This document shows positions 1 through 64,000 of a stretch of 64,000 nt of DNA, piece after piece. The notes beneath the pieces were generated by a model that was given only the letters and a program-made list of their open reading frames with translations, searched no databases and was not told the origin of the DNA. Both the position numbers and the translations under genes were made by a program. Origin of the DNA: Raoultibacter phocaeensis (lineage in GTDB: Bacteria > Actinomycetota > Coriobacteriia > Coriobacteriales > Eggerthellaceae); the NCBI RefSeq assembly GCF_901411515.1, contig NZ_CABDUX010000001.1:1426001-1490000 (forward strand), in the 5' to 3' direction. Numbering within the stretch: the first letter of the stretch is position 1; every line of letters begins with the position of its first letter.

Positions 1-238
1 CGAGCACAGCGACGAGCAGCATGGCGACGATCGCTTCGAGCGTGATGGCCCCTGCGAGCGCATAGCCTATGCCGAGCACCACAGCGCAGGTCGCGATGAA
101 CACGGCGATGCTGAATATGAGCGCGCCGTTGCGCGACGATTTGCGCGGAACGTACGAGGTGGCTGCGCGGATTTCAGCTTCCTTATCACGTACATCGTAC
201 GGGGCATCCTTCATCATGCGGGTGGTGCGTCGTCCCAT
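1..238 (-). CDS. N-terminus of a membrane protein (partial, runs off the left end)
   Basis: The first 79 codons of a minus-strand gene are visible. The ATG is at 238, preceded by a GAGAGAAAGG-type ribosome binding site. The protein has about 38 basic and charged residues starting MGRRTTRMMKDAPYDVRD, then two hydrophobic stretches near residues 40-60 and 63-79. It starts 22 bases after the NrfD-like gene stops, on the same strand, so the two are probably cotranscribed. A charged lead followed by a hydrophobic hairpin would suit a slipin/SPFH membrane protein or a respiratory accessory subunit, but no diagnostic motif lies in the visible part. I do not assign a function. Confidence 0.7.
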   Translation of the reverse strand, partial: MGRRTTRMMKDAPYDVRDKEAEIRAATSYVPRKSSRNGALIFSIAVFIATCAVVLGIGYALAGAITLEAIVAMLLVAVL

Positions 239-260
239 GGTCTCAGGCCTTTCTCTCAAG

Positions 261-1364
261 CTACACGGTCAACCCGAACAAAGCGTCGGGCATTTGGGTT
301 ATGTCGAACTCGGCTGTGCCGACCACGCAGAAACGGAGCGCGAATCCGCCGACAAGCAGTACAAGGGCAATCCACGCAAGCTGCGTACGGTAATTGCCGT
401 GGGTCACGAACCGTTCGAGGGCAAAGGGCACGGCGAGGCCGCATACGATAAGCCCGAGCCAAAACAGCCAGCCGAGGCTGCCTGTTGCCAGCGCTTCGGC
501 TGCTGCTCGCGTTCCTTCGCCGCTCAGCCCCCACGCAAGGTACGCGACAATGATCACTCCCTCAAGCACGATGAGCACGCTGTCCGCCCGGCACAGCCAC
601 ACAATTGGGCGGATGAACGGATAGCGTGCTTCGACGAACGCAGTTCCGAGGAACAGAAGTGCGATGCCACATGAGAGCGAGGAGAGCACGAATGCGATAG
701 GAAGCAGCGCCGTCTGCCAGAAGAGAATCGAAGCCATGCTCTGAAGCAGGATTCCCGTGTACGCCATCGTCACGATGCCGCTTGCGATCGAAAGCACGGC
801 CAGGACGACGATCGCAGCCTGGGGGATGCGCGACGTTTCGAGGATCGAGAGGAGCGCGAAGGCACCCGAGCACGCAAGCGAGCAAGCGAGCGCGTACGAG
901 CCGACCGCGATGGCCGAAGGCTCGGGTGACAGGAGCAGGTTGACAACGCGGTCCGGCCTGCCGAGGTCGGCGAAGAGGCAGAGTATGCCGAGGGCGAGGA
1001 CGACGAAGCTGAGGGGCCATGCGCGTGCGAAGAACTCGTCGGGCACGGTGAAGGCACGGCGGACGCGTCGCCGAGCGCGAACTAGGGAGGCGGTGTCCGC
1101 ACGAATTTCGCCGTTCTGCATCCAGCCGGTTCCGCTGCCGAATGATCGCACGTTTCCCAAAACGCCGCCGAAGCGTTGCTGCACGTTGGCGCATTCGAGC
1201 GCACCCAGCACCGCGAGCGCCCCGGCACCGGTGCCGCCTAGAAAGAGATAGCATGTGACGAACAGGGAGAACATGAGCCAGCTAAACCCCCGATACCCCT
1301 TGAGCGGGTTTGTCCCGCCCGCGTACTGCAACGCATCCGAACGGTTCCCAGCAGCTTGTCGCAA
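261..1364 (-). CDS. NrfD/PsrC-family membrane subunit of a molybdopterin-type or nitrite reductase complex
   Basis: A 367-residue, very hydrophobic protein with about eight membrane segments. Its N-terminal part (FSWLMFSLFVTCYLFLGG, then GTGAGALAVLG) resembles NrfD/PsrC/DmsC quinol-interacting subunits, and LFADLGRPDRVVNLL near residue 145 matches the DLGRP motif common in that family. Such subunits pass electrons between the menaquinol pool and a periplasmic iron-sulfur/catalytic module. No catalytic or ferredoxin subunit lies beside it, so the substrate is unknown; partners may lie left of the window. The only start I can support is TTG at 1364, close to a TATAAT box at 1382-1387. A start inside the first 30 codons is possible. 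Confidence 0.8.
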   Translation of the reverse strand: MRQAAGNRSDALQYAGGTNPLKGYRGFSWLMFSLFVTCYLFLGGTGAGALAVLGALECANVQQRFGGVLGNVRSFGSGTGWMQNGEIRADTASLVRARRRVRRAFTVPDEFFARAWPLSFVVLALGILCLFADLGRPDRVVNLLLSPEPSAIAVGSYALACSLACSGAFALLSILETSRIPQAAIVVLAVLSIASGIVTMAYTGILLQSMASILFWQTALLPIAFVLSSLSCGIALLFLGTAFVEARYPFIRPIVWLCRADSVLIVLEGVIIVAYLAWGLSGEGTRAAAEALATGSLGWLFWLGLIVCGLAVPFALERFVTHGNYRTQLAWIALVLLVGGFALRFCVVGTAEFDITQMPDALFGLTV

Positions 1365-1381
1365 TGTAATCAGACAAAGGT

Positions 1382-1387
1382 ATTATA
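1382..1387 (-). promoter_or_regulatory. Extended -10 box for the NrfD-like gene
   Basis: On the minus strand the sequence reads TTGCTATAATACC, a perfect TATAAT preceded by TGC (extended -10), about 18 bases from the TTG start. No good -35 is seen. The short distance implies a very short 5' leader. Confidence 0.5.
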
Positions 1388-1470
1388 GCAAGTTGGTTGC
1401 GTTCGTGGTGGGATCGTGATGCCAGAGATTTTGCACGCGCTTTTGTCATATTAGATAGCGCATCATTAAG

Positions 1471-1494
1471 TTATATGATATATAAATCATATAA
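1471..1494 (+). promoter_or_regulatory. Perfect dyad operator upstream of the HipA-like/HTH pair
   Basis: Arms TTATATGAT and ATCATATAA are exact reverse complements separated by six bases (ATATAA). The dyad lies immediately before the AAGGAGG ribosome binding site and overlaps candidate -10 boxes (TATGAT 1474-1479, TATAAT 1490-1495). This is the expected place for autorepression by the HTH protein of the pair. Confidence 0.6.
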
Positions 1495-1515
1495 TAAAGG
1501 AGGATGAATTCGAAC

Positions 1516-2334
1516 ATGCGCACCGATGTAACCAAGAAGCTTCAAGACCTACGGCACCTCGATTGGACCGAGCGGGGGGCAACGTCGGGTACGGCCGGAA
1601 GCTTTCTCAAGGCACGGGAAGTGTCGGGCGGGGGCACGTGGTACTACAAGTTGTCATGTTATGATAGCTATCGAGGGGTGTACGGCCACGAATGCGTCAA
1701 TGAAGTGGTGGCGAGCCGCCTCATGGGCATCCTTGGCATCGACCATGTGGCGTATCGGCTGGTACACGCATCCGTTTCCGTCGACGGGTGCGAGTTCGAA
1801 ACGTGGCTCAATCGATCGAGGAGCTTTCGGAAACCTAAAGAGCAGAAACTCGCGCTCGATACGTTTTTCGACTTGTACAAACTTCCCGGAGAGTCGCCGC
1901 TCGACCTTTGCGAGCGATTCGGATGGCTTGAGCAGGTACAGAAGATCATGCTCGTCGATTATCTGATTGCGAATCGGGATCGACACGGCGCTAACATCGA
2001 AGTGCTCCGCAACGTGAACGGCGGCTTTCGGTTGGCTCCTGTGTTCGATAGCGGACTCTCGTTCGTGTTCTCGTGCTATGACGACGAAGCGCGCGCAGGT
2101 GCATTCGATCCGCTCAAGGACGTCAATGCCAACAATTATCTGGGAACACGTTCGCTTGAGGAGAACGTCCGTCGATTCGTTACGCACCCAATACGGGTGC
2201 ATCCGATCGAATACCGTCATCGAAACGAGCTGTTCGGCGGTTTGGACGGGGTGCTTTCTGCTGCTCATTTCGAAAAGATGTGGGAGATCGTGTGGGAAAG
2301 GTGGTGTATCTATGAGGCGCTTTGCAATTCTTAA
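1516..2334 (+). CDS. HipA-like Ser/Thr kinase (toxin-type) lacking the HipA N-terminal subdomain
   Basis: A 272-residue protein with the C-terminal kinase signature of HipA: NRDRHGANIE near residue 153 (catalytic Asp155 and Asn160) followed by PVFDSGLSF, equivalent to the metal-binding DFG/DxG motif. HipA family kinases phosphorylate targets such as glutamyl-tRNA synthetase and cause growth arrest. At this length it lacks the extra N-terminal lobe of the roughly 440-residue E. coli HipA. The ATG at 1504 touches the AAGGAGG sequence (1497-1503), so the ATG at 1516 is preferred. Its end overlaps the next gene by 23 bases, which implies translational coupling. Toxicity is inferred from the family. 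Confidence 0.75.
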   Translation: MRTDVTKKLQDLRHLDWTERGATSGTAGSFLKAREVSGGGTWYYKLSCYDSYRGVYGHECVNEVVASRLMGILGIDHVAYRLVHASVSVDGCEFETWLNRSRSFRKPKEQKLALDTFFDLYKLPGESPLDLCERFGWLEQVQKIMLVDYLIANRDRHGANIEVLRNVNGGFRLAPVFDSGLSFVFSCYDDEARAGAFDPLKDVNANNYLGTRSLEENVRRFVTHPIRVHPIEYRHRNELFGGLDGVLSAAHFEKMWEIVWERWCIYEALCNS

Positions 2335-2911
2335 CGGCTCTGTGCGTTCTGCGAAACCGTGCGGATATGTGAGCTATGATCCAGGTGAGGACATGTTTTC
2401 GATTGAGATAGACGCCGATGCGCAAGAGCGCGATGTGCCCATGATGCTTGCGCCGTTCGTGCGACGGGGCGAACGTCATATCGACCCTGCTTGGGCAAGG
2501 CGTTGGGTTGAAAGTCGCATCGTTCCAGCGAGTAGGCAAAACCTCGGTGCCGTACTCAAGGCGCATGAGCTTGATAGCTATGAACCGTTTGCGTTGCTGG
2601 TGGCAGCCGAAGGACGGTGTGCGCAGGACGATTTCTATATTCGCGAAGTTGATGACTCGCACGGCGAAACCGGGGAAGCGCAGAAAGACCGTATCGAAAC
2701 GCAGGGCAAGAAGGTTTCTGCGGAAATCGGCGCGAAGCTTGCGAAGGCGAGAATCGAGGCGGGCGTAACGCAGCGGGAGCTCTCTGAGCGCACCGGCGTG
2801 CATCAGGCGGTTATCAGCCGCGTAGAGTACGGCCGCGCGAACCCTACCATCGGCTTATTGGAGGACATCGCGGCGGGGCTTGGCAAGTCAATTCATATAG
2901 AAATACGGTAG
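2312..2911 (+). CDS. XRE-family HTH protein with HipA-N-like N-terminal domain, partner of the HipA-like kinase
   Basis: A 199-residue protein. Residues about 1-115 (MRRFAILNGSVRSAKPCGYV to DDFYIREV) form a separate domain with RIVPASRQNLG and DDFY motifs. Residues about 138-199 are a HipB/XRE helix-turn-helix (GVTQRELSERTGVHQAVISR, then GRANPTIGLLEDIAAGLGK). Toxin-before-antitoxin order with overlapping genes suits an antitoxin that represses the operon through the dyad at 1471-1494. The N-terminal part could supply the subdomain that the kinase lacks, as HipS does in HipBST systems, but here it is fused to the HTH. That fusion role is inference; the HTH is clear. Confidence 0.7.
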   Translation: MRRFAILNGSVRSAKPCGYVSYDPGEDMFSIEIDADAQERDVPMMLAPFVRRGERHIDPAWARRWVESRIVPASRQNLGAVLKAHELDSYEPFALLVAAEGRCAQDDFYIREVDDSHGETGEAQKDRIETQGKKVSAEIGAKLAKARIEAGVTQRELSERTGVHQAVISRVEYGRANPTIGLLEDIAAGLGKSIHIEIR

Positions 2912-2937
2912 ACGTGGAGTAGAAGATAACGTTCTGC

Positions 2938-2968
2938 AAAAAGGCAGCGCCCCCATGGGAGCGCTGCC
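2938..2968 (-). terminator. Rho-independent terminator of the flavoprotein gene
   Basis: Read on the minus strand, GGCAGCGC and GCGCTGCC pair around a C/G-rich loop and are followed by TTTTT (the A-run at 2938-2942). It lies about 70 bases past the stop of the minus-strand flavoprotein. Confidence 0.75.
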
Positions 2969-3036
2969 GCAGCGTAAAGCGTATCGTCGATCAACGCGGA
3001 CGATCTGGAGCTTGTGCAGGCCACCAAGCGGATTCG

Positions 3037-4587
3037 TTACGCCGACACTTCTTCCTTCGCCACTTCTTGCCCGGCGATGCGTCCGAATACCACGCAGTCG
3101 GTGATCGCGCAGCTGCCGAGACGTACCGCGCCGTGCGTCCCGCCCGCGATCTCGCCTGCGGCGTACAGGCCGGGGATGGGGTTGTAATCCTGGTCGATCA
3201 CCTGCGCCTGCAGATTGGTGACGAGGCCGCCCATGGTGTGATGGACCTTCGGCCAGAGCTTCGCCACGTAGAACGGCGGCGTTGCGATTCGGGCCGCACC
3301 CTCGAGGATCAGATCGCCGAAGTCTTCATCGACGCCCGCTTCCACAAAGCCGTTCCAGCGCGCCACTTCTGCGAGGAACTCGTCTTTCGGAATGGAGAAC
3401 TCGTCGGCGATTTCCTCAAGCGTTTGGAATTCGAGGATAACGCCGTTCTTCAAGCCGCCCTCCATGATGCGCGGTGCCACCTGGGCATCGGTTGCGGGTT
3501 TGTCGCCGATGATGAGCGTTACGTGGTTGAGCTCGAGCATCTTGTCGGCGCGCTCTTTGCGGTCGCCCGTCTCCTTGACGAAGCGCTTGCCCGTTTCGGG
3601 ATCGATCATGAGGCCCCATCCAACCAAACGTTCGCAGAACTGCGGGCAGTAGCCGAAGCCCAGTTCGTCGGGGCTCGTCCACGGGCCGAGCTGGATCCAA
3701 TCCATGTGCACGTCCATAGCCTTGTGCTTAAGCGCCTCGCGCAGTACTTCGCCCGTCGCTCCCTCATGGTTGGTGCTCGTCAGCTCTTCGGTGAGGCGCG
3801 GTTCGTGGATCGTGCGCATCTTCACGTCGTTCGAGAATCCGCCCGAAGCCAAAACCACGCCTTTGTTGGCTTTGATGTAGGCTACGGTGCCGCTGTCCTC
3901 TTTGCCAAGGCTGTAGCGCTCGCGCACTTCGGCGCCGATGATGCGCCCGTTCTCATCTTCGATGAGCCGATCGAGCTTCGTGTTCAGCGTGACGCCGCCG
4001 CCAAGCTCTTCGAGCTTGGCAACCTGGGCCTTGATGATGTCGGCACCGGTAGCATTCGAGGTCGTGTTGGTGCGGGGGACCGAGTGACCTCCGTGGAAGT
4101 TCAGCTTCGTGAACTCGACGCCGATGCTTTCGCACCACTCGACTGCGGCCGCCGAGTTTTCGGCAACCGCCTTCACGCGGTCGACGTGGTTGTAGTTCTT
4201 GCCCGCGCGGAGCATGTCTGCCTCCATGAGCTCGACGCTGTCTTCGACTCCGGCTTCTTTCTGAAGCGGGGTGCCCGCAGCTGCCATATCGCCGCCGTTG
4301 AGCGCTGAGTTTCCTCCGTAGACGGGCATCTTGTCGATGAGGATGGCCGAGCTGCCGGCCTCGATGGCCTCGATGGCTGCCGCCAATCCGGCGAATCCCG
4401 ATCCGACGACCAAGACGTCGGTCTCCTCGGTCCACTCGATCGTCTCAGGCGTGCTGCCCCCAGCTGAGGCGCTTGTCGATCCCGACGGATTGCCCGCGCA
4501 TCCTGCGAGCATCGAGCCTCCTACGAGCGCTGCGCCTGCGATGCCTGCCGTTTTCAGAAACTCTCTTCTCCCTACGAACGCTGCCAT
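3037..4587 (-). CDS. Tat-exported FAD-dependent fumarate-reductase-type flavoprotein
   Basis: A 516-residue protein. The start at 4587 follows an AAGGGG site and gives MAAFVGRREFLKTAG, a twin-arginine signal ending in the lipobox LAGC, so a membrane-tethered lipoprotein outside the cytoplasm is expected. FAD is bound by the Rossmann motif VVGSGFAGLAAAIEA near residue 47. The C-terminus carries HTMGGLVTN and RLGSCAITDCVVFGR, typical of the FAD-binding 2 / urocanate and fumarate reductase group. No FMN-binding domain precedes the FAD domain, so electrons must come from a separate subunit or cytochrome. The gene is divergent from a LysR regulator, its probable controller. Substrate unknown. Confidence 0.85.
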   Translation of the reverse strand: MAAFVGRREFLKTAGIAGAALVGGSMLAGCAGNPSGSTSASAGGSTPETIEWTEETDVLVVGSGFAGLAAAIEAIEAGSSAILIDKMPVYGGNSALNGGDMAAAGTPLQKEAGVEDSVELMEADMLRAGKNYNHVDRVKAVAENSAAAVEWCESIGVEFTKLNFHGGHSVPRTNTTSNATGADIIKAQVAKLEELGGGVTLNTKLDRLIEDENGRIIGAEVRERYSLGKEDSGTVAYIKANKGVVLASGGFSNDVKMRTIHEPRLTEELTSTNHEGATGEVLREALKHKAMDVHMDWIQLGPWTSPDELGFGYCPQFCERLVGWGLMIDPETGKRFVKETGDRKERADKMLELNHVTLIIGDKPATDAQVAPRIMEGGLKNGVILEFQTLEEIADEFSIPKDEFLAEVARWNGFVEAGVDEDFGDLILEGAARIATPPFYVAKLWPKVHHTMGGLVTNLQAQVIDQDYNPIPGLYAAGEIAGGTHGAVRLGSCAITDCVVFGRIAGQEVAKEEVSA

Positions 4588-4726
4588 GGTGTTCCCCTTC
4601 CGTGAGTGTCGGATGCCAGCTTCCCTCTGACGATTCCTACAGACTGACTGTGTTTTAAGCATACAGGCTGGTGAACGAGTACGTGAAGCAATGAGAATTT
4701 GGGCAGCCCAACCATTTCGCATCCGT

Positions 4727-4743
4727 TGCAACCGCTGTTTGCA
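4727..4743. promoter_or_regulatory. LysR-type operator copy 1
   Basis: The 17-base dyad TGCAACCGCTGTTTGCA has TGCAA/TTGCA half-sites. It matches the site at 4818-4834 at 15 of 17 positions and fits the T-N11-A architecture of LysR boxes. A further palindrome, GGTTGCAACC, lies at 4745-4754. Confidence 0.55.
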
Positions 4744-4817
4744 GGGTTGCAACCAAAGGCTGAGGGCCCTTTCCCGCATGCCTGAATGGTAAGAAATCTG
4801 ATATGATTTCAGATACC

Positions 4818-4834
4818 TGCAAACGCCGTTTGCA
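4818..4834. promoter_or_regulatory. LysR-type operator copy 2
   Basis: TGCAAACGCCGTTTGCA is a perfect dyad with seven-base arms and three central bases. It lies 28 bases before the lysR start. With the first copy 91 bases away, it brackets the divergent promoter region. A second small dyad, ATCTGA-7-TCAGAT, lies just upstream at 4796-4814 and contains a TATGAT box. Confidence 0.6.
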
Positions 4835-4861
4835 CGAGGGATAGGGAAGCTCTGGTACCGG

Positions 4862-5812
4862 ATGCTCAACTTGGATATGAGACAGCTCGAGTACTTCGTC
4901 ACCGCCGCCGCGTCGGGAAGCTACTCGTCTGCCGCCAAGAAGCTGTTCGTTTCGCCGCAAGCCATTTCGAAGGGCGTGCAGGTGCTTGAACGAAGCATCG
5001 GCGTCGGCTTGTTCGAACGGGGGCCGAACGGCATCGCGCTCACTTCGTTCGGTGAAACGTTCTACGAGGAGGCGAAGTCGGTTCTCGAATCGCTTGAGCG
5101 ACTGCAGAACATGGCGGCTCGCTACCAGCAGGAACATGCCGCCTCGCTTACCGTCGGTATCCATTCGCTGTGCTTTAGGGAAAACGGTGGCACGATCGAT
5201 TGGAACGATCTGCTTGGATTCCACGATGCGCACAAAGACGCCGCCCCGATCTTCCTCGAGATGCGCGGCGATTCCATCTTCGATGCGGTGGTAGGGGGAG
5301 AAGCGGATTTCGGCATCACCGTACCGAAGGATTCGTATTCAAGCGAAGTTGAGAGCGTGCTGCTCAAGCGCTTTCCCTTAGCGGCCGTCGTGTCCAGCTC
5401 AGATGAGGATTTTGCGAGTAAGGACGCCGTTACCATCAAAGATCTGGCTGCAAGCTATCTCGTATTGTTTTCCGAAGAGGATGCCTTCAACAGCTTCTTC
5501 ATCGAGCAGGCTCGCGAGGACGGCATCGCGCTGGGCATCTCGCCCCTCCAGATTCGGGCCGTCAGCGATATCGATTTCGTCATAGGGCACAGCCAGTACA
5601 CGGTGCGTCCCTACCAGCACGCCACCCGCACCACCCGCAGCGACCGCGTGCGCATCTTGCCTATCATCGGTGCGGATCACGGCGAAAACGCCATGCCGCT
5701 TACCATTTTCTGGAAGAAGGACCGTAAACTTACCGAGCTCGAAAGCCTGTTCGTCGAGATGGTCGTGAACTTATACCGTGCAGCAGAATCGCCCCAGCCT
5801 GAGGTAGGGTAG
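4862..5812 (+). CDS. LysR-family transcriptional regulator
   Basis: A 316-residue protein. Its N-terminal winged HTH (MRQLEYFVTAAASGSYSSAA, then VSPQAISKGVQVLERSIGVGLFERG) is a clear LysR signature, followed by a divergent effector-binding domain. It is transcribed away from the Tat flavoprotein, with twin TGCAA-type dyads between them, so it likely controls that flavoprotein and itself. The ATG at 4862 and one five codons in (4877) are both possible; 4877 starts right at MRQLEYF. The effector is unknown but may be the flavoprotein's substrate. Confidence 0.9.
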   Translation: MLNLDMRQLEYFVTAAASGSYSSAAKKLFVSPQAISKGVQVLERSIGVGLFERGPNGIALTSFGETFYEEAKSVLESLERLQNMAARYQQEHAASLTVGIHSLCFRENGGTIDWNDLLGFHDAHKDAAPIFLEMRGDSIFDAVVGGEADFGITVPKDSYSSEVESVLLKRFPLAAVVSSSDEDFASKDAVTIKDLAASYLVLFSEEDAFNSFFIEQAREDGIALGISPLQIRAVSDIDFVIGHSQYTVRPYQHATRTTRSDRVRILPIIGADHGENAMPLTIFWKKDRKLTELESLFVEMVVNLYRAAESPQPEVG

Positions 5813-6060
5813 GGTTTAGGGGAAAGGTGGCAGCGCGTCGCAACGACGGTTGCGGCAGATGCCTCTTGCCGCCGCCCGGCTCCTGTGCTGCCTGCGGCCA
5901 CGCAACGCCGTATTGCGCGCACCCCGCGAAACGCCCTTTGCTTTCGTAACCTGCTGTGCGCGTCAGGTGCAGTTCGCTCTCGAATGCGCTATCATTAACC
6001 CAACATCATCCATGACGTTAAGGCTTTCTGAACCCGAAACAACCGCAGCACGGAAGGCAC

Positions 6061-7977
6061 ATGGCGAACGAACAGCTCATACTCAACAGGTACAGGCCGA
6101 TCGCGCAAGCGGGGTCGGGCGGTTTCGGCACGGTTCAGGTTGCGTGGGATACGCGCATCCAGCGCCGCGTGGCCATCAAATGCATCCAGCTTGACGAAAG
6201 CCAGGCGTTCAGGGCTTTGCAAGTAGAGGCGCAGGCCGTGTACGGTGATCCGTACCGCGGGGCCGGCGCATACGGCAATGCCGACTCGCTTCGCCGCCCC
6301 GATCCCTATGCCTCGAGCGATCCCTATGCGCACGACGACGCCGATCCGTACCGCGATCCGCACGAGTCCTTCGCCGTCTCGCTTGAAAACCTGCCGGGCC
6401 TCGATGAGGCGCGTACGGCTGCGCTTCTGTCAGACCCGAATATCGTCGGTGTGTACGATTTCGAGATACAAGGTGCCACGGCCTATCTCATCATGGAATA
6501 CGTCGACGGCACCACGCTCACCGGCCTTTTGCAGCAGTACGGCGACCAGCTCTCGCTCGATGCGATGGCGGCCATCTTCTCGTCGGTCGCCCACGCGCTC
6601 GAAGTCGCTCACGAGAACCAGGTGCTCCATCTCGACATCAAACCCGACAACGTGCTGATCAATCGCCAAGGTCAGGTGAAGGTGACCGATTTCGGTCTGG
6701 CAACGCTTTCCGATGCGTCGGGTTTCGGCACGGCGGGCGGCGGTACGATCGGCTACATGCCCCTCGAGCAGATGCGCCAAGAAGCGCTCGATGCGCGCTG
6801 CGACGAATGGGCTCTTGCGAGCATGACCTACGAAATGCTCACGGGTACGAATCCGTTCATCGCGTCTGATCTTGCGAAGGCGGAGGCGGCCATCGAGGAT
6901 GCCGAGCTCGTGCTTCCCTCCTTGTGCTACGACGGTCTTGATCCGGAGGCCGACGACGTGTTGTTCTATGCGCTCGATCCCGATCGAGAGGAGCGCTACG
7001 ATAACGTCGAAGACTTCTCCGAGGAGATGAGCCGCTTTCTCGGTAACTCAGCTCGCGGCCATAAAGAGCTTGCGGTGCTCGTGGGGCAGGCGGCCATCGA
7101 GGAATACGAAGAGGAAGATGAGGTTGTTGAGCGCATCAGCCTGTTCGACCGTATCGGCACCGGCAGACTGCAATCGATCGTCGTGCGCGTGTGGGCGGCG
7201 CTCGGCGTAGGCCTTACCGGGTTCGTTGCGCTTTCGAACATCGAGCCGGTCGGGGGATGGGCGAGCCCCGTCTTTTGGGGCCTGTTCGCGCTGCTCGTGT
7301 TGGCGGGGGTTTTGAAGCCTCATCTGGGCGCGTTGCTTTCGTTGCTTATCCTGTCGGTTGCGCTCATGTTCCATGAGGCCTTTGTCGTAGGCATTCTGTT
7401 GATCGTTGCCGTTTGCCTCTGGTGGTTCTTCGTCGGACGTCTGAGCGACGAGGCGCCGAATGCGGTGCTCTCGCCGGTGCTGTTCGGGGCGTTCGGATTC
7501 AATCCCGTTACGCCGCTCGTGTCGGGATTCTTCCTCAGCGTGAAGGATGCGGTGGCTACAACGGTGCTTGCCTTTCTGCTGAGCCTTGTTCTTTCCGGGT
7601 TCGGGTCGGCAAGCCTCATGGGCTGGAACGCGTTCGCATTCTGGAATTTCGACGCGATTGATATCCAGCACAATATGCTCGTACTGCTCCAGCAGCCTCT
7701 CACCTGGTGCATGCTCGCAAGCTGGCTCGGTAGTTCGGCGATTGTGGCATTACTCTGCCGTCGGCAAACGCGCTTCTCTGCGGGCGTCGGCATCGTACTT
7801 GCTTGTGCGCTCATGGTTGCGGCGCTCTGCTTCGGCGCATGGTTCGTTTCGGGCATGTCTTCGTGGGTTCCCGATTGGACGTTCTTTGTTCCGACGATGG
7901 GCGCAGGGGTGGTCATGGCCGTCGTCTGCGCATTCGGCGTGCCCATCCGTTCAGGTGAAGAGGATTGGGAAGACTGA
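6061..7977 (+). CDS. Membrane-anchored PknB-type Ser/Thr protein kinase with a DPY-rich insert
   Basis: A 638-residue protein. The kinase domain has the glycine loop AGSGGFGTV (17-25), VAIK with Lys40, HLDIKPDN with catalytic Asp192, and TDFGLA with Asp210. Between Lys40 and the likely helix-C Glu116 lies an unusual insert (about 60-105) with four DPY tripeptides at 63, 81, 87 and 95. The C-terminal third (about 370-620) has many hydrophobic segments, consistent with a multi-pass membrane domain rather than the PASTA repeats of classical PknB. A GGAAGGC site precedes the ATG. A role in sensing membrane or envelope state is inference. Confidence 0.88.
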   Translation: MANEQLILNRYRPIAQAGSGGFGTVQVAWDTRIQRRVAIKCIQLDESQAFRALQVEAQAVYGDPYRGAGAYGNADSLRRPDPYASSDPYAHDDADPYRDPHESFAVSLENLPGLDEARTAALLSDPNIVGVYDFEIQGATAYLIMEYVDGTTLTGLLQQYGDQLSLDAMAAIFSSVAHALEVAHENQVLHLDIKPDNVLINRQGQVKVTDFGLATLSDASGFGTAGGGTIGYMPLEQMRQEALDARCDEWALASMTYEMLTGTNPFIASDLAKAEAAIEDAELVLPSLCYDGLDPEADDVLFYALDPDREERYDNVEDFSEEMSRFLGNSARGHKELAVLVGQAAIEEYEEEDEVVERISLFDRIGTGRLQSIVVRVWAALGVGLTGFVALSNIEPVGGWASPVFWGLFALLVLAGVLKPHLGALLSLLILSVALMFHEAFVVGILLIVAVCLWWFFVGRLSDEAPNAVLSPVLFGAFGFNPVTPLVSGFFLSVKDAVATTVLAFLLSLVLSGFGSASLMGWNAFAFWNFDAIDIQHNMLVLLQQPLTWCMLASWLGSSAIVALLCRRQTRFSAGVGIVLACALMVAALCFGAWFVSGMSSWVPDWTFFVPTMGAGVVMAVVCAFGVPIRSGEEDWED

Positions 7978-8037
7978 GTGAAATCGGTTGCTGCACAAGG
8001 CGGCCGCAAGGCGTGATTCGATCTCCCGGTTAGTACG

Positions 8038-8165
8038 AAATCACGTTTGCGAATGATCTTATCAGAGAATATAGGACTGTGTCGGGCTTGTGATCAGGCG
8101 TGTTGTTTTCCTATAGGTTTCAAAAATTCAGGGAAGCACCTTAAAATCGTTCGCAAACGTGATTT
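8038..8165. repeat. Widely spaced 20-base inverted repeat upstream of the LuxR-type gene
   Basis: AAATCACGTTTGCGAATGAT (8038-8057) is the reverse complement of ATCGTTCGCAAACGTGATTT (8146-8165) with one mismatch, separated by 88 AT-rich bases. It could be a pair of operator half-sites looped by a regulator, or the ends of a small non-coding mobile element. No target duplication was seen at its ends. Confidence 0.6.
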
Positions 8166-8270
8166 TGTGCTGGGAAATAGTAAAAAAGCCAAGTTTCTGT
8201 GATTATAAATCTAAGCCAAACGCAGATCGGACCTTAACGATTTGGGCTCGTACTCGCCATATGTTTCATC

Positions 8271-8912
8271 ATGTTCTCCGTTCAAATTGATTTTTCCTCG
8301 TTGTTCAGGTGGCTGGCTCCGTTACTCGTGCTTTCGGTCGCACTCTTTCCCTGGCAGGAGGTTGCCCCAAACTTTATATCGACAACGATTGCCCGCATTG
8401 CCGATACCTCCATGCAGGTTATTACGTACATCTATGTGATCGGCCTGGCCAAGCGCAAGGCTATGTTGCCTGTTTTGGGAATCGGTCTCACGCAGGGGTT
8501 CGTGCAGCTCGGAGTTCTTGCGGGAAATTTGCTCGGGGTATGGGCCGGGCGTGCGGTTTTTGAGGGGTCGCTCGGCGTATTCGTGCTGGCGCTCGGACTC
8601 ATCTGCCTCATCTCGTTTGCGACGATGCTCGTACCGCAGGGGCCACGAAAGCCGTTTGCGCACGATGGCTTCGAAGCGATCGACGACGAACGTAAAACAA
8701 AGGATCAGTGCGAGCACCTTGCCGAGCAGCTCGACCTTTCGCCGCGTGAGCGGCAAATACTCGAATACCTTGCGAAAGGCCGCTCCCAGCCGTATATCCG
8801 CGACGAGTTGATTCTCTCGAAAAACACGGTAGCCACGCACGTGAAGCATATCTACCAAAAGCTCGGGGTACATTCCCGTCAAGAGGTACTCGGTCTGTTC
8901 GAGGGAAGATAG
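8271..8912 (+). CDS. LuxR-type membrane regulator, short form or 5'-truncated remnant
   Basis: A 213-residue protein with three or four membrane segments and a LuxR/GerE helix-turn-helix at the C-terminus (LSPRERQILEYLAKG, then ILSKNTVATHVKHIYQKLGV). The two full-length relatives in this window have about 490 and 520 residues with some 12 membrane segments; this one matches only their last third. The same frame is open upstream of the ATG from 8238 and still encodes hydrophobic residues (FGLVLAICFI), then meets a stop at 8235. No ribosome binding site precedes 8271. A decayed gene is at least as likely as a functional short regulator. Confidence 0.55.
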   Translation: MFSVQIDFSSLFRWLAPLLVLSVALFPWQEVAPNFISTTIARIADTSMQVITYIYVIGLAKRKAMLPVLGIGLTQGFVQLGVLAGNLLGVWAGRAVFEGSLGVFVLALGLICLISFATMLVPQGPRKPFAHDGFEAIDDERKTKDQCEHLAEQLDLSPRERQILEYLAKGRSQPYIRDELILSKNTVATHVKHIYQKLGVHSRQEVLGLFEGR

Positions 8913-9020
8913 GCGGGCTGCTTTGGGAAGAGTGTCGTGTCGATCTCGCCACACTAACGAGTCCCGCGTACGGCATCGCCTCTCATTTGCCGCAACGGAT
9001 TCGACTAGTGTGAGGGAAAC

Positions 9021-9052
9021 AAAAAACGGCCCGCCGTTTCTGAGCGGGCCGC
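9021..9052 (-). terminator. Terminator of the pyridoxamine kinase gene
   Basis: On the minus strand CGGCCCGC and GCGGGCCG form an eight-pair GC stem followed by TTTTTTG, about 50 bases past the kinase stop codon. Confidence 0.8.
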
Positions 9053-9099
9053 GAAGGATCGCGTGATGACAGCGTGCGGGCTCACGTGGTCTCGTGTGG

Positions 9100-9972
9100 T
9101 TATTTCAGCAAATCTGCGATCTTGCCGATGATGAGTTCGAAGCTTACGCCGCGCTCCTTGAAGTCGGGCTGTTTGCTCGACACAATCATGGCGTCGTGCA
9201 CGAAGTCGCCTGCGAACACGACCGCCTCCTGCAGGCTCTTGCCCGCCATGATGGCGGCGAGCAAACACGAGCAGTACAAATCTCCGGTTCCGTGGAGCAT
9301 ATAGGGGAGGTACTCGTTCTTTGCCTCAAAGAGCTCGCACTTCTCGCCGGCGACGAAGTTGTGGATGCAGGTCTCGCCCTCGCGCTGGATGCCCTTGAGC
9401 ACCACGTTTTTCGCGCCTTTCTCGAGCAGGCCCTCGATCATGCGTTTGGCGGTATCGTCGTCGATGTCGGTGCCGGGCCACTCCTGTCCGAGGATGATGG
9501 ACGCTTCGGTGAGATTCGGCGTGAGGATGTCGGCTCCGCAGGCGAGCTCCGCCATCGCATCGCAGAGTTCGGGCGTATAGGTGGGATACACCTTGCCGTG
9601 ATCCGCCATGACGGGATCGACTACGCGCAGGGCGTTTGGATACATTCCGTACAGATCGCGGATGCGATCGACCTGCTCGGGTGCTCCGAGAAAGCCCGAA
9701 TACACCGCATCGATCTCGACGCCGATGTTCTTCCAGGCAGCCAAGTAATCGGAAAGCATGTCGGTGGTGTCGTGCATGTACCATCCGGGGTAGGCGGTAT
9801 GCGAAGAAAAGAGGCCGGTGGGGACAGGACATACGTCGCAGCCGGCAGCGGAAAGCACGGGTATTGCCACGCCAAGCGAGCACTTGCCGTAACCGCACAA
9901 ATCGTGAACCGCGGCAACGCGGGGGATGTAATCGCCTTTGCGCTCGTACAGGTGCAGGTCTTGTAGTGCCAT
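9100..9972 (-). CDS. pdxY: Pyridoxamine/pyridoxal kinase, PfkB/ribokinase superfamily
   Basis: A 290-residue protein. The N-terminus has AAVHDLCGYGKCSL, the middle has VVDPVMADHGKVYP, and the C-terminal active site is YMLHGTGDLYCSCLLAAIMAG, with the GTGD catalytic motif of this kinase family. Length and motifs match pyridoxamine kinases, which phosphorylate B6 vitamers to feed the pyridoxal phosphate pool. A thiamine-pyrimidine kinase (ThiD) is less likely given DPVMADHGKVY. It ends in a strong terminator. The upstream small membrane-protein gene on the same strand may share its transcript. The symbol is by family resemblance. Confidence 0.85.
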   Translation of the reverse strand: MALQDLHLYERKGDYIPRVAAVHDLCGYGKCSLGVAIPVLSAAGCDVCPVPTGLFSSHTAYPGWYMHDTTDMLSDYLAAWKNIGVEIDAVYSGFLGAPEQVDRIRDLYGMYPNALRVVDPVMADHGKVYPTYTPELCDAMAELACGADILTPNLTEASIILGQEWPGTDIDDDTAKRMIEGLLEKGAKNVVLKGIQREGETCIHNFVAGEKCELFEAKNEYLPYMLHGTGDLYCSCLLAAIMAGKSLQEAVVFAGDFVHDAMIVSSKQPDFKERGVSFELIIGKIADLLK

Positions 9973-10021
9973 CTAAACTCGCCTTCTTCTCTCGATCGTT
10001 ATCAGGAAACCGCAACGCGCG

Positions 10022-10089
10022 ACGAATCGGTAAGAGCTACCACGATACCGCGCAAACGAAACGCGCGGTGCCAAGTGCTACCGATTCGT
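10022..10089. repeat. Nested inverted repeat between the small membrane protein and the pyridoxamine kinase
   Basis: Outer arms ACGAATCGGTA (10022-10032) and TACCGATTCGT (10079-10089) are perfect complements. Inside them ACCGCGC (10047-10053) and GCGCGGT (10063-10069) also pair. No T-run follows on either strand, so a simple terminator is unlikely. It would fold in the leader of the pyridoxamine kinase transcript. Confidence 0.6.
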
Positions 10090-10102
10090 TAACGGGGTGC
10101 GT

Positions 10103-10309
10103 TTATTTCGAGTCTTCGTCTTCCTCGTCATCATCGTCGTCGAAGAACGACCAATCGTCTTCGGTGGGCTCGTGATTGGAGAACCGCTTGCGGGTTCTGC
10201 GCTCCATGATGACGCTTGCGATGATGCTCAGCACGAGACCGATCCCGATGAGCACGCCGATGCCGGGAATGGTGTTGAACAGAAAGTTATAGATTTCTCC
10301 GAGGTCCAT
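10103..10309 (-). CDS. Small single-pass membrane protein with acidic tail
   Basis: A 68-residue protein. A GAAAGG ribosome binding site lies seven bases before the ATG. Residues about 13-36 (NTIPGIGVLIGIGLVLSIIA) form one membrane helix, followed by basic RRTRKR, which puts the tail in the cytoplasm, and a very acidic C-terminus (DDDDDEEDEDSK). It lies upstream of the pyridoxamine kinase on the same strand, about 130 bases away across a nested inverted repeat. No family recognised. Confidence 0.65.
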   Translation of the reverse strand: MDLGEIYNFLFNTIPGIGVLIGIGLVLSIIASVIMERRTRKRFSNHEPTEDDWSFFDDDDDEEDEDSK

Positions 10310-10488
10310 GAGTACCTTTCAGGTTTGCATATAGGCTGATCAACAAATTGTCATCGAACAGGTCCATCCATACAGAATTGTATTTTAGTAGAGTATACTA
10401 TGCCCGATCAAGAGCGGGTGCGTCGTGACACCATAAATCCTCCGTTAGTTCAGGATAGGCCCCGAAACGATGAGCTGGAGTTAAGAAC

Positions 10489-13083
10489 GTGCGGTCTCGT
10501 ACTGTAAAACTGCATAGCAACCACGTCCTGTTCGTCATCGTTTCCGTGGCGGCTATTGCGGCGGTGCTTGCCGCTTCGGTGGTTCTGCTCAGCTCGATCG
10601 ATCAAAAGCTGCGGCAAGGGGCAGAGCAGCAGGTTACGACTTTCACCGAGCAAGCAGCCTCCAACGTGAAGGATCGCATGGGCTATATCCAAAACGCGAT
10701 CGGAGCCTTTACGGTCGAAACCGATGATCTTGCGCAGTTGGAGCCCGCGCTTGCGGAGTTCAAAAGCCGTTTCGGCTTCGAATCGGTAGCGTTTGCGGGA
10801 ATGGACGGCATAGGGATCTACTCGGATGGACAGCCGTTCTCAACCGCTCAGCTCAAGGTTCCCGAAACGGCGATCTCAGAAGGGCGGCATTCCTATTCGG
10901 GCACGTACGATGTGGGGGATGGCTTGCTCGGCAAGCTTGCCCAGAACCCTCTGTATATACAAGGCGTCCAGGTCGGCGCGCTCTACGTTGTCGTGCCGAG
11001 CACCATGTTTTCCATGGAGCATAGCCTCGACATGTTCGACGGACGAGGGTATTTCATCCTCTTCGATGGCGATACCGAAGAGATCATCGTTGCGCCGTCC
11101 GAGCCGACGGTGACTCCCATCGAATCGAACACGAAGATATACGAATTTCTGTACAAAGCGCAGCAGGTCGATCAGAAAAGCAACCCGCTGCTGCAATCCG
11201 ATCGCAACGCGCAACAGAAAAGCTCCGTTGCGAAGCTCGAGCGCGCGGTGGCCGACGGAAGCTGCGACCTCGTTACCGCCAGCATTGACGGAAAAGAAAG
11301 TTACGTATGCGTCGCCCCCGTTCAGATCGGAGATTGGTACGTGTGCAACGTCGTGCCCGTCGACAACGTGAGGGCCGAGGGCAGTGCCGTGATGGCGGCG
11401 TTCCAGGTGGTGTTCGCACTTGTGATCACCTGCTTGCTCATCGTGCTTGTCGTATCGTACTTGTTCTATCGCAAGCGCATGCAAGAACGAGGCGTCGAGA
11501 TGAAAACCCGCCTGTACGGGGCTTTGTCCGAAAGCCTCGACATGGCAGTGAACATGTACTCGCCCGACGATGCTACGGTTACGCCGATCGTCGCGAAGGC
11601 GAGCGAGATATTCGGCTTTTCCATGGCTGAACTTATGGGCAAAGCCGAAGTGTTCGACAAGATCGCGCTTTCTTCCGAAGGCCGCGATCTGCTCGGCAGG
11701 ATACGGCGCGGTACTATTGAAAGCCTCGAACAGGGGGAGTTCTCTTTCAAAGAGCCGTGGAGCGGAAGACCGAGCTGGGTATTCTACTCGGTCACGCCGT
11801 TTACCTATGAGGGCAAGGCGCAGCTGCTCGTGGTGTTTCGCGATGCGACTGACGAGAAGACGCTGCAGCTTTCCATGAGCGATGCAATGGTGGCCGCAGA
11901 AACGGCCAATAAGGCGAAATCGGACTTCCTGTCAAACATGAGCCACGAGATCAGAACGCCCATGAACGCGATCATCGGCATGGCTCAGATCGCTCGCAAG
12001 AACCTCGGCGACGATCAGAAGGTGAAGGAGAGTCTCGATAAGATCGATCTTGCGTCCGACCATCTGCTGACCATCATCAACGATGTGCTCGACATTTCGA
12101 AGATCGAAAGCGGCAAGATGATTCTTGCGAACGAGGTGTTCAGCCTGTCCGACGTGATCGACCGCGTAGTAGCGGGGATCAAGGGGCAGTGCGAAGCACG
12201 CGGCCAGACGCTTTCGGTCAAGCGCCACGGAATCGATGCCGATGCGTTTATGGGCGATCAGGTGAGGCTGCGCCAGATGCTGCTGAACCTTCTGGTAAAC
12301 GCCTCGAAGTATACACCTGAAGGCGGGCATATCCGCTTCGAGGTGTCCGAAAAGCCGAGCAACGTGAAACGCTACATGCACGTTACGTTTACCGTTGCCG
12401 ACGACGGCATCGGCATGAGCGGGGAGTACCTCGAGCACTTGTTCGAGCCGTTTGTCATGGAGGGCCGCTCGACGGTACAGGGCACCGGCCTCGGTATGCC
12501 CATCGTGAAGAACATCGTGACCATGCTCAACGGCGATATTCATGTCGAAAGCGAGCTCGACAAGGGGACGACGTTCACCGTATCGCTCACGCTCACGCGT
12601 GCAACCGAAGATGAAAAGGGACTGCTTGTCACCGATGCACCGGCTTCGAAGATACCTCCCGCGGGCCGCTCCGCTGAATCAGGTGACAGCGCGCGCTTCA
12701 GCGGGTTGCGGGTGCTGCTTGCCGAAGACAACGAGCTTAACGCGGAGATCGCCAAAGAGCTTCTCTCTGATGCCGGCCTCGAAGTCGATTGGGCTGAAAA
12801 CGGCGAGCAGGCGTGCATCTTGTTCGAGCAATCCGAGCCAGGCGCCTATGATGTCGTGCTGATGGATATTCAAATGCCCATCATGAACGGGTACGAAGCG
12901 GCGCGCACCATCCGCTCGCTTGATCGTGGCGATGCCGCGTCGGTTCCCATCATAGCCATGTCCGCCAACGCGTTCATGGAGGATATTCAGGAGTCGTTGC
13001 GCTGCGGCATGAACGCGCATCTTTCGAAGCCCATCGATATGGGCCAGGTACTTGCAACCATCGCTGAGCAGATCAAGGGCTGA
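10489..13083 (+). CDS. Hybrid sensor histidine kinase with extracellular sensor, PAS and receiver domains
   Basis: An 864-residue protein starting with GTG, with GGAG eight bases upstream. Order: membrane helix (about 13-34), a roughly 270-residue extracytoplasmic region of Cache-like character, a second helix (about 305-328), a PAS-like domain (about 345-460), HisKA with the phosphorylated His486 in SHEIRTPMNAIIG, HATPase with DDGIGMS and GTGLGMPIV, and a C-terminal receiver with Asp793 in VLMDIQMPIMNG. It likely senses an external small molecule. There is no separate response regulator or Hpt gene nearby, so its output partner is encoded elsewhere. Confidence 0.92.
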   Translation: MRSRTVKLHSNHVLFVIVSVAAIAAVLAASVVLLSSIDQKLRQGAEQQVTTFTEQAASNVKDRMGYIQNAIGAFTVETDDLAQLEPALAEFKSRFGFESVAFAGMDGIGIYSDGQPFSTAQLKVPETAISEGRHSYSGTYDVGDGLLGKLAQNPLYIQGVQVGALYVVVPSTMFSMEHSLDMFDGRGYFILFDGDTEEIIVAPSEPTVTPIESNTKIYEFLYKAQQVDQKSNPLLQSDRNAQQKSSVAKLERAVADGSCDLVTASIDGKESYVCVAPVQIGDWYVCNVVPVDNVRAEGSAVMAAFQVVFALVITCLLIVLVVSYLFYRKRMQERGVEMKTRLYGALSESLDMAVNMYSPDDATVTPIVAKASEIFGFSMAELMGKAEVFDKIALSSEGRDLLGRIRRGTIESLEQGEFSFKEPWSGRPSWVFYSVTPFTYEGKAQLLVVFRDATDEKTLQLSMSDAMVAAETANKAKSDFLSNMSHEIRTPMNAIIGMAQIARKNLGDDQKVKESLDKIDLASDHLLTIINDVLDISKIESGKMILANEVFSLSDVIDRVVAGIKGQCEARGQTLSVKRHGIDADAFMGDQVRLRQMLLNLLVNASKYTPEGGHIRFEVSEKPSNVKRYMHVTFTVADDGIGMSGEYLEHLFEPFVMEGRSTVQGTGLGMPIVKNIVTMLNGDIHVESELDKGTTFTVSLTLTRATEDEKGLLVTDAPASKIPPAGRSAESGDSARFSGLRVLLAEDNELNAEIAKELLSDAGLEVDWAENGEQACILFEQSEPGAYDVVLMDIQMPIMNGYEAARTIRSLDRGDAASVPIIAMSANAFMEDIQESLRCGMNAHLSKPIDMGQVLATIAEQIKG

Positions 13084-13298
13084 AGCGGGGACATGGGTGG
13101 GAACGACGGCGAGAATCCTACGGGAAGCTCTTGATTCGGAGAATTTCGACCGATCGGCCTGAGCGGGTTGCTCGATGACGCGCTACGGTCAACGAAAACG
13201 CACATCTCCGTTATTTCGTCTGCGCTATACTGGTTGGAACCTTGTTGCTGGCTATCGGCGCAGGGCGTATTCGTTCGAGACGTAAGGAGCGCAGTCGC

Positions 13299-14579
13299 AT
13301 GCTAGACATTCGATTTGTCCGAGAAAACCAAGAAGCCGTCGCTACCGCGATGAAGAATCGCAATGCTTCGTGGGATTCCTCGCGCTTCTCTGAGCTTGAC
13401 GAAGCGCGCCGCGCAGCGATTGCCGAAGAGGAGGCGCTTCAGGCTGAACGCAACGCCGCTTCGAAAGCCATCGGCCAGATGATGGGGCAGGGCAAAGCCG
13501 ACGAAGCCGAGGCCGCGAAAGAGCGGGTTCGCGTCGTCAACGAGCAGATTTCCGTGCTTGCCGAAAAACGCGAGGAAGCCGAAAGCGCCCTGAACGCCCT
13601 GCTCCTTTCGACGCCGAACATGCCCGCCGATTCTACGCCGATCGGTGCCGACGAGGACGACAACCCCGAAGTGCGCCGCTGGGGCACGCCGCCCGTTTTC
13701 GATTTCGAATTCAAGGCTCATTGGGATCTCGGCCCCGAGCTCGGCATCATCGATTTCGAGCGTGCGGTGAAGCTTGCAAAGAGCCGTTTCATTCTGCTCG
13801 GAGGCCTCGGTGCCCGCCTCGAGCGCGCAATCATCAACTTTATGGCCGACACTCACGCATCCCGCGGCTACAAAGAGTGGTGGTGCCCCGCTATGGCGAA
13901 TGCCGAAACGCTCACGGGTACCGGCCAGCTTCCCAAGTTCGAGGAAGACCTGTTCAAAACGAGCGAGGGCCTCTACCTCATTCCCACGGCCGAAGTGCAG
14001 TTGACGAACATTCATTCCGGCGAGGTGCTCGATGCCGAGCAATTGCCGCTCAAGTACTGCGCCTATACCCCGTGCTTCCGTGAAGAGGCGGGCAGCGCCG
14101 GGCGCGATACGCGCGGGCTCATCCGCGTGCACCAGTTCGACAAGGTCGAGATGGTGAAGTATGCCAAGCCTGAAGAGAGCTTCGACGACCTCGAAGCGAT
14201 GGTGGCCGATGCCGAGAACATCTTGCAGCTTCTGGAGCTACCGTATCGCGTAATCAGCCTGTGCACAGGCGATATCGGATTTTCGGCGGCGAAAACCTAC
14301 GATTTGGAAGTGTGGCTGCCCAGCTACAACGGGTACAAGGAAATTTCCTCCTGCTCGAACTGCACCGATTTCCAGGCGCGTCGCGCAAACATCAAGTACC
14401 GCGATCCCGATGCCTTCAAGGGTTCGCGCTACGTCCACACGCTCAACGGTTCGGGTCTTGCGGTCGGACGTACCATGGCGGCCATCATCGAGAACTATCA
14501 GCAGCCGGACGGTTCCATTAAGGTGCCCAACGTGCTCGTGCCTTACATGGGCGGCGTAACCGTTATCGACAAGGCTTAA
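13299..14579 (+). CDS. serS: Seryl-tRNA synthetase
   Basis: A 426-residue class II synthetase that charges tRNA-Ser. The ATG at 13299 follows TAAGGAGC and gives the usual N-terminus [14 protein letters not shown]. The N-terminal coiled-coil arm (about 30-100) is followed by motif 2 ([19 protein letters not shown]) and motif 3 ([20 protein letters not shown]). A TATACT box lies at 13226-13231. No T-box stem or specifier was recognised upstream. It heads a run of five closely spaced plus-strand genes ending with ddl. Confidence 0.97.
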
Positions 14580-14600
14580 AGGGCCTGCAGCAAGAAAACC

Positions 14601-15395
14601 GTGACATCGCAGAAGCAGGCACAGCGCAAGAGCGTGAAAAGCAAGGCGAAGGGCTCGAAGAAGGGCTCGTCTGGCCGTGCGCGCACGCGTGATGCACATC
14701 AGCCGAAAAAGCGCCGGTGGCTGCGCATCGTCATCGGTATCCTCGTTGCGGCTCTAGTCATCGTATTTGCGGCATTTTCGTGGGACCGATGGTTTCGGTT
14801 CGACGATGCGGCCGACATCCAGGGAAGTTGGCAGGCGGCGGGTCAGGTTGCTGCGGTCGAAATCGATGGCGAGCAGATGCATCTCACCGACGAGGTCGCC
14901 TACCAGTACACGCTCGATACCGGTGCGAAAACGATCGAGTTCTCGTTCGGCAAACTCACGGGTTCGGGCACGTACCGTTTCTCAGACGATCGGCGCACGC
15001 TTACGGTCGTCGAGGGTGGCAGCGTGAATCTCGTTCGCGAGTTCTTCCTGTTGTTCGGATTTGACATCGCGGCAGGCGACGACGAAGGCAAACCGACGAC
15101 CGTGTTCACCAAGAAGGACGTCGGCGAGCCTGCCCTGCCGTCTCAGGATCAGTCCGCAAGCGGGGCAGCCGAAGACGGCGTTTCTGGCGGCGGCGATCCT
15201 GCTGGTACGGACTCACCTGACGGTTCTGCCGAAGGGACGGTCGGCGGCGATGGGGACGAGCCTGCTCCTGTTCCGGATGGCGGGGAAGAGGGGGGTGCAG
15301 ACGCCGGTGAGGGTGGCTCGGGTTCGGATGCGAGCGCGCAAGGTGGCGACGGCATGCTGTTCGATACGATCAACGATCGCGGTGCCGCCTCATGA
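14601..15395 (+). CDS. Membrane-anchored protein with lipocalin-like domain and acidic Gly/Asp tail
   Basis: A 264-residue protein with a GTG start 22 bases after the serS stop. The N-terminus is strongly basic (about 1-40, many Lys and Arg), then one membrane helix (about 42-62), then a small domain (about 70-165) with IQGSWQ, GTYRFSDDRRTLTVVEGG and similar beta-strand segments, like small lipocalin/META-type folds that report a property against a threshold. The last 90 residues are low-complexity Gly, Asp, Glu and Ser. Inside-basic topology places the folded part outside. It overlaps the next gene by four bases (ATGA). Function unknown. Confidence 0.72.
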   Translation: MTSQKQAQRKSVKSKAKGSKKGSSGRARTRDAHQPKKRRWLRIVIGILVAALVIVFAAFSWDRWFRFDDAADIQGSWQAAGQVAAVEIDGEQMHLTDEVAYQYTLDTGAKTIEFSFGKLTGSGTYRFSDDRRTLTVVEGGSVNLVREFFLLFGFDIAAGDDEGKPTTVFTKKDVGEPALPSQDQSASGAAEDGVSGGGDPAGTDSPDGSAEGTVGGDGDEPAPVPDGGEEGGADAGEGGSGSDASAQGGDGMLFDTINDRGAAS

Positions 15396-15895
15396 CCGAC
15401 GAGGGCGGCGTGGGCGGAGTCCGCAAACTCCCTCAAAATGCGCGTACGCTTCCCGATGCCGAAACGCAGGATTTTCCTTGCAGCGGTTGCGTCGGGCCCG
15501 CTTTCTTGCGCATCGACTCGATTACCGTGCAGCCCGGACGAATCGTGTGCGAAGTGACGGTCGATCCTGTACGGCGCACTACCGATCCAGCGCTTGCATC
15601 CGCACTGCTTCGCGAGCATCCAACCCTGCTTTCGCACGCCTGCGTGAACGACGTAGGCGATACGTTCGGCGATGTTATCGAACGCACTTCGGTGCCGCAC
15701 TTGCTCGAACACCTCGTGATCGATTTGCAGGCCCGCACCGATGGGCGACCGGACGACACCTTCGTCGGTACGACCGAGTGGATTGATGAGGGGGAGGGCC
15801 GAGCGGTCGTGCAGGTGAGCTTCACCGACGATTTAGTGTGCTTGCGGGCTTTTCGTGATGCGGCGGAAAAAATCAACGACGCGATGCTAAGGTAA
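15392..15895 (+). CDS. Stand-alone protein resembling the N-terminal domain of cyanophycin synthetase
   Basis: A 167-residue protein. The central part (LLREHPTLLSHACV, then TSVPHLLEHLVIDLQ, then GTTEW, then GRAVVQVSFTDD) resembles the N-terminal domain that precedes the ATP-grasp module in cyanophycin synthetases, including the HLLEH...LQ helix. No ATP-grasp or Mur-ligase domain is attached, so it cannot make cyanophycin alone. It overlaps the upstream gene by four bases and ends four bases before an aminotransferase; an ATP-grasp ligase (ddl) is two genes on. A substrate-binding or adaptor role is inference. Confidence 0.65.
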   Translation: MTDEGGVGGVRKLPQNARTLPDAETQDFPCSGCVGPAFLRIDSITVQPGRIVCEVTVDPVRRTTDPALASALLREHPTLLSHACVNDVGDTFGDVIERTSVPHLLEHLVIDLQARTDGRPDDTFVGTTEWIDEGEGRAVVQVSFTDDLVCLRAFRDAAEKINDAMLR

Positions 15896-15899
15896 GCGA

Positions 15900-17165
15900 A
15901 TGTCTTCCGCGCACATCATATTCGATCAAACGGGCGGCAAGGTCGCTCATCGCGTCACCACGATGCGTACTTCGGCTGTGCGCGATTTGTTCGCGGCGGC
16001 TTCCCGATCCGATATCATCTCGCTTTCCGGCGGCATGCCCGATGTGTCGCTCTTACCACCGAGCGCCATCAAAAAGGCGATGAAGGCTGCGGCGGAGGAC
16101 GATCGCGCGGTTGCGCTGCAGTACGGATCGACCGATGGGCGCGTCGAAACGAAGCAGGTGTTTTGCGACCTCATGCGCGATATCGGTGTGCGGTGCAAGC
16201 CTGAAAACGTTATGATCACGAGCGGCGCGCAAGAGGCGCTCGACCTGATTGCAAAAGCGTTCATCGATCCGGGCGACATCATCTTGGCCGAGGGGCCCAC
16301 GTATTTGGGCGCGCTCCAAGCGTTTTCGGCATACGAGCCCGATGTGCGCTGCATTCCCTTCGACGAAGAGGGCATGAGGATGGATCTGCTCGAAGCCGAA
16401 CTTGAGAAGATCGGCAAGGGCGGCCCGAAATTCCTCTACACCATTCCGAACTTCCAGAATCCCGGCGGCGTGACCATGTCGCCCCCTCGCCGCAAGCGCT
16501 TGCTCGAACTGGCGAAAGAGTATGACTTCTTTGTAGTAGAAGACGATCCGTACGGGAGGCTTCGCTACGACGGCGGGCATATGAAGCCGCTTAAAGCGCT
16601 CGACGATGATGTGGTGTACCTCGGAACGGTCTCGAAGGTATTCGCACCGGGGTTGCGCACCGGCTGGGTAGTGGCATCGAGGGGCTTTCTCGCCAAACTC
16701 AATTTGGTCAAGCAGGGGACCGACCTTTGCGGAAGCGCATTCAACCAGGTGGTCGTTCAGCATTACTTCACCGATACGCCGTGGCAGAAGACGCTGCAAA
16801 CGTTCGTCGATACATACCGAACCCGCCGCGATGCGATGCTTGCGGCGCTTGAGGCGCATTTCCCGCCCGAGGCGACGTGGACGCACCCCGAAGGCGGCTT
16901 CTTCGTGTGGGTCACGCTTCCCGAGTACGTCGATACCGGCTCGATGCTGTCGGTCGCACTTGAGAAGGGCGTTACCTACACTCCGGGCGATGGGTTTTTC
17001 CCGAAAGCATCGGCCGGTCAGAATTGCATGCGGCTCGCGTTCTGCTTCGAGTCGCCCGAAAACCTCGACGAGGCGATCCGCCGGCTGGCCGCCGTAATAG
17101 AGGAGCGGCTCGAGTTGTACCGGGCGTTCATCCAGGCGGGAGCCATTGAGGTTCCGTCGTCCTGA
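15900..17165 (+). CDS. PLP-dependent class I/II aminotransferase (2-aminoadipate / aromatic type)
   Basis: A 421-residue protein with a complete fold-type I aminotransferase domain. Visible motifs are ISLSGGMPDVSLLP near the N-terminus, YTIPNFQNPGG, VVEDDPYGRLRY, the Schiff-base lysine in GTVSKVFAPGLRTGW, and the substrate-binding arginine in NCMRLAFC. The pattern matches LysN/AAT-like enzymes related to MocR C-terminal domains, but there is no GntR domain. It transfers amino groups between an amino acid and 2-oxoglutarate; the substrate is not predictable. It sits directly before ddl, so a link to amino-acid supply for the wall is possible. Confidence 0.9.
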   Translation: MSSAHIIFDQTGGKVAHRVTTMRTSAVRDLFAAASRSDIISLSGGMPDVSLLPPSAIKKAMKAAAEDDRAVALQYGSTDGRVETKQVFCDLMRDIGVRCKPENVMITSGAQEALDLIAKAFIDPGDIILAEGPTYLGALQAFSAYEPDVRCIPFDEEGMRMDLLEAELEKIGKGGPKFLYTIPNFQNPGGVTMSPPRRKRLLELAKEYDFFVVEDDPYGRLRYDGGHMKPLKALDDDVVYLGTVSKVFAPGLRTGWVVASRGFLAKLNLVKQGTDLCGSAFNQVVVQHYFTDTPWQKTLQTFVDTYRTRRDAMLAALEAHFPPEATWTHPEGGFFVWVTLPEYVDTGSMLSVALEKGVTYTPGDGFFPKASAGQNCMRLAFCFESPENLDEAIRRLAAVIEERLELYRAFIQAGAIEVPSS

Positions 17166-17192
17166 CGGACTCGTGAAAGGAAAAGGAACGGC

Positions 17193-18176
17193 ATGAAGGT
17201 AGCGGTTTTGATGGGTGGAAGCTCGTTCGAGCGCGAATTCTCGTTGGCGAGCGGCAAGCGGGTATGCGAAGCGCTCGAAGAAGCGGGACACAAAGTCGTG
17301 CCGCTCGACACCACGTCGGATCTCGTGCCGGTACTGCGAAGCGAGCGGCCCAACGTGGCGTACAGTGCGCTCCACGGCAAGCACGGCGAAGACGGCACCA
17401 TCCAAAGCCTACTCGAATTCCTCGACATTCCCTTCGTGGGATCGCCCGCTTCGGTGTGCCGCAGCACGTGGAACAAAGATTCGCTCCATACGACGATGGC
17501 GGTCTACCGCGAAATGACGGGGGACGATCCGGTGGCTTCATGGCCCCAGGGCATCTGCATCGCACGTGATGCGTTCAAGGATATGGGTGCCGCCACAGCG
17601 CTCGATCTGGTGGAAGATCGCGTGATCGGCGGGTATCCCGTTGCCGTAAAGCCTGCTCACGGCGGATCGGCGCTCGGCGTTCATCGGGTGGATCGCGTCG
17701 AAGACCTCGGCGAAGCAATCCTCGATGCGCTCTCATTCGACGAGTTCGTCGTTATCGAGCAATGGGTCGAAGGTGTGGAAATGGCCGTATCGATTCTCGG
17801 CGACGGGTGGGATGCCCATGCCCTTCCCCCCGTTGAAATCGTGCCGAAATCGGGTTTGTACGATACCGCAGCCCGCCTCGACCCCGATGCGGTCGAGTTC
17901 TTCGCGCCTGTGCGGCTTTCATCGCTTTCCCCCGACGAGGCGCAGGCTCAGGCTATCCGCGCTGAGGTCGAGCGCGCCGCGCTCGAAGTGTACCGCGCGT
18001 ATGGTCTGCGTGACCTGGGCCGCATCGACGTCATTTGGGACGGTGCCCAAGCCCGGGTGTTCGAGACGAACGTCTCGCCCGGCATGACCGAGCTTTCGCT
18101 GTTCCCTGCCGCCTGCACGGCGGCGGGCCTGTCGCTTTCGGGCGTGCTCGATCATCTGGTAAGCCAATACGCGTAA
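17193..18176 (+). CDS. ddl: D-alanine--D-alanine ligase
   Basis: A 327-residue cytoplasmic ATP-grasp ligase that makes the D-Ala-D-Ala dipeptide for peptidoglycan. Motifs: VLMGGSSFEREFSLASG at the N-terminus, ALHGKHGEDGTIQSLLEFL, PVAVKPAHGGSALGV for ATP binding, and the C-terminal metal and product site RIDVIWDG...VFETNVSPGMTELS. A GAAAGGAAAAGG site precedes the ATG. Length is normal. It closes the run that begins with serS, with only short gaps between genes. Confidence 0.95.
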   Translation: MKVAVLMGGSSFEREFSLASGKRVCEALEEAGHKVVPLDTTSDLVPVLRSERPNVAYSALHGKHGEDGTIQSLLEFLDIPFVGSPASVCRSTWNKDSLHTTMAVYREMTGDDPVASWPQGICIARDAFKDMGAATALDLVEDRVIGGYPVAVKPAHGGSALGVHRVDRVEDLGEAILDALSFDEFVVIEQWVEGVEMAVSILGDGWDAHALPPVEIVPKSGLYDTAARLDPDAVEFFAPVRLSSLSPDEAQAQAIRAEVERAALEVYRAYGLRDLGRIDVIWDGAQARVFETNVSPGMTELSLFPAACTAAGLSLSGVLDHLVSQYA

Positions 18177-18259
18177 AGCCGTCGCGCGGTCAAACGGCTC
18201 CATGCCGCGCGGCAGCCGCATGCGCAACGATGTCTTCGACAAGCAGATGGCGTGCGGTA

Positions 18260-18883
18260 TCAGGCCATCTGCGCGATAAGTTTTCTCATGAGAGCGTCGG
18301 GCCAGGTAATGCAAAGGTTACCGCAGTCGTACTGCACAAGATCGCCCTGTTCCAAACGAGCCACAAGGGTAAGTAGGTAAGTATTGTCGAAAAGGTAAAT
18401 CTCGTCGCAGATCGGAGCAATCTCTACGAGGTTTTCGAGAGAGGTTACCGCCCTTTTCGCAACGACGAGAGGATCGATGCCATGGCCTCCGACCTCGATT
18501 CTGCGTGCAATACGGTTTTGCGCAATTTCGGGGTTTTCGACGCCGACGTAGTACATGACGATGCGGTAGCCAAGCGCATGCGCGCGTTTGATGCGCATAA
18601 TGATCGATCGGCCGGTAAGCGTGGTTTCCTGATTGAATGACATTCCCTGGTCGAGGTATGTTCGAAGAAGGCCGATGGCGGCTCTTCCCGCTTCCATCTG
18701 ATCGTGGGGGTTTGACCAATCGCCGCCCTGCTCTTTGAGGATCTCGTCCGAATTTACCCGAGGCATGCTTTTGACATCGAGCGTCGAGCTCCAGAGGTTC
18801 GATCTGAACAAAGTCGATTTGCCTGCTCCGTTGATTCCGGCAAACAAAGTGTAGAGTTTTGTGGTTGCAGGTTCGGGTGCCAC
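18260..18883 (-). CDS. Zeta-toxin family P-loop kinase
   Basis: A 207-residue protein with Walker A GINGAGKST (16-24), a PRVNSDEIL segment and FNQETTLTGR, where Glu and Arg fit the zeta-toxin core. Zeta toxins phosphorylate UDP-N-acetylglucosamine-type sugars and block wall synthesis. It starts with GTG at 18883, sharing one base with the stop of the HTH gene (TAGTG), so it is strictly translationally coupled. The shortness and the lack of an epsilon-type antitoxin are unlike the classic plasmid system. Toxicity is not shown by the sequence. Confidence 0.85.
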   Translation of the reverse strand: MAPEPATTKLYTLFAGINGAGKSTLFRSNLWSSTLDVKSMPRVNSDEILKEQGGDWSNPHDQMEAGRAAIGLLRTYLDQGMSFNQETTLTGRSIIMRIKRAHALGYRIVMYYVGVENPEIAQNRIARRIEVGGHGIDPLVVAKRAVTSLENLVEIAPICDEIYLFDNTYLLTLVARLEQGDLVQYDCGNLCITWPDALMRKLIAQMA

Positions 18884-19269
18884 TAAAAAACACCGTGCTC
18901 TATCAGCTCGCGCTGCTTTTCCTGAAGGAAGAAATTGGCAACATGCACGTAAAAGCGTTCTTCGCGATCGCTTGCAGCCGCATCGAGAAACCGCGCATCA
19001 TAACACCCCGCAAGCAAATCCTCGCATTCACGGTACAGGTTGCGTGCCGCTCGAACATCGGCGTTGGAAACGTTTGCTCGAGGATGCGTCTCGCTGTTGC
19101 GCGGCCGTCCCGCGTGAGGATTCAGGGCTTTTCGGCGCTGAACCGATCGCTCGTAGACAAACCACATGCGTCCAACTTTTTCGCCTTCAAGGATGCCGCT
19201 CGAGAGCATAGCCCTCACCCTTGCTTCGGTTACGCCGAGCTCGCATGCCGTATCCTTTACCGTAAACAT
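18883..19269 (-). CDS. Helix-turn-helix antitoxin-type partner of the zeta toxin
   Basis: A 128-residue protein. The N-terminus FTVKDTACELGVTEARVRAML, then EGEKVGRMWFVYERSV, is an excisionase/MerR-like winged HTH. The C-terminal 60 residues are helical and would contact the toxin. CACGAGGAG precedes the ATG, and a perfect 10-base dyad lies 22 bases upstream (19291-19315). Position before the toxin with a one-base overlap and its own operator fits a type II antitoxin. Classical epsilon antitoxins do not bind DNA, so this is a different antitoxin class. Confidence 0.75.
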   Translation of the reverse strand: MFTVKDTACELGVTEARVRAMLSSGILEGEKVGRMWFVYERSVQRRKALNPHAGRPRNSETHPRANVSNADVRAARNLYRECEDLLAGCYDARFLDAAASDREERFYVHVANFFLQEKQRELIEHGVF

Positions 19270-19290
19270 AGATGCTCCTCGTGTTGTTAC

Positions 19291-19315
19291 CCGGCAGCAT
19301 CGGCAATGCTGCCGG
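19291..19315. promoter_or_regulatory. Perfect dyad in the promoter/leader of the zeta-toxin operon
   Basis: CCGGCAGCAT and ATGCTGCCGG flank five bases (CGGCA). The dyad sits 22 bases upstream of the HTH gene start. It is a plausible autoregulatory operator, and could also form an mRNA hairpin. Confidence 0.6.
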
Positions 19316-19460
19316 CAATCATGTGTTCTTCAATTAATTATATCGTTAGCGCAATACTTTACAACTCCGATCGCTCGGGTCCTATCGTCTTATCGGTTAC
19401 GGGTAGGCAACTGTTTCGTGAGGGGCGGATGTTTTTGCGAAGCCCTAATACGCCATACCG

Positions 19461-19466
19461 TATAAT
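19461..19466 (+). promoter_or_regulatory. -10 box of the YtxH-like gene
   Basis: TATAAT lies 36 bases before the ATG, with a strong GAGGAGG ribosome binding site between. No convincing -35 is present at the usual distance, so an alternative sigma factor or activator may be involved. Confidence 0.45.
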
Positions 19467-19502
19467 GTGCCTCATCGATACTAAACTCTTGAGGAGGCAA
19501 TT

Positions 19503-20120
19503 ATGGGCAATAAAGGATTCGGCGCATTTTTGGCCGGTGGCGTGATCGGCGCAGCCATTGCGCTTCTGTACGCACCCCGCAGCGGTTCCGAAACCCGTGC
19601 GATAGTGTCCGATAAGGTCGGTGCAGCTTGGGGCGAGGCTCAGGAGTTCGGCGCCCAGGCTTCCGAGAACGTGCAGCAGTTCTATCAGGACGCTACTGCG
19701 AAGGGCCAGGAAGTGTACCAGAATGCAGCAGCAAAAGGCCAGGAGGTCGTAAGCGCTGCATCTTCGAAGGTTCAAGAAGCTGCCAGCAACGTTAAGCCGG
19801 TGTTCTCCGAAAAGAACGACGAGCTTCGCGAAAAGATCGAAGCGGCCCGTCAGCGCATTGCATCGCAGGTTGCTAAAAACGCTGAAGCAGCACACGATGC
19901 TGTGAACGACAAGATTCCCGTGGCCGCAGACGCCGCCCAGAACGTGGCCGACAAGGCGCACGACGCGCTTGACTCCGTAGCCGTGAAGATCTCCGGCAGC
20001 GATGCGGGTACTCCCGTGCAGGATAAGGTGGCCGATGCCGCAGACGATGCGGTCGACAAGGCTGCCGGCGCGGTATCCGATGCTGCGGCTGCCGCGAAAG
20101 ACGCTGCTGACGACAAATAG
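19503..20120 (+). CDS. YtxH-domain general-stress-type protein
   Basis: A 205-residue protein. The N-terminus GFGAFLAGGVIGAAIALLYAPRSGSETR is a YtxH signature: one glycine-rich membrane helix followed by APRSG. The rest is a long Ala-rich amphipathic helical region with repeated AA-D-A-D-K patterns and a tandem AKGQEV (about 71-88). YtxH proteins are small membrane stress proteins without a known enzyme activity. It heads a series of three stress/envelope-like genes, with GAGGAGG before the start. Confidence 0.85.
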   Translation: MGNKGFGAFLAGGVIGAAIALLYAPRSGSETRAIVSDKVGAAWGEAQEFGAQASENVQQFYQDATAKGQEVYQNAAAKGQEVVSAASSKVQEAASNVKPVFSEKNDELREKIEAARQRIASQVAKNAEAAHDAVNDKIPVAADAAQNVADKAHDALDSVAVKISGSDAGTPVQDKVADAADDAVDKAAGAVSDAAAAAKDAADDK

Positions 20121-20238
20121 CGCATCGCAACGGGCCATACAGCCTGGTGCAGCAGCGATTCGCATCGGTTTCGGTGCGTCCTGTAAGTTCACGAGAAATA
20201 AGGGCATCCGCATACGGGTGCCCTTTGGAAACTGAAGC

Positions 20239-21180
20239 ATGGCGAAAAACTCATATACTTCGAACGAGATCATCGGCACTCGCGTGATCGGTGGCAAGAA
20301 CGGAACGCGGCGTATCGGCAAGGTACGCCGTCTCGTGTTTCATCCGAAAGAGAAGCGCGTTATCGGATTCATTGTGAAACGCCCCGACCTTTTGTGGATG
20401 TTCCGCCGTAAAGACAAGTTCGTCTCGATCGACGGTTACGATCTCATCGATGGGCGTCTGTGCATACGCAACGAGCCCGATGCGACGGACCGTGCTGCGT
20501 GCAAAAAGCTCGGCGTCGATTGGGATTCCTGCGTGCTTTGGATCGGCTTGCCCATTCTGTCGGAGGACGGAACCGAATTCGGGTTTGTGGGCACGGTAAC
20601 GTTCAATCGACTCACCGGTGCGGTGGAAAGCATCGAAACCGACGGCGGCGCCACTTCGAACACGCTTCTGGGCAAACGCGTTATCCCCGCCGATCTCATC
20701 ACGGGTTTTCGCCGTGGTATGGGTGCGGCCATTGCGCAGACCGGTCGTGAAAGCGAACAGACCGAGACGACCGAATACGGCGCGATCCTCGTATCCGACG
20801 AAGCGAAAGACATCGTGGCCGAGGGCGGACTTGCCGAAAAGGCGGGTGCTGCAACGGCGGTCGCTGCAGACAAAGCAGGCATGGCCGTGAAAAAAACGGG
20901 CGATGCGGTCAACAAGGGCGCGAAAGCGGTCGGCGAGCGCGCCGAAGCGACCAAAGAGGGATTCGTCGGTTTCAAGGACGAATTCCAGAAGGAAAGCGGC
21001 GCCGCCGAGAAAAAGAAAAAGGCGCTTGATGGCGAGACGGTCGAAACCGAGTCGGCGAGCGAGCAGATCGGCAAGGCCGTCAACCAGGGAGCGAAGGCGG
21101 TCGGCAAGCAGATCAAAAAGTCCAAAGGTATGTTCTCGGCCTTCAAAGAGGAATACGATAAAGCACGCCACGACGATTGA
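20239..21180 (+). CDS. PRC-barrel protein with LEA-like helical tail
   Basis: A 313-residue protein. Residues about 1-165 hold two PRC-barrel-like segments (IGTRVIGGKNGTRRIGKVRRLVF, and LGKRVIPADLITGF after a similar strand pattern). The tail (about 190-313) is Lys/Ala/Glu-rich and contains near repeats NKGAKAVGERAE and NQGAKAVGKQIK, like LEA/YtxH tails. PRC barrels bind protein partners at membranes or in RNA processing. It follows the YtxH gene by about 120 bases and is likely part of the same stress response. Confidence 0.75.
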   Translation: MAKNSYTSNEIIGTRVIGGKNGTRRIGKVRRLVFHPKEKRVIGFIVKRPDLLWMFRRKDKFVSIDGYDLIDGRLCIRNEPDATDRAACKKLGVDWDSCVLWIGLPILSEDGTEFGFVGTVTFNRLTGAVESIETDGGATSNTLLGKRVIPADLITGFRRGMGAAIAQTGRESEQTETTEYGAILVSDEAKDIVAEGGLAEKAGAATAVAADKAGMAVKKTGDAVNKGAKAVGERAEATKEGFVGFKDEFQKESGAAEKKKKALDGETVETESASEQIGKAVNQGAKAVGKQIKKSKGMFSAFKEEYDKARHDD

Positions 21181-21203
21181 TCAAACGGAAAAGAAACAGG
21201 TAT

Positions 21204-22070
21204 ATGACGCAAAAACGCACCAGTGATTCACCTAACCGCGAAGAGCAGGGCTCGACGGGCAAGCTTCATGCACTCAAGGAAGACGTTCACGAAAAGAGAG
21301 AAGAGCTCCACGAGAAGAAAGAGGAGCTTGAAGAGCGCGCGCACCAGACGGTGAAGATCGGCACCAAGTCGTTTGAAAAAGGCGACATCATCAAGTTCGC
21401 CGGCCTCATCGCTTTCTTCCTAGTCATGCTCTTTGTCTGCGTGCTCATATTCCCCTACATCAAAGAGCTGTTCGAACCGGGTGGCGTGGAGCGTGTGATC
21501 GATAAGGTACGCGGCGCGGGGCCTGTGGGCGTGTTCATTTTGCTTGGCCTGCAGTTTCTGCAGATCGTCGTTGCTTTTATTCCCGGTGAGGTCACCCAGG
21601 TGGCAGCGGGTATGCTGTACGGCCCCTGGTTCGGTGCGCTCATCATTCTCATCGGATGCATCATATCGAGCGCGTTCATCTTTGCACTCGTGCACAAGCT
21701 CGGAGCACCGTTCGTGCAGAGCATGGTGCCGACGAAGTACCTCGAGAAATTCCGTGCGTTCGAGAAAACCGGCAAGCTCAAGATGATCGTGTTCATCCTG
21801 TTTTTGATTCCCGGTTTGCCGAAAGACGTGTTCACGTACCTGGTCCCTCTTACCGATATGCGCATGCGGGATTTCGTGGTGCTTTCCAACATCGGACGGA
21901 TCCCCGGCGTCATCGTGTCGACGTATGCAGCAGATGGCCTGATCGACGGACGTATTTGGGAAAGCGTCATCATCTTCGTTGTCGCTGCGGTCATCGCTGT
22001 GATCGGCATCGTATTCAAGGATAAGATCATGGAAGTTGTGGGCAAAGCATCCAAGCACAAAGAGGATTGA
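21204..22070 (+). CDS. TVP38/TMEM64 (SNARE-associated, DedA-like) membrane protein
   Basis: A 288-residue protein with about six membrane segments. A charged N-terminal coiled region (about 20-50, EDVHEKREELHEKKEELEERAH) precedes the first helix. The core has FIPGEVTQVAAGMLYGPWFGALI and IPGLPKDVFTYLVPLTDM, matching the VTT/TVP38 domain, which is linked to lipid scrambling. The ATG at 21204 follows AAACAGG; a TTG at 21177 would overlap the upstream gene and is less likely. Confidence 0.85.
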   Translation: MTQKRTSDSPNREEQGSTGKLHALKEDVHEKREELHEKKEELEERAHQTVKIGTKSFEKGDIIKFAGLIAFFLVMLFVCVLIFPYIKELFEPGGVERVIDKVRGAGPVGVFILLGLQFLQIVVAFIPGEVTQVAAGMLYGPWFGALIILIGCIISSAFIFALVHKLGAPFVQSMVPTKYLEKFRAFEKTGKLKMIVFILFLIPGLPKDVFTYLVPLTDMRMRDFVVLSNIGRIPGVIVSTYAADGLIDGRIWESVIIFVVAAVIAVIGIVFKDKIMEVVGKASKHKED

Positions 22071-22287
22071 TTGCTCGTTTGACAAAGCGCTGACCGCCTG
22101 CGCATTCGTGCGCTGTAGTGCCCGCGGTCGCCTTGTGTGCCTTCGATCATAAATCTTAAGAAATACGCCGTTTGCGTTAATGAGTTTGTCGGGCATGGAA
22201 CATGGTTAACGATACCATGACGGAACCACTCAGAGCGTATACCGCTCGGTATCATGGTGGCAACAACTCGAATGAGAAAGGTCCATC

Positions 22288-23106
22288 ATGGATACTAACA
22301 CCAACGATGCAAAGCCATCGATTGCTGATGAAATAGCCGCCGCCGAAGCCGAATTGCGTGCGGCTCAAGAGAGGCTCGATGCCGCAAAGGCGAAGGCTTC
22401 GCTTGAGGAAGGCCCCGCCGAGCAGGCAGAAGCCGACGAAGAACCCGTCGCTGCGGAAAGCGAAACAATCGAGGCTGAAGTCGTCGAGGCAACGGTAGTC
22501 GCGAGTGGCCCGATCGAGCTTGAAGCCGAGCCGGTGCCTGCTCCCGATGCTTCGAACGCAGATCCTAACTGGGTTCCCTATACCCCTGACGAGCAGTCCC
22601 AATCTGTGCCTCAAGAGGCGGTCGGCTCTTGCGAGAACCAGACGCCCCCGCCTCCTCCGGTAGGTTCGTACGAGAGTCAGGCGCAGTCGGCGGGCGAACA
22701 GCCTCAAGGCGGATACTATTGGCAGCAGCCCCAGCAGGACGGCTACAGCACCCAGTACGGGTATAACACCCAATACGCGCCGCCGCAGAACCCTTATGAC
22801 GCGCATTCCCAGCAGCAGTACTACTATCAGCAGCCGTATGCGCCCGTCGTAAGCTCGAAAGACCATGTGGCGGCAGGGTTGCTGGCCATTTTCCTCGGTT
22901 CGCTCGGCATTCATAAGTTCTACCTCGGGTACAATACGGCAGGATTCATCATGCTCGCCGTCACCATTTTGGGCGGGTTGTTCACGTTCGGCTTGGCCGC
23001 TGCGGTCATGGGTGTTATCGCATTCATCGAAGGCATCCTCTACCTTATAAAGTCCCAGAGCGAATTCGAGCAGATCTACGTGTTCAACAAGCGAGAATGG
23101 TTTTAA
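22288..23106 (+). CDS. TM2-domain protein with Q/Y-rich linker
   Basis: A 272-residue protein. The N-terminal third is Glu/Ala-rich helix (AEAELRAAQERLDAAKAKA). The middle (about 90-185) is low-complexity Gln, Tyr, Pro and Gly. The C-terminal 80 residues are a TM2 domain: two membrane helices around GSLGIHKFYLGYNTAGFIML. TM2 proteins have no settled function. GAGAAAGG precedes the start. An AAAAGCCC/GGGCTTTT hairpin downstream ends the unit. Confidence 0.85.
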   Translation: MDTNTNDAKPSIADEIAAAEAELRAAQERLDAAKAKASLEEGPAEQAEADEEPVAAESETIEAEVVEATVVASGPIELEAEPVPAPDASNADPNWVPYTPDEQSQSVPQEAVGSCENQTPPPPPVGSYESQAQSAGEQPQGGYYWQQPQQDGYSTQYGYNTQYAPPQNPYDAHSQQQYYYQQPYAPVVSSKDHVAAGLLAIFLGSLGIHKFYLGYNTAGFIMLAVTILGGLFTFGLAAAVMGVIAFIEGILYLIKSQSEFEQIYVFNKREWF

Positions 23107-23232
23107 GAGGTCGAGGGTACTCGGAAACGGTCGCGTCCGAACTTGTTCGGTATTGAGTTCGACGGTTTCTGGGAATCAGCCTTGATCAGCCGATTTCCAT
23201 CGATCAGCTGCTTGTCCCCGATATTTCTTGTG

Positions 23233-23257
23233 AAAAGCCCTCGATACGGGGGCTTTT
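23233..23257 (+). terminator. Terminator after the TM2 gene
   Basis: AAAAGCCC and GGGCTTTT pair around a nine-base loop. The stem ends in TTTT, so it can act as a rho-independent terminator, possibly in both directions. Confidence 0.65.
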
Positions 23258-23318
23258 CCTATAGAATTGGCGCTATGGTTTCAAGTTCCTACAGGGATTT
23301 CCTATAAAGGAGGAAGAT

Positions 23319-24257
23319 ATGCCCAAAATCACTCGTGATCAGGTGAAGGTGCCGGTCGACGTGATGCCGGAGTCGCGGGAAGAGTACATCGACAACTTTA
23401 TGAAGGCAACGCGCGGGACGGGTCGTCTCATGCTGTTTGCGTGCGATCAGAAGATCGAGCACCTGAATGCGGACTTTTACGGTGAGGGCATCGATATCGC
23501 CGATGCGAAACCCGAGCATCTGTTCGAAATCGGAAGCCAGGGCGTATGCGGCGTTTTGGCCGGGCAGCGCGGCCTCATCGCTCAGTACGCGGCCGATTAT
23601 CCCGAGATCAACTATCTCGTGAAGATGAACTCCAAGACCAACATCGTCGGTACCAAACAGGAAGATCCCTATTCGCCCCAGCTCTACGATCTCGATGCCG
23701 TGCTCGCCATGCGCGAAGCGGGAGTGAACATCGTGGGCATCGGCTACACCATCTATCTGGGCTCCGAGTTCGAAGCCACCATGATGGCCGAGGCAGGCGA
23801 ACTTATTGCTCAGGCTCACGCCAATGGCCTCATCGTCGTCTTATGGATCTACCCGCGCGGCAAAGCAGTCACGGCCGAAAAGGATCCTGCGCTCATCGCC
23901 GGTGCTGCCGGTGTGGCGCTCTGCCTCGGCGCAGACTTCGTAAAGGTGAATCCTCCGAAGCCCGAAGATGGAACCGCTCCAGCCGAAGCGCTCAAGGTCG
24001 CTTCGATGGCTTCCGGCAGATGCGGACTTGTGTGCGCCGGCGGCTCGACCGTTGATGCCGAGACGTTCCTCACTCAGCTTTACGACCAGATCCACGTGGG
24101 CGGCGCTTGCGGTAACGCCACGGGACGCAATATCCATCAGCGTTCTCTTGATGAGGCGGTGCGTCTGACGAAGGCCATTTCCGCCATCACGCTCGCCGAC
24201 ATGTCGGTTGAGGATGCGCTCGACATCTTCAACGGCGATGAGGATTTCTCGCTGTAG
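23319..24257 (+). CDS. Class I fructose-bisphosphate aldolase, DhnA/DeoC-like type
   Basis: A 312-residue TIM-barrel enzyme. Features fitting the archaeal-type class I aldolases: LMLFACDQKIEHLN near residue 37, LVLWIYPRGK-like IVVLWIYPRGK, the Schiff-base lysine in ADFVKVNPP (near residue 209), and VCAGGSTVDAETFL for phosphate binding. It cleaves fructose-1,6-bisphosphate in glycolysis without metal. An AAAGGAGG site 6-8 bases upstream and a strong terminator at 24290 suggest a highly expressed single-gene unit. Confidence 0.85.
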   Translation: MPKITRDQVKVPVDVMPESREEYIDNFMKATRGTGRLMLFACDQKIEHLNADFYGEGIDIADAKPEHLFEIGSQGVCGVLAGQRGLIAQYAADYPEINYLVKMNSKTNIVGTKQEDPYSPQLYDLDAVLAMREAGVNIVGIGYTIYLGSEFEATMMAEAGELIAQAHANGLIVVLWIYPRGKAVTAEKDPALIAGAAGVALCLGADFVKVNPPKPEDGTAPAEALKVASMASGRCGLVCAGGSTVDAETFLTQLYDQIHVGGACGNATGRNIHQRSLDEAVRLTKAISAITLADMSVEDALDIFNGDEDFSL

Positions 24258-24289
24258 AGCATTCTTTCAATCGGTGGTTTAGCTGCCAG

Positions 24290-24317
24290 GCCCTCTTCCT
24301 CAGGAAGGGGGCTTTTT
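24290..24317 (+). terminator. Strong terminator after the aldolase
   Basis: GCCCTCTTCC and GGAAGGGGGC form a ten-base stem (one G:U) around TCA, followed by TTTTT. Confidence 0.88.
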
Positions 24318-24407
24318 CGTTGCTGTTGCTTTACGCAATGAGTGAGCCATTCGCAGACTTGACTTCTGTGCTAGCATTGCACTTCGGGATCGTCTGAGAC
24401 GAGGTGG

Positions 24408-25880
24408 GTGTTCTTGAAGGTATTCGAAACAAAAGAACCAATAGGAAACGTGCTCGTTCCCTTCCGATGGGATCTTTTGGGATTCGGCTTCTGCCGCGCG
24501 TGGGTGACGGGGTTTCTTGCTTATTCGGCGAATGAGATATGGACGTCGGGAGCATCCTTTAGCCTTCAGGTCGTGCTGTATCTGTCTGCGGCCGCAGTCG
24601 CAATATTTGTAGCTTTGCTGGCGAAAGACGGTTTGTCGGGCTGGACTGTCAACCGCCGTACCTCTATCGTTTTGTCATGTACGGCGGCGGGGGTGCTCGG
24701 CATGGTGTGCGTTATGCTCGGGAAGCTCGAATCCATCGATGCGCTATTTTTCTTCGGTTTCGTCCTCGTGGGTGGAATCTGCGGGTTCTTCGAAACGGTG
24801 TGGGGAATCAAGTTTACGAAGCTGCCGTCGTCTGGCATTCAGATTTACACGTTGTTCGTCATGGCGGTTTCCTCGCTGCTCGGCATAGCAATGGGCTTGC
24901 TGCCCCATGCTGGTTTCTTTATTGTTTCGTTTGTGCTGTTCGGATTGATGGTCGCGTTCCTGCTCGCCAAAGCTCCCGAAAGCGAGGTGAAAGAGATTGA
25001 TCGGGATGCGGGCAAAACCGATGTGGAGAGTACGGGTGACGGCGATATTCGCAGGCGAAGCAAAAGGGCACTTGGGAACATTCTCTTGAGCTGCTTGGTT
25101 TTTTCCCTCATCTACAACCTCGTCGTTTCAATCACCTACGATGCCTTGCCCTCCGAAATAGCATCGCAGATACGGTTCTGGGCTAACTTGCTCGCGGCGC
25201 TTATCCTTCTCTGCTCGTTTTTGCTCATAAAGCCAATCAGTGCCGTTGCTCTCTTTCGTCTCATTCTCCCCATTACGGCTATCGGGTTCGTGCTCTACCT
25301 CATTTCGCCTGCTACGTTCGGCGAGATCGCTCTCATGGTTTCGAGTGTCAGGCGCAAATTCTTCGACATCCTTACCTGGATACTGATTGCGAAGACGGTG
25401 CAGGTATTTGGTTTTTCCCCGTTGCGCTACTTTGGGTTCCTTGCTGCGGCAAAAAACCTCGGGTATGCGCTGGGGCTCGTCCTTGCGACGTTTGCGCTCG
25501 GGGCACTCGATGCTCAGGTCATCCAGATTGCTACGTTCGTCCCGATTCTCATTCTTGCGTTGATTGTCTGCTTCTTCTGGCTGTTTCCTGAAAGGACGAT
25601 AGATAACCTCTTCAACGCGTTGCCGATGGATCAAAGCGTCCGATCGCATGAATCGACACTCGAGCGGAGTGCACGTGATGTGGCTGCTGTCTATAAGCTC
25701 ACTCCTCGCGAAACGGAGGTACTGCTGCTTATGGCGAAAGGGAGAAACCTGTCGGTCATCATGACAAAACTGCACATCTCGAAAGGAACGGCCCATACTC
25801 ATATGACGCACGTGTACCAAAAACTCGGTGTGCACGCCCAGCAAGAGCTCATTGAAATGGTCGAAGAATTCCAAAAATAG
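24408..25880 (+). CDS. Membrane-embedded LuxR-family regulator
   Basis: A 490-residue protein starting with GTG. About 12 hydrophobic helices, in two groups split by a charged loop near residue 190-220, resemble an MFS-like fold. The C-terminus has a LuxR/GerE HTH (LTPRETEVLLLMAKGRNLSVIM, then HISKGTAHTHMTHVYQKLGV). In Eggerthellaceae such regulators usually sit beside the reductase genes they activate in response to the substrate; here a Tat flavoprotein starts 220 bases downstream on the same strand. The sensed ligand is unknown. Confidence 0.88.
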   Translation: MFLKVFETKEPIGNVLVPFRWDLLGFGFCRAWVTGFLAYSANEIWTSGASFSLQVVLYLSAAAVAIFVALLAKDGLSGWTVNRRTSIVLSCTAAGVLGMVCVMLGKLESIDALFFFGFVLVGGICGFFETVWGIKFTKLPSSGIQIYTLFVMAVSSLLGIAMGLLPHAGFFIVSFVLFGLMVAFLLAKAPESEVKEIDRDAGKTDVESTGDGDIRRRSKRALGNILLSCLVFSLIYNLVVSITYDALPSEIASQIRFWANLLAALILLCSFLLIKPISAVALFRLILPITAIGFVLYLISPATFGEIALMVSSVRRKFFDILTWILIAKTVQVFGFSPLRYFGFLAAAKNLGYALGLVLATFALGALDAQVIQIATFVPILILALIVCFFWLFPERTIDNLFNALPMDQSVRSHESTLERSARDVAAVYKLTPRETEVLLLMAKGRNLSVIMTKLHISKGTAHTHMTHVYQKLGVHAQQELIEMVEEFQK

Positions 25881-25891
25881 CCGCGTGTCAG

Positions 25892-25958
25892 GCTTTTGAT
25901 GCCATCAAGTAAAGGGTATCGAACCTGATCAAAAGCGTCTAGACTCAGCTGGTCTAGA
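25892..25958. promoter_or_regulatory. Two dyads in the promoter region of the FMN/FAD flavoprotein
   Basis: GCTTTTGAT (25892-25900) pairs with ATCAAAAGC (25928-25936). Directly after, TCTAGAC (25938-25944) pairs with GTCTAGA (25952-25958). Both are perfect and lie 145-210 bases before the flavoprotein start, so they are candidate binding sites for the adjacent LuxR regulator. The first could also be a weak transcript end for luxR. Confidence 0.5.
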
Positions 25959-26102
25959 AAGCATCTCAAGGGTTTCCGCCAAAATCCATGCGGCTGGTCG
26001 ATGCAGCTTGATGGTCGAAACTGCATAGTCTCCTTCGGTAACGGATACGTGAACTTCGGTTTGCCGATGTCCGGATAATCAACCGCAAACAAGGAGGAGA
26101 CC

Positions 26103-28598
26103 ATGGGAGAAGTCTACGAAGCACGGACGGGTGTCTCGAGGCGCGGGTTCTTGAAAGGTGCGGCGGCTGGGCTGATCGGTGCTGGTGCGCTGGGCACAGG
26201 AATCGTGTCCTTAACCGGATGCAGCACCCAGGGTGCGACGGCATCGGGCGGTACGGTTACCGCATCTGCAACCGCACCTGGCTACGGCGGCGATGTTGCG
26301 GTGGAGCTGACGGTGGATACTGGAAGCGGTGCGGTGAAAGGTGCCGCCATCGAGGGAAAATTCGAGACACCGAATCGCGGAGGTCGGGCCATAACAACGA
26401 TGCAGCAAACTATGATCGATACCGAAAGCATTCAAGTCGATACGGTGGCAGGAGCCACCTTTACCTCCTCTGCTATTCAGGATGCTTCGACTCTCGCATA
26501 CAACGAAGCGATGGGTTCGTCTGGCTCGATGGAGGTCATTATGGCGCCGGGCGAATACACCGGCAAAGCCAAGGGGTATTGGCAGATATGGGATCTACCG
26601 GTCACTATTACCGTGAACGAAACATCGATTCTCAAGATTGATGTGCCAACCGATCGGTTCGAGCACGGGGAAACGGAAGTCATCCTCCAAAGCGTTAAGG
26701 ATTTGCTTTTCCCGCGCATTATCGAGAACCAGTCGATCGCGGTTGATGCTGTTTCTGGTGCCACTGCGTCGAGCAATGCGGTTAAATCGGCAATCAAGCA
26801 AGCATTGCAGGAAGCCCTTGTGGCGGGCGGATCGAATGCCGCCGCAGTCAGCATGTTCCAAATTGCTCCGGAAAAGAAAGAAGCAGGGGAGACCGAAGAA
26901 CTCGATGTTGACGTGCTGGTGGTCGGCATGGGGACGGGCGGCATTGCGGCAATGAAAAGTGCTTGCGAGACGATACAGGAGCTCAACGGGGGAGGCCGTG
27001 TGAGCTTGCTCGGAATCGACCGTGCAGGAAAATACGGCGGCAAGTCGGCGTTGACGCACGAGGGCTGCGCGATCAACCCGCCCGAGTATCAGGTTGCGAA
27101 AAACTCAGGCGAGCCTTTCGTCGATGCGGAAGCTTTCAAGGCGACATGGAAGCAATTCACAACTACGGACGGTAAGCAGACGGCGAAAGAAGACTTGATC
27201 GATATGTATTTCGAAGAGTCGGGGCGCACCGTCGATTGGCTTTTCGATATGGGTTGGATATTCGGCGATATGGGCAAAAAGAACCCATTTACGGGAGGTT
27301 TGACGAGTTACAACGTGGCTTTGACTTCGAATGCCGATGTGGGCACGTACGAAGACCGGCGTGCCGTGCTCGATACTTATTACAAGCAGATGCTCGCCGA
27401 GGTTGCCGCGCAGGGTGGCGCATACCTTCTCGAGACGGAAGGGTACGAGTTTCTTACTGAGGGGGACAAGGTTGTTGGCGTCAAGGCACGAAACCACGCT
27501 ACGGGCAAAGAATACACCATTCATGCAAAGGCCGTCGTGATGAACACGGGCGGATTCAGCGCGAATGCCGATATGGTTGACGCGCTGCTTGACGAGAGGT
27601 GGCGCGGCGAGCGCAAGCGGATCGGCACCGATCAGGATACTGGGCTGATGATACAGGCGGCGCTCGACATCGGGGCAGGAACCTACAACATCGGCATGAG
27701 TCCGAACATCATGCACGTGAGCATCGATCATTGGCTCCACCAGTACCCCATCAACTTCTATGATGATGTGCTCGATGGCCGTACGGGCAGGTATAAATCG
27801 TGGACGCTCAACAACATTCCGATCGCCTGCGGCATTTCGGCGAATGTGGTGGCTATCGACAAAGAGGGCAGGCGCTACATGAACGAGGCAAAGTACGAAA
27901 GCTTCGCCGACGATCAGGATCATGAGTCGTGGCCGTGTTTCGCGTCGGGCAATTACTATTACGCAATCTTGTCAGACGATGTGCTTAAGGAAATCGCAAG
28001 CGAGGGATTCAACAAGATATACAAATGGGAAGGATACTGTGCGCAGGGTGACATTCCCGCAGACATGCCCGTTCCAGAGGTGTATGAGGGCCTTGGATAC
28101 GCCGTTGGGGAGGGCATCGCATGGAAGGGTGAGACGCTCGCCGACCTTGCGAGCCAGATTGGCATTGACGGCGGGGTTCTCGAGTCGACCGTCGAGGAAT
28201 ACAACATACTATGCGAGGGCGGAAGCGATACTGTGTACGGGAAAGACCCTCAGTACCTGACCAAATTCACCAGCGGTCCCTATTATGCGATCCAGATATT
28301 CAACACCTCGTTCTCGACGTGCGGGGGCTTGGACGTCGATACGGATATCAGGGTTCTGAAGGACGATCATGCGACGCCCATCTCAGGTCTCTATGCGATC
28401 GGGGTCGATTCGATGGGTGTGCTCCTGAATCCCAACCGCAACTACGTTGGCTTCGGAGGAGTGGCTCAAGGCTGGCTGTGGACGAGCGGCCGCTTGGCAG
28501 GTAAGAATGCGGCGCAGTACATCAACGATGAGTACGGCGGGTTTACCTATGTGAGCCCTGCGCTGGTAGACGTGGAAGCTCAATCGTCGGCACGTTAA
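26103..28598 (+). CDS. Tat lipoprotein flavoreductase with two FMN-binding domains and a FAD domain
   Basis: An 831-residue protein. Tat signal SRRGFLKGAAAG with lipobox LTGC. Two tandem FMN-binding domains follow, each with the threonine flavinylation motif (VAGATFTSSA near residue 121, VSGATASSNA near residue 220). The FAD_binding_2 domain starts near residue 275 (DVLVVGMGTGGIAAM) and ends with NRNYVGFGGVAQGW. Covalent FMN would pass electrons to FAD, which reduces a substrate outside the cell. Two FMN domains in one chain are uncommon compared with one in the 30971 gene. AAGGAGG precedes the start. Confidence 0.88.
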   Translation: MGEVYEARTGVSRRGFLKGAAAGLIGAGALGTGIVSLTGCSTQGATASGGTVTASATAPGYGGDVAVELTVDTGSGAVKGAAIEGKFETPNRGGRAITTMQQTMIDTESIQVDTVAGATFTSSAIQDASTLAYNEAMGSSGSMEVIMAPGEYTGKAKGYWQIWDLPVTITVNETSILKIDVPTDRFEHGETEVILQSVKDLLFPRIIENQSIAVDAVSGATASSNAVKSAIKQALQEALVAGGSNAAAVSMFQIAPEKKEAGETEELDVDVLVVGMGTGGIAAMKSACETIQELNGGGRVSLLGIDRAGKYGGKSALTHEGCAINPPEYQVAKNSGEPFVDAEAFKATWKQFTTTDGKQTAKEDLIDMYFEESGRTVDWLFDMGWIFGDMGKKNPFTGGLTSYNVALTSNADVGTYEDRRAVLDTYYKQMLAEVAAQGGAYLLETEGYEFLTEGDKVVGVKARNHATGKEYTIHAKAVVMNTGGFSANADMVDALLDERWRGERKRIGTDQDTGLMIQAALDIGAGTYNIGMSPNIMHVSIDHWLHQYPINFYDDVLDGRTGRYKSWTLNNIPIACGISANVVAIDKEGRRYMNEAKYESFADDQDHESWPCFASGNYYYAILSDDVLKEIASEGFNKIYKWEGYCAQGDIPADMPVPEVYEGLGYAVGEGIAWKGETLADLASQIGIDGGVLESTVEEYNILCEGGSDTVYGKDPQYLTKFTSGPYYAIQIFNTSFSTCGGLDVDTDIRVLKDDHATPISGLYAIGVDSMGVLLNPNRNYVGFGGVAQGWLWTSGRLAGKNAAQYINDEYGGFTYVSPALVDVEAQSSAR

Positions 28599-28636
28599 AG
28601 TGAACTGAGGTACAGGAGCTTGGTACGTGTATTGCG

Positions 28637-28674
28637 ATCGGGTGGTCGATGAGTAGTCGACTACCCGATTTTTT
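28637..28674 (+). terminator. Terminator after the double-FMN flavoprotein
   Basis: ATCGGGTGGTCGA and TCGACTACCCGAT pair with a single G-T mismatch around a short loop and are followed by TTTTTT. Confidence 0.85.
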
Positions 28675-28778
28675 GGCATAGCAGGCACCTCAGGGGTCCG
28701 AGTGTCGAGTTGCTTCATCACGTCGGCTCAAAAGCAGCATGCGGCTGCATCGATGATGATTTTATGAGTACAATATCT

Positions 28779-28801
28779 TTATTGATAATTAATATCAATA
28801 A
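28779..28801. promoter_or_regulatory. PerR/Fur-like dyad upstream of the catalase
   Basis: TTATTGATA and TATCAATAA are exact complements separated by ATTAA. The AT-rich dyad, 84 bases before the catalase start, looks like a Fur/PerR-superfamily operator. Peroxide-sensing repression of a catalase by PerR is well known; binding here is inferred. Confidence 0.6.
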
Positions 28802-28884
28802 GTGGTTCCAATCCTGATACACTACCAGTAACAAACAGGACCGTCGCTCATGGCACCGCGAGCGCCGAGGAAAGGAATCCTACG

Positions 28885-30426
28885 ATGTCGGACACCACCA
28901 AACTCACGAACGAGGTCGGCAATCCCGTTGCCGATAACCAAAATACGCTTACGGCGGGGGAGCGCGGCCCCATGATGCTCCAGGACAACTGGATGATCGA
29001 AAAGCTCGCGCATTTCGATCGCGAGGTTATTCCCGAACGCCGCATGCATGCCAAAGGTTCGGGAGCGTACGGAACGTTCAAAGTTACCGGCGACATCACC
29101 GAGTACACGAAAGCGAAGGTGTTTGAGCCCGGCTCCGAAACCGAAGTGTTCGTGCGCTTCTCGACCGTTGCGGGCGAGCGGGGTGCTGCCGACGCCGAGC
29201 GTGACATCCGCGGGTTCGCTATGAAGTTCTACACGCCCGACGGTAACTGGGATCTGGTCGGCAACAACACGCCCGTATTCTTCTTGCGCGATCCGAAGAA
29301 GTTCATCGACCTCAACCACGTGGTCAAGCGCGATCCGCATACCAACATGCACTCGCCGCAGAGCAACTGGGATTTCTGGTCGAGCTTGCCTGAGGCGCTC
29401 CATCAGGTGACCATCGTTATGTCCGACCGCGGCATCCCGGCAAGCTACCGCCACATGCACGGATTCGGCAGCCATACGTATTCGCTCATCGACGAGAACA
29501 ACAAGCGCACCTGGGTGAAGTTCCATCTCAAGACCGAGCAAGGCATTAAGAACCTCACAAACGAGGAGGCCGCCGCGCTGATCGCGGGCGATCGCGAAAG
29601 CCATCAGCGCGATCTGTTCGGGGCCATCGAGCGAGGAGAATTCCCGAAGTGGCGCTTCTGCGTGCAGCTCATGGACGAAAAGACGGCGAAGAACTACAAA
29701 GAGAACCCCTTCGACATCACGAAAACGTGGAGTCAGAAAGAGTTTCCGCTTATCGAAGTCGGCATCCTCGAGCTCAACCGCAATCCCGAAAACTACTTCG
29801 CCGAGGTCGAGCAAGCGGCGTTCGCTCCCACGCATCTTGTGCCGGGTATCGGTTTGTCTCCCGACAAGCTGCTCCAAGGCCGCCTGTTTGCGTACGGCGA
29901 TGCGCAGCGCTACCGTTTGGGCGTGAACCACAATCATATTCCCGTCAACAAACCGCGGTGCCCGTATGCCGAGTTCCATCGTGACGGACAGATGCGTACC
30001 GACGGAAACTTCGGCGGCACGATCGGCTACGAGCCGAACAGCTACGGCCAGTGGCAGCAGCAGGCCGATGCAGCCGAGCCGCCGCTCGACCTGTTCGGAC
30101 CGATGGACGCATGGGACCCGAAGGACGATCCGACCGACGACACGTTCTATCAGCCAGGCGATCTCTATCGTTTGATGGAAGAGGACAAGCGTGCCGCGCT
30201 CATCGCAAATACCGCAGCCGATATCGCGCCGGTCACCGAGAACATCAAGCTGCGTCACGCGGCCCACTGCTATAAGGCCGATCCCGAGTACGGCACGCGC
30301 TTGGCCGAAGCACTTGGCCTGTCGGTTGACGAGGTGGTTCGGCTCGCGAGCATGACGCACGAAGAGCGTATGGCCGCAACCGGTCAGCAGGTACCTGCCG
30401 CGAAGAAGGGCGGGGCAATCCGCTAA
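28885..30426 (+). CDS. katA: Monofunctional heme catalase
   Basis: A 513-residue small-subunit catalase that converts hydrogen peroxide to water and oxygen. Visible motifs: active-site His in [20 protein letters not shown], Asn in [31 protein letters not shown], and the heme-ligand Tyr in [25 protein letters not shown] precedes the ATG and a PerR-like dyad lies upstream. Its place between two flavoreductase genes suits defence against peroxide made by flavins when oxygen is present. Confidence 0.96.
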
Positions 30427-30563
30427 GTAGATCCTTGGCCTATCCTCTTCGAGCATCAAAAAGGATGTCCCGTTTCTGCTGAGTTTTGGGCATGGAATCG
30501 GTCGAGGCAAGGCCCGTCGTCGGCGCTACCCGCACAAAGCGAGTATGCCGACGCATAGCACAT

Positions 30564-30595
30564 GCGGCCGGATCCAACTCCCTCGATCCGGCCGC
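30564..30595. repeat. Perfect 11-base inverted repeat
   Basis: GCGGCCGGATC and GATCCGGCCGC flank a ten-base loop. No T-run follows on either strand. Confidence 0.75.
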
Positions 30596-30638
30596 TACCC
30601 GCCCTTCCTGCTCCTTCTTCCCGAGGAGCTTTCCGTGC

Positions 30639-30673
30639 AAGCCCCTTTCGCGCCCTTACCGCGAAAGGGGCTT
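30639..30673. repeat. Perfect 13-base inverted repeat
   Basis: AAGCCCCTTTCGC and GCGAAAGGGGCTT flank a nine-base loop (GCCCTTACC). It could be the catalase transcript's 3' hairpin, but only a short CTT follows. Confidence 0.75.
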
Positions 30674-30970
30674 CGAACGTTGCGAATGCGACGTATGTAC
30701 GGGCGTTTGAATGCTCGGGATGCCTACAATCGTACCCTACGCGTTTTTGGCGGTATGCATGCGCGATGTACCGTGCGCGCGTATGCGTTTGTCAGATTTC
30801 GAGAAAAAGCCCCAGATCAACCGCCATCGTACCTGAGGTTCGAGGGGAGAAAAACGCATTGAACCAGCATTCGAACCTCTGCGGCGATGGCAGTTTGTGC
30901 AGTGCGGTATAGGGTACAGCCATCCGAACACAAGGGAAATTCGGAAGATCATCTACCAAGGAGGGCACTT

Positions 30971-32791
30971 ATGTCTAACCTATCGCGAAGGAATTTCATC
31001 ACCGCAGGAGCGATTGCTGCGCTAGGCGGAACGCTTGCGCTTGCCGGGTGCGCGCCGAGCGGGGAATCGAAGCAAGCCGCGAACGCCGTCGAAGGCGAAG
31101 GAATGCGAGCGTGGAGGGGCTCCGCAAACGGCAAGGGTGGCAACCTGACGGTCGAAGTCATCACTGAAGGCGACGCCATCTCGCGCATCGACGTTATCGA
31201 AGAGCGTGAATCGTACGGCGTCGGCACCGAGGCGATGGACGTTCTCTCCGATCTCATCGTAAACAGCCAAACGCTCAACGTGGATACGGTAACCGGGGCG
31301 ACGGTAACGAGCATGGCGTTTCTCACGGCGGTTTCCGATGCGATCGACGCTTCGGGTATGAAGTCGAGTGAGTGGAAGAAGCGCGACCATGCGGTGCCGC
31401 TCGCTCCCGAAAACCTTGAAACCGATGTCGACATCGTAGTTGTCGGTGCTGGTGGAGCGGGCTATGCGGCGGCGCTTACGGCTGCCTTATCGGGCAAGAA
31501 GGTTGTGCTCCTTGAAAAGCTTGGGATTACGGGAGGCGACACGATTCTCTCGGGTGGCGCTATGGCGGTTCCAGGCAACTGGTTCCAGGCTAAAGAGGGA
31601 ATAGAAGACAGCGTTGAGAAGATGGCCGAAGACATGATCGTTGGCGGAGACAATGTGGGCGATCCCGAGCTTGTGAACGTCATCTGCAACGGCGCGTACA
31701 ACGCGATGGAATGGCTCGTCTTCGAAGGCGGCGTTTCATGGCAGCCTTACCAGCGCTTCTTCGGCGGCCACTCGGTATCGCGTGCCCTTATCCCCGAAGG
31801 CAACGAAGGCAGCGGCATCATCTGCAAGCTCGAACGGCGTGCCGAGGGTCTCAAGAACCTCGTGATATGCCGCAATACGAAAGCAGAGGAGCTTGTGCGG
31901 GATTCGACCGGCGCTGTTACAGGTCTCAAGGCGACCAATCTCGCCACGGGCGATGCCTATGATTTCTCGTGCAAGGCGATCGTGCTCGCGGCAGGCGGTT
32001 TCGGCTCCAACGTCGAAATGCGCATGAAGTACAACCCTGAGATGGACGAGAAGATTCTCTCCACCGACTCGGTGGGCGCAACGGGCGATTGCCACGTGAT
32101 GGCCGAGAAGATCGGCGCGGAGCTCATCGACATGCAATACATCCAAACCTATCCTACCTGCGACACGCAAACCGGAGCTCTGCTGTACGTGGGTAACATG
32201 CGTCTGGAAAACCGCGCCATCTGCATCAACAAGGAGGGCGACCGCTTTGTCGAAGAGATGGAGCGACGCGATGTCATTTCAAATGCCATCAAAGAACAAA
32301 CCGATGGCATCGGGTACATGATCTTCAATCAGGAAGGGCTCGATGCAACCGACATCGCTACGGTGAACGCCTCCGAGATGGACAGCTTGACGGTGCGCAA
32401 CCTTCTTACCAAAGGCGAGACCATTGCTGAGGCGTGCGAACCCTTCGGCATCAACGCGGCCGAACTCGAGAAAACCGTCGAGAAATGGAACCAATACTGC
32501 GCCGACGGTTCGGATCCTGATTTCAACTACCGGGCTGCATTGAATCCGATCGAGGGCGGACCTTATTACATCATGGCTTACAAGCCTTCGGTCCATTACA
32601 CGATGGGTGGTTTGCGAATCAACGCCGATGCGCAGGTGCTCGATACCGAAGGCAATCCCATCGTCGGCTTGTACGCCGCAGGCGAGCAGGCAGGACACAA
32701 GATGGGGACGAACCGCCTCGGATCGTGCTCCATCACCGACATCTTCGTGTTCGGTCGTATCGCTGGTGCGAATGCGGCATCGCTCGTGTAA
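30971..32791 (+). CDS. Tat lipoprotein flavoreductase with one FMN-binding domain and a FAD domain
   Basis: A 606-residue protein. AAGGAGG precedes the ATG at 30971; the longer frame upstream is not used. Signal: SRRNFITAGAIAAL with lipobox LAGC. One FMN-binding domain with VTGATVTSMA near residue 112. FAD domain from about residue 157 (DIVVVGAGGAGYAAALTAA), ending VHYTMGGLRIN and NRLGSCSITDIFVFGR. This is the standard fumarate/urocanate-reductase-like layout used by Eggerthella to respire diet or host compounds. A membrane LuxR gene follows at 32877 on the same strand. Substrate not predictable. Confidence 0.9.
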   Translation: MSNLSRRNFITAGAIAALGGTLALAGCAPSGESKQAANAVEGEGMRAWRGSANGKGGNLTVEVITEGDAISRIDVIEERESYGVGTEAMDVLSDLIVNSQTLNVDTVTGATVTSMAFLTAVSDAIDASGMKSSEWKKRDHAVPLAPENLETDVDIVVVGAGGAGYAAALTAALSGKKVVLLEKLGITGGDTILSGGAMAVPGNWFQAKEGIEDSVEKMAEDMIVGGDNVGDPELVNVICNGAYNAMEWLVFEGGVSWQPYQRFFGGHSVSRALIPEGNEGSGIICKLERRAEGLKNLVICRNTKAEELVRDSTGAVTGLKATNLATGDAYDFSCKAIVLAAGGFGSNVEMRMKYNPEMDEKILSTDSVGATGDCHVMAEKIGAELIDMQYIQTYPTCDTQTGALLYVGNMRLENRAICINKEGDRFVEEMERRDVISNAIKEQTDGIGYMIFNQEGLDATDIATVNASEMDSLTVRNLLTKGETIAEACEPFGINAAELEKTVEKWNQYCADGSDPDFNYRAALNPIEGGPYYIMAYKPSVHYTMGGLRINADAQVLDTEGNPIVGLYAAGEQAGHKMGTNRLGSCSITDIFVFGRIAGANAASLV

Positions 32792-32805
32792 CGAGGCGGT
32801 GAGGC

Positions 32806-32842
32806 GCAGCAGGGCCCTGTCGGTTTCGGCGGGCCCTGCTGC
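32806..32842 (+). terminator. GC-rich hairpin after the flavoreductase
   Basis: GCAGCAGGGCCC and GGGCCCTGCTGC form a perfect 12-base stem 14 bases past the stop. The T-run is missing (TTGAC), and the last stem base directly abuts the next promoter's TTGACA. Confidence 0.65.
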
Positions 32843-32870
32843 TTGACAGCGAGGCCTCATCGTCTATGAT
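32843..32870 (+). promoter_or_regulatory. Consensus-like promoter for a leaderless luxR transcript
   Basis: TTGACA (32843-32848), 16 bases, TATGAT (32865-32870). Transcription would begin about seven bases on, at or next to the ATG at 32877. No ribosome binding site exists between promoter and start. Confidence 0.75.
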
Positions 32871-32876
32871 TTGCTC

Positions 32877-34433
32877 ATGCAGAGCTCCGTTCCATCAGTG
32901 GAAGATTCCTTGAATCCGGCCGAAAAAAGGCGGGATGGTTCGTCGACGGTAAGTCCTCCGAATACGCGCCTGATCATGAGCAAAAGCGTGCTGCTCGATA
33001 GTGCGGGACTCGCCTGCTATATCGCATGGAGTTTCGTGTTTTGGAACGGATCGCTTCTGTTCGGAGGCGCACACCAAGGCGCTTTTGTCGGAAACCTGTT
33101 CGTGTGGCAGGGTGCGATGACGGCGCTCACCGCTTTGCTGCTCGTTCTCTCCGTTGGAAAAACGGCACCGCTGCAAAAACGAAAGGCGCTGCTCGGTGTT
33201 TTCGCCGTGCTCTCGAGCGTTGCTGTGGTGGCAACTGCGCTGGTCGGCTACCAGAGCGCTCCGTTCGAGTACATGATTGCTGGTTTCGCTTTGAGTGGCA
33301 TCGGCAGCACGCTGCGCCTTGGGTGGGAAGAGCGGTTGACCATGCAGGGCGTATCGCGTACGGCGCTCTGCGCGGGACTTGCGTATCTGTTCGGGTTCAT
33401 TCTGTTCGCAATCGTATCGTTGATGCCGGTTCTGCCCGCCCTCGGCGTTTCGGCAGCGCTTCCGTTCGGAGCATTCGCATGTTTGCTCGTTGCGAACAAG
33501 CGCAGAAACGAACCGTCGGAGTTGCCTTCGGGCGAAGCTGACTCCCGTGGCACGCAGGGCTGTAGAGCCGTTGGGATGTCTGTTGATTCCGAACGAAACG
33601 ATATATCGCTCAAAGCGGGACGTGCAGCCGGGTTGAAGAGTTTGCTTCCAGGAATTCCTTGGAAGCTCGTCGTGGCGATTGCGCTTGCGTACTTCAGTTA
33701 CGGTGCAACGAGAATCGGCGGCGTCATGGGTGGCCTCGCGGCATCCGACGCGGGCCATGTCGCTGTGGCGGGGGTTCCGGCCCTCGGCTGCCTCGTTGCC
33801 ATCGCGCTCGCGTTTTTCTTCTACCGCAAGAACGCCCTGATTGCGTTTTACATTGCGTTTCCCCTTATGGCGCTCGCGTCGCTCTTGCCTTCGGGCATCG
33901 ACCCACTTGGGGGAAGCACGACGTTCTGCGTTGCGCTTGTGGGTGCAGAGCTGGTGAAATACCTCGTATGGTTTCTTATGATTGACACCATTATAAAGGA
34001 TGGCGTTTCCGCGCTTTTGTGTCTTGCCCTCATGCGCTTCGCGCAATGGTTGGGAAGCTGCCTCGGGCAAGTCGCCGCCGATGCGCTTCCGACGCAGGAG
34101 GCGCTTACAATCGCTATCCTCGTTTCTCTCATGGCGGCGCTGCTCGTGATCATGGGTTCGCCATTTTCGGGCAAAGGGTTTGCGGGCGCTCGCACGGGCG
34201 GCGGGAGCGATCTCGGCTTCAGAGTTGCCGAGGTGTCCCGGAGCTTCGGTCTCTCCCCCCGCGAAGAAGAAGTCCTTTCCATATGGGCGACGGGGCATTC
34301 CGGGGCGTATATCGAAAAGAAACTCTTCATATCGAAGAGTACGGTGAAAACCCACCTCAACCACATCTACGCCAAAACGGGAACCGGCAATCGCGAAGAG
34401 CTGCTTGAGTTGCTCGATTCATTCGAGAAGTGA
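32877..34433 (+). CDS. Membrane-embedded LuxR-family regulator, probably leaderless
   Basis: A 518-residue protein with about 12 membrane helices and a C-terminal LuxR HTH (LSPREEEVLSIWATGHSGAYIE, then FISKSTVKTHLNHIYAKTGT). A charged cytoplasmic loop near 215-245 splits the helices into two halves. It lies directly after the FMN/FAD flavoreductase and probably controls it. The promoter places the transcript start at the ATG, so translation is likely leaderless; a TTG two codons earlier is a less likely start. GC-rich hairpin 34461-34498 ends it. Confidence 0.88.
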   Translation: MQSSVPSVEDSLNPAEKRRDGSSTVSPPNTRLIMSKSVLLDSAGLACYIAWSFVFWNGSLLFGGAHQGAFVGNLFVWQGAMTALTALLLVLSVGKTAPLQKRKALLGVFAVLSSVAVVATALVGYQSAPFEYMIAGFALSGIGSTLRLGWEERLTMQGVSRTALCAGLAYLFGFILFAIVSLMPVLPALGVSAALPFGAFACLLVANKRRNEPSELPSGEADSRGTQGCRAVGMSVDSERNDISLKAGRAAGLKSLLPGIPWKLVVAIALAYFSYGATRIGGVMGGLAASDAGHVAVAGVPALGCLVAIALAFFFYRKNALIAFYIAFPLMALASLLPSGIDPLGGSTTFCVALVGAELVKYLVWFLMIDTIIKDGVSALLCLALMRFAQWLGSCLGQVAADALPTQEALTIAILVSLMAALLVIMGSPFSGKGFAGARTGGGSDLGFRVAEVSRSFGLSPREEEVLSIWATGHSGAYIEKKLFISKSTVKTHLNHIYAKTGTGNREELLELLDSFEK

Positions 34434-34460
34434 TGCGTTGTGGGTGCAGGTATTGCGCCG

Positions 34461-34498
34461 CGAACGCCCGCGCCACCAATGGACGGCGCGGGCGTTCG
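34461..34498. terminator. Bidirectional hairpin between convergent genes
   Basis: CGAACGCCCGCGCC and GGCGCGGGCGTTCG form a perfect 14-base stem. It lies between the LuxR stop (34433) and the convergent ABC permease stop (34502). There is no T-run, so it may act as a barrier or 3'-end stabiliser. Confidence 0.65.
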
Positions 34499-34501
34499 GC
34501 C

Positions 34502-35743
34502 TTACGAAACCTGATGCCGTTTGAAGGTTCGGGCGGCCAAGGGAACGCAAACAAGCACGACGAGCAGGTACAGGAGAATCGTTGCAGACTGCAGATCGAG
34601 AACCGCCGGCCCGAGGGGATACGATGCGAGCTGCAAGAACAATGTGGTAAAGTCGATGCTGTTCATGGGCATAAAGTAGAGGATATGGTTCACGATTCCC
34701 GACGGTGTTCTCGGGATGAAGCTCGGTATGATGACGAGCGCTGCGATGATTGCGAAGATGGACAGCACGGATTTGAGCTTCGCCGAAAGGAGCAGTGTGA
34801 ATGCCGTGATGCCCAGCACGATGCAGTACGTTATGCCGAAGCATACGCCTACGGCCTGAGCCATCGTCACGTCGTATGGTACGGTAAGCGAGGTCAGCTG
34901 AATCGGCAGGTCCGCTCCGTCGGTGCCATAGCACAGAAGCGGTATGCCCAGTGCGATAACGGCGCTGAGCGCGAACACCCCAGTTGCGAAGGCGAATGCG
35001 GCGATAATCTTGGCACCGACGAGCTTGCTCTTGCCATAGCGTGTTGCGAGGATCACCGAATCGGTCTTATCGCGATATTCCGCTGCGAATACCGGGGTGA
35101 CTCCGATGCCGACGGCGATAATGCAGAAGAACAGAAAGCCGGTGCACGCGAGAATCTGCTCCCATCCTTTTGCGTAACCGTATTCGAGCGGTGCGGATAC
35201 GGCCGAGGCTTTTTCGATCCAATAGGCGCGCTCGGCCTCGCTATACGTCCATGTACCGTTCATTCCTTCGTCTAACACCGCACTCAGTTTGGCGGCCTTC
35301 ATCCCATACAGGTCGACGGTATCCGAAGTGTCGATGCGCGGGGCGACGGCGCTCGGTAGCTCGAACCCGACCATCCACGGCGACAGCACGAGGTACAGGC
35401 ACGGGCCATGGGTGTTTTCGTATTCGAGGTACTCGCTCATAAGCTCGTCCGACTGCTCGATCTCCTCTTTGAGCTTCCCGTTCTCAAAGAAGCTCTGGTA
35501 ACCGCGGATCATCGCTGTTGCATCTTCGTCGGTCACCGGCCCTGCGTGGAGCTGCTCGATGTCCTTCGTCTGGGCGATCGCCGCAAGCCCCGTAACGGGA
35601 TTGCCCTCGTTGTCGACAGCCGATTGCTGGATGACGTTGAGGGAGAAAATAAGAACCATGTACGCGAGCAGCACGAGCACCGATACGAGGGTGACTTTGC
35701 GTGCGAGTATCTTCTTCAGCTCGAAACCGATGAGATCACGCAT
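34502..35743 (-). CDS. ABC-2-type transporter permease
   Basis: A 413-residue protein with one N-terminal helix (about 20-40), a large extracytoplasmic loop (about 45-190) and five or six C-terminal helices, typical of ABC-2 exporters. The ATG at 35743 follows AAAGGAGGACGCG and overlaps the ATPase gene end by eight bases. It would form the membrane channel with the ATPase upstream. Substrate unknown; the link with an ECF sigma suggests peptide or antimicrobial export or envelope sensing. Confidence 0.82.
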   Translation of the reverse strand: MRDLIGFELKKILARKVTLVSVLVLLAYMVLIFSLNVIQQSAVDNEGNPVTGLAAIAQTKDIEQLHAGPVTDEDATAMIRGYQSFFENGKLKEEIEQSDELMSEYLEYENTHGPCLYLVLSPWMVGFELPSAVAPRIDTSDTVDLYGMKAAKLSAVLDEGMNGTWTYSEAERAYWIEKASAVSAPLEYGYAKGWEQILACTGFLFFCIIAVGIGVTPVFAAEYRDKTDSVILATRYGKSKLVGAKIIAAFAFATGVFALSAVIALGIPLLCYGTDGADLPIQLTSLTVPYDVTMAQAVGVCFGITYCIVLGITAFTLLLSAKLKSVLSIFAIIAALVIIPSFIPRTPSGIVNHILYFMPMNSIDFTTLFLQLASYPLGPAVLDLQSATILLYLLVVLVCVPLAARTFKRHQVS

Positions 35744-36686
35744 CGCGTCCTCCTTTCGCTTCCGGCTGAGGATCACCCTGTAGGGCGCTCTTCCGCTTTG
35801 GCAGCGGGGAACCGTAGTCTATCTGGTCGCTGAACAGGTACAAGTACAAATCTTCGAGGGTGGGCAGAAGCGGTCGGGCGTCGTTTGTCGGCGGCAGATC
35901 CGAAACGATGCGCAGCACGGCAAGGCCGTCGGAGTCGTAATGGATGTTCCCGATGGTGTACTTGGTTGCCATCGAATCCGCTCCGCGCGGATCGGTTCGA
36001 CATTCCCACACCTTGCCCTCGATTTGCCGTACGACCTCTTCGGGGGATCCGGAGTGCATGATGGCCCCGCTTTTCATGAGGAATATGTCGTCGGCTATGT
36101 ATTCGACATCCGAGACGATGTGCGTCGAGAGGATGACGATCTTGTCTTGAGAGAAGCCCGAAATGAGGTTTCGGAAGCGCACGCGTTCTTTCGGATCGAG
36201 GCCGGCGGTCGGCTCGTCGAGCACAAGAACCTCCGGCTCGTTGATGACGGCCTGCGCGATGCCGAGCCGCTGTTTCATGCCTCCCGAAAACGTTTTGATC
36301 TTTGCTTTCGCCACGGATTCCAATCCGACGAGTTCGAGCAGTTCGAGCGAGCGGCGCTTTGCGTGCGCGCGATCGAATCCTTTGAGCGCTGCGAGGTAGA
36401 GCATGAAGTCGAGAGCGGAAAAATCGGGATAATATCCGAAATCCTGCGGAAGGTAGCCGAGCTTGTTCCGATAGACTTCGCCGAGCTTCGAGATATCCTG
36501 TCCGTCGTAAAGCACTTGTCCGGATGTCGGGCTGAGCACATCGCAGATCATGCGCATGAGCGTGGTTTTCCCGGCTCCGTTGGCTCCGAGCAGGCCGTAC
36601 ACGCCCGGTGAGAAGGTCACGCTTACGCGATCGACCGCGATGGCGCTGCCGAACTGCTTGGTAAGCCGGTCGAGTTTGAGTTCCAT
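35736..36686 (-). CDS. ABC transporter ATP-binding protein
   Basis: A 316-residue ATPase with Walker A GANGAGKTT (about 34-42), Q-loop YLPQDFGYYPDF, signature FSGGMKQRLG, Walker B VLVLDEPTAGLDP and switch histidine ILSTHIVSD. The C-terminal 100 residues are a variable extension as in CcmA/bacitracin-type exporters. It overlaps the permease gene and follows the six-helix membrane protein by ten bases. Powers export by the ABC-2 permease. Confidence 0.93.
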   Translation of the reverse strand: MELKLDRLTKQFGSAIAVDRVSVTFSPGVYGLLGANGAGKTTLMRMICDVLSPTSGQVLYDGQDISKLGEVYRNKLGYLPQDFGYYPDFSALDFMLYLAALKGFDRAHAKRRSLELLELVGLESVAKAKIKTFSGGMKQRLGIAQAVINEPEVLVLDEPTAGLDPKERVRFRNLISGFSQDKIVILSTHIVSDVEYIADDIFLMKSGAIMHSGSPEEVVRQIEGKVWECRTDPRGADSMATKYTIGNIHYDSDGLAVLRIVSDLPPTNDARPLLPTLEDLYLYLFSDQIDYGSPLPKRKSALQGDPQPEAKGGRDA

Positions 36687-36695
36687 GAGGGTCTC

Positions 36696-37508
36696 CTATG
36701 AAGAACGAACGGATAGTGGCTTGAGGTGATCGAGTCCTGCCCCGACGCGCGTGAGGTACTCTTTCGCTTGCAGAAATGCTACTACGGCGACAATGCCGAA
36801 CAGCGCCGCCCAGACTCCCGTCGACGCCATGAGATAGACTTTCGGCAGCGATTGCCATGCGGCAGATGCGGAAAGCGCGATAGCTAAGCCCAGCACGAGG
36901 GAAAGCTGCGTGCTCGTGCCGCGCTTGACGTGGTTCGCTATCCAAAAGCCGAGCGCGCAGGTGCCGAAATACGGTATGCAGGCGAACAGGAGTACCTCGA
37001 CGGGCTGCATTCCCGACAAAGCGGGGACGGCGATCATCGCGCAGGTAAGCATGACGATGTCCGAAAGTCCGAGGATGATAAGGCGCGATAACGTGACGTG
37101 CCGACAATCGAACCGACAGGCGTACTCCAGTTCGGCAACGTTCTCATCGCTGCTCTTGAATAGTTCGGGTAATCCGACGACCACCGTCAAAGCACCGAAG
37201 GCGGCGACGATCGGCGAGCTCTCGAGTCCGCCGTTGGTCCAGGTGCAAGCGAGAAACATGAAAGCCAACAGTGCCGCTTGGGCGATCCATGTGCGCGCAC
37301 CGATGAAGCGCACTTGTCCTTGGACGAAACGCGCAAAGGTCACGCCGTCGGCATGCGCATTTCGCGTGCGTGCGGTGCTCTCTGGTGTCGCCGCACGGCG
37401 AATTGCAGCCACCGTTGCGGCTTTCTTGTGGGGGTCGGGCTCGATGCGCGTCGCTTCGAAATGCGATTCGAGCTTTCGTTCAAGCTTACGGGTATCCATT
37501 TGCATCAT
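36696..37508 (-). CDS. Six-helix membrane protein coupled to the ECF sigma factor
   Basis: A 270-residue protein. Residues 1-75 are hydrophilic and would lie in the cytoplasm (RKLERKLESHFEATRIEPDP), followed by about six membrane helices. The ATG at 37508 overlaps the sigma stop as ATGA. Position and layout suggest either an anti-sigma factor or a third transporter subunit; no zinc-binding anti-sigma motif (HxxxCxxC) is present, so the anti-sigma role is a guess. Family not recognised. Confidence 0.75.
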   Translation of the reverse strand: MMQMDTRKLERKLESHFEATRIEPDPHKKAATVAAIRRAATPESTARTRNAHADGVTFARFVQGQVRFIGARTWIAQAALLAFMFLACTWTNGGLESSPIVAAFGALTVVVGLPELFKSSDENVAELEYACRFDCRHVTLSRLIILGLSDIVMLTCAMIAVPALSGMQPVEVLLFACIPYFGTCALGFWIANHVKRGTSTQLSLVLGLAIALSASAAWQSLPKVYLMASTGVWAALFGIVAVVAFLQAKEYLTRVGAGLDHLKPLSVRSS

Positions 37509-38008
37509 TCTCGATTCTGTTCGGCATCTTCGATCCAGCGTTTAAGTGCTGCAAGCGCCTTTGCGAGTTTTCGAGATACGGCGAAGCGGGAAAGCCCGAG
37601 AAGGGCGGCTATCTCGATGATCGAAAGGCCTTGGTCGTACTTCAGGGCGATGATCTCCTTATCGGTTTCCGGAAGCCGTGAGATCATCTCGGCAAGCTCG
37701 AAGCCCTCGGATTCGACGTGCGGATCGGCGATGCGTTCGTCGAGTTCGACCGTGCCCGGCTTTTGCATGCGGTGGCGATCCGCACACAGGTTGCGGGCGA
37801 TCGTGTACAGATACGCGAGGGGCTTGCCGCGTTCGGTATAACGCGATCCGCTGCGGACGAAACGCAGGAACGTTTCCTGAGTCAAGTCCTGTGCATCTTC
37901 CCGCGAGCCGATGTGTCGATAGCAGTAGCGAAACACGTCGTCGTAATGCAGCTCAGCGAAGCGCGCTGCTTCTGCACTCCCTGTGTTTCCGCAATCCGAT
38001 TGATCCAA
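37505..38008 (-). CDS. ECF-subfamily RNA polymerase sigma factor
   Basis: A 167-residue protein with region 2 (ELHYDDVFRYCYRHIGSREDAQDLTQETFLRF) and region 4 (LPETDKEIIALKYDQGLSIIEIAALLGLSRFAVSRKLAKAL, cited here as LSIIEIAALLGLS). TTG start at 38008 preceded by AGGAGGTG. It is first in a four-gene operon with a membrane protein and an ABC exporter, so it probably responds to an envelope signal and drives its own operon. A GC-rich palindrome lies 38 bases upstream. Confidence 0.9.
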   Translation of the reverse strand: MDQSDCGNTGSAEAARFAELHYDDVFRYCYRHIGSREDAQDLTQETFLRFVRSGSRYTERGKPLAYLYTIARNLCADRHRMQKPGTVELDERIADPHVESEGFELAEMISRLPETDKEIIALKYDQGLSIIEIAALLGLSRFAVSRKLAKALAALKRWIEDAEQNRE

Positions 38009-38532
38009 GCTTTTTCACCTCCTGATATCTCTAACGAAGCAAGGGGGGCGCATGTGCGCCCGATTCTCGATTTTTTTGAAACCGCATCACAAGTCGGTTG
38101 CATTTGGCGAAACCGTTACGGTAGCACGGGCATGCGCAGCCGAATGACGGCACGGGGGTACGTATCCGTTGCGGCGAAGGCCGATCGCGGTTTCGCGCAC
38201 ACGTTCGCTCAAGACGGCGTGGTTGGTGCAACCATACTAAAGCATTGCGGTACGACGTGCTGCGACAGAGCTCCCGAGACTTCATGACCGTATTCGAGCC
38301 CCGTTTGGTTAATCGCTTAAAAGCGCTTGTTGCACCTATGCAAACAAATGATATTTACCTACACTCATAAAAGCGGTTGCGCTCGTATGGGGCTGCGGTA
38401 TCGGTTGCCGCCATCCCTCAGTTCGTCTGTCCGAATGCCCAACCGTGCTGAAAGGAAGATTGTGACCGAGGCAAACGAAAACGGCATCGAAATGAACGGA
38501 TCGCAAACAGACTCGGTTCGGAGGTGTTTCCT
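38009..38532. other. Gene-free stretch between the divergent ECF operon and yaaA
   Basis: No frame here has a credible start and protein. It holds the palindrome GGGCGCA-TG-TGCGCCC (38046-38061), a following T7 run near 38071, and a small dyad CGCTT-AA-AAGCG near 38313. It probably contains the promoters of both flanking units. Confidence 0.5.
38046..38061. promoter_or_regulatory. GC palindrome upstream of the ECF sigma gene
   Basis: GGGCGCA and TGCGCCC flank two bases. It lies 38 bases before the sigma start, in its leader or promoter, and could be an operator. Confidence 0.45.
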
Positions 38533-39348
38533 GTGAAGATACTCGTATCGCCGGCGAAAAAGATGAACAACGCCGATGACGTGTTCGCATGGCGCGACCT
38601 TCCGCGTTTCGTCGATCGGGCCGAAGAGCTCATGCGGGCGGTCAAAACGCTTACCTACGACGAGGCGAAGGAGCTGTGGCGCACGAGCGATGCGCTCACC
38701 GAGCTCAACTTCGAGCGCTTTCGTACTATGGATGTGCGGGGGCTCGAGGGTGGCCTGAGTCCTGCGGTGTTCTCGTATGAAGGCATCCAGTACCAGCATA
38801 TGGCGCCCGCGGTTATGGAGCAGAGCCAGCTCGAATACCTGCAAGAGCACCTGCGCATCCTTTCTGGGTTTTACGGCATGCTGCGCCCGTTCGACGGCGT
38901 GGTGCCGTACCGCCTTGAAATGCAGGCGAACCTTTCAGTCGGCGGTGCACGCGATCTGTACGCATACTGGGGTGATGATCTGGCGAATGCGGTGGCGGAA
39001 GATGAAGGCGAAATCCTCAACCTCGCATCAGTCGAGTACGCCAAAGCAGTGCTTCCGCACCTGAATGCTCGGGAAAGAGGACAGGGGAAAACGCAGGCGC
39101 GTCAACCGTCCTGTGGGCTCGGAGGTGGGTTGCACGTTGTAACGTGCCTATTCGGTCGCATCGAACAGGGAAGGCTCAAGCAGCGGGCGACTGCGGCCAA
39201 GGCGGCGCGGGGCTCGATGGTGCGATGGTGTGCCGAGCGGCGTATCGAGCGCGCAGGCGATGTGCGGGCGTTCGATGTGGCGAATTATCGCTATCGGGAA
39301 GATCTGTCCGAAGAGCACACCTACGTGTTCGAGGAGCCGCGCGTTTGA
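38533..39348 (+). CDS. yaaA: YaaA-family peroxide-stress protein
   Basis: A 271-residue protein. GTG at 38533 with GGAGG eight bases upstream gives VKILVSPAKKM, the canonical YaaA N-terminus (MLIlLSPAK). Later motifs: FSYEGIQYQHM, LSGFYGMLRPFDGVVPYRLEM, and AKAARGSMVRW near the C-terminus. YaaA limits free iron and DNA damage under peroxide stress. A 20-30 residue Gly/Gln-rich stretch (about 185-210) is longer than usual. Confidence 0.9.
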   Translation: MKILVSPAKKMNNADDVFAWRDLPRFVDRAEELMRAVKTLTYDEAKELWRTSDALTELNFERFRTMDVRGLEGGLSPAVFSYEGIQYQHMAPAVMEQSQLEYLQEHLRILSGFYGMLRPFDGVVPYRLEMQANLSVGGARDLYAYWGDDLANAVAEDEGEILNLASVEYAKAVLPHLNARERGQGKTQARQPSCGLGGGLHVVTCLFGRIEQGRLKQRATAAKAARGSMVRWCAERRIERAGDVRAFDVANYRYREDLSEEHTYVFEEPRV

Positions 39349-39632
39349 ACCGGTAGGAGCTACAGCGAGGGTCCCTGGTTCTTTTCGGCGGCATTTCGAC
39401 GATTTGTCCTGAAAGATGCAGGCGCAAGAGGCGCATGGGGCTGCGCCCGTGGCGACGCATCTGGCGGACCTGCGCACGCGCCTCGCATCCCCGAAGCGTC
39501 GGTGCGTCCCTTGCGCTCGCATCGTTGTGCGCACGAAGTGTTAGCACCCTGACCGCCAAATTCGGTTCCGACAATATGCGGTGGCGGGTCGTATCTGTGG
39601 TAGGGTGTTTTTTGTCAGAAGGGAGACAACCT

Positions 39633-40949
39633 ATGAAACGACGCCTAATCGCGCTCGGCGCGATTGCATGCGTGGCGAGCGCCGTGCTGCTCGCCGCGTG
39701 CTCGAATGCGGAAGCACCGTCTCAAGGAGGCGCGCAACCCGCCGGCTCGGCTGATGCGTACGCGGTGGCGCTGCCTGCTTTTCCCGCAGAATCCTCAGAA
39801 GACGATCCCGACGCCTGGATGAAAACGCTCGACGAGAACCCGCTCGATCCCGCCTTCATCGAATCGCTTTCCGGGTTCTCGTACAAAACCGCTGCGGCGG
39901 TACTCGCCGATGCGGATGAGAATAGCACGTATTCGCCCATCAGCCTCTACTATGCTCTCGCGCTTGCCACGCAGGGCGCAGCCGGACAAACGGCCGACGA
40001 GATGAACGCCGTGCTCGGAGCGCCCGATCCTGCAGCGGTACCACGCGAGGCGGGCAATCTCTATCGCGTCCTGTACGGCGATCCGTTCTCGAAGATCGAT
40101 TTGGCGAACTCCATCTGGATGCGCGAGGGCGATGAATTCAAGCAGGACTTCATTGATACGGCCACGCAGCAATTCTATGCAACGCCGTTTTCGGTGCAGT
40201 TCGGCACCCCCGAAGCCGATCAGGCTATTGCCGATTGGATTGCGGCCAACACCAACGATACGATCGAGCCTCAGGTTCAAACGCGCGAAGACCAGCTCAT
40301 GTCGATCATCAACACGGTGTATTTCAAGGGTTCGTGGTCCGACCAGTTCGATGCTTCATCGACTAAGGAAGACGTTTTCCATGCAGCTGGGGGTGACACG
40401 GGGGCCGAGTTCATGACGCAACGGCTCGACAAGCCGCGCGAGTACGTGCAAACCGATCGCTACACGCGTGCGAGCCTTGATTTCGTCGGCGGAGCGCGCA
40501 TGACGTTCGTGCTTCCTGCCGAGGAAACGGATCCGGCCGACATCCTTTCCAACGAAGCGCTTCTCGAAGAGGCGTTCACGAAGGATGCCGAGGATATCGG
40601 CTACATCACCTACACCGTTCCCAAGGCAACGTTCGATACCTCGTTCGACCTGATTCCGCCCCTCGAGTCGCTCGGCATGAAAACCCCGTTCTCAGACACG
40701 GCTGACTTCTCGAACCTGACCGAGGTGCCGGCTTTCATTTCCTACATCAAGCAGGAGAGCTACATCATGTGGGATGAAAACGGGGCAGAGGCGAGCGCGT
40801 ATACCGACATAGGTATATCCGAGATGTCGGCGGCACCCGACAGCTTGAAGGAAATCGAGTTCACACTCGACCGACCGTTCCTGTTCGAGATCACCTCATC
40901 GCAGGGTGTACCGCTCTTCATCGGCGTGTGCGAGAATCCCGCGGTGTAA
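39633..40949 (+). CDS. Lipoprotein serpin (serine protease inhibitor)
   Basis: A 438-residue protein. The ATG at 39633 follows GGGAGAC; signal LIALGAIACVASAVLLAAC ends in a lipobox, so it is anchored outside the cell. The serpin fold shows SPISLYYALALATQGA, NTVYFKGSW, and the C-terminal DRPFLFEI. The reactive-centre loop has the inhibitory hinge ENGAEASAYT (382-391). Counting from Glu382 as P17 puts Met398 at P1 and Ser399 at P1', the same bond as human alpha-1-antitrypsin. It likely traps elastase-like proteases at the cell surface. Tyr at P9 is unusual. Confidence 0.9.
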   Translation: MKRRLIALGAIACVASAVLLAACSNAEAPSQGGAQPAGSADAYAVALPAFPAESSEDDPDAWMKTLDENPLDPAFIESLSGFSYKTAAAVLADADENSTYSPISLYYALALATQGAAGQTADEMNAVLGAPDPAAVPREAGNLYRVLYGDPFSKIDLANSIWMREGDEFKQDFIDTATQQFYATPFSVQFGTPEADQAIADWIAANTNDTIEPQVQTREDQLMSIINTVYFKGSWSDQFDASSTKEDVFHAAGGDTGAEFMTQRLDKPREYVQTDRYTRASLDFVGGARMTFVLPAEETDPADILSNEALLEEAFTKDAEDIGYITYTVPKATFDTSFDLIPPLESLGMKTPFSDTADFSNLTEVPAFISYIKQESYIMWDENGAEASAYTDIGISEMSAAPDSLKEIEFTLDRPFLFEITSSQGVPLFIGVCENPAV

Positions 40950-41037
40950 ACGGGCGCGTGCGGCAGAAGGTGTCGTGCTGCTGGTGAGAATCCTGCGGTG
41001 AGAGGGCGCGTACGGCACAAGCATCGTATTGTCGCAG
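40932..41037 (+). repeat. Diverged tandem duplication over the serpin stop codon
   Basis: Bases 40932-40985 (from GAGAATCCCGCGGTG through GGGCGCGTGCGGCA) recur at 40986-41037 as GAGAATCCTGCGGTG through GGGCGCGTACGGCA, with scattered changes. The first unit covers the last five serpin codons and stop. Confidence 0.7.
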
Positions 41038-41168
41038 GAAACCCGATGGCGAGCGATTCGTAACGTCGGTTCCCGTATCGGTTTTCTGCGGGTAGGTGGG
41101 GCATCCGTAACCGCTCGTTGCATCTCGGCAACAAATGGGTCGGGCGCACACGCTGCGTCGCATAATGA

Positions 41169-41193
41169 AAGCAGCCCCAAAGCGGGGCTGCTT
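41169..41193 (-). terminator. Hairpin ending the tRNA-Leu transcript
   Basis: AAGCAGCCCC and GGGGCTGCTT pair around five bases. On the minus strand the stem is followed by TTTCATT. It may also work on the plus strand (GCGTTTT). Confidence 0.65.
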
Positions 41194-41260
41194 GCGTTTT
41201 GATGGCCGTAATGAAAAACGAACCCGCAAGCGTGTGCTGCAGGTTCGATCGGATGCGGTA

Positions 41261-41344
41261 TGGTGCCCGAGGCGAGAGTCGAACTCGCACGTCTTTCGAC
41301 AACGGTTTTTGAGACCGCCGCGTCTGCCATTCCGCCACTCGGGC
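41261..41344 (-). tRNA. tRNA-Leu (anticodon CAA)
   Basis: On the minus strand the acceptor stem GCCCGAG pairs with CTCGGGC, and ACCA is encoded. The anticodon loop CTCAAAA gives CAA. A long variable arm (GTCGAAAGAC) and the T-arm GCGAG-TTCGACT-CTCGC complete a class II leucine tRNA of 84 nt. Confidence 0.95.
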
Positions 41345-41447
41345 GCAAGCAAGTAGTATAGCGGAAGCGCGAGCTACCGCCAAGAAGAAACGAGACCTGC
41401 ACGGGTAATTCCCAAACCTTTGCAGGCATACGCGACAGGAGGACGGC

Positions 41448-42851
41448 ATGGAGCATGAAGAGCTGAACGCGAAGATCGATGCGTACATCGACGAGGTGTG
41501 GGAGCAGGTCGTCGAAGATATTGACACGCTTGTGCGCATACCGAGCACCGAAGACCTCGACCATGCCGCCCCGGGAGCCCCGTATGGCGAAGGCCCCGCC
41601 GAGGCGCTCAAAGCCGGAGTGGCTCTTGCCGAGAAGCTCGGATACGATGCAACCAACATGGACGGCCATATTGCGTTCGCCGATCTTCCCGGGAAAAGCG
41701 ACACGCAGATCGGCATCATCGGCCATCTCGACGTGGTGCCTGCCGGGTCCGGTTGGAACTTCGAGCCGTTCCAGGTCACGCGTAAAGACGGCTACCTCAT
41801 CGGCCGCGGCGTGCTCGACGATAAAGGTCCGAGCGTCGTGGCGATGTACGCCATGCATTTCTTCCCGCAGCACAACATCGAGCTTCCCTACACGATCCGC
41901 ATGATCATGGGCGCGAATGAGGAGAGCGGCATGCGCGACGTGGCGTACTACCGCGAGCATGTTGCCGACCCCGCGTTCATCTTCACGCCCGATGCCGATT
42001 TCCCCGTCTGCTACGGCGAAAAGGGCGGATTCGATGGCCGCTTCGAAAGCGTGCCGATGGGTGGAGACGCCATGATCGTGGATTTCGGCGGCGGCAATGC
42101 AACGAACGCGGTGCCTGCGGAAGCCTACGCCATCGTGAAGGCGGATCCCTCGACGCTCGCCGACACCGACCGCATTACCGTGTCGGATGTGAACGGAAAC
42201 GCGCGCCTCGACGCGAAAGGTATCGGCGGCCATGCTTCTAAGCCCGAAGGAACGATCAATGCGATCGGGCTCATCGTTGACTACCTGCTCGAAAACAACC
42301 TGTGCTCGGATGAGGAACGGGCGTTTCTCACGCTGCAACACGATCTGCTTTCCGCAAGCGATGGCAGCGGCGTGGGAGTGAAAACCTCCGACGAACACTT
42401 CGGGCCTTTGACCCTCATCGGCGGCACGGTGGAAAAAGACGGCGATCGGATCGTTCAGACGATCGACATCCGCTATCCCACGTCGATTACTGCTGACGAG
42501 CTCATTGAAAAGCTCGGCGCGCGTGCGAAGAAAATCGGTGCAGAGTTCGACAACACGCTTTTGATGGTGCCGTTTCTGGTTGAACCCGATTCGCCGATGA
42601 TCCAGGCGCTGCTCGATTCGTTCAACGATGCAACGGGCATGCACGAAAAGCCCTTCACGATCGGCGGCGGCACGTATGCACGCGAGTTTACCTCGGGAGC
42701 GAGCTTCGGCCCGAACATGCCATGGCTCGAGCATCCCGATTGGATTGCGGGCGAGCACAGCGCGAACGAGGGCGTGAGCGAGGACATGCTCAAATCGGCG
42801 CTCAAAATATACATTCTCACGATCGATCGGCTCATGAAGATCGATTTCTAG
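41448..42851 (+). CDS. pepV: M20-family dipeptidase, PepV type
   Basis: A 467-residue cytoplasmic zinc peptidase. GIIGHLDVVPAG carries His93 and Asp95, GRGVLDDKGP the bridging Asp, and MGANEESGM the catalytic and ligand Glu pair; the last ligand His is in GEHSANEGVS. The order and the 460-470 length match PepV/Sapep dipeptidases, which cleave dipeptides from imported peptides. ACAGGAGGACGGC precedes the ATG. Confidence 0.93.
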   Translation: MEHEELNAKIDAYIDEVWEQVVEDIDTLVRIPSTEDLDHAAPGAPYGEGPAEALKAGVALAEKLGYDATNMDGHIAFADLPGKSDTQIGIIGHLDVVPAGSGWNFEPFQVTRKDGYLIGRGVLDDKGPSVVAMYAMHFFPQHNIELPYTIRMIMGANEESGMRDVAYYREHVADPAFIFTPDADFPVCYGEKGGFDGRFESVPMGGDAMIVDFGGGNATNAVPAEAYAIVKADPSTLADTDRITVSDVNGNARLDAKGIGGHASKPEGTINAIGLIVDYLLENNLCSDEERAFLTLQHDLLSASDGSGVGVKTSDEHFGPLTLIGGTVEKDGDRIVQTIDIRYPTSITADELIEKLGARAKKIGAEFDNTLLMVPFLVEPDSPMIQALLDSFNDATGMHEKPFTIGGGTYAREFTSGASFGPNMPWLEHPDWIAGEHSANEGVSEDMLKSALKIYILTIDRLMKIDF

Positions 42852-42943
42852 GCGGATATGCGAAGTGCTAAGCCTAAGGGCTTGCACAGCATCGCGCATC
42901 CGTACACGTGTGGACTGTGCAGGCAGTCATGGCGAAGATGGTT

Positions 42944-42979
42944 GCGCGCCGACCGTGCCTTTTTGGCTGGTCGGCGCGC
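42944..42979 (+). promoter_or_regulatory. Leader hairpin before the tyrosine phosphatase gene
   Basis: GCGCGCCGACC and GGTCGGCGCGC form a perfect 11-base stem with a 14-base loop containing TTTTT. The stem ends a few bases before the GAGAAAGG ribosome binding site. Confidence 0.55.
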
Positions 42980-42997
42980 TATGAGAAAGGGATTACC

Positions 42998-43918
42998 ATG
43001 GATTTGATACCGACGATGCAGGGAATCGCCCTCGAAGAAGATGCGCTGCCCGACGGCGCCGTCGTCGACGGCGACGGGCACATCGAACTCGAGGGGCTTG
43101 CAAACACGCGCGACCTCGGCGGTATCAAAACTGAAGACGGTAGAGCGGTTCTGCCGAAAATGCTCATCCGCTCAGGCGCTCTGTCGGGAGCCACCGAACA
43201 CGATGCCGCTGCGCTCACCGACGAGTACCGGCTTGCGAAGGTCATCGACCTGCGCACCGAGGAAGAGCGCCTCAAGAATCCCGATCCGGAAGATCTGTTC
43301 GACGGCGTCGAGTTCCTCGACATCCCCATCCTCAACACCCAAGCCCTTGGAATCACGCGCGAAGGCGGGATCAAGGGCCTGCTCAAAGCCGTCAAGGTCA
43401 TCGATACCGATCCTGCTGGCCTCATGATCGACATCTATCCGAGCATGCTGCTCAACGAGCAGAGCATGCAGGGGTACCGGCGCTTTTTCGAAGAACTCCT
43501 GAAGAACGAACCGCCCATCGGCACCGATCCGATCGACGACGATAGCGAACTATCTCCCGCGACGGGTTCGGTGCTTTGGCACTGCTCTGCCGGTAAGGAC
43601 CGCGCAGGACTTGCAACGGTGCTGCTGCTTCACGTGCTCGGCGTGCCTTACGAGAGCATCCTTGCCGATTACCTCGCTACGAACAAGTACATGGAAACCC
43701 GCACGCAGGAAATCCTCGATTCGCTTTCCGCCTACGGGATGGCCGGCAAGCTCGACGAAGGCGTCCGCGTGCTGAACTCCGCCGACGAACGGTTCCTGCG
43801 TGCCGCCCTCGATGCGGTGAACGAACGCTACGGCAACCTCGACGCGTACCTCGAAGAGGCGCTCGGGATAACACCCGAGAAAGCCGACGCGTTGCGCGCG
43901 AAGTTCCTCGGGAAATAG
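42998..43918 (+). CDS. Tyrosine-protein phosphatase, MptpB/lipid-phosphatase-like
   Basis: A 306-residue protein. ATG 42998 follows GAGAAAGG. Signature HCSAGKDRAG with nucleophile Cys196, Asp201 and Arg202; the HCxxGKDR form with Lys and Asp is typical of the MptpB/triple-specificity group that acts on phosphotyrosine, phosphoserine and phosphoinositides. LANTRDLGGIKT near residue 38 and VIDLRTEEER are family motifs. There is no signal peptide. Substrate unknown. Confidence 0.9.
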   Translation: MDLIPTMQGIALEEDALPDGAVVDGDGHIELEGLANTRDLGGIKTEDGRAVLPKMLIRSGALSGATEHDAAALTDEYRLAKVIDLRTEEERLKNPDPEDLFDGVEFLDIPILNTQALGITREGGIKGLLKAVKVIDTDPAGLMIDIYPSMLLNEQSMQGYRRFFEELLKNEPPIGTDPIDDDSELSPATGSVLWHCSAGKDRAGLATVLLLHVLGVPYESILADYLATNKYMETRTQEILDSLSAYGMAGKLDEGVRVLNSADERFLRAALDAVNERYGNLDAYLEEALGITPEKADALRAKFLGK

Positions 43919-44209
43919 CGAAACATACCCCTTAGGTTGCGCCATTGCTCGCTGCGACGCGTGCAGGTTGCCACGCCTGCGGCGCGTATAGGCTGCTACG
44001 TCCTCGGTCTTTTCCCGCCTGGGGGCCATCAGAGGTCGGTCTTGATGCAGCCTCCGAGCAAGCGCGAGCGGTACCGACGCTCAATGCGCACACCGACGAA
44101 TCGGTGCGCTCGGTGGCAAATCAGGTATTGTCGTACATTTTGGCGGATAACCCCGTATCATAGCGGAAACTTTTTTTGACAACTCTGCTAGGAATTATGG
44201 GGGACTGCT

Positions 44210-44911
44210 ATGAGTGAGAGAATGGCGCAATCGATAACGAGCGAACAACCTGCGCAATCAGCGGTCGCAGGCGAACGGTCTACTGTGCCGGCTGCTGTAG
44301 CCGAGCAACCTGTGCAATCGAAAGACCAGTTAGCCGATCCGAGCGCCTTGGGCCTGTTCGGGCTTGCGGTGATCACGCTTGTGGCATGCTCTCAGAAGTT
44401 CGGGATAACCGAGGGCGTAACCGGCGTTATGAGCTGGGCGATTTTTCTCGGAGGATGTATGCAGCTCATAGCCGGCGTGTTCGACTTCAAAAAGAACAAC
44501 GTGTTCGGCGGCACGGCGTTCATCGCATACGGGTTCTTCTGGTGCGCCATGGCGTTTTCGTGGGCGGTTTCGAGCGGCATGTTCGGCGAGCAGGCGGCGC
44601 TTGCATTCGATCCGAGCCAGACAGGCGTTGCGTTCACGGCGTACTTGATACTCACCGCGTTCATGACAATCGGCGCGCTCAGGACGACGAAGGTTCTCTT
44701 CCTTATCTTTCTTGCCATCGATTTTCTGTTCATCGGGCTTGCACTCAGTTCCTTCGGCATCGCGCGCGAAGCAACCCATATGCTGGCAGCGGTAAGCGAG
44801 CTCGCTATCTCGCTCTTGAGTTTTTACGGCGCGGGGGCCAACGTGCTCAACAAGCATTTCGGCGAAGAGTTCCTGCCGCTCGGAACGGCGTTCTGGGTAA
44901 AAAATAAGTAA
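44210..44911 (+). CDS. Acetate/succinate transporter, SatP/GPR1-FUN34-YaaH family
   Basis: A 233-residue membrane protein with six helices. DPSALGLFGLAVITLV corresponds to the NPAPLGL family motif, and FGGTAFIAYGFFWCAMAFSW and AFMTIGALRTTKVLFLIFLAIDF follow the usual pattern. Members carry acetate or succinate with protons. An unusual 40-residue hydrophilic N-terminus with two EQPxQS repeats precedes the domain. GGGGGAC lies before the ATG. Short-chain acid uptake or export is inferred. Confidence 0.88.
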   Translation: MSERMAQSITSEQPAQSAVAGERSTVPAAVAEQPVQSKDQLADPSALGLFGLAVITLVACSQKFGITEGVTGVMSWAIFLGGCMQLIAGVFDFKKNNVFGGTAFIAYGFFWCAMAFSWAVSSGMFGEQAALAFDPSQTGVAFTAYLILTAFMTIGALRTTKVLFLIFLAIDFLFIGLALSSFGIAREATHMLAAVSELAISLLSFYGAGANVLNKHFGEEFLPLGTAFWVKNK

Positions 44912-45039
44912 CAAGATCAACGATTGTTTTCGATGCGTTATCGAATCGCACCTGATGCGCTCCTGCTTCGTTAGGCCATCCTCACATTTTCATCCTATGC
45001 TGGAAACGCTGGAATGAACTATGTATAGGAGGTGTACCC

Positions 45040-45222
45040 ATGCCATTACCTGAACCGAGGGCAAACGAGAAGAAGGAGACGTTCATCTCGCGCTGTATGG
45101 AAGAGATAACCGACGAGGATCGTGAGAAATGGCCCGATCAAAAGCAACGTGCTGCAATTTGCTACAGCCAATGGGACTCGTGGCAAAAAGAGCACGGGCA
45201 TCCCGAGAGGGCAGAGAAGTAA
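45040..45222 (+). CDS. Small phage-type protein (CxxxxxWPDQKQRxAICYSQW family)
   Basis: A 60-residue protein with an AGGAGGTG site before the ATG. ISRCME, then EKWPDQKQRAAICYSQW, matches a short motif found near head or portal genes in many phages and in small stand-alone ORFs. No other phage gene is adjacent, so it may be a domesticated piece or a small conserved protein in its own right. Two cysteines (19 and 41) might bind metal or form a bridge. Confidence 0.65.
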   Translation: MPLPEPRANEKKETFISRCMEEITDEDREKWPDQKQRAAICYSQWDSWQKEHGHPERAEK

Positions 45223-45306
45223 GTGCGTTTCGGTCGGTGCAGTATGCGTATGGACACCACGATGCGCTTCGCTCTTCGCATTGGTTCGGGAAGCGCATCC
45301 AGCTCA

Positions 45307-47202
45307 TCAGGCTGCTGCGGGAGCGTTTTCGAGGTAGGACTTCATCGAGTACTGCGTGATGTCCGAGCGGTTGATCACGCCGACGATCTGACCGTCTTCG
45401 AGTACAGGCACCTTCTTCAGGTGGTTCTCGCCGAGCACGCGGCACACTTCGGGAAGGTCCGCATGGATGTCCACCCCGATGATGCCTTTCGCGCCGATGT
45501 CTTTCGCCTTCATCTCCATGAGATCGCGCAGCTTGTCGTCGAACTTCTCGCTGTCGCGCCCCATCTGCATGATCATGACCACCGGGTCGACGTACATTGG
45601 GCTTCGTTTGGAGAGGTGGCGCATGATGTCGCCGTCCGACACGAAGCCGACCGCCGTGCCTCCGGCATCGACGAGCGGAGCAGCGCTGATGTGCTTGTCG
45701 ACGAGCAGCTTCATGGCATCGATCACCGTGGCGTCGGAGTCGAGCACGTATACGTCGCGTTTCATGATGCTTTCGAGCACTGTACGGCGTGCGTTGTCGG
45801 TATCGGTCGAGGCTGCCTCGCCGGGCTTGTTCTTCACGAACGCGATGGTGAGTACGAGCCCGATCAGGCACAAAAATCCAGCAACGGCGAATGCCATGTT
45901 GATGCCGAAGATGCTTGCATGGACGGTGTCGAGCGAGCCTGCGCCCGCGTTGGTTGCGATCGTCATGACCGATACGAGGACGGCGGTTCCAAGCGAGCCG
46001 GCAACTTGCCGAAACGTGTTGTTGACCGAGGTGCCGTGGTTGATGAGCGAATTGTCGAGCGCGTTCATAGCCCACGTGGTGATGGGCATGTTCACAAGCG
46101 CGAGCGCGAACAAGCGCACGGTGTAGAGGATTGTGAGGTACACCACACCCGTGCTGTCGCCGAGAAACGCCATCGCGAACGTGGTGATCGTGAGCAACGA
46201 AAGGCCGACAAGGCTCAGCACGCGCGGACCGTGCTTGTCGAACAGGCGGCCAGCGATGGGTCCCATGGCACCCATGACGATGGCGCCGGGCAAAATGACG
46301 AGGCCCGAAACGGTGGCCGAGTAGCCCATGAGCGATTGCAGGTAGATGGGCAGAAGGATGCCTGCGGCCAGCAACGACGCCTGCACGACCATGCCGATGA
46401 TCGTACCGATGAGGAACTTGCGGTTGGCAAGCACCCGAACCTGCAGCATCGGGTTTTCCATCTTGAGTTGACGACGGAAAAAGAATACGAGCGACACGAT
46501 GCCAACGAGCGTAGCCACAGCCGCTTGGATGCTGATTCCGTACGATCCGATTACGCTGAACCCATACAGCAGACACCCGAAGCCGAGCGACGAAAGGACG
46601 ACCGAAGGCTTGTCGAGCGTGGTCTGCTTGTCGGGGGCGGGAGTGCGCTTGAGCACGAACAGCGAGCAGACGATGACGAGTGCCGAGAGCCCGGCGATGA
46701 TGAAAAACATGTCGTGCCAGCTCGCGTTGTCGATGATCAGGCCTGCAACGGTTGGCCCGATGGCGGGAGCGAATGCGATGACAACGCCGAATATGCCCAT
46801 CGCGCTGCCGCGCTTGTCGATGGGAAAGGTCAGCATGAGCACGGTCATGACCATCGGCATGAGGATGCCTGCACCAGCTGCTTGCAGCAAACGGCCCGCC
46901 AAGAGTATGGGAAACGAAGGCCCCCACCCGGCGAGCAGGCTTCCTGCGGTGAAGATGCCCATCGCGACTACGAACAGGTTGCGTGTGGAGTACCGATCGG
47001 TGAGGTAAGCCGTAATGGGAATCATGATGGCGTTGACGAGCGTGAATCCGGTTGTGAGCCACTGCGCGGTTGCTGCATCGACGTTCATCTCGGTCATGAC
47101 CGAGGGAAGCGCCGGGGTAACAACCGTCTGGTTGAGAACGGTGACAAACGTGCCGAACATCAACACGGCCAACATCATGATCTGCTTGCGACTTAATCCC
47201 AT
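45307..47202 (-). CDS. DHA2-family multidrug transporter fused to CBS domains
   Basis: A 631-residue protein. The ATG at 47202 follows GAAGGAG. Residues 1-485 form a 14-helix MFS exporter of the DHA2 (EmrB-like) type, with TYLTDRYSTRN-type loop (AYLTDRYSTRNLF) and GRLLQAAGAGILMPM. Residues about 500-630 hold a pair of CBS motifs (MKRDVYVLDSDATVIDAM, HISAAPLVDAGG, and a second set ending KKVPVLEDGQIVGVINRSDI). CBS pairs bind adenine nucleotides, so transport may be gated by energy state. The fusion is unusual for DHA2 pumps. Confidence 0.88.
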   Translation of the reverse strand: MGLSRKQIMMLAVLMFGTFVTVLNQTVVTPALPSVMTEMNVDAATAQWLTTGFTLVNAIMIPITAYLTDRYSTRNLFVVAMGIFTAGSLLAGWGPSFPILLAGRLLQAAGAGILMPMVMTVLMLTFPIDKRGSAMGIFGVVIAFAPAIGPTVAGLIIDNASWHDMFFIIAGLSALVIVCSLFVLKRTPAPDKQTTLDKPSVVLSSLGFGCLLYGFSVIGSYGISIQAAVATLVGIVSLVFFFRRQLKMENPMLQVRVLANRKFLIGTIIGMVVQASLLAAGILLPIYLQSLMGYSATVSGLVILPGAIVMGAMGPIAGRLFDKHGPRVLSLVGLSLLTITTFAMAFLGDSTGVVYLTILYTVRLFALALVNMPITTWAMNALDNSLINHGTSVNNTFRQVAGSLGTAVLVSVMTIATNAGAGSLDTVHASIFGINMAFAVAGFLCLIGLVLTIAFVKNKPGEAASTDTDNARRTVLESIMKRDVYVLDSDATVIDAMKLLVDKHISAAPLVDAGGTAVGFVSDGDIMRHLSKRSPMYVDPVVMIMQMGRDSEKFDDKLRDLMEMKAKDIGAKGIIGVDIHADLPEVCRVLGENHLKKVPVLEDGQIVGVINRSDITQYSMKSYLENAPAAA

Positions 47203-47505
47203 ACGTGCTCCTTCGTTTCTGCGCAGCGGTGATGATGTGCCTGTATCCACAGATAGAAAAGGCGCTTGCGCGCCTGGGTTCTGGATCCCCTTGGTATACC
47301 GCTGCCGTTTTCGTGTAACCGCCCAATACTACGCCCCAATTAACGTGAGCGTATGAATTAGATATGGTCGTTTTGGGATCGAAACCAGTTGCACGGCGAT
47401 TAATAACGTTTATCATTAATAACTGAAGTTCTTACCAATCATGATACCCGTAGCAGCCTTCGATCGGCTTTACACAGGGCAGCGTGATGCAAGGAAAGGT
47501 GAGCC
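47203..47505. other. Divergent promoter region with a direct repeat
   Basis: This 303-base stretch lies between the MFS-CBS gene and the FIST kinase. It contains ATTAATAAC twice (47399-47407 and 47415-47423), spaced 16 bases start to start. No gene is evident. Confidence 0.55.
47399..47423. promoter_or_regulatory. Tandem ATTAATAAC repeat
   Basis: Two copies of ATTAATAAC separated by GTTTATC lie 83 bases before the FIST kinase start. This is a possible tandem regulator site. Confidence 0.4.
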
Positions 47506-50500
47506 ATGCAGGTATGTGTTGGCTTTAGCGATGCTCCCGACAGCACCGTAGCGGGAACTGAGGCGGCGCAAGCCGCGCAGTCGAATGCCGTCCGTGACGA
47601 CGCATGCGACATGGTGCTGCTTTTCTGCACCGCATCCCACGACGTTCGGAAGCTGAGGAATGCGGTCGCCGCGATCGTGGGCGAGAAAGTGCCGCTGTAC
47701 GGGGGAGGTGCGGTGGGCGTCATCACCAACGACCGGTTCGGGTATGCGGGCGACCAGGTAGGCATCGCCTGCATCTGGCTTGAGGGAGCAACGTGCGATG
47801 CACTGTGCGAGCCTGGACTCGATCAAGGCGAGCGGGCTGTCGGAGCGCGTTTGGGTGCACAGCTCAAGGAATCGGGCGTTAGGCCCGATGATTCGGTTCT
47901 GCTGTTCTATGATGCAATCGACGATTCCGACCCTCGCATGAAGTTGTTCATGGCCACATGGCTCCTCGAAGGCATGAAGGAGGAACTCGGCTTCCTGCCG
48001 AACCTCGCGGGTGCCGGAATGCAAGGGGACCACGTATGCAGTCCGGTCATACAATTCGTAGGGAACGATCTAGGTCGCTGCCATGCGCTCGCCCTCTCGT
48101 TTTCCGACGATATTCGCATCGATACCGCCATCATGCACGGGTGCCGGCCCGCATCGGGATGCTACACCGTCACAAAAGCCGACGGTCCGACGATCCTCGA
48201 GATAAACGGCGTTGCGGCGCTCGACTTCATGGACGGGTTGCTGGGCCCGGAGCTTGTTCCCGACCAGTATCCGTTCTTTCTGTTGTTCGGCGTCAACCAT
48301 GGGTCGAGTTGGATCGACTACGGTGAGGACGACTACGCAAGCAGGATGTGCTTCGGCGTCGATTACGAGCGGCGCGGCATCGTTATGTTCGAGCCCGATA
48401 TGGTGCCTGGTACGAAGTTCCAGATCATGTACCGCTCGCTCGATCTCGGTTATATGGAGCCGAAGATCGAGACGCTCTTCAGCGGTTTAGACGATCGCGA
48501 ACCGGTGTTCGCGCTGTATATCGACTGCGCTGGCCGCTGTGCGGGTTACGGCGGTATCGATAGGGAAGACGCCCTGGTGGTGCAGCGGGTGGTGGCCGAC
48601 CGCGTTCCGTTGCTCGGCATGTACGCGGGTGTCGAGGTGGCGCCCCTCGGCGGAGAGCCGCGCGGTCTCGATTGGACGGGCGTGTTCTGCCTGTTCTCCG
48701 TGAGCTCTGCGCGAGGGGGCGGGCGAAAGCGCAGTGTGCGCCGCGTGCCCATGCTCGAGGGTGACGGTTTCCGCACGCACGGTCCCGAAGGCGACGTATC
48801 AGGTGATGCGATGAGGGCTTTGTGCGAGCAAAGCGCCGCAAAAGCGCTCGCGCTCGACGCTCAGTCGATCGTGGCGCGCTACGAACTCGAACGGAAGCGC
48901 CGCGGGTTTCAGCTCATGTCCGATCTGATGGGGTTACTGCTCGAACGCGACGATGCGCAGGATGTGATCACCTCGGCGGCGCAGCGCATCAATGCAACGC
49001 TCAACATGCAGCGCACGGTTGTTCTTGCCCCTGTTTTAGATGGCCGGTTCGTACCTGTGGTGTTGCAGGGCTATCCCGAGGACGAGCGGAAAGCCGTCGC
49101 GTCAGAAAAGCTTGCGCTGCCGGCTCCTATGACCGATATCGGTCGTACCGTGATCGTCAATGCAAAATCCGATGCGGCATGCTTCGACGAGGTGCGCAGA
49201 GCCCTGTCCCTTCCGTATTTCGTATCGCTGCCTGTGGTGCAGCGCGGCGAGCTCGCCTATGTGCTCGTTTCGGGGCGTATCGTCGAACAGCCGCCGTTCC
49301 TTTCTCCCCTAGACGAAGGCGATGCAGAAACGATGCAGGCCATCGCCGCCCTCATGTCGTCGGTTCTGTTGCGCAAGAGCTTGGAGGAAGCCGAAGAGCG
49401 GGCGCTTGTCATGATGGATGCAACGCCTTTATGCGCAACGTTTTGGAACGAGGAGCCCCAAGCCGTCGATTGCAACGCGGAGGCCGTCACGTTGTTCGGT
49501 CTCACATGCAAGCAGGAGTACCTTGCGCGGTTCGACGAGCTTTCGCCCGAGTACCAGCCCAACGGCGAGCGGTCAATCGACGCTTCGAAGCGGATGATAC
49601 GCAGGGCGTTTACGGAGGGCCGCTGCGTCTTCGAGTGGCTTCACCGAAAACCGAACGGGGAGCTGGTTCCTGCGGAGATCACGCTTGTGCGCGTGCGGTA
49701 CAAGAACGCGAACGTCGTCATCGGTTACACGCGCGACCTGCGGGAAATCAAGGCGAAGATGGCCGAAATCGAGTGCACGCAAAACGAGCTGCGCGAAGCG
49801 AAGGATAAAGCCGAGGAGAACTCGAAGGCGAAAACGAGTTTTTTGGCGAACATGTCGCACGAGATACGCACGCCGATGAACGCGATCATCGGCATGACCG
49901 AGATAGCGAAATCGAGTAAAGACGAAGCAAGCACCCGGCATTGCCTCGACACGATAGCCGATGCCTCGAACCACTTGCTCGGTGTCATAAACGACATCCT
50001 CGACATGTCCAAGATCGATTCGGGCAAATTCACACTCACTCCTTCCGATTTCACGATCGAGCACCTTATCGGCAGGGCGCTCGGCGTGATCACCTTCAAA
50101 GTGCACGAACGCCGCCAAAAGCTCACGGTTGAGGTCGACTCGGCGGTGCCCGTAGCCGTGGTTGCCGACGAACAGCGTTTAGCGCAGGTGATCACGAACC
50201 TGCTTTCGAACGCGGTGAAGTTCACGCCGGAAGAGGGGCACATATCCCTTTCCCTGCATCTGGTTGAAGAGGACTGCGATTCGTGTACGCTGGGGTTCAG
50301 CGTTCGTGATACGGGCATCGGCATTTCTCCCGAACAGCAGACGGTGCTGTTCGAATCGTTCGAGCAGGCCGATGCGAGCATATCGCGACGTTTCGGCGGC
50401 ACGGGGCTCGGACTCGCCATTTCGAAGGACATCGTCGAGATGATGGATGGACACATCTGGGTCGACTCGGTTCTCGGCGAGGGATCTAATTTCCAGTTCG

Positions 50501-50976
50501 TTGTGCACGTGGGCAAGGGATCGGCAAAGCCCACCGGTGCAATCGCTGCGATGGCAGACGATGCTCCGAGCCACGACGTGTTGCGCGACGGCGCCTTCGC
50601 GGGCAAGCGCGTGCTGCTTGTGGAGGATATCGCCGTCAACCGCGAGATCGTCATCACGCTGCTTTCCGATACGTCGGTAGCGATCGATAGTGCAGAAAAC
50701 GGCAAAGTAGCGCTCGAGCTGTTCACGCGCGATCAAGGTCGCTACGATGCGATCCTCATGGACATCCATATGCCCGAAATGGACGGCTACGAGGCCGCTA
50801 AAGCGATCAGGGCGCTTGGCACGCCCGAAGCCAAGGCGGTTCCCATCATCGCCATGACGGCCAACGTATTCAGAGAAGACATAGAACGATGCCTCGCGGC
50901 TGGAATGGATGACCATCTGGGCAAGCCGATCGACATCGACGATTTGTCGGCCAAAATGAGAAAGTACTTGCGATGA
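47506..50976 (+). CDS. FIST-domain hybrid histidine kinase with GAF, PAS and receiver
   Basis: An 1,156-residue cytoplasmic protein with no membrane helix. Residues about 1-390 form FIST_N and FIST_C sensor domains (PLYGGGAVGV, LLGMYAGVEVAP), thought to bind amino acids or small ligands. Then a GAF-like region (about 465-630), PAS (about 640-750), HisKA with His785 in SHEIRTPMNAIIG, HATPase with DTGIGIS and GGTGLGLAIS, and a receiver with Asp1086 in ILMDIHMPEMDG. GGAAAGG lies before the start. No cognate regulator is adjacent. Confidence 0.92.
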   Translation: MQVCVGFSDAPDSTVAGTEAAQAAQSNAVRDDACDMVLLFCTASHDVRKLRNAVAAIVGEKVPLYGGGAVGVITNDRFGYAGDQVGIACIWLEGATCDALCEPGLDQGERAVGARLGAQLKESGVRPDDSVLLFYDAIDDSDPRMKLFMATWLLEGMKEELGFLPNLAGAGMQGDHVCSPVIQFVGNDLGRCHALALSFSDDIRIDTAIMHGCRPASGCYTVTKADGPTILEINGVAALDFMDGLLGPELVPDQYPFFLLFGVNHGSSWIDYGEDDYASRMCFGVDYERRGIVMFEPDMVPGTKFQIMYRSLDLGYMEPKIETLFSGLDDREPVFALYIDCAGRCAGYGGIDREDALVVQRVVADRVPLLGMYAGVEVAPLGGEPRGLDWTGVFCLFSVSSARGGGRKRSVRRVPMLEGDGFRTHGPEGDVSGDAMRALCEQSAAKALALDAQSIVARYELERKRRGFQLMSDLMGLLLERDDAQDVITSAAQRINATLNMQRTVVLAPVLDGRFVPVVLQGYPEDERKAVASEKLALPAPMTDIGRTVIVNAKSDAACFDEVRRALSLPYFVSLPVVQRGELAYVLVSGRIVEQPPFLSPLDEGDAETMQAIAALMSSVLLRKSLEEAEERALVMMDATPLCATFWNEEPQAVDCNAEAVTLFGLTCKQEYLARFDELSPEYQPNGERSIDASKRMIRRAFTEGRCVFEWLHRKPNGELVPAEITLVRVRYKNANVVIGYTRDLREIKAKMAEIECTQNELREAKDKAEENSKAKTSFLANMSHEIRTPMNAIIGMTEIAKSSKDEASTRHCLDTIADASNHLLGVINDILDMSKIDSGKFTLTPSDFTIEHLIGRALGVITFKVHERRQKLTVEVDSAVPVAVVADEQRLAQVITNLLSNAVKFTPEEGHISLSLHLVEEDCDSCTLGFSVRDTGIGISPEQQTVLFESFEQADASISRRFGGTGLGLAISKDIVEMMDGHIWVDSVLGEGSNFQFVVHVGKGSAKPTGAIAAMADDAPSHDVLRDGAFAGKRVLLVEDIAVNREIVITLLSDTSVAIDSAENGKVALELFTRDQGRYDAILMDIHMPEMDGYEAAKAIRALGTPEAKAVPIIAMTANVFREDIERCLAAGMDDHLGKPIDIDDLSAKMRKYLR

Positions 50977-51070
50977 GGTGAACCGTGTGCGCAGGTCGAA
51001 GTGCTATAGTTTGACGAGGGCCGTAACTCAAGCGCAACGTATACGATCAGCGGCACAGGAAGGACGCGAC

Positions 51071-51436
51071 ATGAAAGCAAAGATGGTTCACGAGTGCATC
51101 CATGTGCTCGATATAGAGGCGTCGATGGAGTTTTACGAGAAGGCTTTGGGCTTGACGGAGATGGATCGCATCGATCCCGATGACGGTAGCTGGGCCATCG
51201 TATACTTGGGAAACGATACGACTGATTTCCGCTTGGAGCTTACGTGGAACAAAGGACGCGTGGAGCCGTACGACAACGGTACGAACGATACGCATCTTGC
51301 GTTTGCGGTAGACGATATGGCAGCCGCCCGCGCTCTGCATGAGAGCATGGGTTGCATCGTGCACGAGAATAAGGCCATGGGCATTTACTTCATAACCGAC
51401 CCCGACGGATGCTGGCTCGAAGTTGTGCCGTTGTAG
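51071..51436 (+). CDS. Glyoxalase I-like lactoylglutathione lyase/VOC protein
   Basis: A 121-residue single-domain protein with the VOC fold: His8 in HECIHVLDIEASMEFYEKALGL-type start (HVLDIEASMEFYEKALGL), FRLELTWN with a metal Glu, HLAFAVDDM with a metal His, and the final LEVVPL Glu. This covers the usual four metal ligands of glyoxalase I, which detoxifies methylglyoxal. AGGAAGGACGCG precedes the ATG. In a bacterium where glutathione may be absent, the thiol partner is uncertain. Confidence 0.85.
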   Translation: MKAKMVHECIHVLDIEASMEFYEKALGLTEMDRIDPDDGSWAIVYLGNDTTDFRLELTWNKGRVEPYDNGTNDTHLAFAVDDMAAARALHESMGCIVHENKAMGIYFITDPDGCWLEVVPL

Positions 51437-51557
51437 GCAGCTGCGCCGCGGGATGCATCGTTTTCTCTTGTGCAGGCAGCATTAGGGGCATGCTTTCGAG
51501 CCGAAGCGTCCCCGAGGCGTAAAGGCAGGCAGAAGATCAACAAATAGCTGGGGTGCC

Positions 51558-51587
51558 TTGACGAGGGCCGATCTTGAAAGATACTAT
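51558..51587 (+). promoter_or_regulatory. Promoter before the EAL-domain gene
   Basis: TTGACG, 18 bases, TACTAT. The -35 lies in TTGACGAGGGCCG, a 13-mer that also occurs at 51011-51023 before the glyoxalase. Confidence 0.45.
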
Positions 51588-51729
51588 TATCCGATTGGTT
51601 AGCGAATGCGTATGTCGTGCGCTTGGAATTGGATCGTCATCGGAATCTCGGTGCATCCGTTTGACGGCCGATGCGTTTGCGCAGAGCTGGGCGCCCGTGC
51701 GCCGGCTCGTGTACCCGAGGTGGTAAGCG

Positions 51730-53856
51730 ATGACGATCGCGCGCGGAGTGAACGAGCACGACAAGGTCTTTTTCGATTCGGTTCTTGCGGGCTTATCGGA
51801 GCTCGTATACATGTGCGATGCCGAAACCTATGAACTCGTGTACCTCAATCAGGCCGGCGTCGAGCTGTTCGGCACCGACATCGTGGGAAAACCTTGTTAC
51901 GAAGTGCTTCAGGGAAAGAGCGAGCCCTGCTCGTTTTGCACGAACGATCGTCTCGGGTTCGAAACGTTCTACGAGTGGGAGCATACGAACGAAACGACGG
52001 GCGGACACTATCTGCTGCGCGATAAGCTGCTGGACTGGGATGGCCGTGCCGTGCGACTGGAGATCGCATTCGACATCACCGATCGCACCCGGGAAAGCGA
52101 GTTGTTTCGCTTTCAGGCCGAGGCGAACGCCATGGTCGTTGAAAGCGCCAAGCTTCTCGAGAGGGAGACCGGGTTCTCGCTCGCGCTTGACGAAGTGCTC
52201 GGCAAGCTCGGAACGTTTCTATGCGCCGATCGGGCGTATGTGTTCGAAATCGAAGGGGAGCGCATGTCGAACACGTACGAATGGTGCAACGCAGGCGTGC
52301 AGCCGCACAAAAGCGAGCTGCAGAATATGCCGCTTTCCCTTATCGACCATTGGCTTGCGAGGTTTAAGGGGGGCGAAGCGGCTGTGATCGAAGACGTACG
52401 CGAACTTCCCGACGACCGCGCCGACGAGCGTGCTGTGTTGGTTGCCCAGGACATCGTTTCGCTTGTGGCGGTTCCGATCGAAATCGACGGCCGACTTGCG
52501 GGCTATCTCGGGATCGACAACCCTGCGGTCGGAGGCCTCGAAGCGATCGAAATGCAGCTTGTCGGTCTGACGTATTTCGTAGCGGCGAACATGAAACGAG
52601 CTGCAACGCAGCGACAGCTCGACGAGCTCACGTGGAACGATCCCCTCACCCGTGCACGTTCGCGCGCTGCGTTCCATCGTGATTACGATCGAGGCAGGTT
52701 CGAGTGCATCGGGATGGCGCTCATCGATGTCGATCGGCTTTCGATTGTCAACCGCGAGCTGGGGCGATCAGCGGGCGACGAGCTTTTGTCTGACACCGCG
52801 CGGTGCCTGCACAGTGTGTTCGGCGAGGGGGTGTACCGCGTAGGAGATGACGAGTTCTGCGCTGTTTCAACGCCCATCGGATACGAGGAGTTCGCCGATT
52901 TGTCCGTGCGGGCAATGCAGCGCCTCGGCGACGAGGGTATTCATGCTTCCCTCGGGTCTGCGTGGCATGGCGCGTGCGACAGCACGGCGGGTCTGCTCGA
53001 TCTTGCGGGCGACCGTATGCGCAGCGCGAAACGGGGCCGCCATCGGGCAACCGATCTGGGTGTCGATCTGGCCTCCGATGCTGCAGTGAGCACGCTGTTG
53101 CGCCCAGGCGGGGCGAAGTGCGCTGCAGAAGCGGGTTTGCTGAGCATTCACCTTATGCCTCAGGCGTCGGCTGTTACAGGCGAAATACTCGGTGCAGAAG
53201 CTCTCATCCGGTTTTGCGATAGAGAACGGGGCATGCAGGCGCTTCCGTCCTCGTTCATACCCGCGCTCGAAGATATGGGCGAGATCGCCGAAGTCGATTT
53301 CTTCGCGCTTTCGAAAGCGTGCGAAACGATTGCGCGATGGCAGCGCGAGGGAAGAAACCCCGTGCCGTTGGCAGTGAACTTCTCGCGGCGCACGATCGGC
53401 GACGAGGGGTTCGTTGCGCGGATTTCCGATACGGTGGCATCGTACGGCCTCGATCCTTCGTTCATCGAAATCGAGATCACCGAATCGGCGCGCGAAGAAA
53501 GCGAGGCGTTGCTGCACGACGTTGCTGACGGGCTGAGGAGTTCGGGCTTTCGCGTCGCCATCGACGATTTCGGAGTCGATAACGCCAACTACCAGCTGTT
53601 TATCCAACTTGAGTTTGACGTGCTGAAAATCGACAAGTCGCTCGTATGGGGCCTCGGTACCGAAGCCCGCACGATGCAGGTGATTCAGAACCTCGTCGAT
53701 TTGTGCAACGGCTTGGGCATCGAGACGGTTGCCGAAGGCATCGAATCGAAAGAGCAGTTGACCGCGCTTCGCGAGGCGGGCTGTACGCGGGCGCAGGGCT
53801 ATAGCATAGGAAAGCCTAAGCCCATCGAAGAATTCGAGCGACGCTTCATGAGGTAG
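51730..53856 (+). CDS. PAS-GAF-degenerate GGDEF-EAL signalling protein (probable c-di-GMP phosphodiesterase)
   Basis: A 708-residue cytoplasmic protein. PAS-like domain (about 10-125), GAF (about 150-290), GGDEF-type (about 305-440) and EAL (about 450-705). The GGDEF motif reads GDDEF, and the usual Asp/Asn and His of the substrate loop are changed (NRELGRSAGD), so cyclase activity is doubtful. The EAL side is intact: GAEALIRF, NFSRR, EITES, DDFG, KIDKS and AEGIES. It likely degrades cyclic di-GMP under PAS/GAF control. Confidence 0.9.
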   Translation: MTIARGVNEHDKVFFDSVLAGLSELVYMCDAETYELVYLNQAGVELFGTDIVGKPCYEVLQGKSEPCSFCTNDRLGFETFYEWEHTNETTGGHYLLRDKLLDWDGRAVRLEIAFDITDRTRESELFRFQAEANAMVVESAKLLERETGFSLALDEVLGKLGTFLCADRAYVFEIEGERMSNTYEWCNAGVQPHKSELQNMPLSLIDHWLARFKGGEAAVIEDVRELPDDRADERAVLVAQDIVSLVAVPIEIDGRLAGYLGIDNPAVGGLEAIEMQLVGLTYFVAANMKRAATQRQLDELTWNDPLTRARSRAAFHRDYDRGRFECIGMALIDVDRLSIVNRELGRSAGDELLSDTARCLHSVFGEGVYRVGDDEFCAVSTPIGYEEFADLSVRAMQRLGDEGIHASLGSAWHGACDSTAGLLDLAGDRMRSAKRGRHRATDLGVDLASDAAVSTLLRPGGAKCAAEAGLLSIHLMPQASAVTGEILGAEALIRFCDRERGMQALPSSFIPALEDMGEIAEVDFFALSKACETIARWQREGRNPVPLAVNFSRRTIGDEGFVARISDTVASYGLDPSFIEIEITESAREESEALLHDVADGLRSSGFRVAIDDFGVDNANYQLFIQLEFDVLKIDKSLVWGLGTEARTMQVIQNLVDLCNGLGIETVAEGIESKEQLTALREAGCTRAQGYSIGKPKPIEEFERRFMR

Positions 53857-53940
53857 TGTTTCGAATCCGCGTCTTGTGCAGCAGACGGGCGTATCTTGTG
53901 CCGACGTTCATTGCAATGCGTGGCATTCGCCCTGTGAGCC

Positions 53941-54126
53941 TTATCCCGCTTGGTAGATGGTTTCGAGCGCGTCGCTTGCAACGAGGGTGCACAGCGCGTT
54001 GCTGGCCTGTTCACTTTCGATACCGAGGTGCTCGAAGCGCTTTGCAAGCTTGAGGCAGTACGACAGGTCGCCGGACTCTAAAGACAGTAAGGCGGTTGTG
54101 GCTTCCTCGTTCAGATCTCCAAACAT
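53941..54126 (-). CDS. 61-residue protein with hairpin-buried ribosome binding site
   Basis: ATG at 54126 with AAAGGAGC ending five bases upstream, in the 3' arm of a perfect 16-base hairpin (54132-54180). The protein is predicted mostly helical, with Leu and Glu periodicity (LNEEATTALLSLESGDLSYCLKLAKRF) and two cysteines (24 and 46). It has no signal or membrane helix. It lies downstream of a PucR-type regulator gene on the same strand, 180 bases apart. No family recognised. The strong ribosome binding site argues it is real. Confidence 0.65.
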   Translation of the reverse strand: MFGDLNEEATTALLSLESGDLSYCLKLAKRFEHLGIESEQASNALCTLVASDALETIYQAG

Positions 54127-54131
54127 AAGGT

Positions 54132-54180
54132 GCTCCTTTCTTTTCGATGCCCTTAGCTTATGCGTCGAAAAGAAAGGAGC
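54132..54180 (-). promoter_or_regulatory. 16-base perfect hairpin sequestering the small protein's ribosome binding site
   Basis: On the minus strand GCTCCTTTCTTTTCGA pairs with TCGAAAAGAAAGGAGC across a 17-base loop. The 3' arm contains the AAAGGAG Shine-Dalgarno. Folding would block initiation. The same sequence could also serve as a DNA operator. Confidence 0.75.
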
Positions 54181-54209
54181 TTTGAGACAATCGGAAAAGC
54201 TCGGCCATT

Positions 54210-54233
54210 CGTTTTGTCCGATTGGACAAAACG
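54210..54233. promoter_or_regulatory. Perfect 10-base palindrome upstream of the small gene
   Basis: CGTTTTGTCC and GGACAAAACG flank GATT. It lies between the PucR gene and the hairpin and is a candidate operator. Confidence 0.55.
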
Positions 54234-54305
54234 GGAGTGTACTATTCGGGAATGTGCGAGCGCTGTGGAAGACGCGGCTTGAGGCCGTCTACTTTTGCAG
54301 GTTGC

Positions 54306-55481
54306 TCAGTGCTGTACGAGGGGATTCGTCTGATCTAAAAATACGAGACCCAGCAAGAAAACAAATTCCCGATCGGGGGAATCGGCCATTCCCAGCACCG
54401 TTTTCGCCTTGCGCAAACGGTAGCGAATGGTGTTCGGGTGCTGGTGGAGGGTTTCGGCTGCACGGCGCACATCGCCGTACGCTCGCGCTACGGCTTCGCA
54501 GGTCATCGCAAGCTCCGTGCCGTTGGCATCGTCGCATTCTTCAAGAAGAGCGCGATGTAGCGCCGCCGTACGCCAAAACAGACGGCTTTCATTTGCTGCG
54601 GCGCGAAAAGCGTCATGGTGCAAATCGGCCCAACGCACGACGTCGTCTCCCTCGATGCGCGCGGTTTTGACCGCGGCAAGCGCTTCACGTACGCTTATGT
54701 CGCCGTCAGAGAGCGGCGTTTCCTCGCCTACCCCGAGCGCTACCGGGCCTATGGCGAGTATGCGTGCGATAAGATCGCCCTCTGAACGTGAACGGACGCG
54801 TGCAGGCGGCTGCGTGTAGGAAACGAATGCGAGCAGCGCGCCGTGGTAGCGAAAGGCGAACGCCGTATCCACCACATCCCAATCGTATTGGAAATCGACC
54901 AGTACGGCAGCGAGTGCATCAAGCGTTGCGTACAGCGAGCAATCATCGAGTGCACGAGGGGCAACGGCGATGCACTGCATGGTCGATCCCGTAGTGCCTG
55001 CGAGCTCGAAGAGAGCCGCACGCGTTGCTTGGGGATCATGGCCTGAAAGCAGGTTGTCCAGAATGCGTCCTTTACTTGACTGCTCGCCATCGCGGCCGAT
55101 GAGGTCAAGCGCCTGATAAGCCACTACTTCATGGTAGCCTCCGTCGTAGAAGTACAGGGGCACGCCCGCCTCAAGGCTGGCCGCACAGACGCGCTTGCTT
55201 ACGATGGGGCGGTACACTTTTTTCAAGGCGATAGCCGATACGCCGCGCTCGATCAAAACCAAGAGCGATCGTTCGGACAGCTCGGGATCATCTTGGGCGA
55301 AACCAAGGTTCGTTACGATGAACTCGCCGGGTATATAGGACAGGTATCCGTCATCTTTGTCGGGGGAGCAGTCGAGGATGCCCACGTTGCGCACCTCGCG
55401 CGCTTCGGCACCGGGGCAGCGCGCAATGGGTTCTACCCATTCGAAGGCGGGGAGCGCGAGTATGTCTGCAACCGTGATCAT
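54306..55481 (-). CDS. PucR-family transcriptional regulator
   Basis: A 391-residue protein. The N-terminal PucR domain (about 1-110) has MITVADILALP and GEFIVTNLGF; the C-terminal HTH_30 (HQHPNTIRYRLRKAKTVLG, preceded by RRAAETL) is diagnostic. The central part resembles a GGDEF-like CdaR domain. PucR proteins control purine, amino acid or nitrogen genes in response to metabolites. It is divergent from a decayed gene and lies upstream of the small 61-residue ORF. Confidence 0.9.
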   Translation of the reverse strand: MITVADILALPAFEWVEPIARCPGAEAREVRNVGILDCSPDKDDGYLSYIPGEFIVTNLGFAQDDPELSERSLLVLIERGVSAIALKKVYRPIVSKRVCAASLEAGVPLYFYDGGYHEVVAYQALDLIGRDGEQSSKGRILDNLLSGHDPQATRAALFELAGTTGSTMQCIAVAPRALDDCSLYATLDALAAVLVDFQYDWDVVDTAFAFRYHGALLAFVSYTQPPARVRSRSEGDLIARILAIGPVALGVGEETPLSDGDISVREALAAVKTARIEGDDVVRWADLHHDAFRAAANESRLFWRTAALHRALLEECDDANGTELAMTCEAVARAYGDVRRAAETLHQHPNTIRYRLRKAKTVLGMADSPDREFVFLLGLVFLDQTNPLVQH

Positions 55482-55611
55482 GCGGACTCCTTTCAGGCTG
55501 GTTGGCAGACGGGCTGTCTTGCTTCATCATACCCATTGATGCTACGGTGTGCGGTGTCCGAGGAGCGATATGCTGAGAATGATCAAATGCTCGCGAGAGG
55601 AGCTATGCACT

Positions 55612-55913
55612 ATGAAAGACGACCAGCCATCCGTACTCGACTTGCTTAATTCTAGTCGTGCGACGGAAGCGGATTGGATTAGGTCGAGCACAATATCGGC
55701 GTGCTGCACGATGCGGTTTTCGCTGTCGGAAACCTGCTGGACGGACGAGTATCTCATCCCGCGTGAAGCGGCGCTCGGGAAGCTTTTGAAGAGAGATATC
55801 CCGATAATGAAACCGTCGAGGCGTTCGTTGCGGAGAATCGCTACGAAGTGGAGCTGTTCTCGAAGTACCAAGAGTGCTCCGGGTACGTGTTCTGTATCGG
55901 CAGGAAGAAGTAA
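55612..55913 (+). pseudogene. Decayed gene, possibly a methyltransferase-type protein remnant
   Basis: ATG at 55612 with GAGAGGAGC upstream opens a frame (MKDDQPSVLDLLNSSRATEADW) that then turns nonsense. A different frame resumes at 55683 (VEHNIGVLHDAVFAVGNLLDG), meets TGA at 55764, and continues (EERYPDNETVEAFVAENRYE, then SGYVFCIGRKK) to a stop at 55911. At least one frameshift and one nonsense change are needed. The family is a guess from the C-terminal ending. Confidence 0.55.
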
Positions 55914-55947
55914 AACAGGTCAGCCAAGTTTCCTTGACTGACCTGTT
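55914..55947 (-). terminator. Terminator of the giant surface protein gene
   Basis: On the minus strand AACAGGTCAG-CAAG pairs with CTTG-CTGACCTGTT (15-base arms, one mismatch) around GAAA, followed by TTAC. Almost the same hairpin ends the tRNA-Thr fragment at 62677. Confidence 0.7.
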
Positions 55948-55974
55948 CGATCTAAGGTTTTCCTTAACTGTCTA

Positions 55975-58900
55975 TCATGAGACAGCCCTCTGTATGGCTG
56001 TATAGGTTGCATTCGAGAGGCTGTTTTTGTCTCCGATCACGTAGGCTTTCGAGATGCTCCCCTTGTTGGGTTTTATCACTTTCGAGATCTGCCGATCGGC
56101 GACGGAGCCGTTATCCGCCAGAAGAAGCGGCGATGCGCTCATCCCGCCTAGGGACGAGGCGACGAGGGCGTCGGCGAACTTGCCGTCGTATCCTGCCGTT
56201 ACGACGACGTTCCTGCACGTGAATCCGTTGCGGAGGGCCCAGTCGGCGACGAGCTGCGAGGTTTCGTACCGGTCGCTGCCGGAGAACCGGATCGTGTCGG
56301 CGAACTTCTTCAGCGAATTCTCGGCAGAGGCGGATACCGAGTATTTCGACCCCATGATGAGCACGGTGTCGAACCCTCCCCCCGCGATCTCGCCGAGCAC
56401 GGCTGGCGAGAGGTTGCCGTTTCCATCAGCGAGGAAGATCGGCGCTTTCATCGCGTAGGCGACGGGGGAGGCCGAAAGCGCGTCGGGGGCCTTGGTTCCG
56501 ATTGCGACGATGGCCGTCTTCCCCCAGCCGCCCGATCCCGCCTTGTAGATCTTGAGCGCCGTCTCGTACCGGTCGGCACCGCCCAGTCGGGAGGCGTTTC
56601 CTCCGACGAGGGATCTGATTTCGCCGAAAGCTTTGTCTGAAACGGAGTGTTTGTCTCCAATCACAAAGGCCCTATCCGCGCCTAGACGCTTGATCTCCGC
56701 TTTGGCGTCGGCCGTCAGGTAGGACGTCTGGGTGAGAAGAACCTGCCCGCCGTGCACGCCCGCGAGCCCCGCTGCCGCGAGAGCGTCGGGGAAGTCGTCG
56801 CCGCGCGCCACGATGACCGTCCCGCACGACCCTTTTTCAGGGAAAGCCGCCTGCGAGACGAGCGCCATGGTAGCATAGCGGTCTGCGCCGCCGAGGCGGG
56901 AGACGGTAGCCGGCTGTGGCTGGGGATCGGGATTGGGAGCGTAAATGGTGAAAGAAAGGCGCTTCTCTCCCGTGAAAAGTCCTTTGCCGATGACGATAAC
57001 CGTCGCTTTGCCAACACCTCCATTGCCTTCGAAGGAAAGGCTATAGTCGATCCCCTCTTCCAAGGGCATCCCCTCGTAAGACACCTCAATGGTTGGGGCG
57101 ATGGGGGTTCCCGTCCATATCTGATCCGGTATTTCCGAAATGGTCGCCCAAGCGATATCCTTCGCCTCTGTCGAGGTGGAATTCTCGATATCATCCGCCG
57201 TAACGGTATCGGTACCAAGCTGATTTTCAGACCCGTTGGCGTGCTCAACGAGTCGTACCTCGCCGTCGGCTCTCACCTCAACCTCGTTGTGCTCGCTCGG
57301 AAAAACCCAGTCCCTGTAGGAGACGCTGCTCTCCATGTCCCCTACCGTCGTGTTCGTGGCGATGCGCGATACCTCTCCGCCCGTCAGAACCATATTCACT
57401 TTCGAGGCATCATAGGCTGCGTCGACGCAGCCCGTTTCAGCGCAGCTGGTGTAGGTTCCGTATGCATCGCAATAGTCGAGGTCTTCGGCCGAGCTGAGCG
57501 CGAAGAGCTCGTTGCCGCTTGTTACGTCTCGTACGCTGACTGTCGCATCGACGCCTTGGAGATGGACGGTGACAACGTTGGAGGCGTCTACTGTCGGCTC
57601 CGCTTCGTATACTCCAAGCGAGGCTTCTCTGGCAATTCCGTTCTTTTCCTTGTACAACGCCTCGAGGTTCTTACCCTCCGCCTTGCGGGCGTTTTCGCCG
57701 CTAGCGCTGGCATCCACAAGCAGGAAATCGCGCTTCAGGAAGAAGCGCTTTTGCACCTGGACGGTGCTGCTGCCTGCCTTGATCTCGTAGTAATCGGTGT
57801 TCGGGAACGAAGCGTCAACGAGCGAAATTTCCATATCGTCGAACGAGCAATTGCGAAATACGATGGTGTCCTGCTTCGTGTCGGTCAGGATCTCAACCGC
57901 TGAGTCGAGGACGTCTTCAAGTCCTTCCTTTACTTTGCTTGGCTGCTCGAGGTTGGTGAAAACGATCGTCTTCATGACGCCCATAAGCCCCTTGCAGAGA
58001 ACGTTTCCGTCCGACGCGCACGTGTCGCTGATGTGGACGTCGGCGCCGTCGCCGATGACGTACAGGTCGGATCCCTCGTTGCCCGTGAAGCGGGAGGAGC
58101 CGGCGCCGGCAACGAAGATGTCGGCCGTTTGGCCGCCGCGCATGGTATCGCCTTGGCCAGAGCCGGTGTACATGATCTGGGGAAGGAACATATTGTATGG
58201 ACCCAGGGCATCGTCCATGCCCGTCAGCTTTACGTCTTTCCCCGTCGTTCCCAAAGTAATCTGGGTGTTCTTCGTCGCGAAGGAAAGGTCCGGCTTTCCG
58301 CTGTCAAGGTTGTTGACCGATTCCTTGACTGACTCCAGAACGGCTTCCGCATCGGCAACGTAAAAGGTTTTGGCCTCAGCAGCTGGAAAGATGGAAGTTC
58401 CCGAGCACAGCGCAAAACCGTCTTCCGCCGCTTCGTACAGCGAGTTCAGCCGGTACTTCGATCCGCCTGGATTCGCATCCACCTCAACGGAAGAGAGAAC
58501 ATCTGTCCCATACCCGTACAGAAGTCTCATTGAAGAGGCGTAGTAGTTGGTGCATATAGGGCGGTCGATCCCCTCGAAGTTGTTCCCGTCCACGAATTCG
58601 CCCTGCGTGAGCCAGGATAGCTTGGCGCCGTATCCGGCGGAAGCATTGAACACGTTGCAAGGGCTGCCTGACGTGATCGATGCGTACGATGCCGCCATAC
58701 CGCCCAGGAAACTGCCCGTCACATGGATCGGGGCTTCCGGATTGGCGTTCTTTACCTCTCGGCACACCTCCATGGCGCCGTCGAAGCACCCTTTTGTTTC
58801 GCTCTGCAAAAGCGAGTTGAAGCTGCTGGCGTAGGTGATGATGCCCTTCGGGTCGAGCGCCAAGACGATGTCTCCCGTAGCAGGGTCTTTCAAAGCCACG

Positions 58901-60525
58901 TGCTTCTTCGGACCTTCGCCGTTCGCGCTTGCGAATTCGTAGCCCTTCAGTACGGAAGAGAAGAAGTCCGAGTATTGTTGGTCCTGCCCTTTCCAGATCG
59001 CCTTGTCGTTCGCTTGGAAGGGGGCGGACGCCAGGAAATCGTCGACCGTCTTACCAACCCACGAAGAACCGGGATTGAACGCAGCCAGCTCGCAGGTTGC
59101 AAGCTGCACGAGCGGATCCGTTGCGAAGTGTTTCGGGGTATCGGGGTCGTCGGGGGGCGTAGTAGCAAGCATGCGAAGGATGGGGTAGGGGTAGTCACCC
59201 GAGCCCATTTGCCATACGGTTTCGAAATCCCAACCGACGAATGAAGATTGTTGCTGCATGGCATTTGAAGAGAGTGGAACTCCTGTCGACGTTTCATATA
59301 TCCCCTGTAGCACAGCCGTATCCAGATAATAGCTTTGGCCAGGATTGCCCCAATAGTCGGTTTCTTCTGCACCACCGATATAATCGACGTAAACGGGGCC
59401 CGACGTAGTGATGTTTCCTGTGCTATAGCATCTGTAAGAAAAGTTAGAGGCACCAGAGACTTTGAATTGATAGTCCTTATTAGTTGAAACGGATATATCG
59501 CCAATATTGCAACTGTCATAAGCGCTATAGTAATTAGCAAGACCTCTGACTTGGCATAGCGTTAGATCTCCTGCTGTGGTTTCTGCAGTGATATCGCCTG
59601 CATTGATGCAGCGATTACAATCGCCTGAACCGTTAATGCCAGCTGCATCGATACTGGTTGAGCCTTCGATGCAGACAGCTTTTGCGTAAAGAGAGCCAGT
59701 ATTTATGGAGCTAAAAGAAGACGCGGCATTATTGCCCGCGATGCCGCCGGCGATGACGCTAGCACCGACGCCTGAACTGTAGTTACCGTTAACGCTGTAC
59801 ATGGAGGCAGAGATATTGACTGAGCTTCGACAATAGTTGACTTCGTTATTGTCTATTGCTCCGGCGATGCCGCCAATGTAAGCATCCGGGAATTTGTATT
59901 CTTCGGTGGAATTTCCCGTTACTGCAATCTCCCCGCTTGCGTAACAATTATCGAGCGAACCTTCTTGGCGTGATGCATTGAGATCACTAGACGCCCGACC
60001 TGCGATACAGCCGACCAAAACCTTTGACTTCGTCTCGATAGTTATACTGCAGTTAACCATTCCAAGATTACAAACTCCTTCGTCGAAAAAACGAGCGAAC
60101 AAACCGAAATGAGGCGCAGCACCGTCTTTGTGAGAGGAAGCGGGAAGAGAATAATCGGTATCCCTTGCGTTGATAGTCATATTCTTCACAACATGACCGT
60201 TTCCGTCAAAATGGCCTTCGAATGCGTTTAAGGCGTCAACGCTCAATCCGATCGGTTGCCAATTCCCCCAACCAGATAAATCGATGTCATCCATTAGAAT
60301 ATAATTGGATTTTAGATCGTTGCGTACGCTATTCAAATCATCTGCCGTGTAGATGCCGACATAATCTTCCGGCACATTGGTCTTCTGTTTTACCGGGACG
60401 ATAAAACCACTGTCAGCAGCCATGTCTGCATATGCAGAGGCGGTATTCGCGCAAATACCGCCTATCAAAAGGCATGCGCTAAATAATACAAGTAGAGGTG
60501 TCTTGAAGTGTTTTGCGCTCCTCAT
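55975..60525 (-). CDS. Giant secreted surface protein: GLUG-like repeats, pseudo-lipase, RTX-like patch, three cell-wall-binding repeats
   Basis: A 1,516-residue protein; ATG 60525 with AAAGGGG. Signal peptide about 1-31. Residues 50-480 carry GLUG/beta-helix-like repeats (VGCIAGRASSD, IGGIAGAIDN, IAGGIAGNNA). A lipase-3-like alpha/beta-hydrolase region follows (about 490-780) where GHSLGG is replaced by GSFLGG (604-609), so the serine is absent. Next come RTX-like GxGxD patches (about 830-880), an Ig-like or YDG domain (WTGTPIAPTIEVSYEG), then three CWB2 repeats (RLGGADRYAT, RLGGADRYET, RFSGSDRYET) for wall anchoring. Probably an adhesin. Confidence 0.9.
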   Translation of the reverse strand: MRSAKHFKTPLLVLFSACLLIGGICANTASAYADMAADSGFIVPVKQKTNVPEDYVGIYTADDLNSVRNDLKSNYILMDDIDLSGWGNWQPIGLSVDALNAFEGHFDGNGHVVKNMTINARDTDYSLPASSHKDGAAPHFGLFARFFDEGVCNLGMVNCSITIETKSKVLVGCIAGRASSDLNASRQEGSLDNCYASGEIAVTGNSTEEYKFPDAYIGGIAGAIDNNEVNYCRSSVNISASMYSVNGNYSSGVGASVIAGGIAGNNAASSFSSINTGSLYAKAVCIEGSTSIDAAGINGSGDCNRCINAGDITAETTAGDLTLCQVRGLANYYSAYDSCNIGDISVSTNKDYQFKVSGASNFSYRCYSTGNITTSGPVYVDYIGGAEETDYWGNPGQSYYLDTAVLQGIYETSTGVPLSSNAMQQQSSFVGWDFETVWQMGSGDYPYPILRMLATTPPDDPDTPKHFATDPLVQLATCELAAFNPGSSWVGKTVDDFLASAPFQANDKAIWKGQDQQYSDFFSSVLKGYEFASANGEGPKKHVALKDPATGDIVLALDPKGIITYASSFNSLLQSETKGCFDGAMEVCREVKNANPEAPIHVTGSFLGGMAASYASITSGSPCNVFNASAGYGAKLSWLTQGEFVDGNNFEGIDRPICTNYYASSMRLLYGYGTDVLSSVEVDANPGGSKYRLNSLYEAAEDGFALCSGTSIFPAAEAKTFYVADAEAVLESVKESVNNLDSGKPDLSFATKNTQITLGTTGKDVKLTGMDDALGPYNMFLPQIMYTGSGQGDTMRGGQTADIFVAGAGSSRFTGNEGSDLYVIGDGADVHISDTCASDGNVLCKGLMGVMKTIVFTNLEQPSKVKEGLEDVLDSAVEILTDTKQDTIVFRNCSFDDMEISLVDASFPNTDYYEIKAGSSTVQVQKRFFLKRDFLLVDASASGENARKAEGKNLEALYKEKNGIAREASLGVYEAEPTVDASNVVTVHLQGVDATVSVRDVTSGNELFALSSAEDLDYCDAYGTYTSCAETGCVDAAYDASKVNMVLTGGEVSRIATNTTVGDMESSVSYRDWVFPSEHNEVEVRADGEVRLVEHANGSENQLGTDTVTADDIENSTSTEAKDIAWATISEIPDQIWTGTPIAPTIEVSYEGMPLEEGIDYSLSFEGNGGVGKATVIVIGKGLFTGEKRLSFTIYAPNPDPQPQPATVSRLGGADRYATMALVSQAAFPEKGSCGTVIVARGDDFPDALAAAGLAGVHGGQVLLTQTSYLTADAKAEIKRLGADRAFVIGDKHSVSDKAFGEIRSLVGGNASRLGGADRYETALKIYKAGSGGWGKTAIVAIGTKAPDALSASPVAYAMKAPIFLADGNGNLSPAVLGEIAGGGFDTVLIMGSKYSVSASAENSLKKFADTIRFSGSDRYETSQLVADWALRNGFTCRNVVVTAGYDGKFADALVASSLGGMSASPLLLADNGSVADRQISKVIKPNKGSISKAYVIGDKNSLSNATYTAIQRAVS

Positions 60526-61328
60526 ATTATCCCCTTTAGTGTGTTCGCTATAATCATTCAGCATCATACAGTATAAAGATACCCATTGATTGCTATAGAG
60601 CGCGCTGGCGGTATTTTTTGACTGATCTGGTGGAAGCTCTCGATACGATGATAAGCGCAATAGACGATTGGGCTGTCAGGTTGGAAAGGGTTTTCTTTTT
60701 TCAAGAAACGCTTCTCGGAGCTTACGGTCGGAGACTTCGAAACAGGATCGCGATAAATGCTTCGGTCGGTGGTGTTTGCGTCCGATGGGCGATGGTTCTA
60801 GAGGCGATATGAGTAAAGCATCGTGGGCTCCTGCTCGTGCTGGTATTCATTTCGTGATCAGGGCCGATACTAGGCTCATGGCCAGATTCCACATGAACGG
60901 AAGGGGCTCGCTCATGTACTATGTTATTTCGATAGGCCTCGACGTGTACGCCCGGTTCGTTTGTGGCTGCGACTTTCTCCGCGGCGATCCGCGAGTCGTC
61001 TCCAAATGGCTCGGCTACGGCCTGGTAGACGCAGTCTTCCGGACCCCCGCTTCTATCGCTGCTGATAGGCATGCTCGATCTGGCGCATCCCTCTTCTCGG
61101 CTGTCCCCCGTATCGTCCAGACGCCAGAGTCCGCCATCGTCGTGTCGCCTGCCCCCCATGGTGAGCATGAGGGCATGGCCACTCATTCGATTGGAGCATT
61201 GCATGAATCGTCCGTGCACGTTTATGCCGCGTTATTGCGCGCTTCGTGCAGTGGCATTTACGGGCTCCGAGGGCGCTAAAAACCGTGTGTTTACTGTGTA
61301 TATGACCTCATTGATCATATTTTACGGG
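60526..61328. other. 803-base stretch without a supportable gene
   Basis: Between the surface-protein start and the insertion sequence there are open frames on both strands (up to about 200 codons), but none has a good ribosome binding site plus recognisable composition. A possible start at 60811 gives a weakly coding, Arg/Cys-rich protein. This is likely eroded DNA plus the surface-protein promoter. Confidence 0.5.
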
Positions 61329-61350
61329 TTATAGGACAAAACGTGTGCCC
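61329..61350 (+). repeat. Left terminal inverted repeat of the IS
   Basis: Starts TTATAGGACAAAACG; perfect match over 22 bases to the complement of the right end at 62639-62660. Confidence 0.9.
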
Positions 61351-61422
61351 CGAATCACCGTGTAATCGCTGATGCAAGAGTTGTTTTTGGTCGTGGAGTT
61401 GTCTCGGCGCAACTTCGAGGTC

Positions 61423-61445
61423 GGACGAAACGTGTGCCCCGAATC
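61423..61445 (+). repeat. Internal direct copy of the IS end
   Basis: GGACGAAACGTGTGCCCCGA... repeats the left-end sequence at 61334-61356 with a single A/G change over 23 bases, 89 bases inside the element and in the same orientation. Confidence 0.8.
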
Positions 61446-61511
61446 CGCTTGACAGCGCAGGTCGGAGCACTTAAGCCCCGCACTCGGGTCGCTTTTTGGT
61501 TCAATAGGGCG

Positions 61512-62630
61512 ATGACTTCCCAAAGATGTCCTGTGTGCGGGGGCAATATGAAGCGCCATGGCAAGACCGCTGCCGGCTCCCAGAGGTGGCAGTGCATGTC
61601 CTGCAAGGCGACTAAAACGCGCAAGATAGACAGCGGCGCAAAGAAGCTCGACGCCTTTCTCGGGTGGCTCTTGTCTGCAAAGACCCAAGCCGGGATGCCG
61701 GGGCAGGGACGCAGCTTCAGAAGAGCGGCCGAAAGGTTCTGGAAGATATGGCCGATAGCCCCTGCGTGCGACGAGATCCACCACGTCGTATACGTAGACG
61801 GGATTTGGCTTGGCAGAAATGCCGTAGTGCTCATCGCCTGCACGAAAGACCACGTTATCGGATGGCATGCGGCAAGAAGCGAGAACTCAGGCGCATGGGC
61901 GGCCCTCATGGCCCGTATCGCTCCGCCCGATGTCGTAGCGACCGACGGGGGAAGCGGATTCGAGAAGGCGCGACGTGCGGTGTGGCCGCATACCCGCGTG
62001 CAGCGATGCACCTTCCATGCCTTTTGCCAGGTGAAACGGCAAACTACGACAAGACCGAAGCTTCAGGCGGGAGTCGAGCTCTACGGCGTCGCCAAGGGTC
62101 TTTTGCACGTTGCCGACGCCGACGGAGCCGCGGCATGGACGGCGGAGTTTGCCATGTGGTGCTCGCGGTGGGAGAGCTATCTCAAGCAGAAGACCATGGT
62201 TGAGGGGAGGATGCAGTACAGGCACGAAAGGCTCAGACGCGCCCGGAGAGGACTCGAGAAGCTTGTCCGTGCAAACGTCTTGTTCACCTACATCGATGAG
62301 AGCCTGCTCGAGCAAGGCGGCGTTCCTGCTACCACGAACCTGATCGAAGGCGGGGTGAATGCACAGCTGCGCGCGATGCTTCGATGCCACCGCGGCATGA
62401 AGATCGACAGACGTATCAAGGCCGTGTCGTGGTGGTGCCTCATGCATACCGAAAACCCGCCCTCGGCAGCGGCCATCTTGCAAGAGATGCCAACCGATGG
62501 CTCCATAGCCGATCTGTATCGCTCGCTTGAAGGATCAAACGACACCGAATCTGCAATCGCCCAATGGGGAACTGCTGTCGCATGGCACGAGCTTCATTCG
62601 AGTGGGGGTTATAAGATGGACTACGACTGA
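61512..62630 (+). CDS. IS256-like (IS1249 group) transposase
   Basis: A 372-residue transposase. The ATG at 61512 is preferred because it sits right before the N-terminal zinc ribbon (CPVCGG, then CMSC); a GTG at 61434 would extend it by 26 residues. A DDE triad is visible: Asp96 in VYVDGIWLG, Asp145 in ATDGGSG, Glu279 in LIEGGVNAQLR, with CTFHAF before the middle helix as in mutator-type (IS256) enzymes. A TTGACA near 61450 may be its promoter. The frame is intact. Confidence 0.88.
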   Translation: MTSQRCPVCGGNMKRHGKTAAGSQRWQCMSCKATKTRKIDSGAKKLDAFLGWLLSAKTQAGMPGQGRSFRRAAERFWKIWPIAPACDEIHHVVYVDGIWLGRNAVVLIACTKDHVIGWHAARSENSGAWAALMARIAPPDVVATDGGSGFEKARRAVWPHTRVQRCTFHAFCQVKRQTTTRPKLQAGVELYGVAKGLLHVADADGAAAWTAEFAMWCSRWESYLKQKTMVEGRMQYRHERLRRARRGLEKLVRANVLFTYIDESLLEQGGVPATTNLIEGGVNAQLRAMLRCHRGMKIDRRIKAVSWWCLMHTENPPSAAAILQEMPTDGSIADLYRSLEGSNDTESAIAQWGTAVAWHELHSSGGYKMDYD

Positions 62631-62638
62631 TAAAGCTA

Positions 62639-62660
62639 GGGCACACGTTTTGTCCTATAA
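62639..62660 (-). repeat. Right terminal inverted repeat of the IS
   Basis: Ends in CGTTTTGTCCTATAA; complement of the left end. Confidence 0.9.
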
Positions 62661-62670
62661 GCCTAAAACA

Positions 62671-62706
62671 AAGAAACAGGCCAGCCAAGTTTCCTTGACT
62701 GACCTG
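62671..62706 (-). terminator. Terminator of the former tRNA-Thr gene
   Basis: On the minus strand CAGGTCAGTCAAG and CTTGGCTGGCCTG pair around GAAA, followed by TTTCTTTG, ten bases beyond the tRNA 3' end. It is nearly identical over 30 bases to the hairpin at 55916-55945. Confidence 0.75.
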
Positions 62707-62715
62707 CACATTTTC

Positions 62716-62760
62716 TGGAGCCAACGAGCGGATTCGAACCGCTGACCTACGCATTACGAG
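62716..62760 (-). other. tRNA-Thr(CGT) 3' fragment: attachment site of an integrative element
   Basis: On the minus strand the 45 bases run from anticodon loop CTCGTAA through the T-arm (GCGGTTCGAATCCGC) to CCA. The bases where the 5' half should be do not pair with the anticodon stem, D-arm or acceptor. Identity to a tRNA begins exactly at the anticodon loop, the usual crossover point of tyrosine integrases. Chromosomal terminator to the left and integrase to the right make this the left junction. Confidence 0.82.
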
Positions 62761-62953
62761 CACCTCCAGGTAACGTAAACCTGAAAAACGAACCATCAAT
62801 CATTATTAAATTTCCCCAGTTCATTAAGCTAATTTGAATTGAATTGACTTCGGTTGCCAAGCGCTTTTGACCCTATTTTTTACCGCGATACACTCTGCGG
62901 GTAAAAGAAAATCGCGGTTGTCCGCAAGAGGTCGAGAGGCAAGTTCGGGGAAC
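62761..62953. other. AT-rich junction region before the integrase
   Basis: About 190 bases without a gene, clearly more AT-rich than the chromosome (TCATTATTAAATTTCCCC, AATTTGAATTGAATTGACTT). It probably holds integrase arm sites and the int promoter. Confidence 0.5.
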
Positions 62954-64000
62954 ATGAAGATCAAGGGGAAAGGACATCTCGAGCACGTCGCCGACGGCGT
63001 ATGGCGCGGCCGCTTCTCGCTCGGCCCCGACTCTGACCGCCCGGGCAAGTACCTTTACACTCCCAAGCGCACTTTCTACTGCGAGGAGGAGTGGGAAGCG
63101 CGAAGCCAGTTCGAGGCCTACCGGATCGAGCTGGAGGAGTACGGGATTCCCGACAAGGATGTCGCCTACCTCGGCGCCTACGCAGAGAGATGGCTTTTGC
63201 TGAGGGAGGGCACCCACGGCTCGCCGAGGACCGCCGACCGTGAGCGATCCGACGTGCGCAACATACAGAGGCTCTTTCCGAACGTCAAGCTGAAGAACCT
63301 GACGGTCGGCGTGATCAAAACCGCCTACAAGGACGCGAGGGACTCCGGCAGGTTCGACAAGGAACTGTACCAGATCAACAAGCGCCTCCGCCAGATACTG
63401 AAGGAGGCGGTCAAGGAGGGGCAGATCCGCAGAAACCCGGCCGACGACGTCGTGGTGCCCAAGCCGGAGCCGGAGCCGAAGGACTACCTCGATCCAGAGA
63501 GGCTCGTGAAGTTCAACACGGCGTTGCGCACCCTACCGATGTGCGGCGAGGTGATCGGGGCCCAGATGCTCCTGAGAACCGGCATCAGGCCCGCCGAGAT
63601 GTACGGGTCGAGCTGGAAATTCCTCGACGAGGAGGCCAGCCGGCTCTTCATCGGCGAGCAATACTCCAATGACTTGCAGCTGAGGAGGCCGAAGAGCAGG
63701 GCCAGCCGCGACTGGGTCGTGATCGACAGCGAGCTGCTTGCGATGCTCCTCACTTGGAAGAGGATCCAGAAAGACGAGCTGGAGAGAATCGGGGTGGAGC
63801 AGACCCCCGAGACCCCCATCGCCTCCAACAGCCTTGGCGGCCGGTTCGACCCGACCAACTACGGTCGCTGGTTCAGGAACTTCTGCGTCGACAACGGCTT
63901 CGGGGAGTACACGGTCGTGACGAAGACGTTCGAGCGGGATGGGAAGACGATCACGAGGGGACGCGGCTACGTCGGACTGTGCCCGAACATGTTCCGCGAC
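62954..64000 (+). CDS. Phage-type tyrosine recombinase/integrase (partial, runs off the right end)
   Basis: 349 codons are visible and the frame is still open at 64000. The N-terminus MKIKGKGHLEHVADGVWRGR is an AP2-like arm-binding domain, followed by a SAM-like core-binding domain (about 75-180, YAERWLLLREGTHG) and the start of the catalytic domain with the first catalytic Arg in LLRTGIRPAEMYG (about 200). The HxxR and Tyr motifs lie beyond the window. CGGGGAAC precedes the ATG. It lies 194 bases from the tRNA-Thr fragment, which it presumably recognises, and should drive excision and integration of the element to the right. Confidence 0.88.
   Translation, partial: MKIKGKGHLEHVADGVWRGRFSLGPDSDRPGKYLYTPKRTFYCEEEWEARSQFEAYRIELEEYGIPDKDVAYLGAYAERWLLLREGTHGSPRTADRERSDVRNIQRLFPNVKLKNLTVGVIKTAYKDARDSGRFDKELYQINKRLRQILKEAVKEGQIRRNPADDVVVPKPEPEPKDYLDPERLVKFNTALRTLPMCGEVIGAQMLLRTGIRPAEMYGSSWKFLDEEASRLFIGEQYSNDLQLRRPKSRASRDWVVIDSELLAMLLTWKRIQKDELERIGVEQTPETPIASNSLGGRFDPTNYGRWFRNFCVDNGFGEYTVVTKTFERDGKTITRGRGYVGLCPNMFRD

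Follow-up and report, generated by a model that had tools for sequence, protein, structure and literature searches.

INTRODUCTION

The serpin gene of this locus raises the question of whether a gut actinobacterium carries an inhibitory serpin at its membrane, and which protease such a serpin would meet there. The window, meaning the whole stretch of 64,000 nucleotides of Raoultibacter phocaeensis DNA that was analysed, had been read in an original prediction as encoding a surface lipoprotein serpin that may act as an elastase trap. The proposed host, a gut actinobacterium, agrees with the description of the genus Raoultibacter from human stool (PMC6562231, for which an expression of concern is on record) and with a serpin in the same-genus R. 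timonensis. Here we examine the identity, location, loop, relatives and neighbours of this serpin, and weigh what it may inhibit.

RESULTS

Identity of the gene

Translation of the window gives a complete 438-aa serpin at 39633-40949 on the forward strand, and the own-genome search found it to be the only serpin in the 3.86-Mb, two-contig genome. Pfam PF00079 matches from position 5 to 370 of 370 in the profile with 226.6 bits (cut-off 27). The AlphaFold2 (AF2) model, built from a 38-sequence alignment, has a serpin fold with mean pLDDT of 87.4 and pTM of 0.86, and Z scores between the model and serpin structures are 38-45. The claim of an intact serpin with full fold motifs is thus confirmed, with a full-length domain far beyond chance. 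A search of the NCBIfam profiles returned no named family for the protein. In phmmer comparisons with solved structures, miropin ranked first (E 2.5e-38), followed by conserpin and tengpin, and alpha-1-antitrypsin scored about 1e-25 to 1e-27. By phmmer ranking, miropin and tengpin are the top-scoring natural bacterial structures; PMC8233489 places both with the siropins in prokaryotic serpin Group T. The product is a further bacterial serpin, an ordinary kind of protein, whose clade carries a distinctive hinge signature.

Table 1. Features of the serpin locus, in window coordinates
Feature	Position	Strand	Basis
Ribosome-binding site AGAAGGGAG	39617..39625	+	Sequence; 7 bases before ATG at 39633
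Serpin gene, 438 aa	39633..40949	+	Pfam PF00079, E 7.4e-67; AF2 serpin fold
Predicted lipoprotein signal peptide, residues 1-22; lipobox LAA before Cys23	39633..39698	+	Sequence; lipobox clade-wide
Cys23 and variable linker to serpin domain, residues 23-62	39699..39818	+	Low pLDDT at mature start
Hinge P17-P9, E382-Y390 (ENGAEASAY)	40776..40802	+	Sequence; consensus ExGTEAAAA (PMC8233489)
Reactive-centre loop P8-P5', T391-D403	40803..40841	+	Count from E382; alignment; no amino acid change against R. timonensis
Counted P1-P1', Met398-Ser399	40824-40829	+	Count from E382
Terminator-like hairpin 3' of serpin gene	41169..41193	+	Pattern scan; 4 in region against 2.0 expected
tRNA-Leu (CAA), between serpin and M20 genes	41261..41344	-	ARAGORN; Rfam RF00005
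M20-family dipeptidase, syntenic neighbour in several genera	41448..42851	+	Pfam PF01546; synteny

Signal peptide and probable location

The predicted lipobox signal is borne out by L20-A21-A22-C23 in the translation, preceded by KRR and a hydrophobic stretch, by a lipobox in 21/21 members of one Eggerthellaceae clade, and by genes for Lgt and Lsp in the same genome (PF01790 and PF01252 matches). Hence all the elements of a lipoprotein, a lipobox with its Cys and the Lgt and Lsp genes, are present in the serpin and its genome. The signal peptide and the linker (residues 23-62) form the least conserved segment in the alignment of relatives.

The serpin is probably tethered to the membrane. Eggerthellaceae are regarded as single-membrane bacteria, and in such a presumed monoderm host the lipid anchor would keep the serpin at the membrane, beneath the wall. 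Where the original prediction spoke of surface display, the anchor would rather put it at the outer face of the membrane, under the wall.

Hinge and counted reactive bond

With E382 as P17, the count of 17 residues makes M398 P1 and S399 P1', exactly as had been claimed, and this counted pair matches the Met-Ser of human alpha-1-antitrypsin, to which it had been likened. The loop from P17 (E382 through Y390 to M398) reads ENGAEASAYTDIGISEM before the counted bond and SAAPD after it. Residues 382-407 align with serpin loops, and in the model strand 5A is followed by the loop.

The consensus of the inhibitory hinge is ExGTEAAAA for P17-P9 (PMC8233489). Five of the eight specified positions are exact in ENGAEASAY, P11 Ser is a small-for-small replacement, and P14 Ala and P9 Tyr deviate. 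Among the 14 nearest sequences, Glu at P17, Gly at P15, Ala at P12, Ala at P10 and Thr at P8 are invariant. The hinge, proposed to be inhibitory, keeps inhibitory residues at P17, P15, P12, P10 and P8, and departs from them at P14 and P9.

At P1, the same 14 sequences have 12 Met and 2 Thr, at P1' they have 12 Ser and 2 Ala, and P4 is always Ile. For a wider set of 83 serpins, almost all from actinobacteria, counting gives a P1 of Met in 20, Thr in 20, Ser in 14, Gly in 14, Ala in 9, Arg in 1 and Lys in none, some of these counts being off because loop lengths vary or the pattern slipped. Within the clade with an aromatic residue at P9 (21 members), it is Met or Thr. The near-absence of basic P1 residues in the 83 serpins makes an elastase- or subtilisin-like target a reasonable reading, and a Met or Thr P1 would be compatible with elastase inhibition. 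Met398-Ser399 is a plausible prediction for the working bait bond.

Predicted structure

Directly after strand 5A (model residues 347-359), the model has a strand at residues 362-373, corresponding to protein residues 384-395 (P15-P4), and model residues 375-385 (protein 397-407) have pLDDT <50. Most of the top structural matches are serpins in the cleaved or latent state, cleaved antithrombin reaching a Z of 45.6 and native miropin one of 38.6; they include an antithrombin variant that carries Ala at P14. We read the P15-P4 strand as a loop-inserted state, which is a prediction and not proof of an S-to-R transition. In loop-inserted serpins, odd-numbered P positions point outward. The inserted strand of the model suggests that Tyr390 would be accommodated there.

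Relatives and inheritance

The R. timonensis serpin is 80% identical to that of the window, and in a scan of named genomes the serpin matches were R. timonensis and one Clostridiales MAG. Actinobacterial serpins have so far been known mainly from Streptomycetaceae, Bifidobacteriaceae and Pseudonocardiaceae (PMC6718151). Against this picture, serpins occur in 38/138 Eggerthellaceae and 108/398 Coriobacteriia of the genomes sampled, and the gene is patchy but not rare in these groups. Copies with an in-frame stop were also seen in other Eggerthellaceae (G049:C24:14134-15252, G058:C1:1088464-1089261 and G096:C1:2614933-2615733); these are apparently decaying genes, or assembly errors.

P9 in the 83 serpins is Ala in 42, Tyr in 20, Val in 16 and Phe in 1. 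With the loop columns left out, a quick tree search separates the 21 rows with an aromatic P9 from all others by a single branch (SH-aLRT 99). A divergent long-branch row (L039), missed by the pattern, also reads AYT. At P14 this clade has Ala or Val, and most other serpins aligned have Thr. On this tree, aromatic P9 is a single-origin marker of an Eggerthellaceae clade. The original prediction had called both the P9 Tyr and the lipid anchor unusual. However, Tyr or Phe at P9 and the lipobox are found in all 21 members and are thus shared family features, and lipobox-like sequences are, by loose matching, also frequent among the 83 serpins outside this clade.

Selection on the loop

Comparison of the window serpin with that of R. 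timonensis gives a dN of 0.14 and a dS of about 1.0. All 13 changes in the 22 loop codons from P17 to P5' are synonymous, and the two proteins agree without interruption over the 32 residues 372-403. Fully identical 22-residue stretches number 24/354, and since other core stretches are equally frozen, the loop behaves like structural core and is not a strong outlier. Across genera, P8-P1 has no more than average conservation, ranking 200 among 369 windows. An unusually conserved loop was therefore rejected, the loop being average across genera and one among several frozen stretches within the genus. The dN/dS comparison with R. timonensis gives no sign of an arms race on the loop within the genus Raoultibacter.

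Gene neighbourhood

Upstream of the serpin gene lies YaaA, with genes for an ECF sigma factor and an ABC transporter on the other strand, and downstream a tyrosine phosphatase gene follows the M20 dipeptidase. The hairpin behind the serpin gene suggests that the serpin transcript stops short of M20. M20 peptidases are metal-dependent, a class that serpins do not trap. The serpin as operon partner of a protease in Raoultibacter was rejected, because the sole adjoining peptidase is M20, and the hairpin and the tRNA lie between.

R. timonensis and members of two other genera, g22 and g27, share the order serpin-M20-phosphatase. One g37 genome has serpin and M20 near each other with no phosphatase within the stretch read, and in several other genomes these neighbours were absent from the stretch read. 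Recurrence of this order in relatives suggests that the locus is most likely inherited. Recent horizontal transfer was rejected, because the two Raoultibacter proteins group inside the Eggerthellaceae clade and gene order is kept. Two genomes of g32 have an S8 subtilase some 2.5-2.7 kb 3' of the serpin, with the order serpin-catalase-subtilase in the one read fully; in that genus, L049 7445-12799 holds serpin, catalase and a subtilase of 1244 aa, whose C-terminal part has a hydrophobic stretch and a basic tail.

Two further frames were observed in the window. The 647-aa frame at 45307-47250 (minus strand) joins an MFS transporter to two CBS domains at its end, an unusual-looking fusion. The 1156-aa ORF at 47506-50976 (plus strand) reads by eye like a fusion of a FIST/PAS sensor histidine kinase with a response-regulator receiver domain.

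DISCUSSION

Proposed mechanism and possible target

A membrane-anchored inhibitory serpin is the overall explanation that we consider quite likely, with export, lipidation, inhibition, bond, target and benefit as its conditional parts. According to this model, the serpin would be exported, Lgt and Lsp would lipidate Cys23, and a linker of some 40 residues would hold the protein at the outer face of the membrane. An external serine protease, either a host elastase- or chymotrypsin-like enzyme or a subtilisin-like bacterial one, would attack the loop around Ile395-Met398, with Met398-Ser399 as the simplest site. The cut loop would then become a strand of sheet A, leaving the protease caught as a covalent acyl-enzyme complex, so that the envelope proteins of the cell may be protected.

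The inhibitory reading draws on the Pfam match and fold, the hinge residues, the inserted-strand model, the non-basic P1, dN/dS, the clade-wide lipobox and Lgt/Lsp. In addition, characterised gut serpins inhibit neutrophil elastase, as the siropins and the Bifidobacterium longum serpin do (PMC5127057, PMC6779802). Against it may count two hinge positions, P14 with Ala (or Val in certain relatives) in place of the Thr or Ser of most inhibitory serpins and P9 with Tyr in place of their Ala, as well as the no more than average conservation of P8-P1 across genera. The elastase trap is a fair hypothesis. Our literature search found no biochemistry on the aromatic-P9 Eggerthellaceae clade, and nothing relevant on serpins of Eggerthella or Gordonibacter.

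Even if the serpin is inhibitory, the bond may be another than Met398-Ser399, such as Ile395-Ser396 or Ile393-Gly394, or may differ by protease, and we give this variant a serious though slightly smaller chance than its opposite. In bacterial serpins the counted position is a poor predictor of the bond that is cut, because siropins 1 and 2, counted likewise, are cut by human neutrophil elastase (HNE) and proteinase 3 (PR3) at P3-P2 and P6-P5 (PMC5127057), and miropin uses several bonds (PMC8201313). Moreover, P4 Ile is invariant in the 14 nearest sequences, whereas P1 is Met or Thr. However, the retention of P1 Met and of P1' Ser in 12/14, with replacement only by Thr and by Ala, fits a selected P1-P1' pair. 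A non-inhibitory serpin, in which Ala or Val at P14 and Tyr at P9 would mark a clade without fast loop insertion and with a binding or chaperone role, appears very unlikely to us. The hinge composition did change once, with a single origin in the clade, but the inhibitory residues are retained at P17, P15, P12, P10 and P8, P14-P9 contain no Pro and a single charged residue (P13 Glu, which is the consensus residue), the odd-numbered positions would face outward, and the model inserts the loop.

The target may also be one of the bacterium's own envelope proteases, either a subtilase (S8) or HtrA, with the serpin guarding against self-damage. Two S8 subtilases and one HtrA-type protease are encoded in the genome, the sister genus g32 has a large exported S8 subtilase two genes 3' of the serpin, past the catalase, and the loop is frozen within the genus Raoultibacter. 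This explanation is nevertheless unlikely, as S8 occurs in 25/38 serpin-bearing and 59/100 serpin-less Eggerthellaceae (Fisher p 0.56), 6/21 clade members carry the serpin but gave no match to S8, and the only peptidase gene adjoining the Raoultibacter serpin encodes a metallopeptidase. An endogenous S8 subtilase as obligatory target was rejected, since the presence of a serpin is not associated with that of S8 over the 138 Eggerthellaceae. The missing association and the six clade genomes without S8 make an outside protease, host or microbial, the better bet.

Returning to the membrane-anchored inhibitory serpin, we add a doubtful extension. The aromatic-P9, lipid-anchored Eggerthellaceae serpins with Met or Thr at P1 may form a vertically inherited, membrane-tethered subfamily, in which the loop is kept constant for one specific, conserved gut protease instead of being diversified as in host-pathogen conflict, and P9 Tyr may be tuned for trapping.

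This serpin leaves the understanding of the serpin mechanism unchanged. The anchored, loop-conserved branch in gut commensals offers a ready set of proteins for assay. Elastase-blocking gut serpins are under study for inflammatory bowel disease, and this makes the Eggerthellaceae branch worth assaying.

Comparison with known systems

Miropin of Tannerella forsythia (PDB 5ncs/5nct/5ncu), the top match among solved structures, is 28-30% identical to the window serpin in structural alignment. Further likenesses are its probable exposure on the cell surface (PMC4604654) and the conservation of its loop across strains (PMC7296668). Miropin differs in its Lys-containing loop with trypsin and plasmin activity, in its Gram-negative host, and in its own P14 Thr and P9 Val.

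The siropins of Eubacterium siraeum and the serpins of Bifidobacterium longum and B. breve, compared by description, are likewise serpin-family proteins of gut bacteria. They differ in that siropin cut bonds depart from the counted P1, and the available descriptions of the siropins and the B. longum serpin (PMC5127057, PMC6779802) mention no lipid anchor.

Human alpha-1-antitrypsin (SERPINA1) shares the serpin fold and Met-Ser at the counted P1-P1', which by itself would not be evidence of the same target. In contrast to the window serpin, to which it is about 24-26% identical, it is a secreted plasma protein, and its P1' lies six residues closer to the conserved PF motif.
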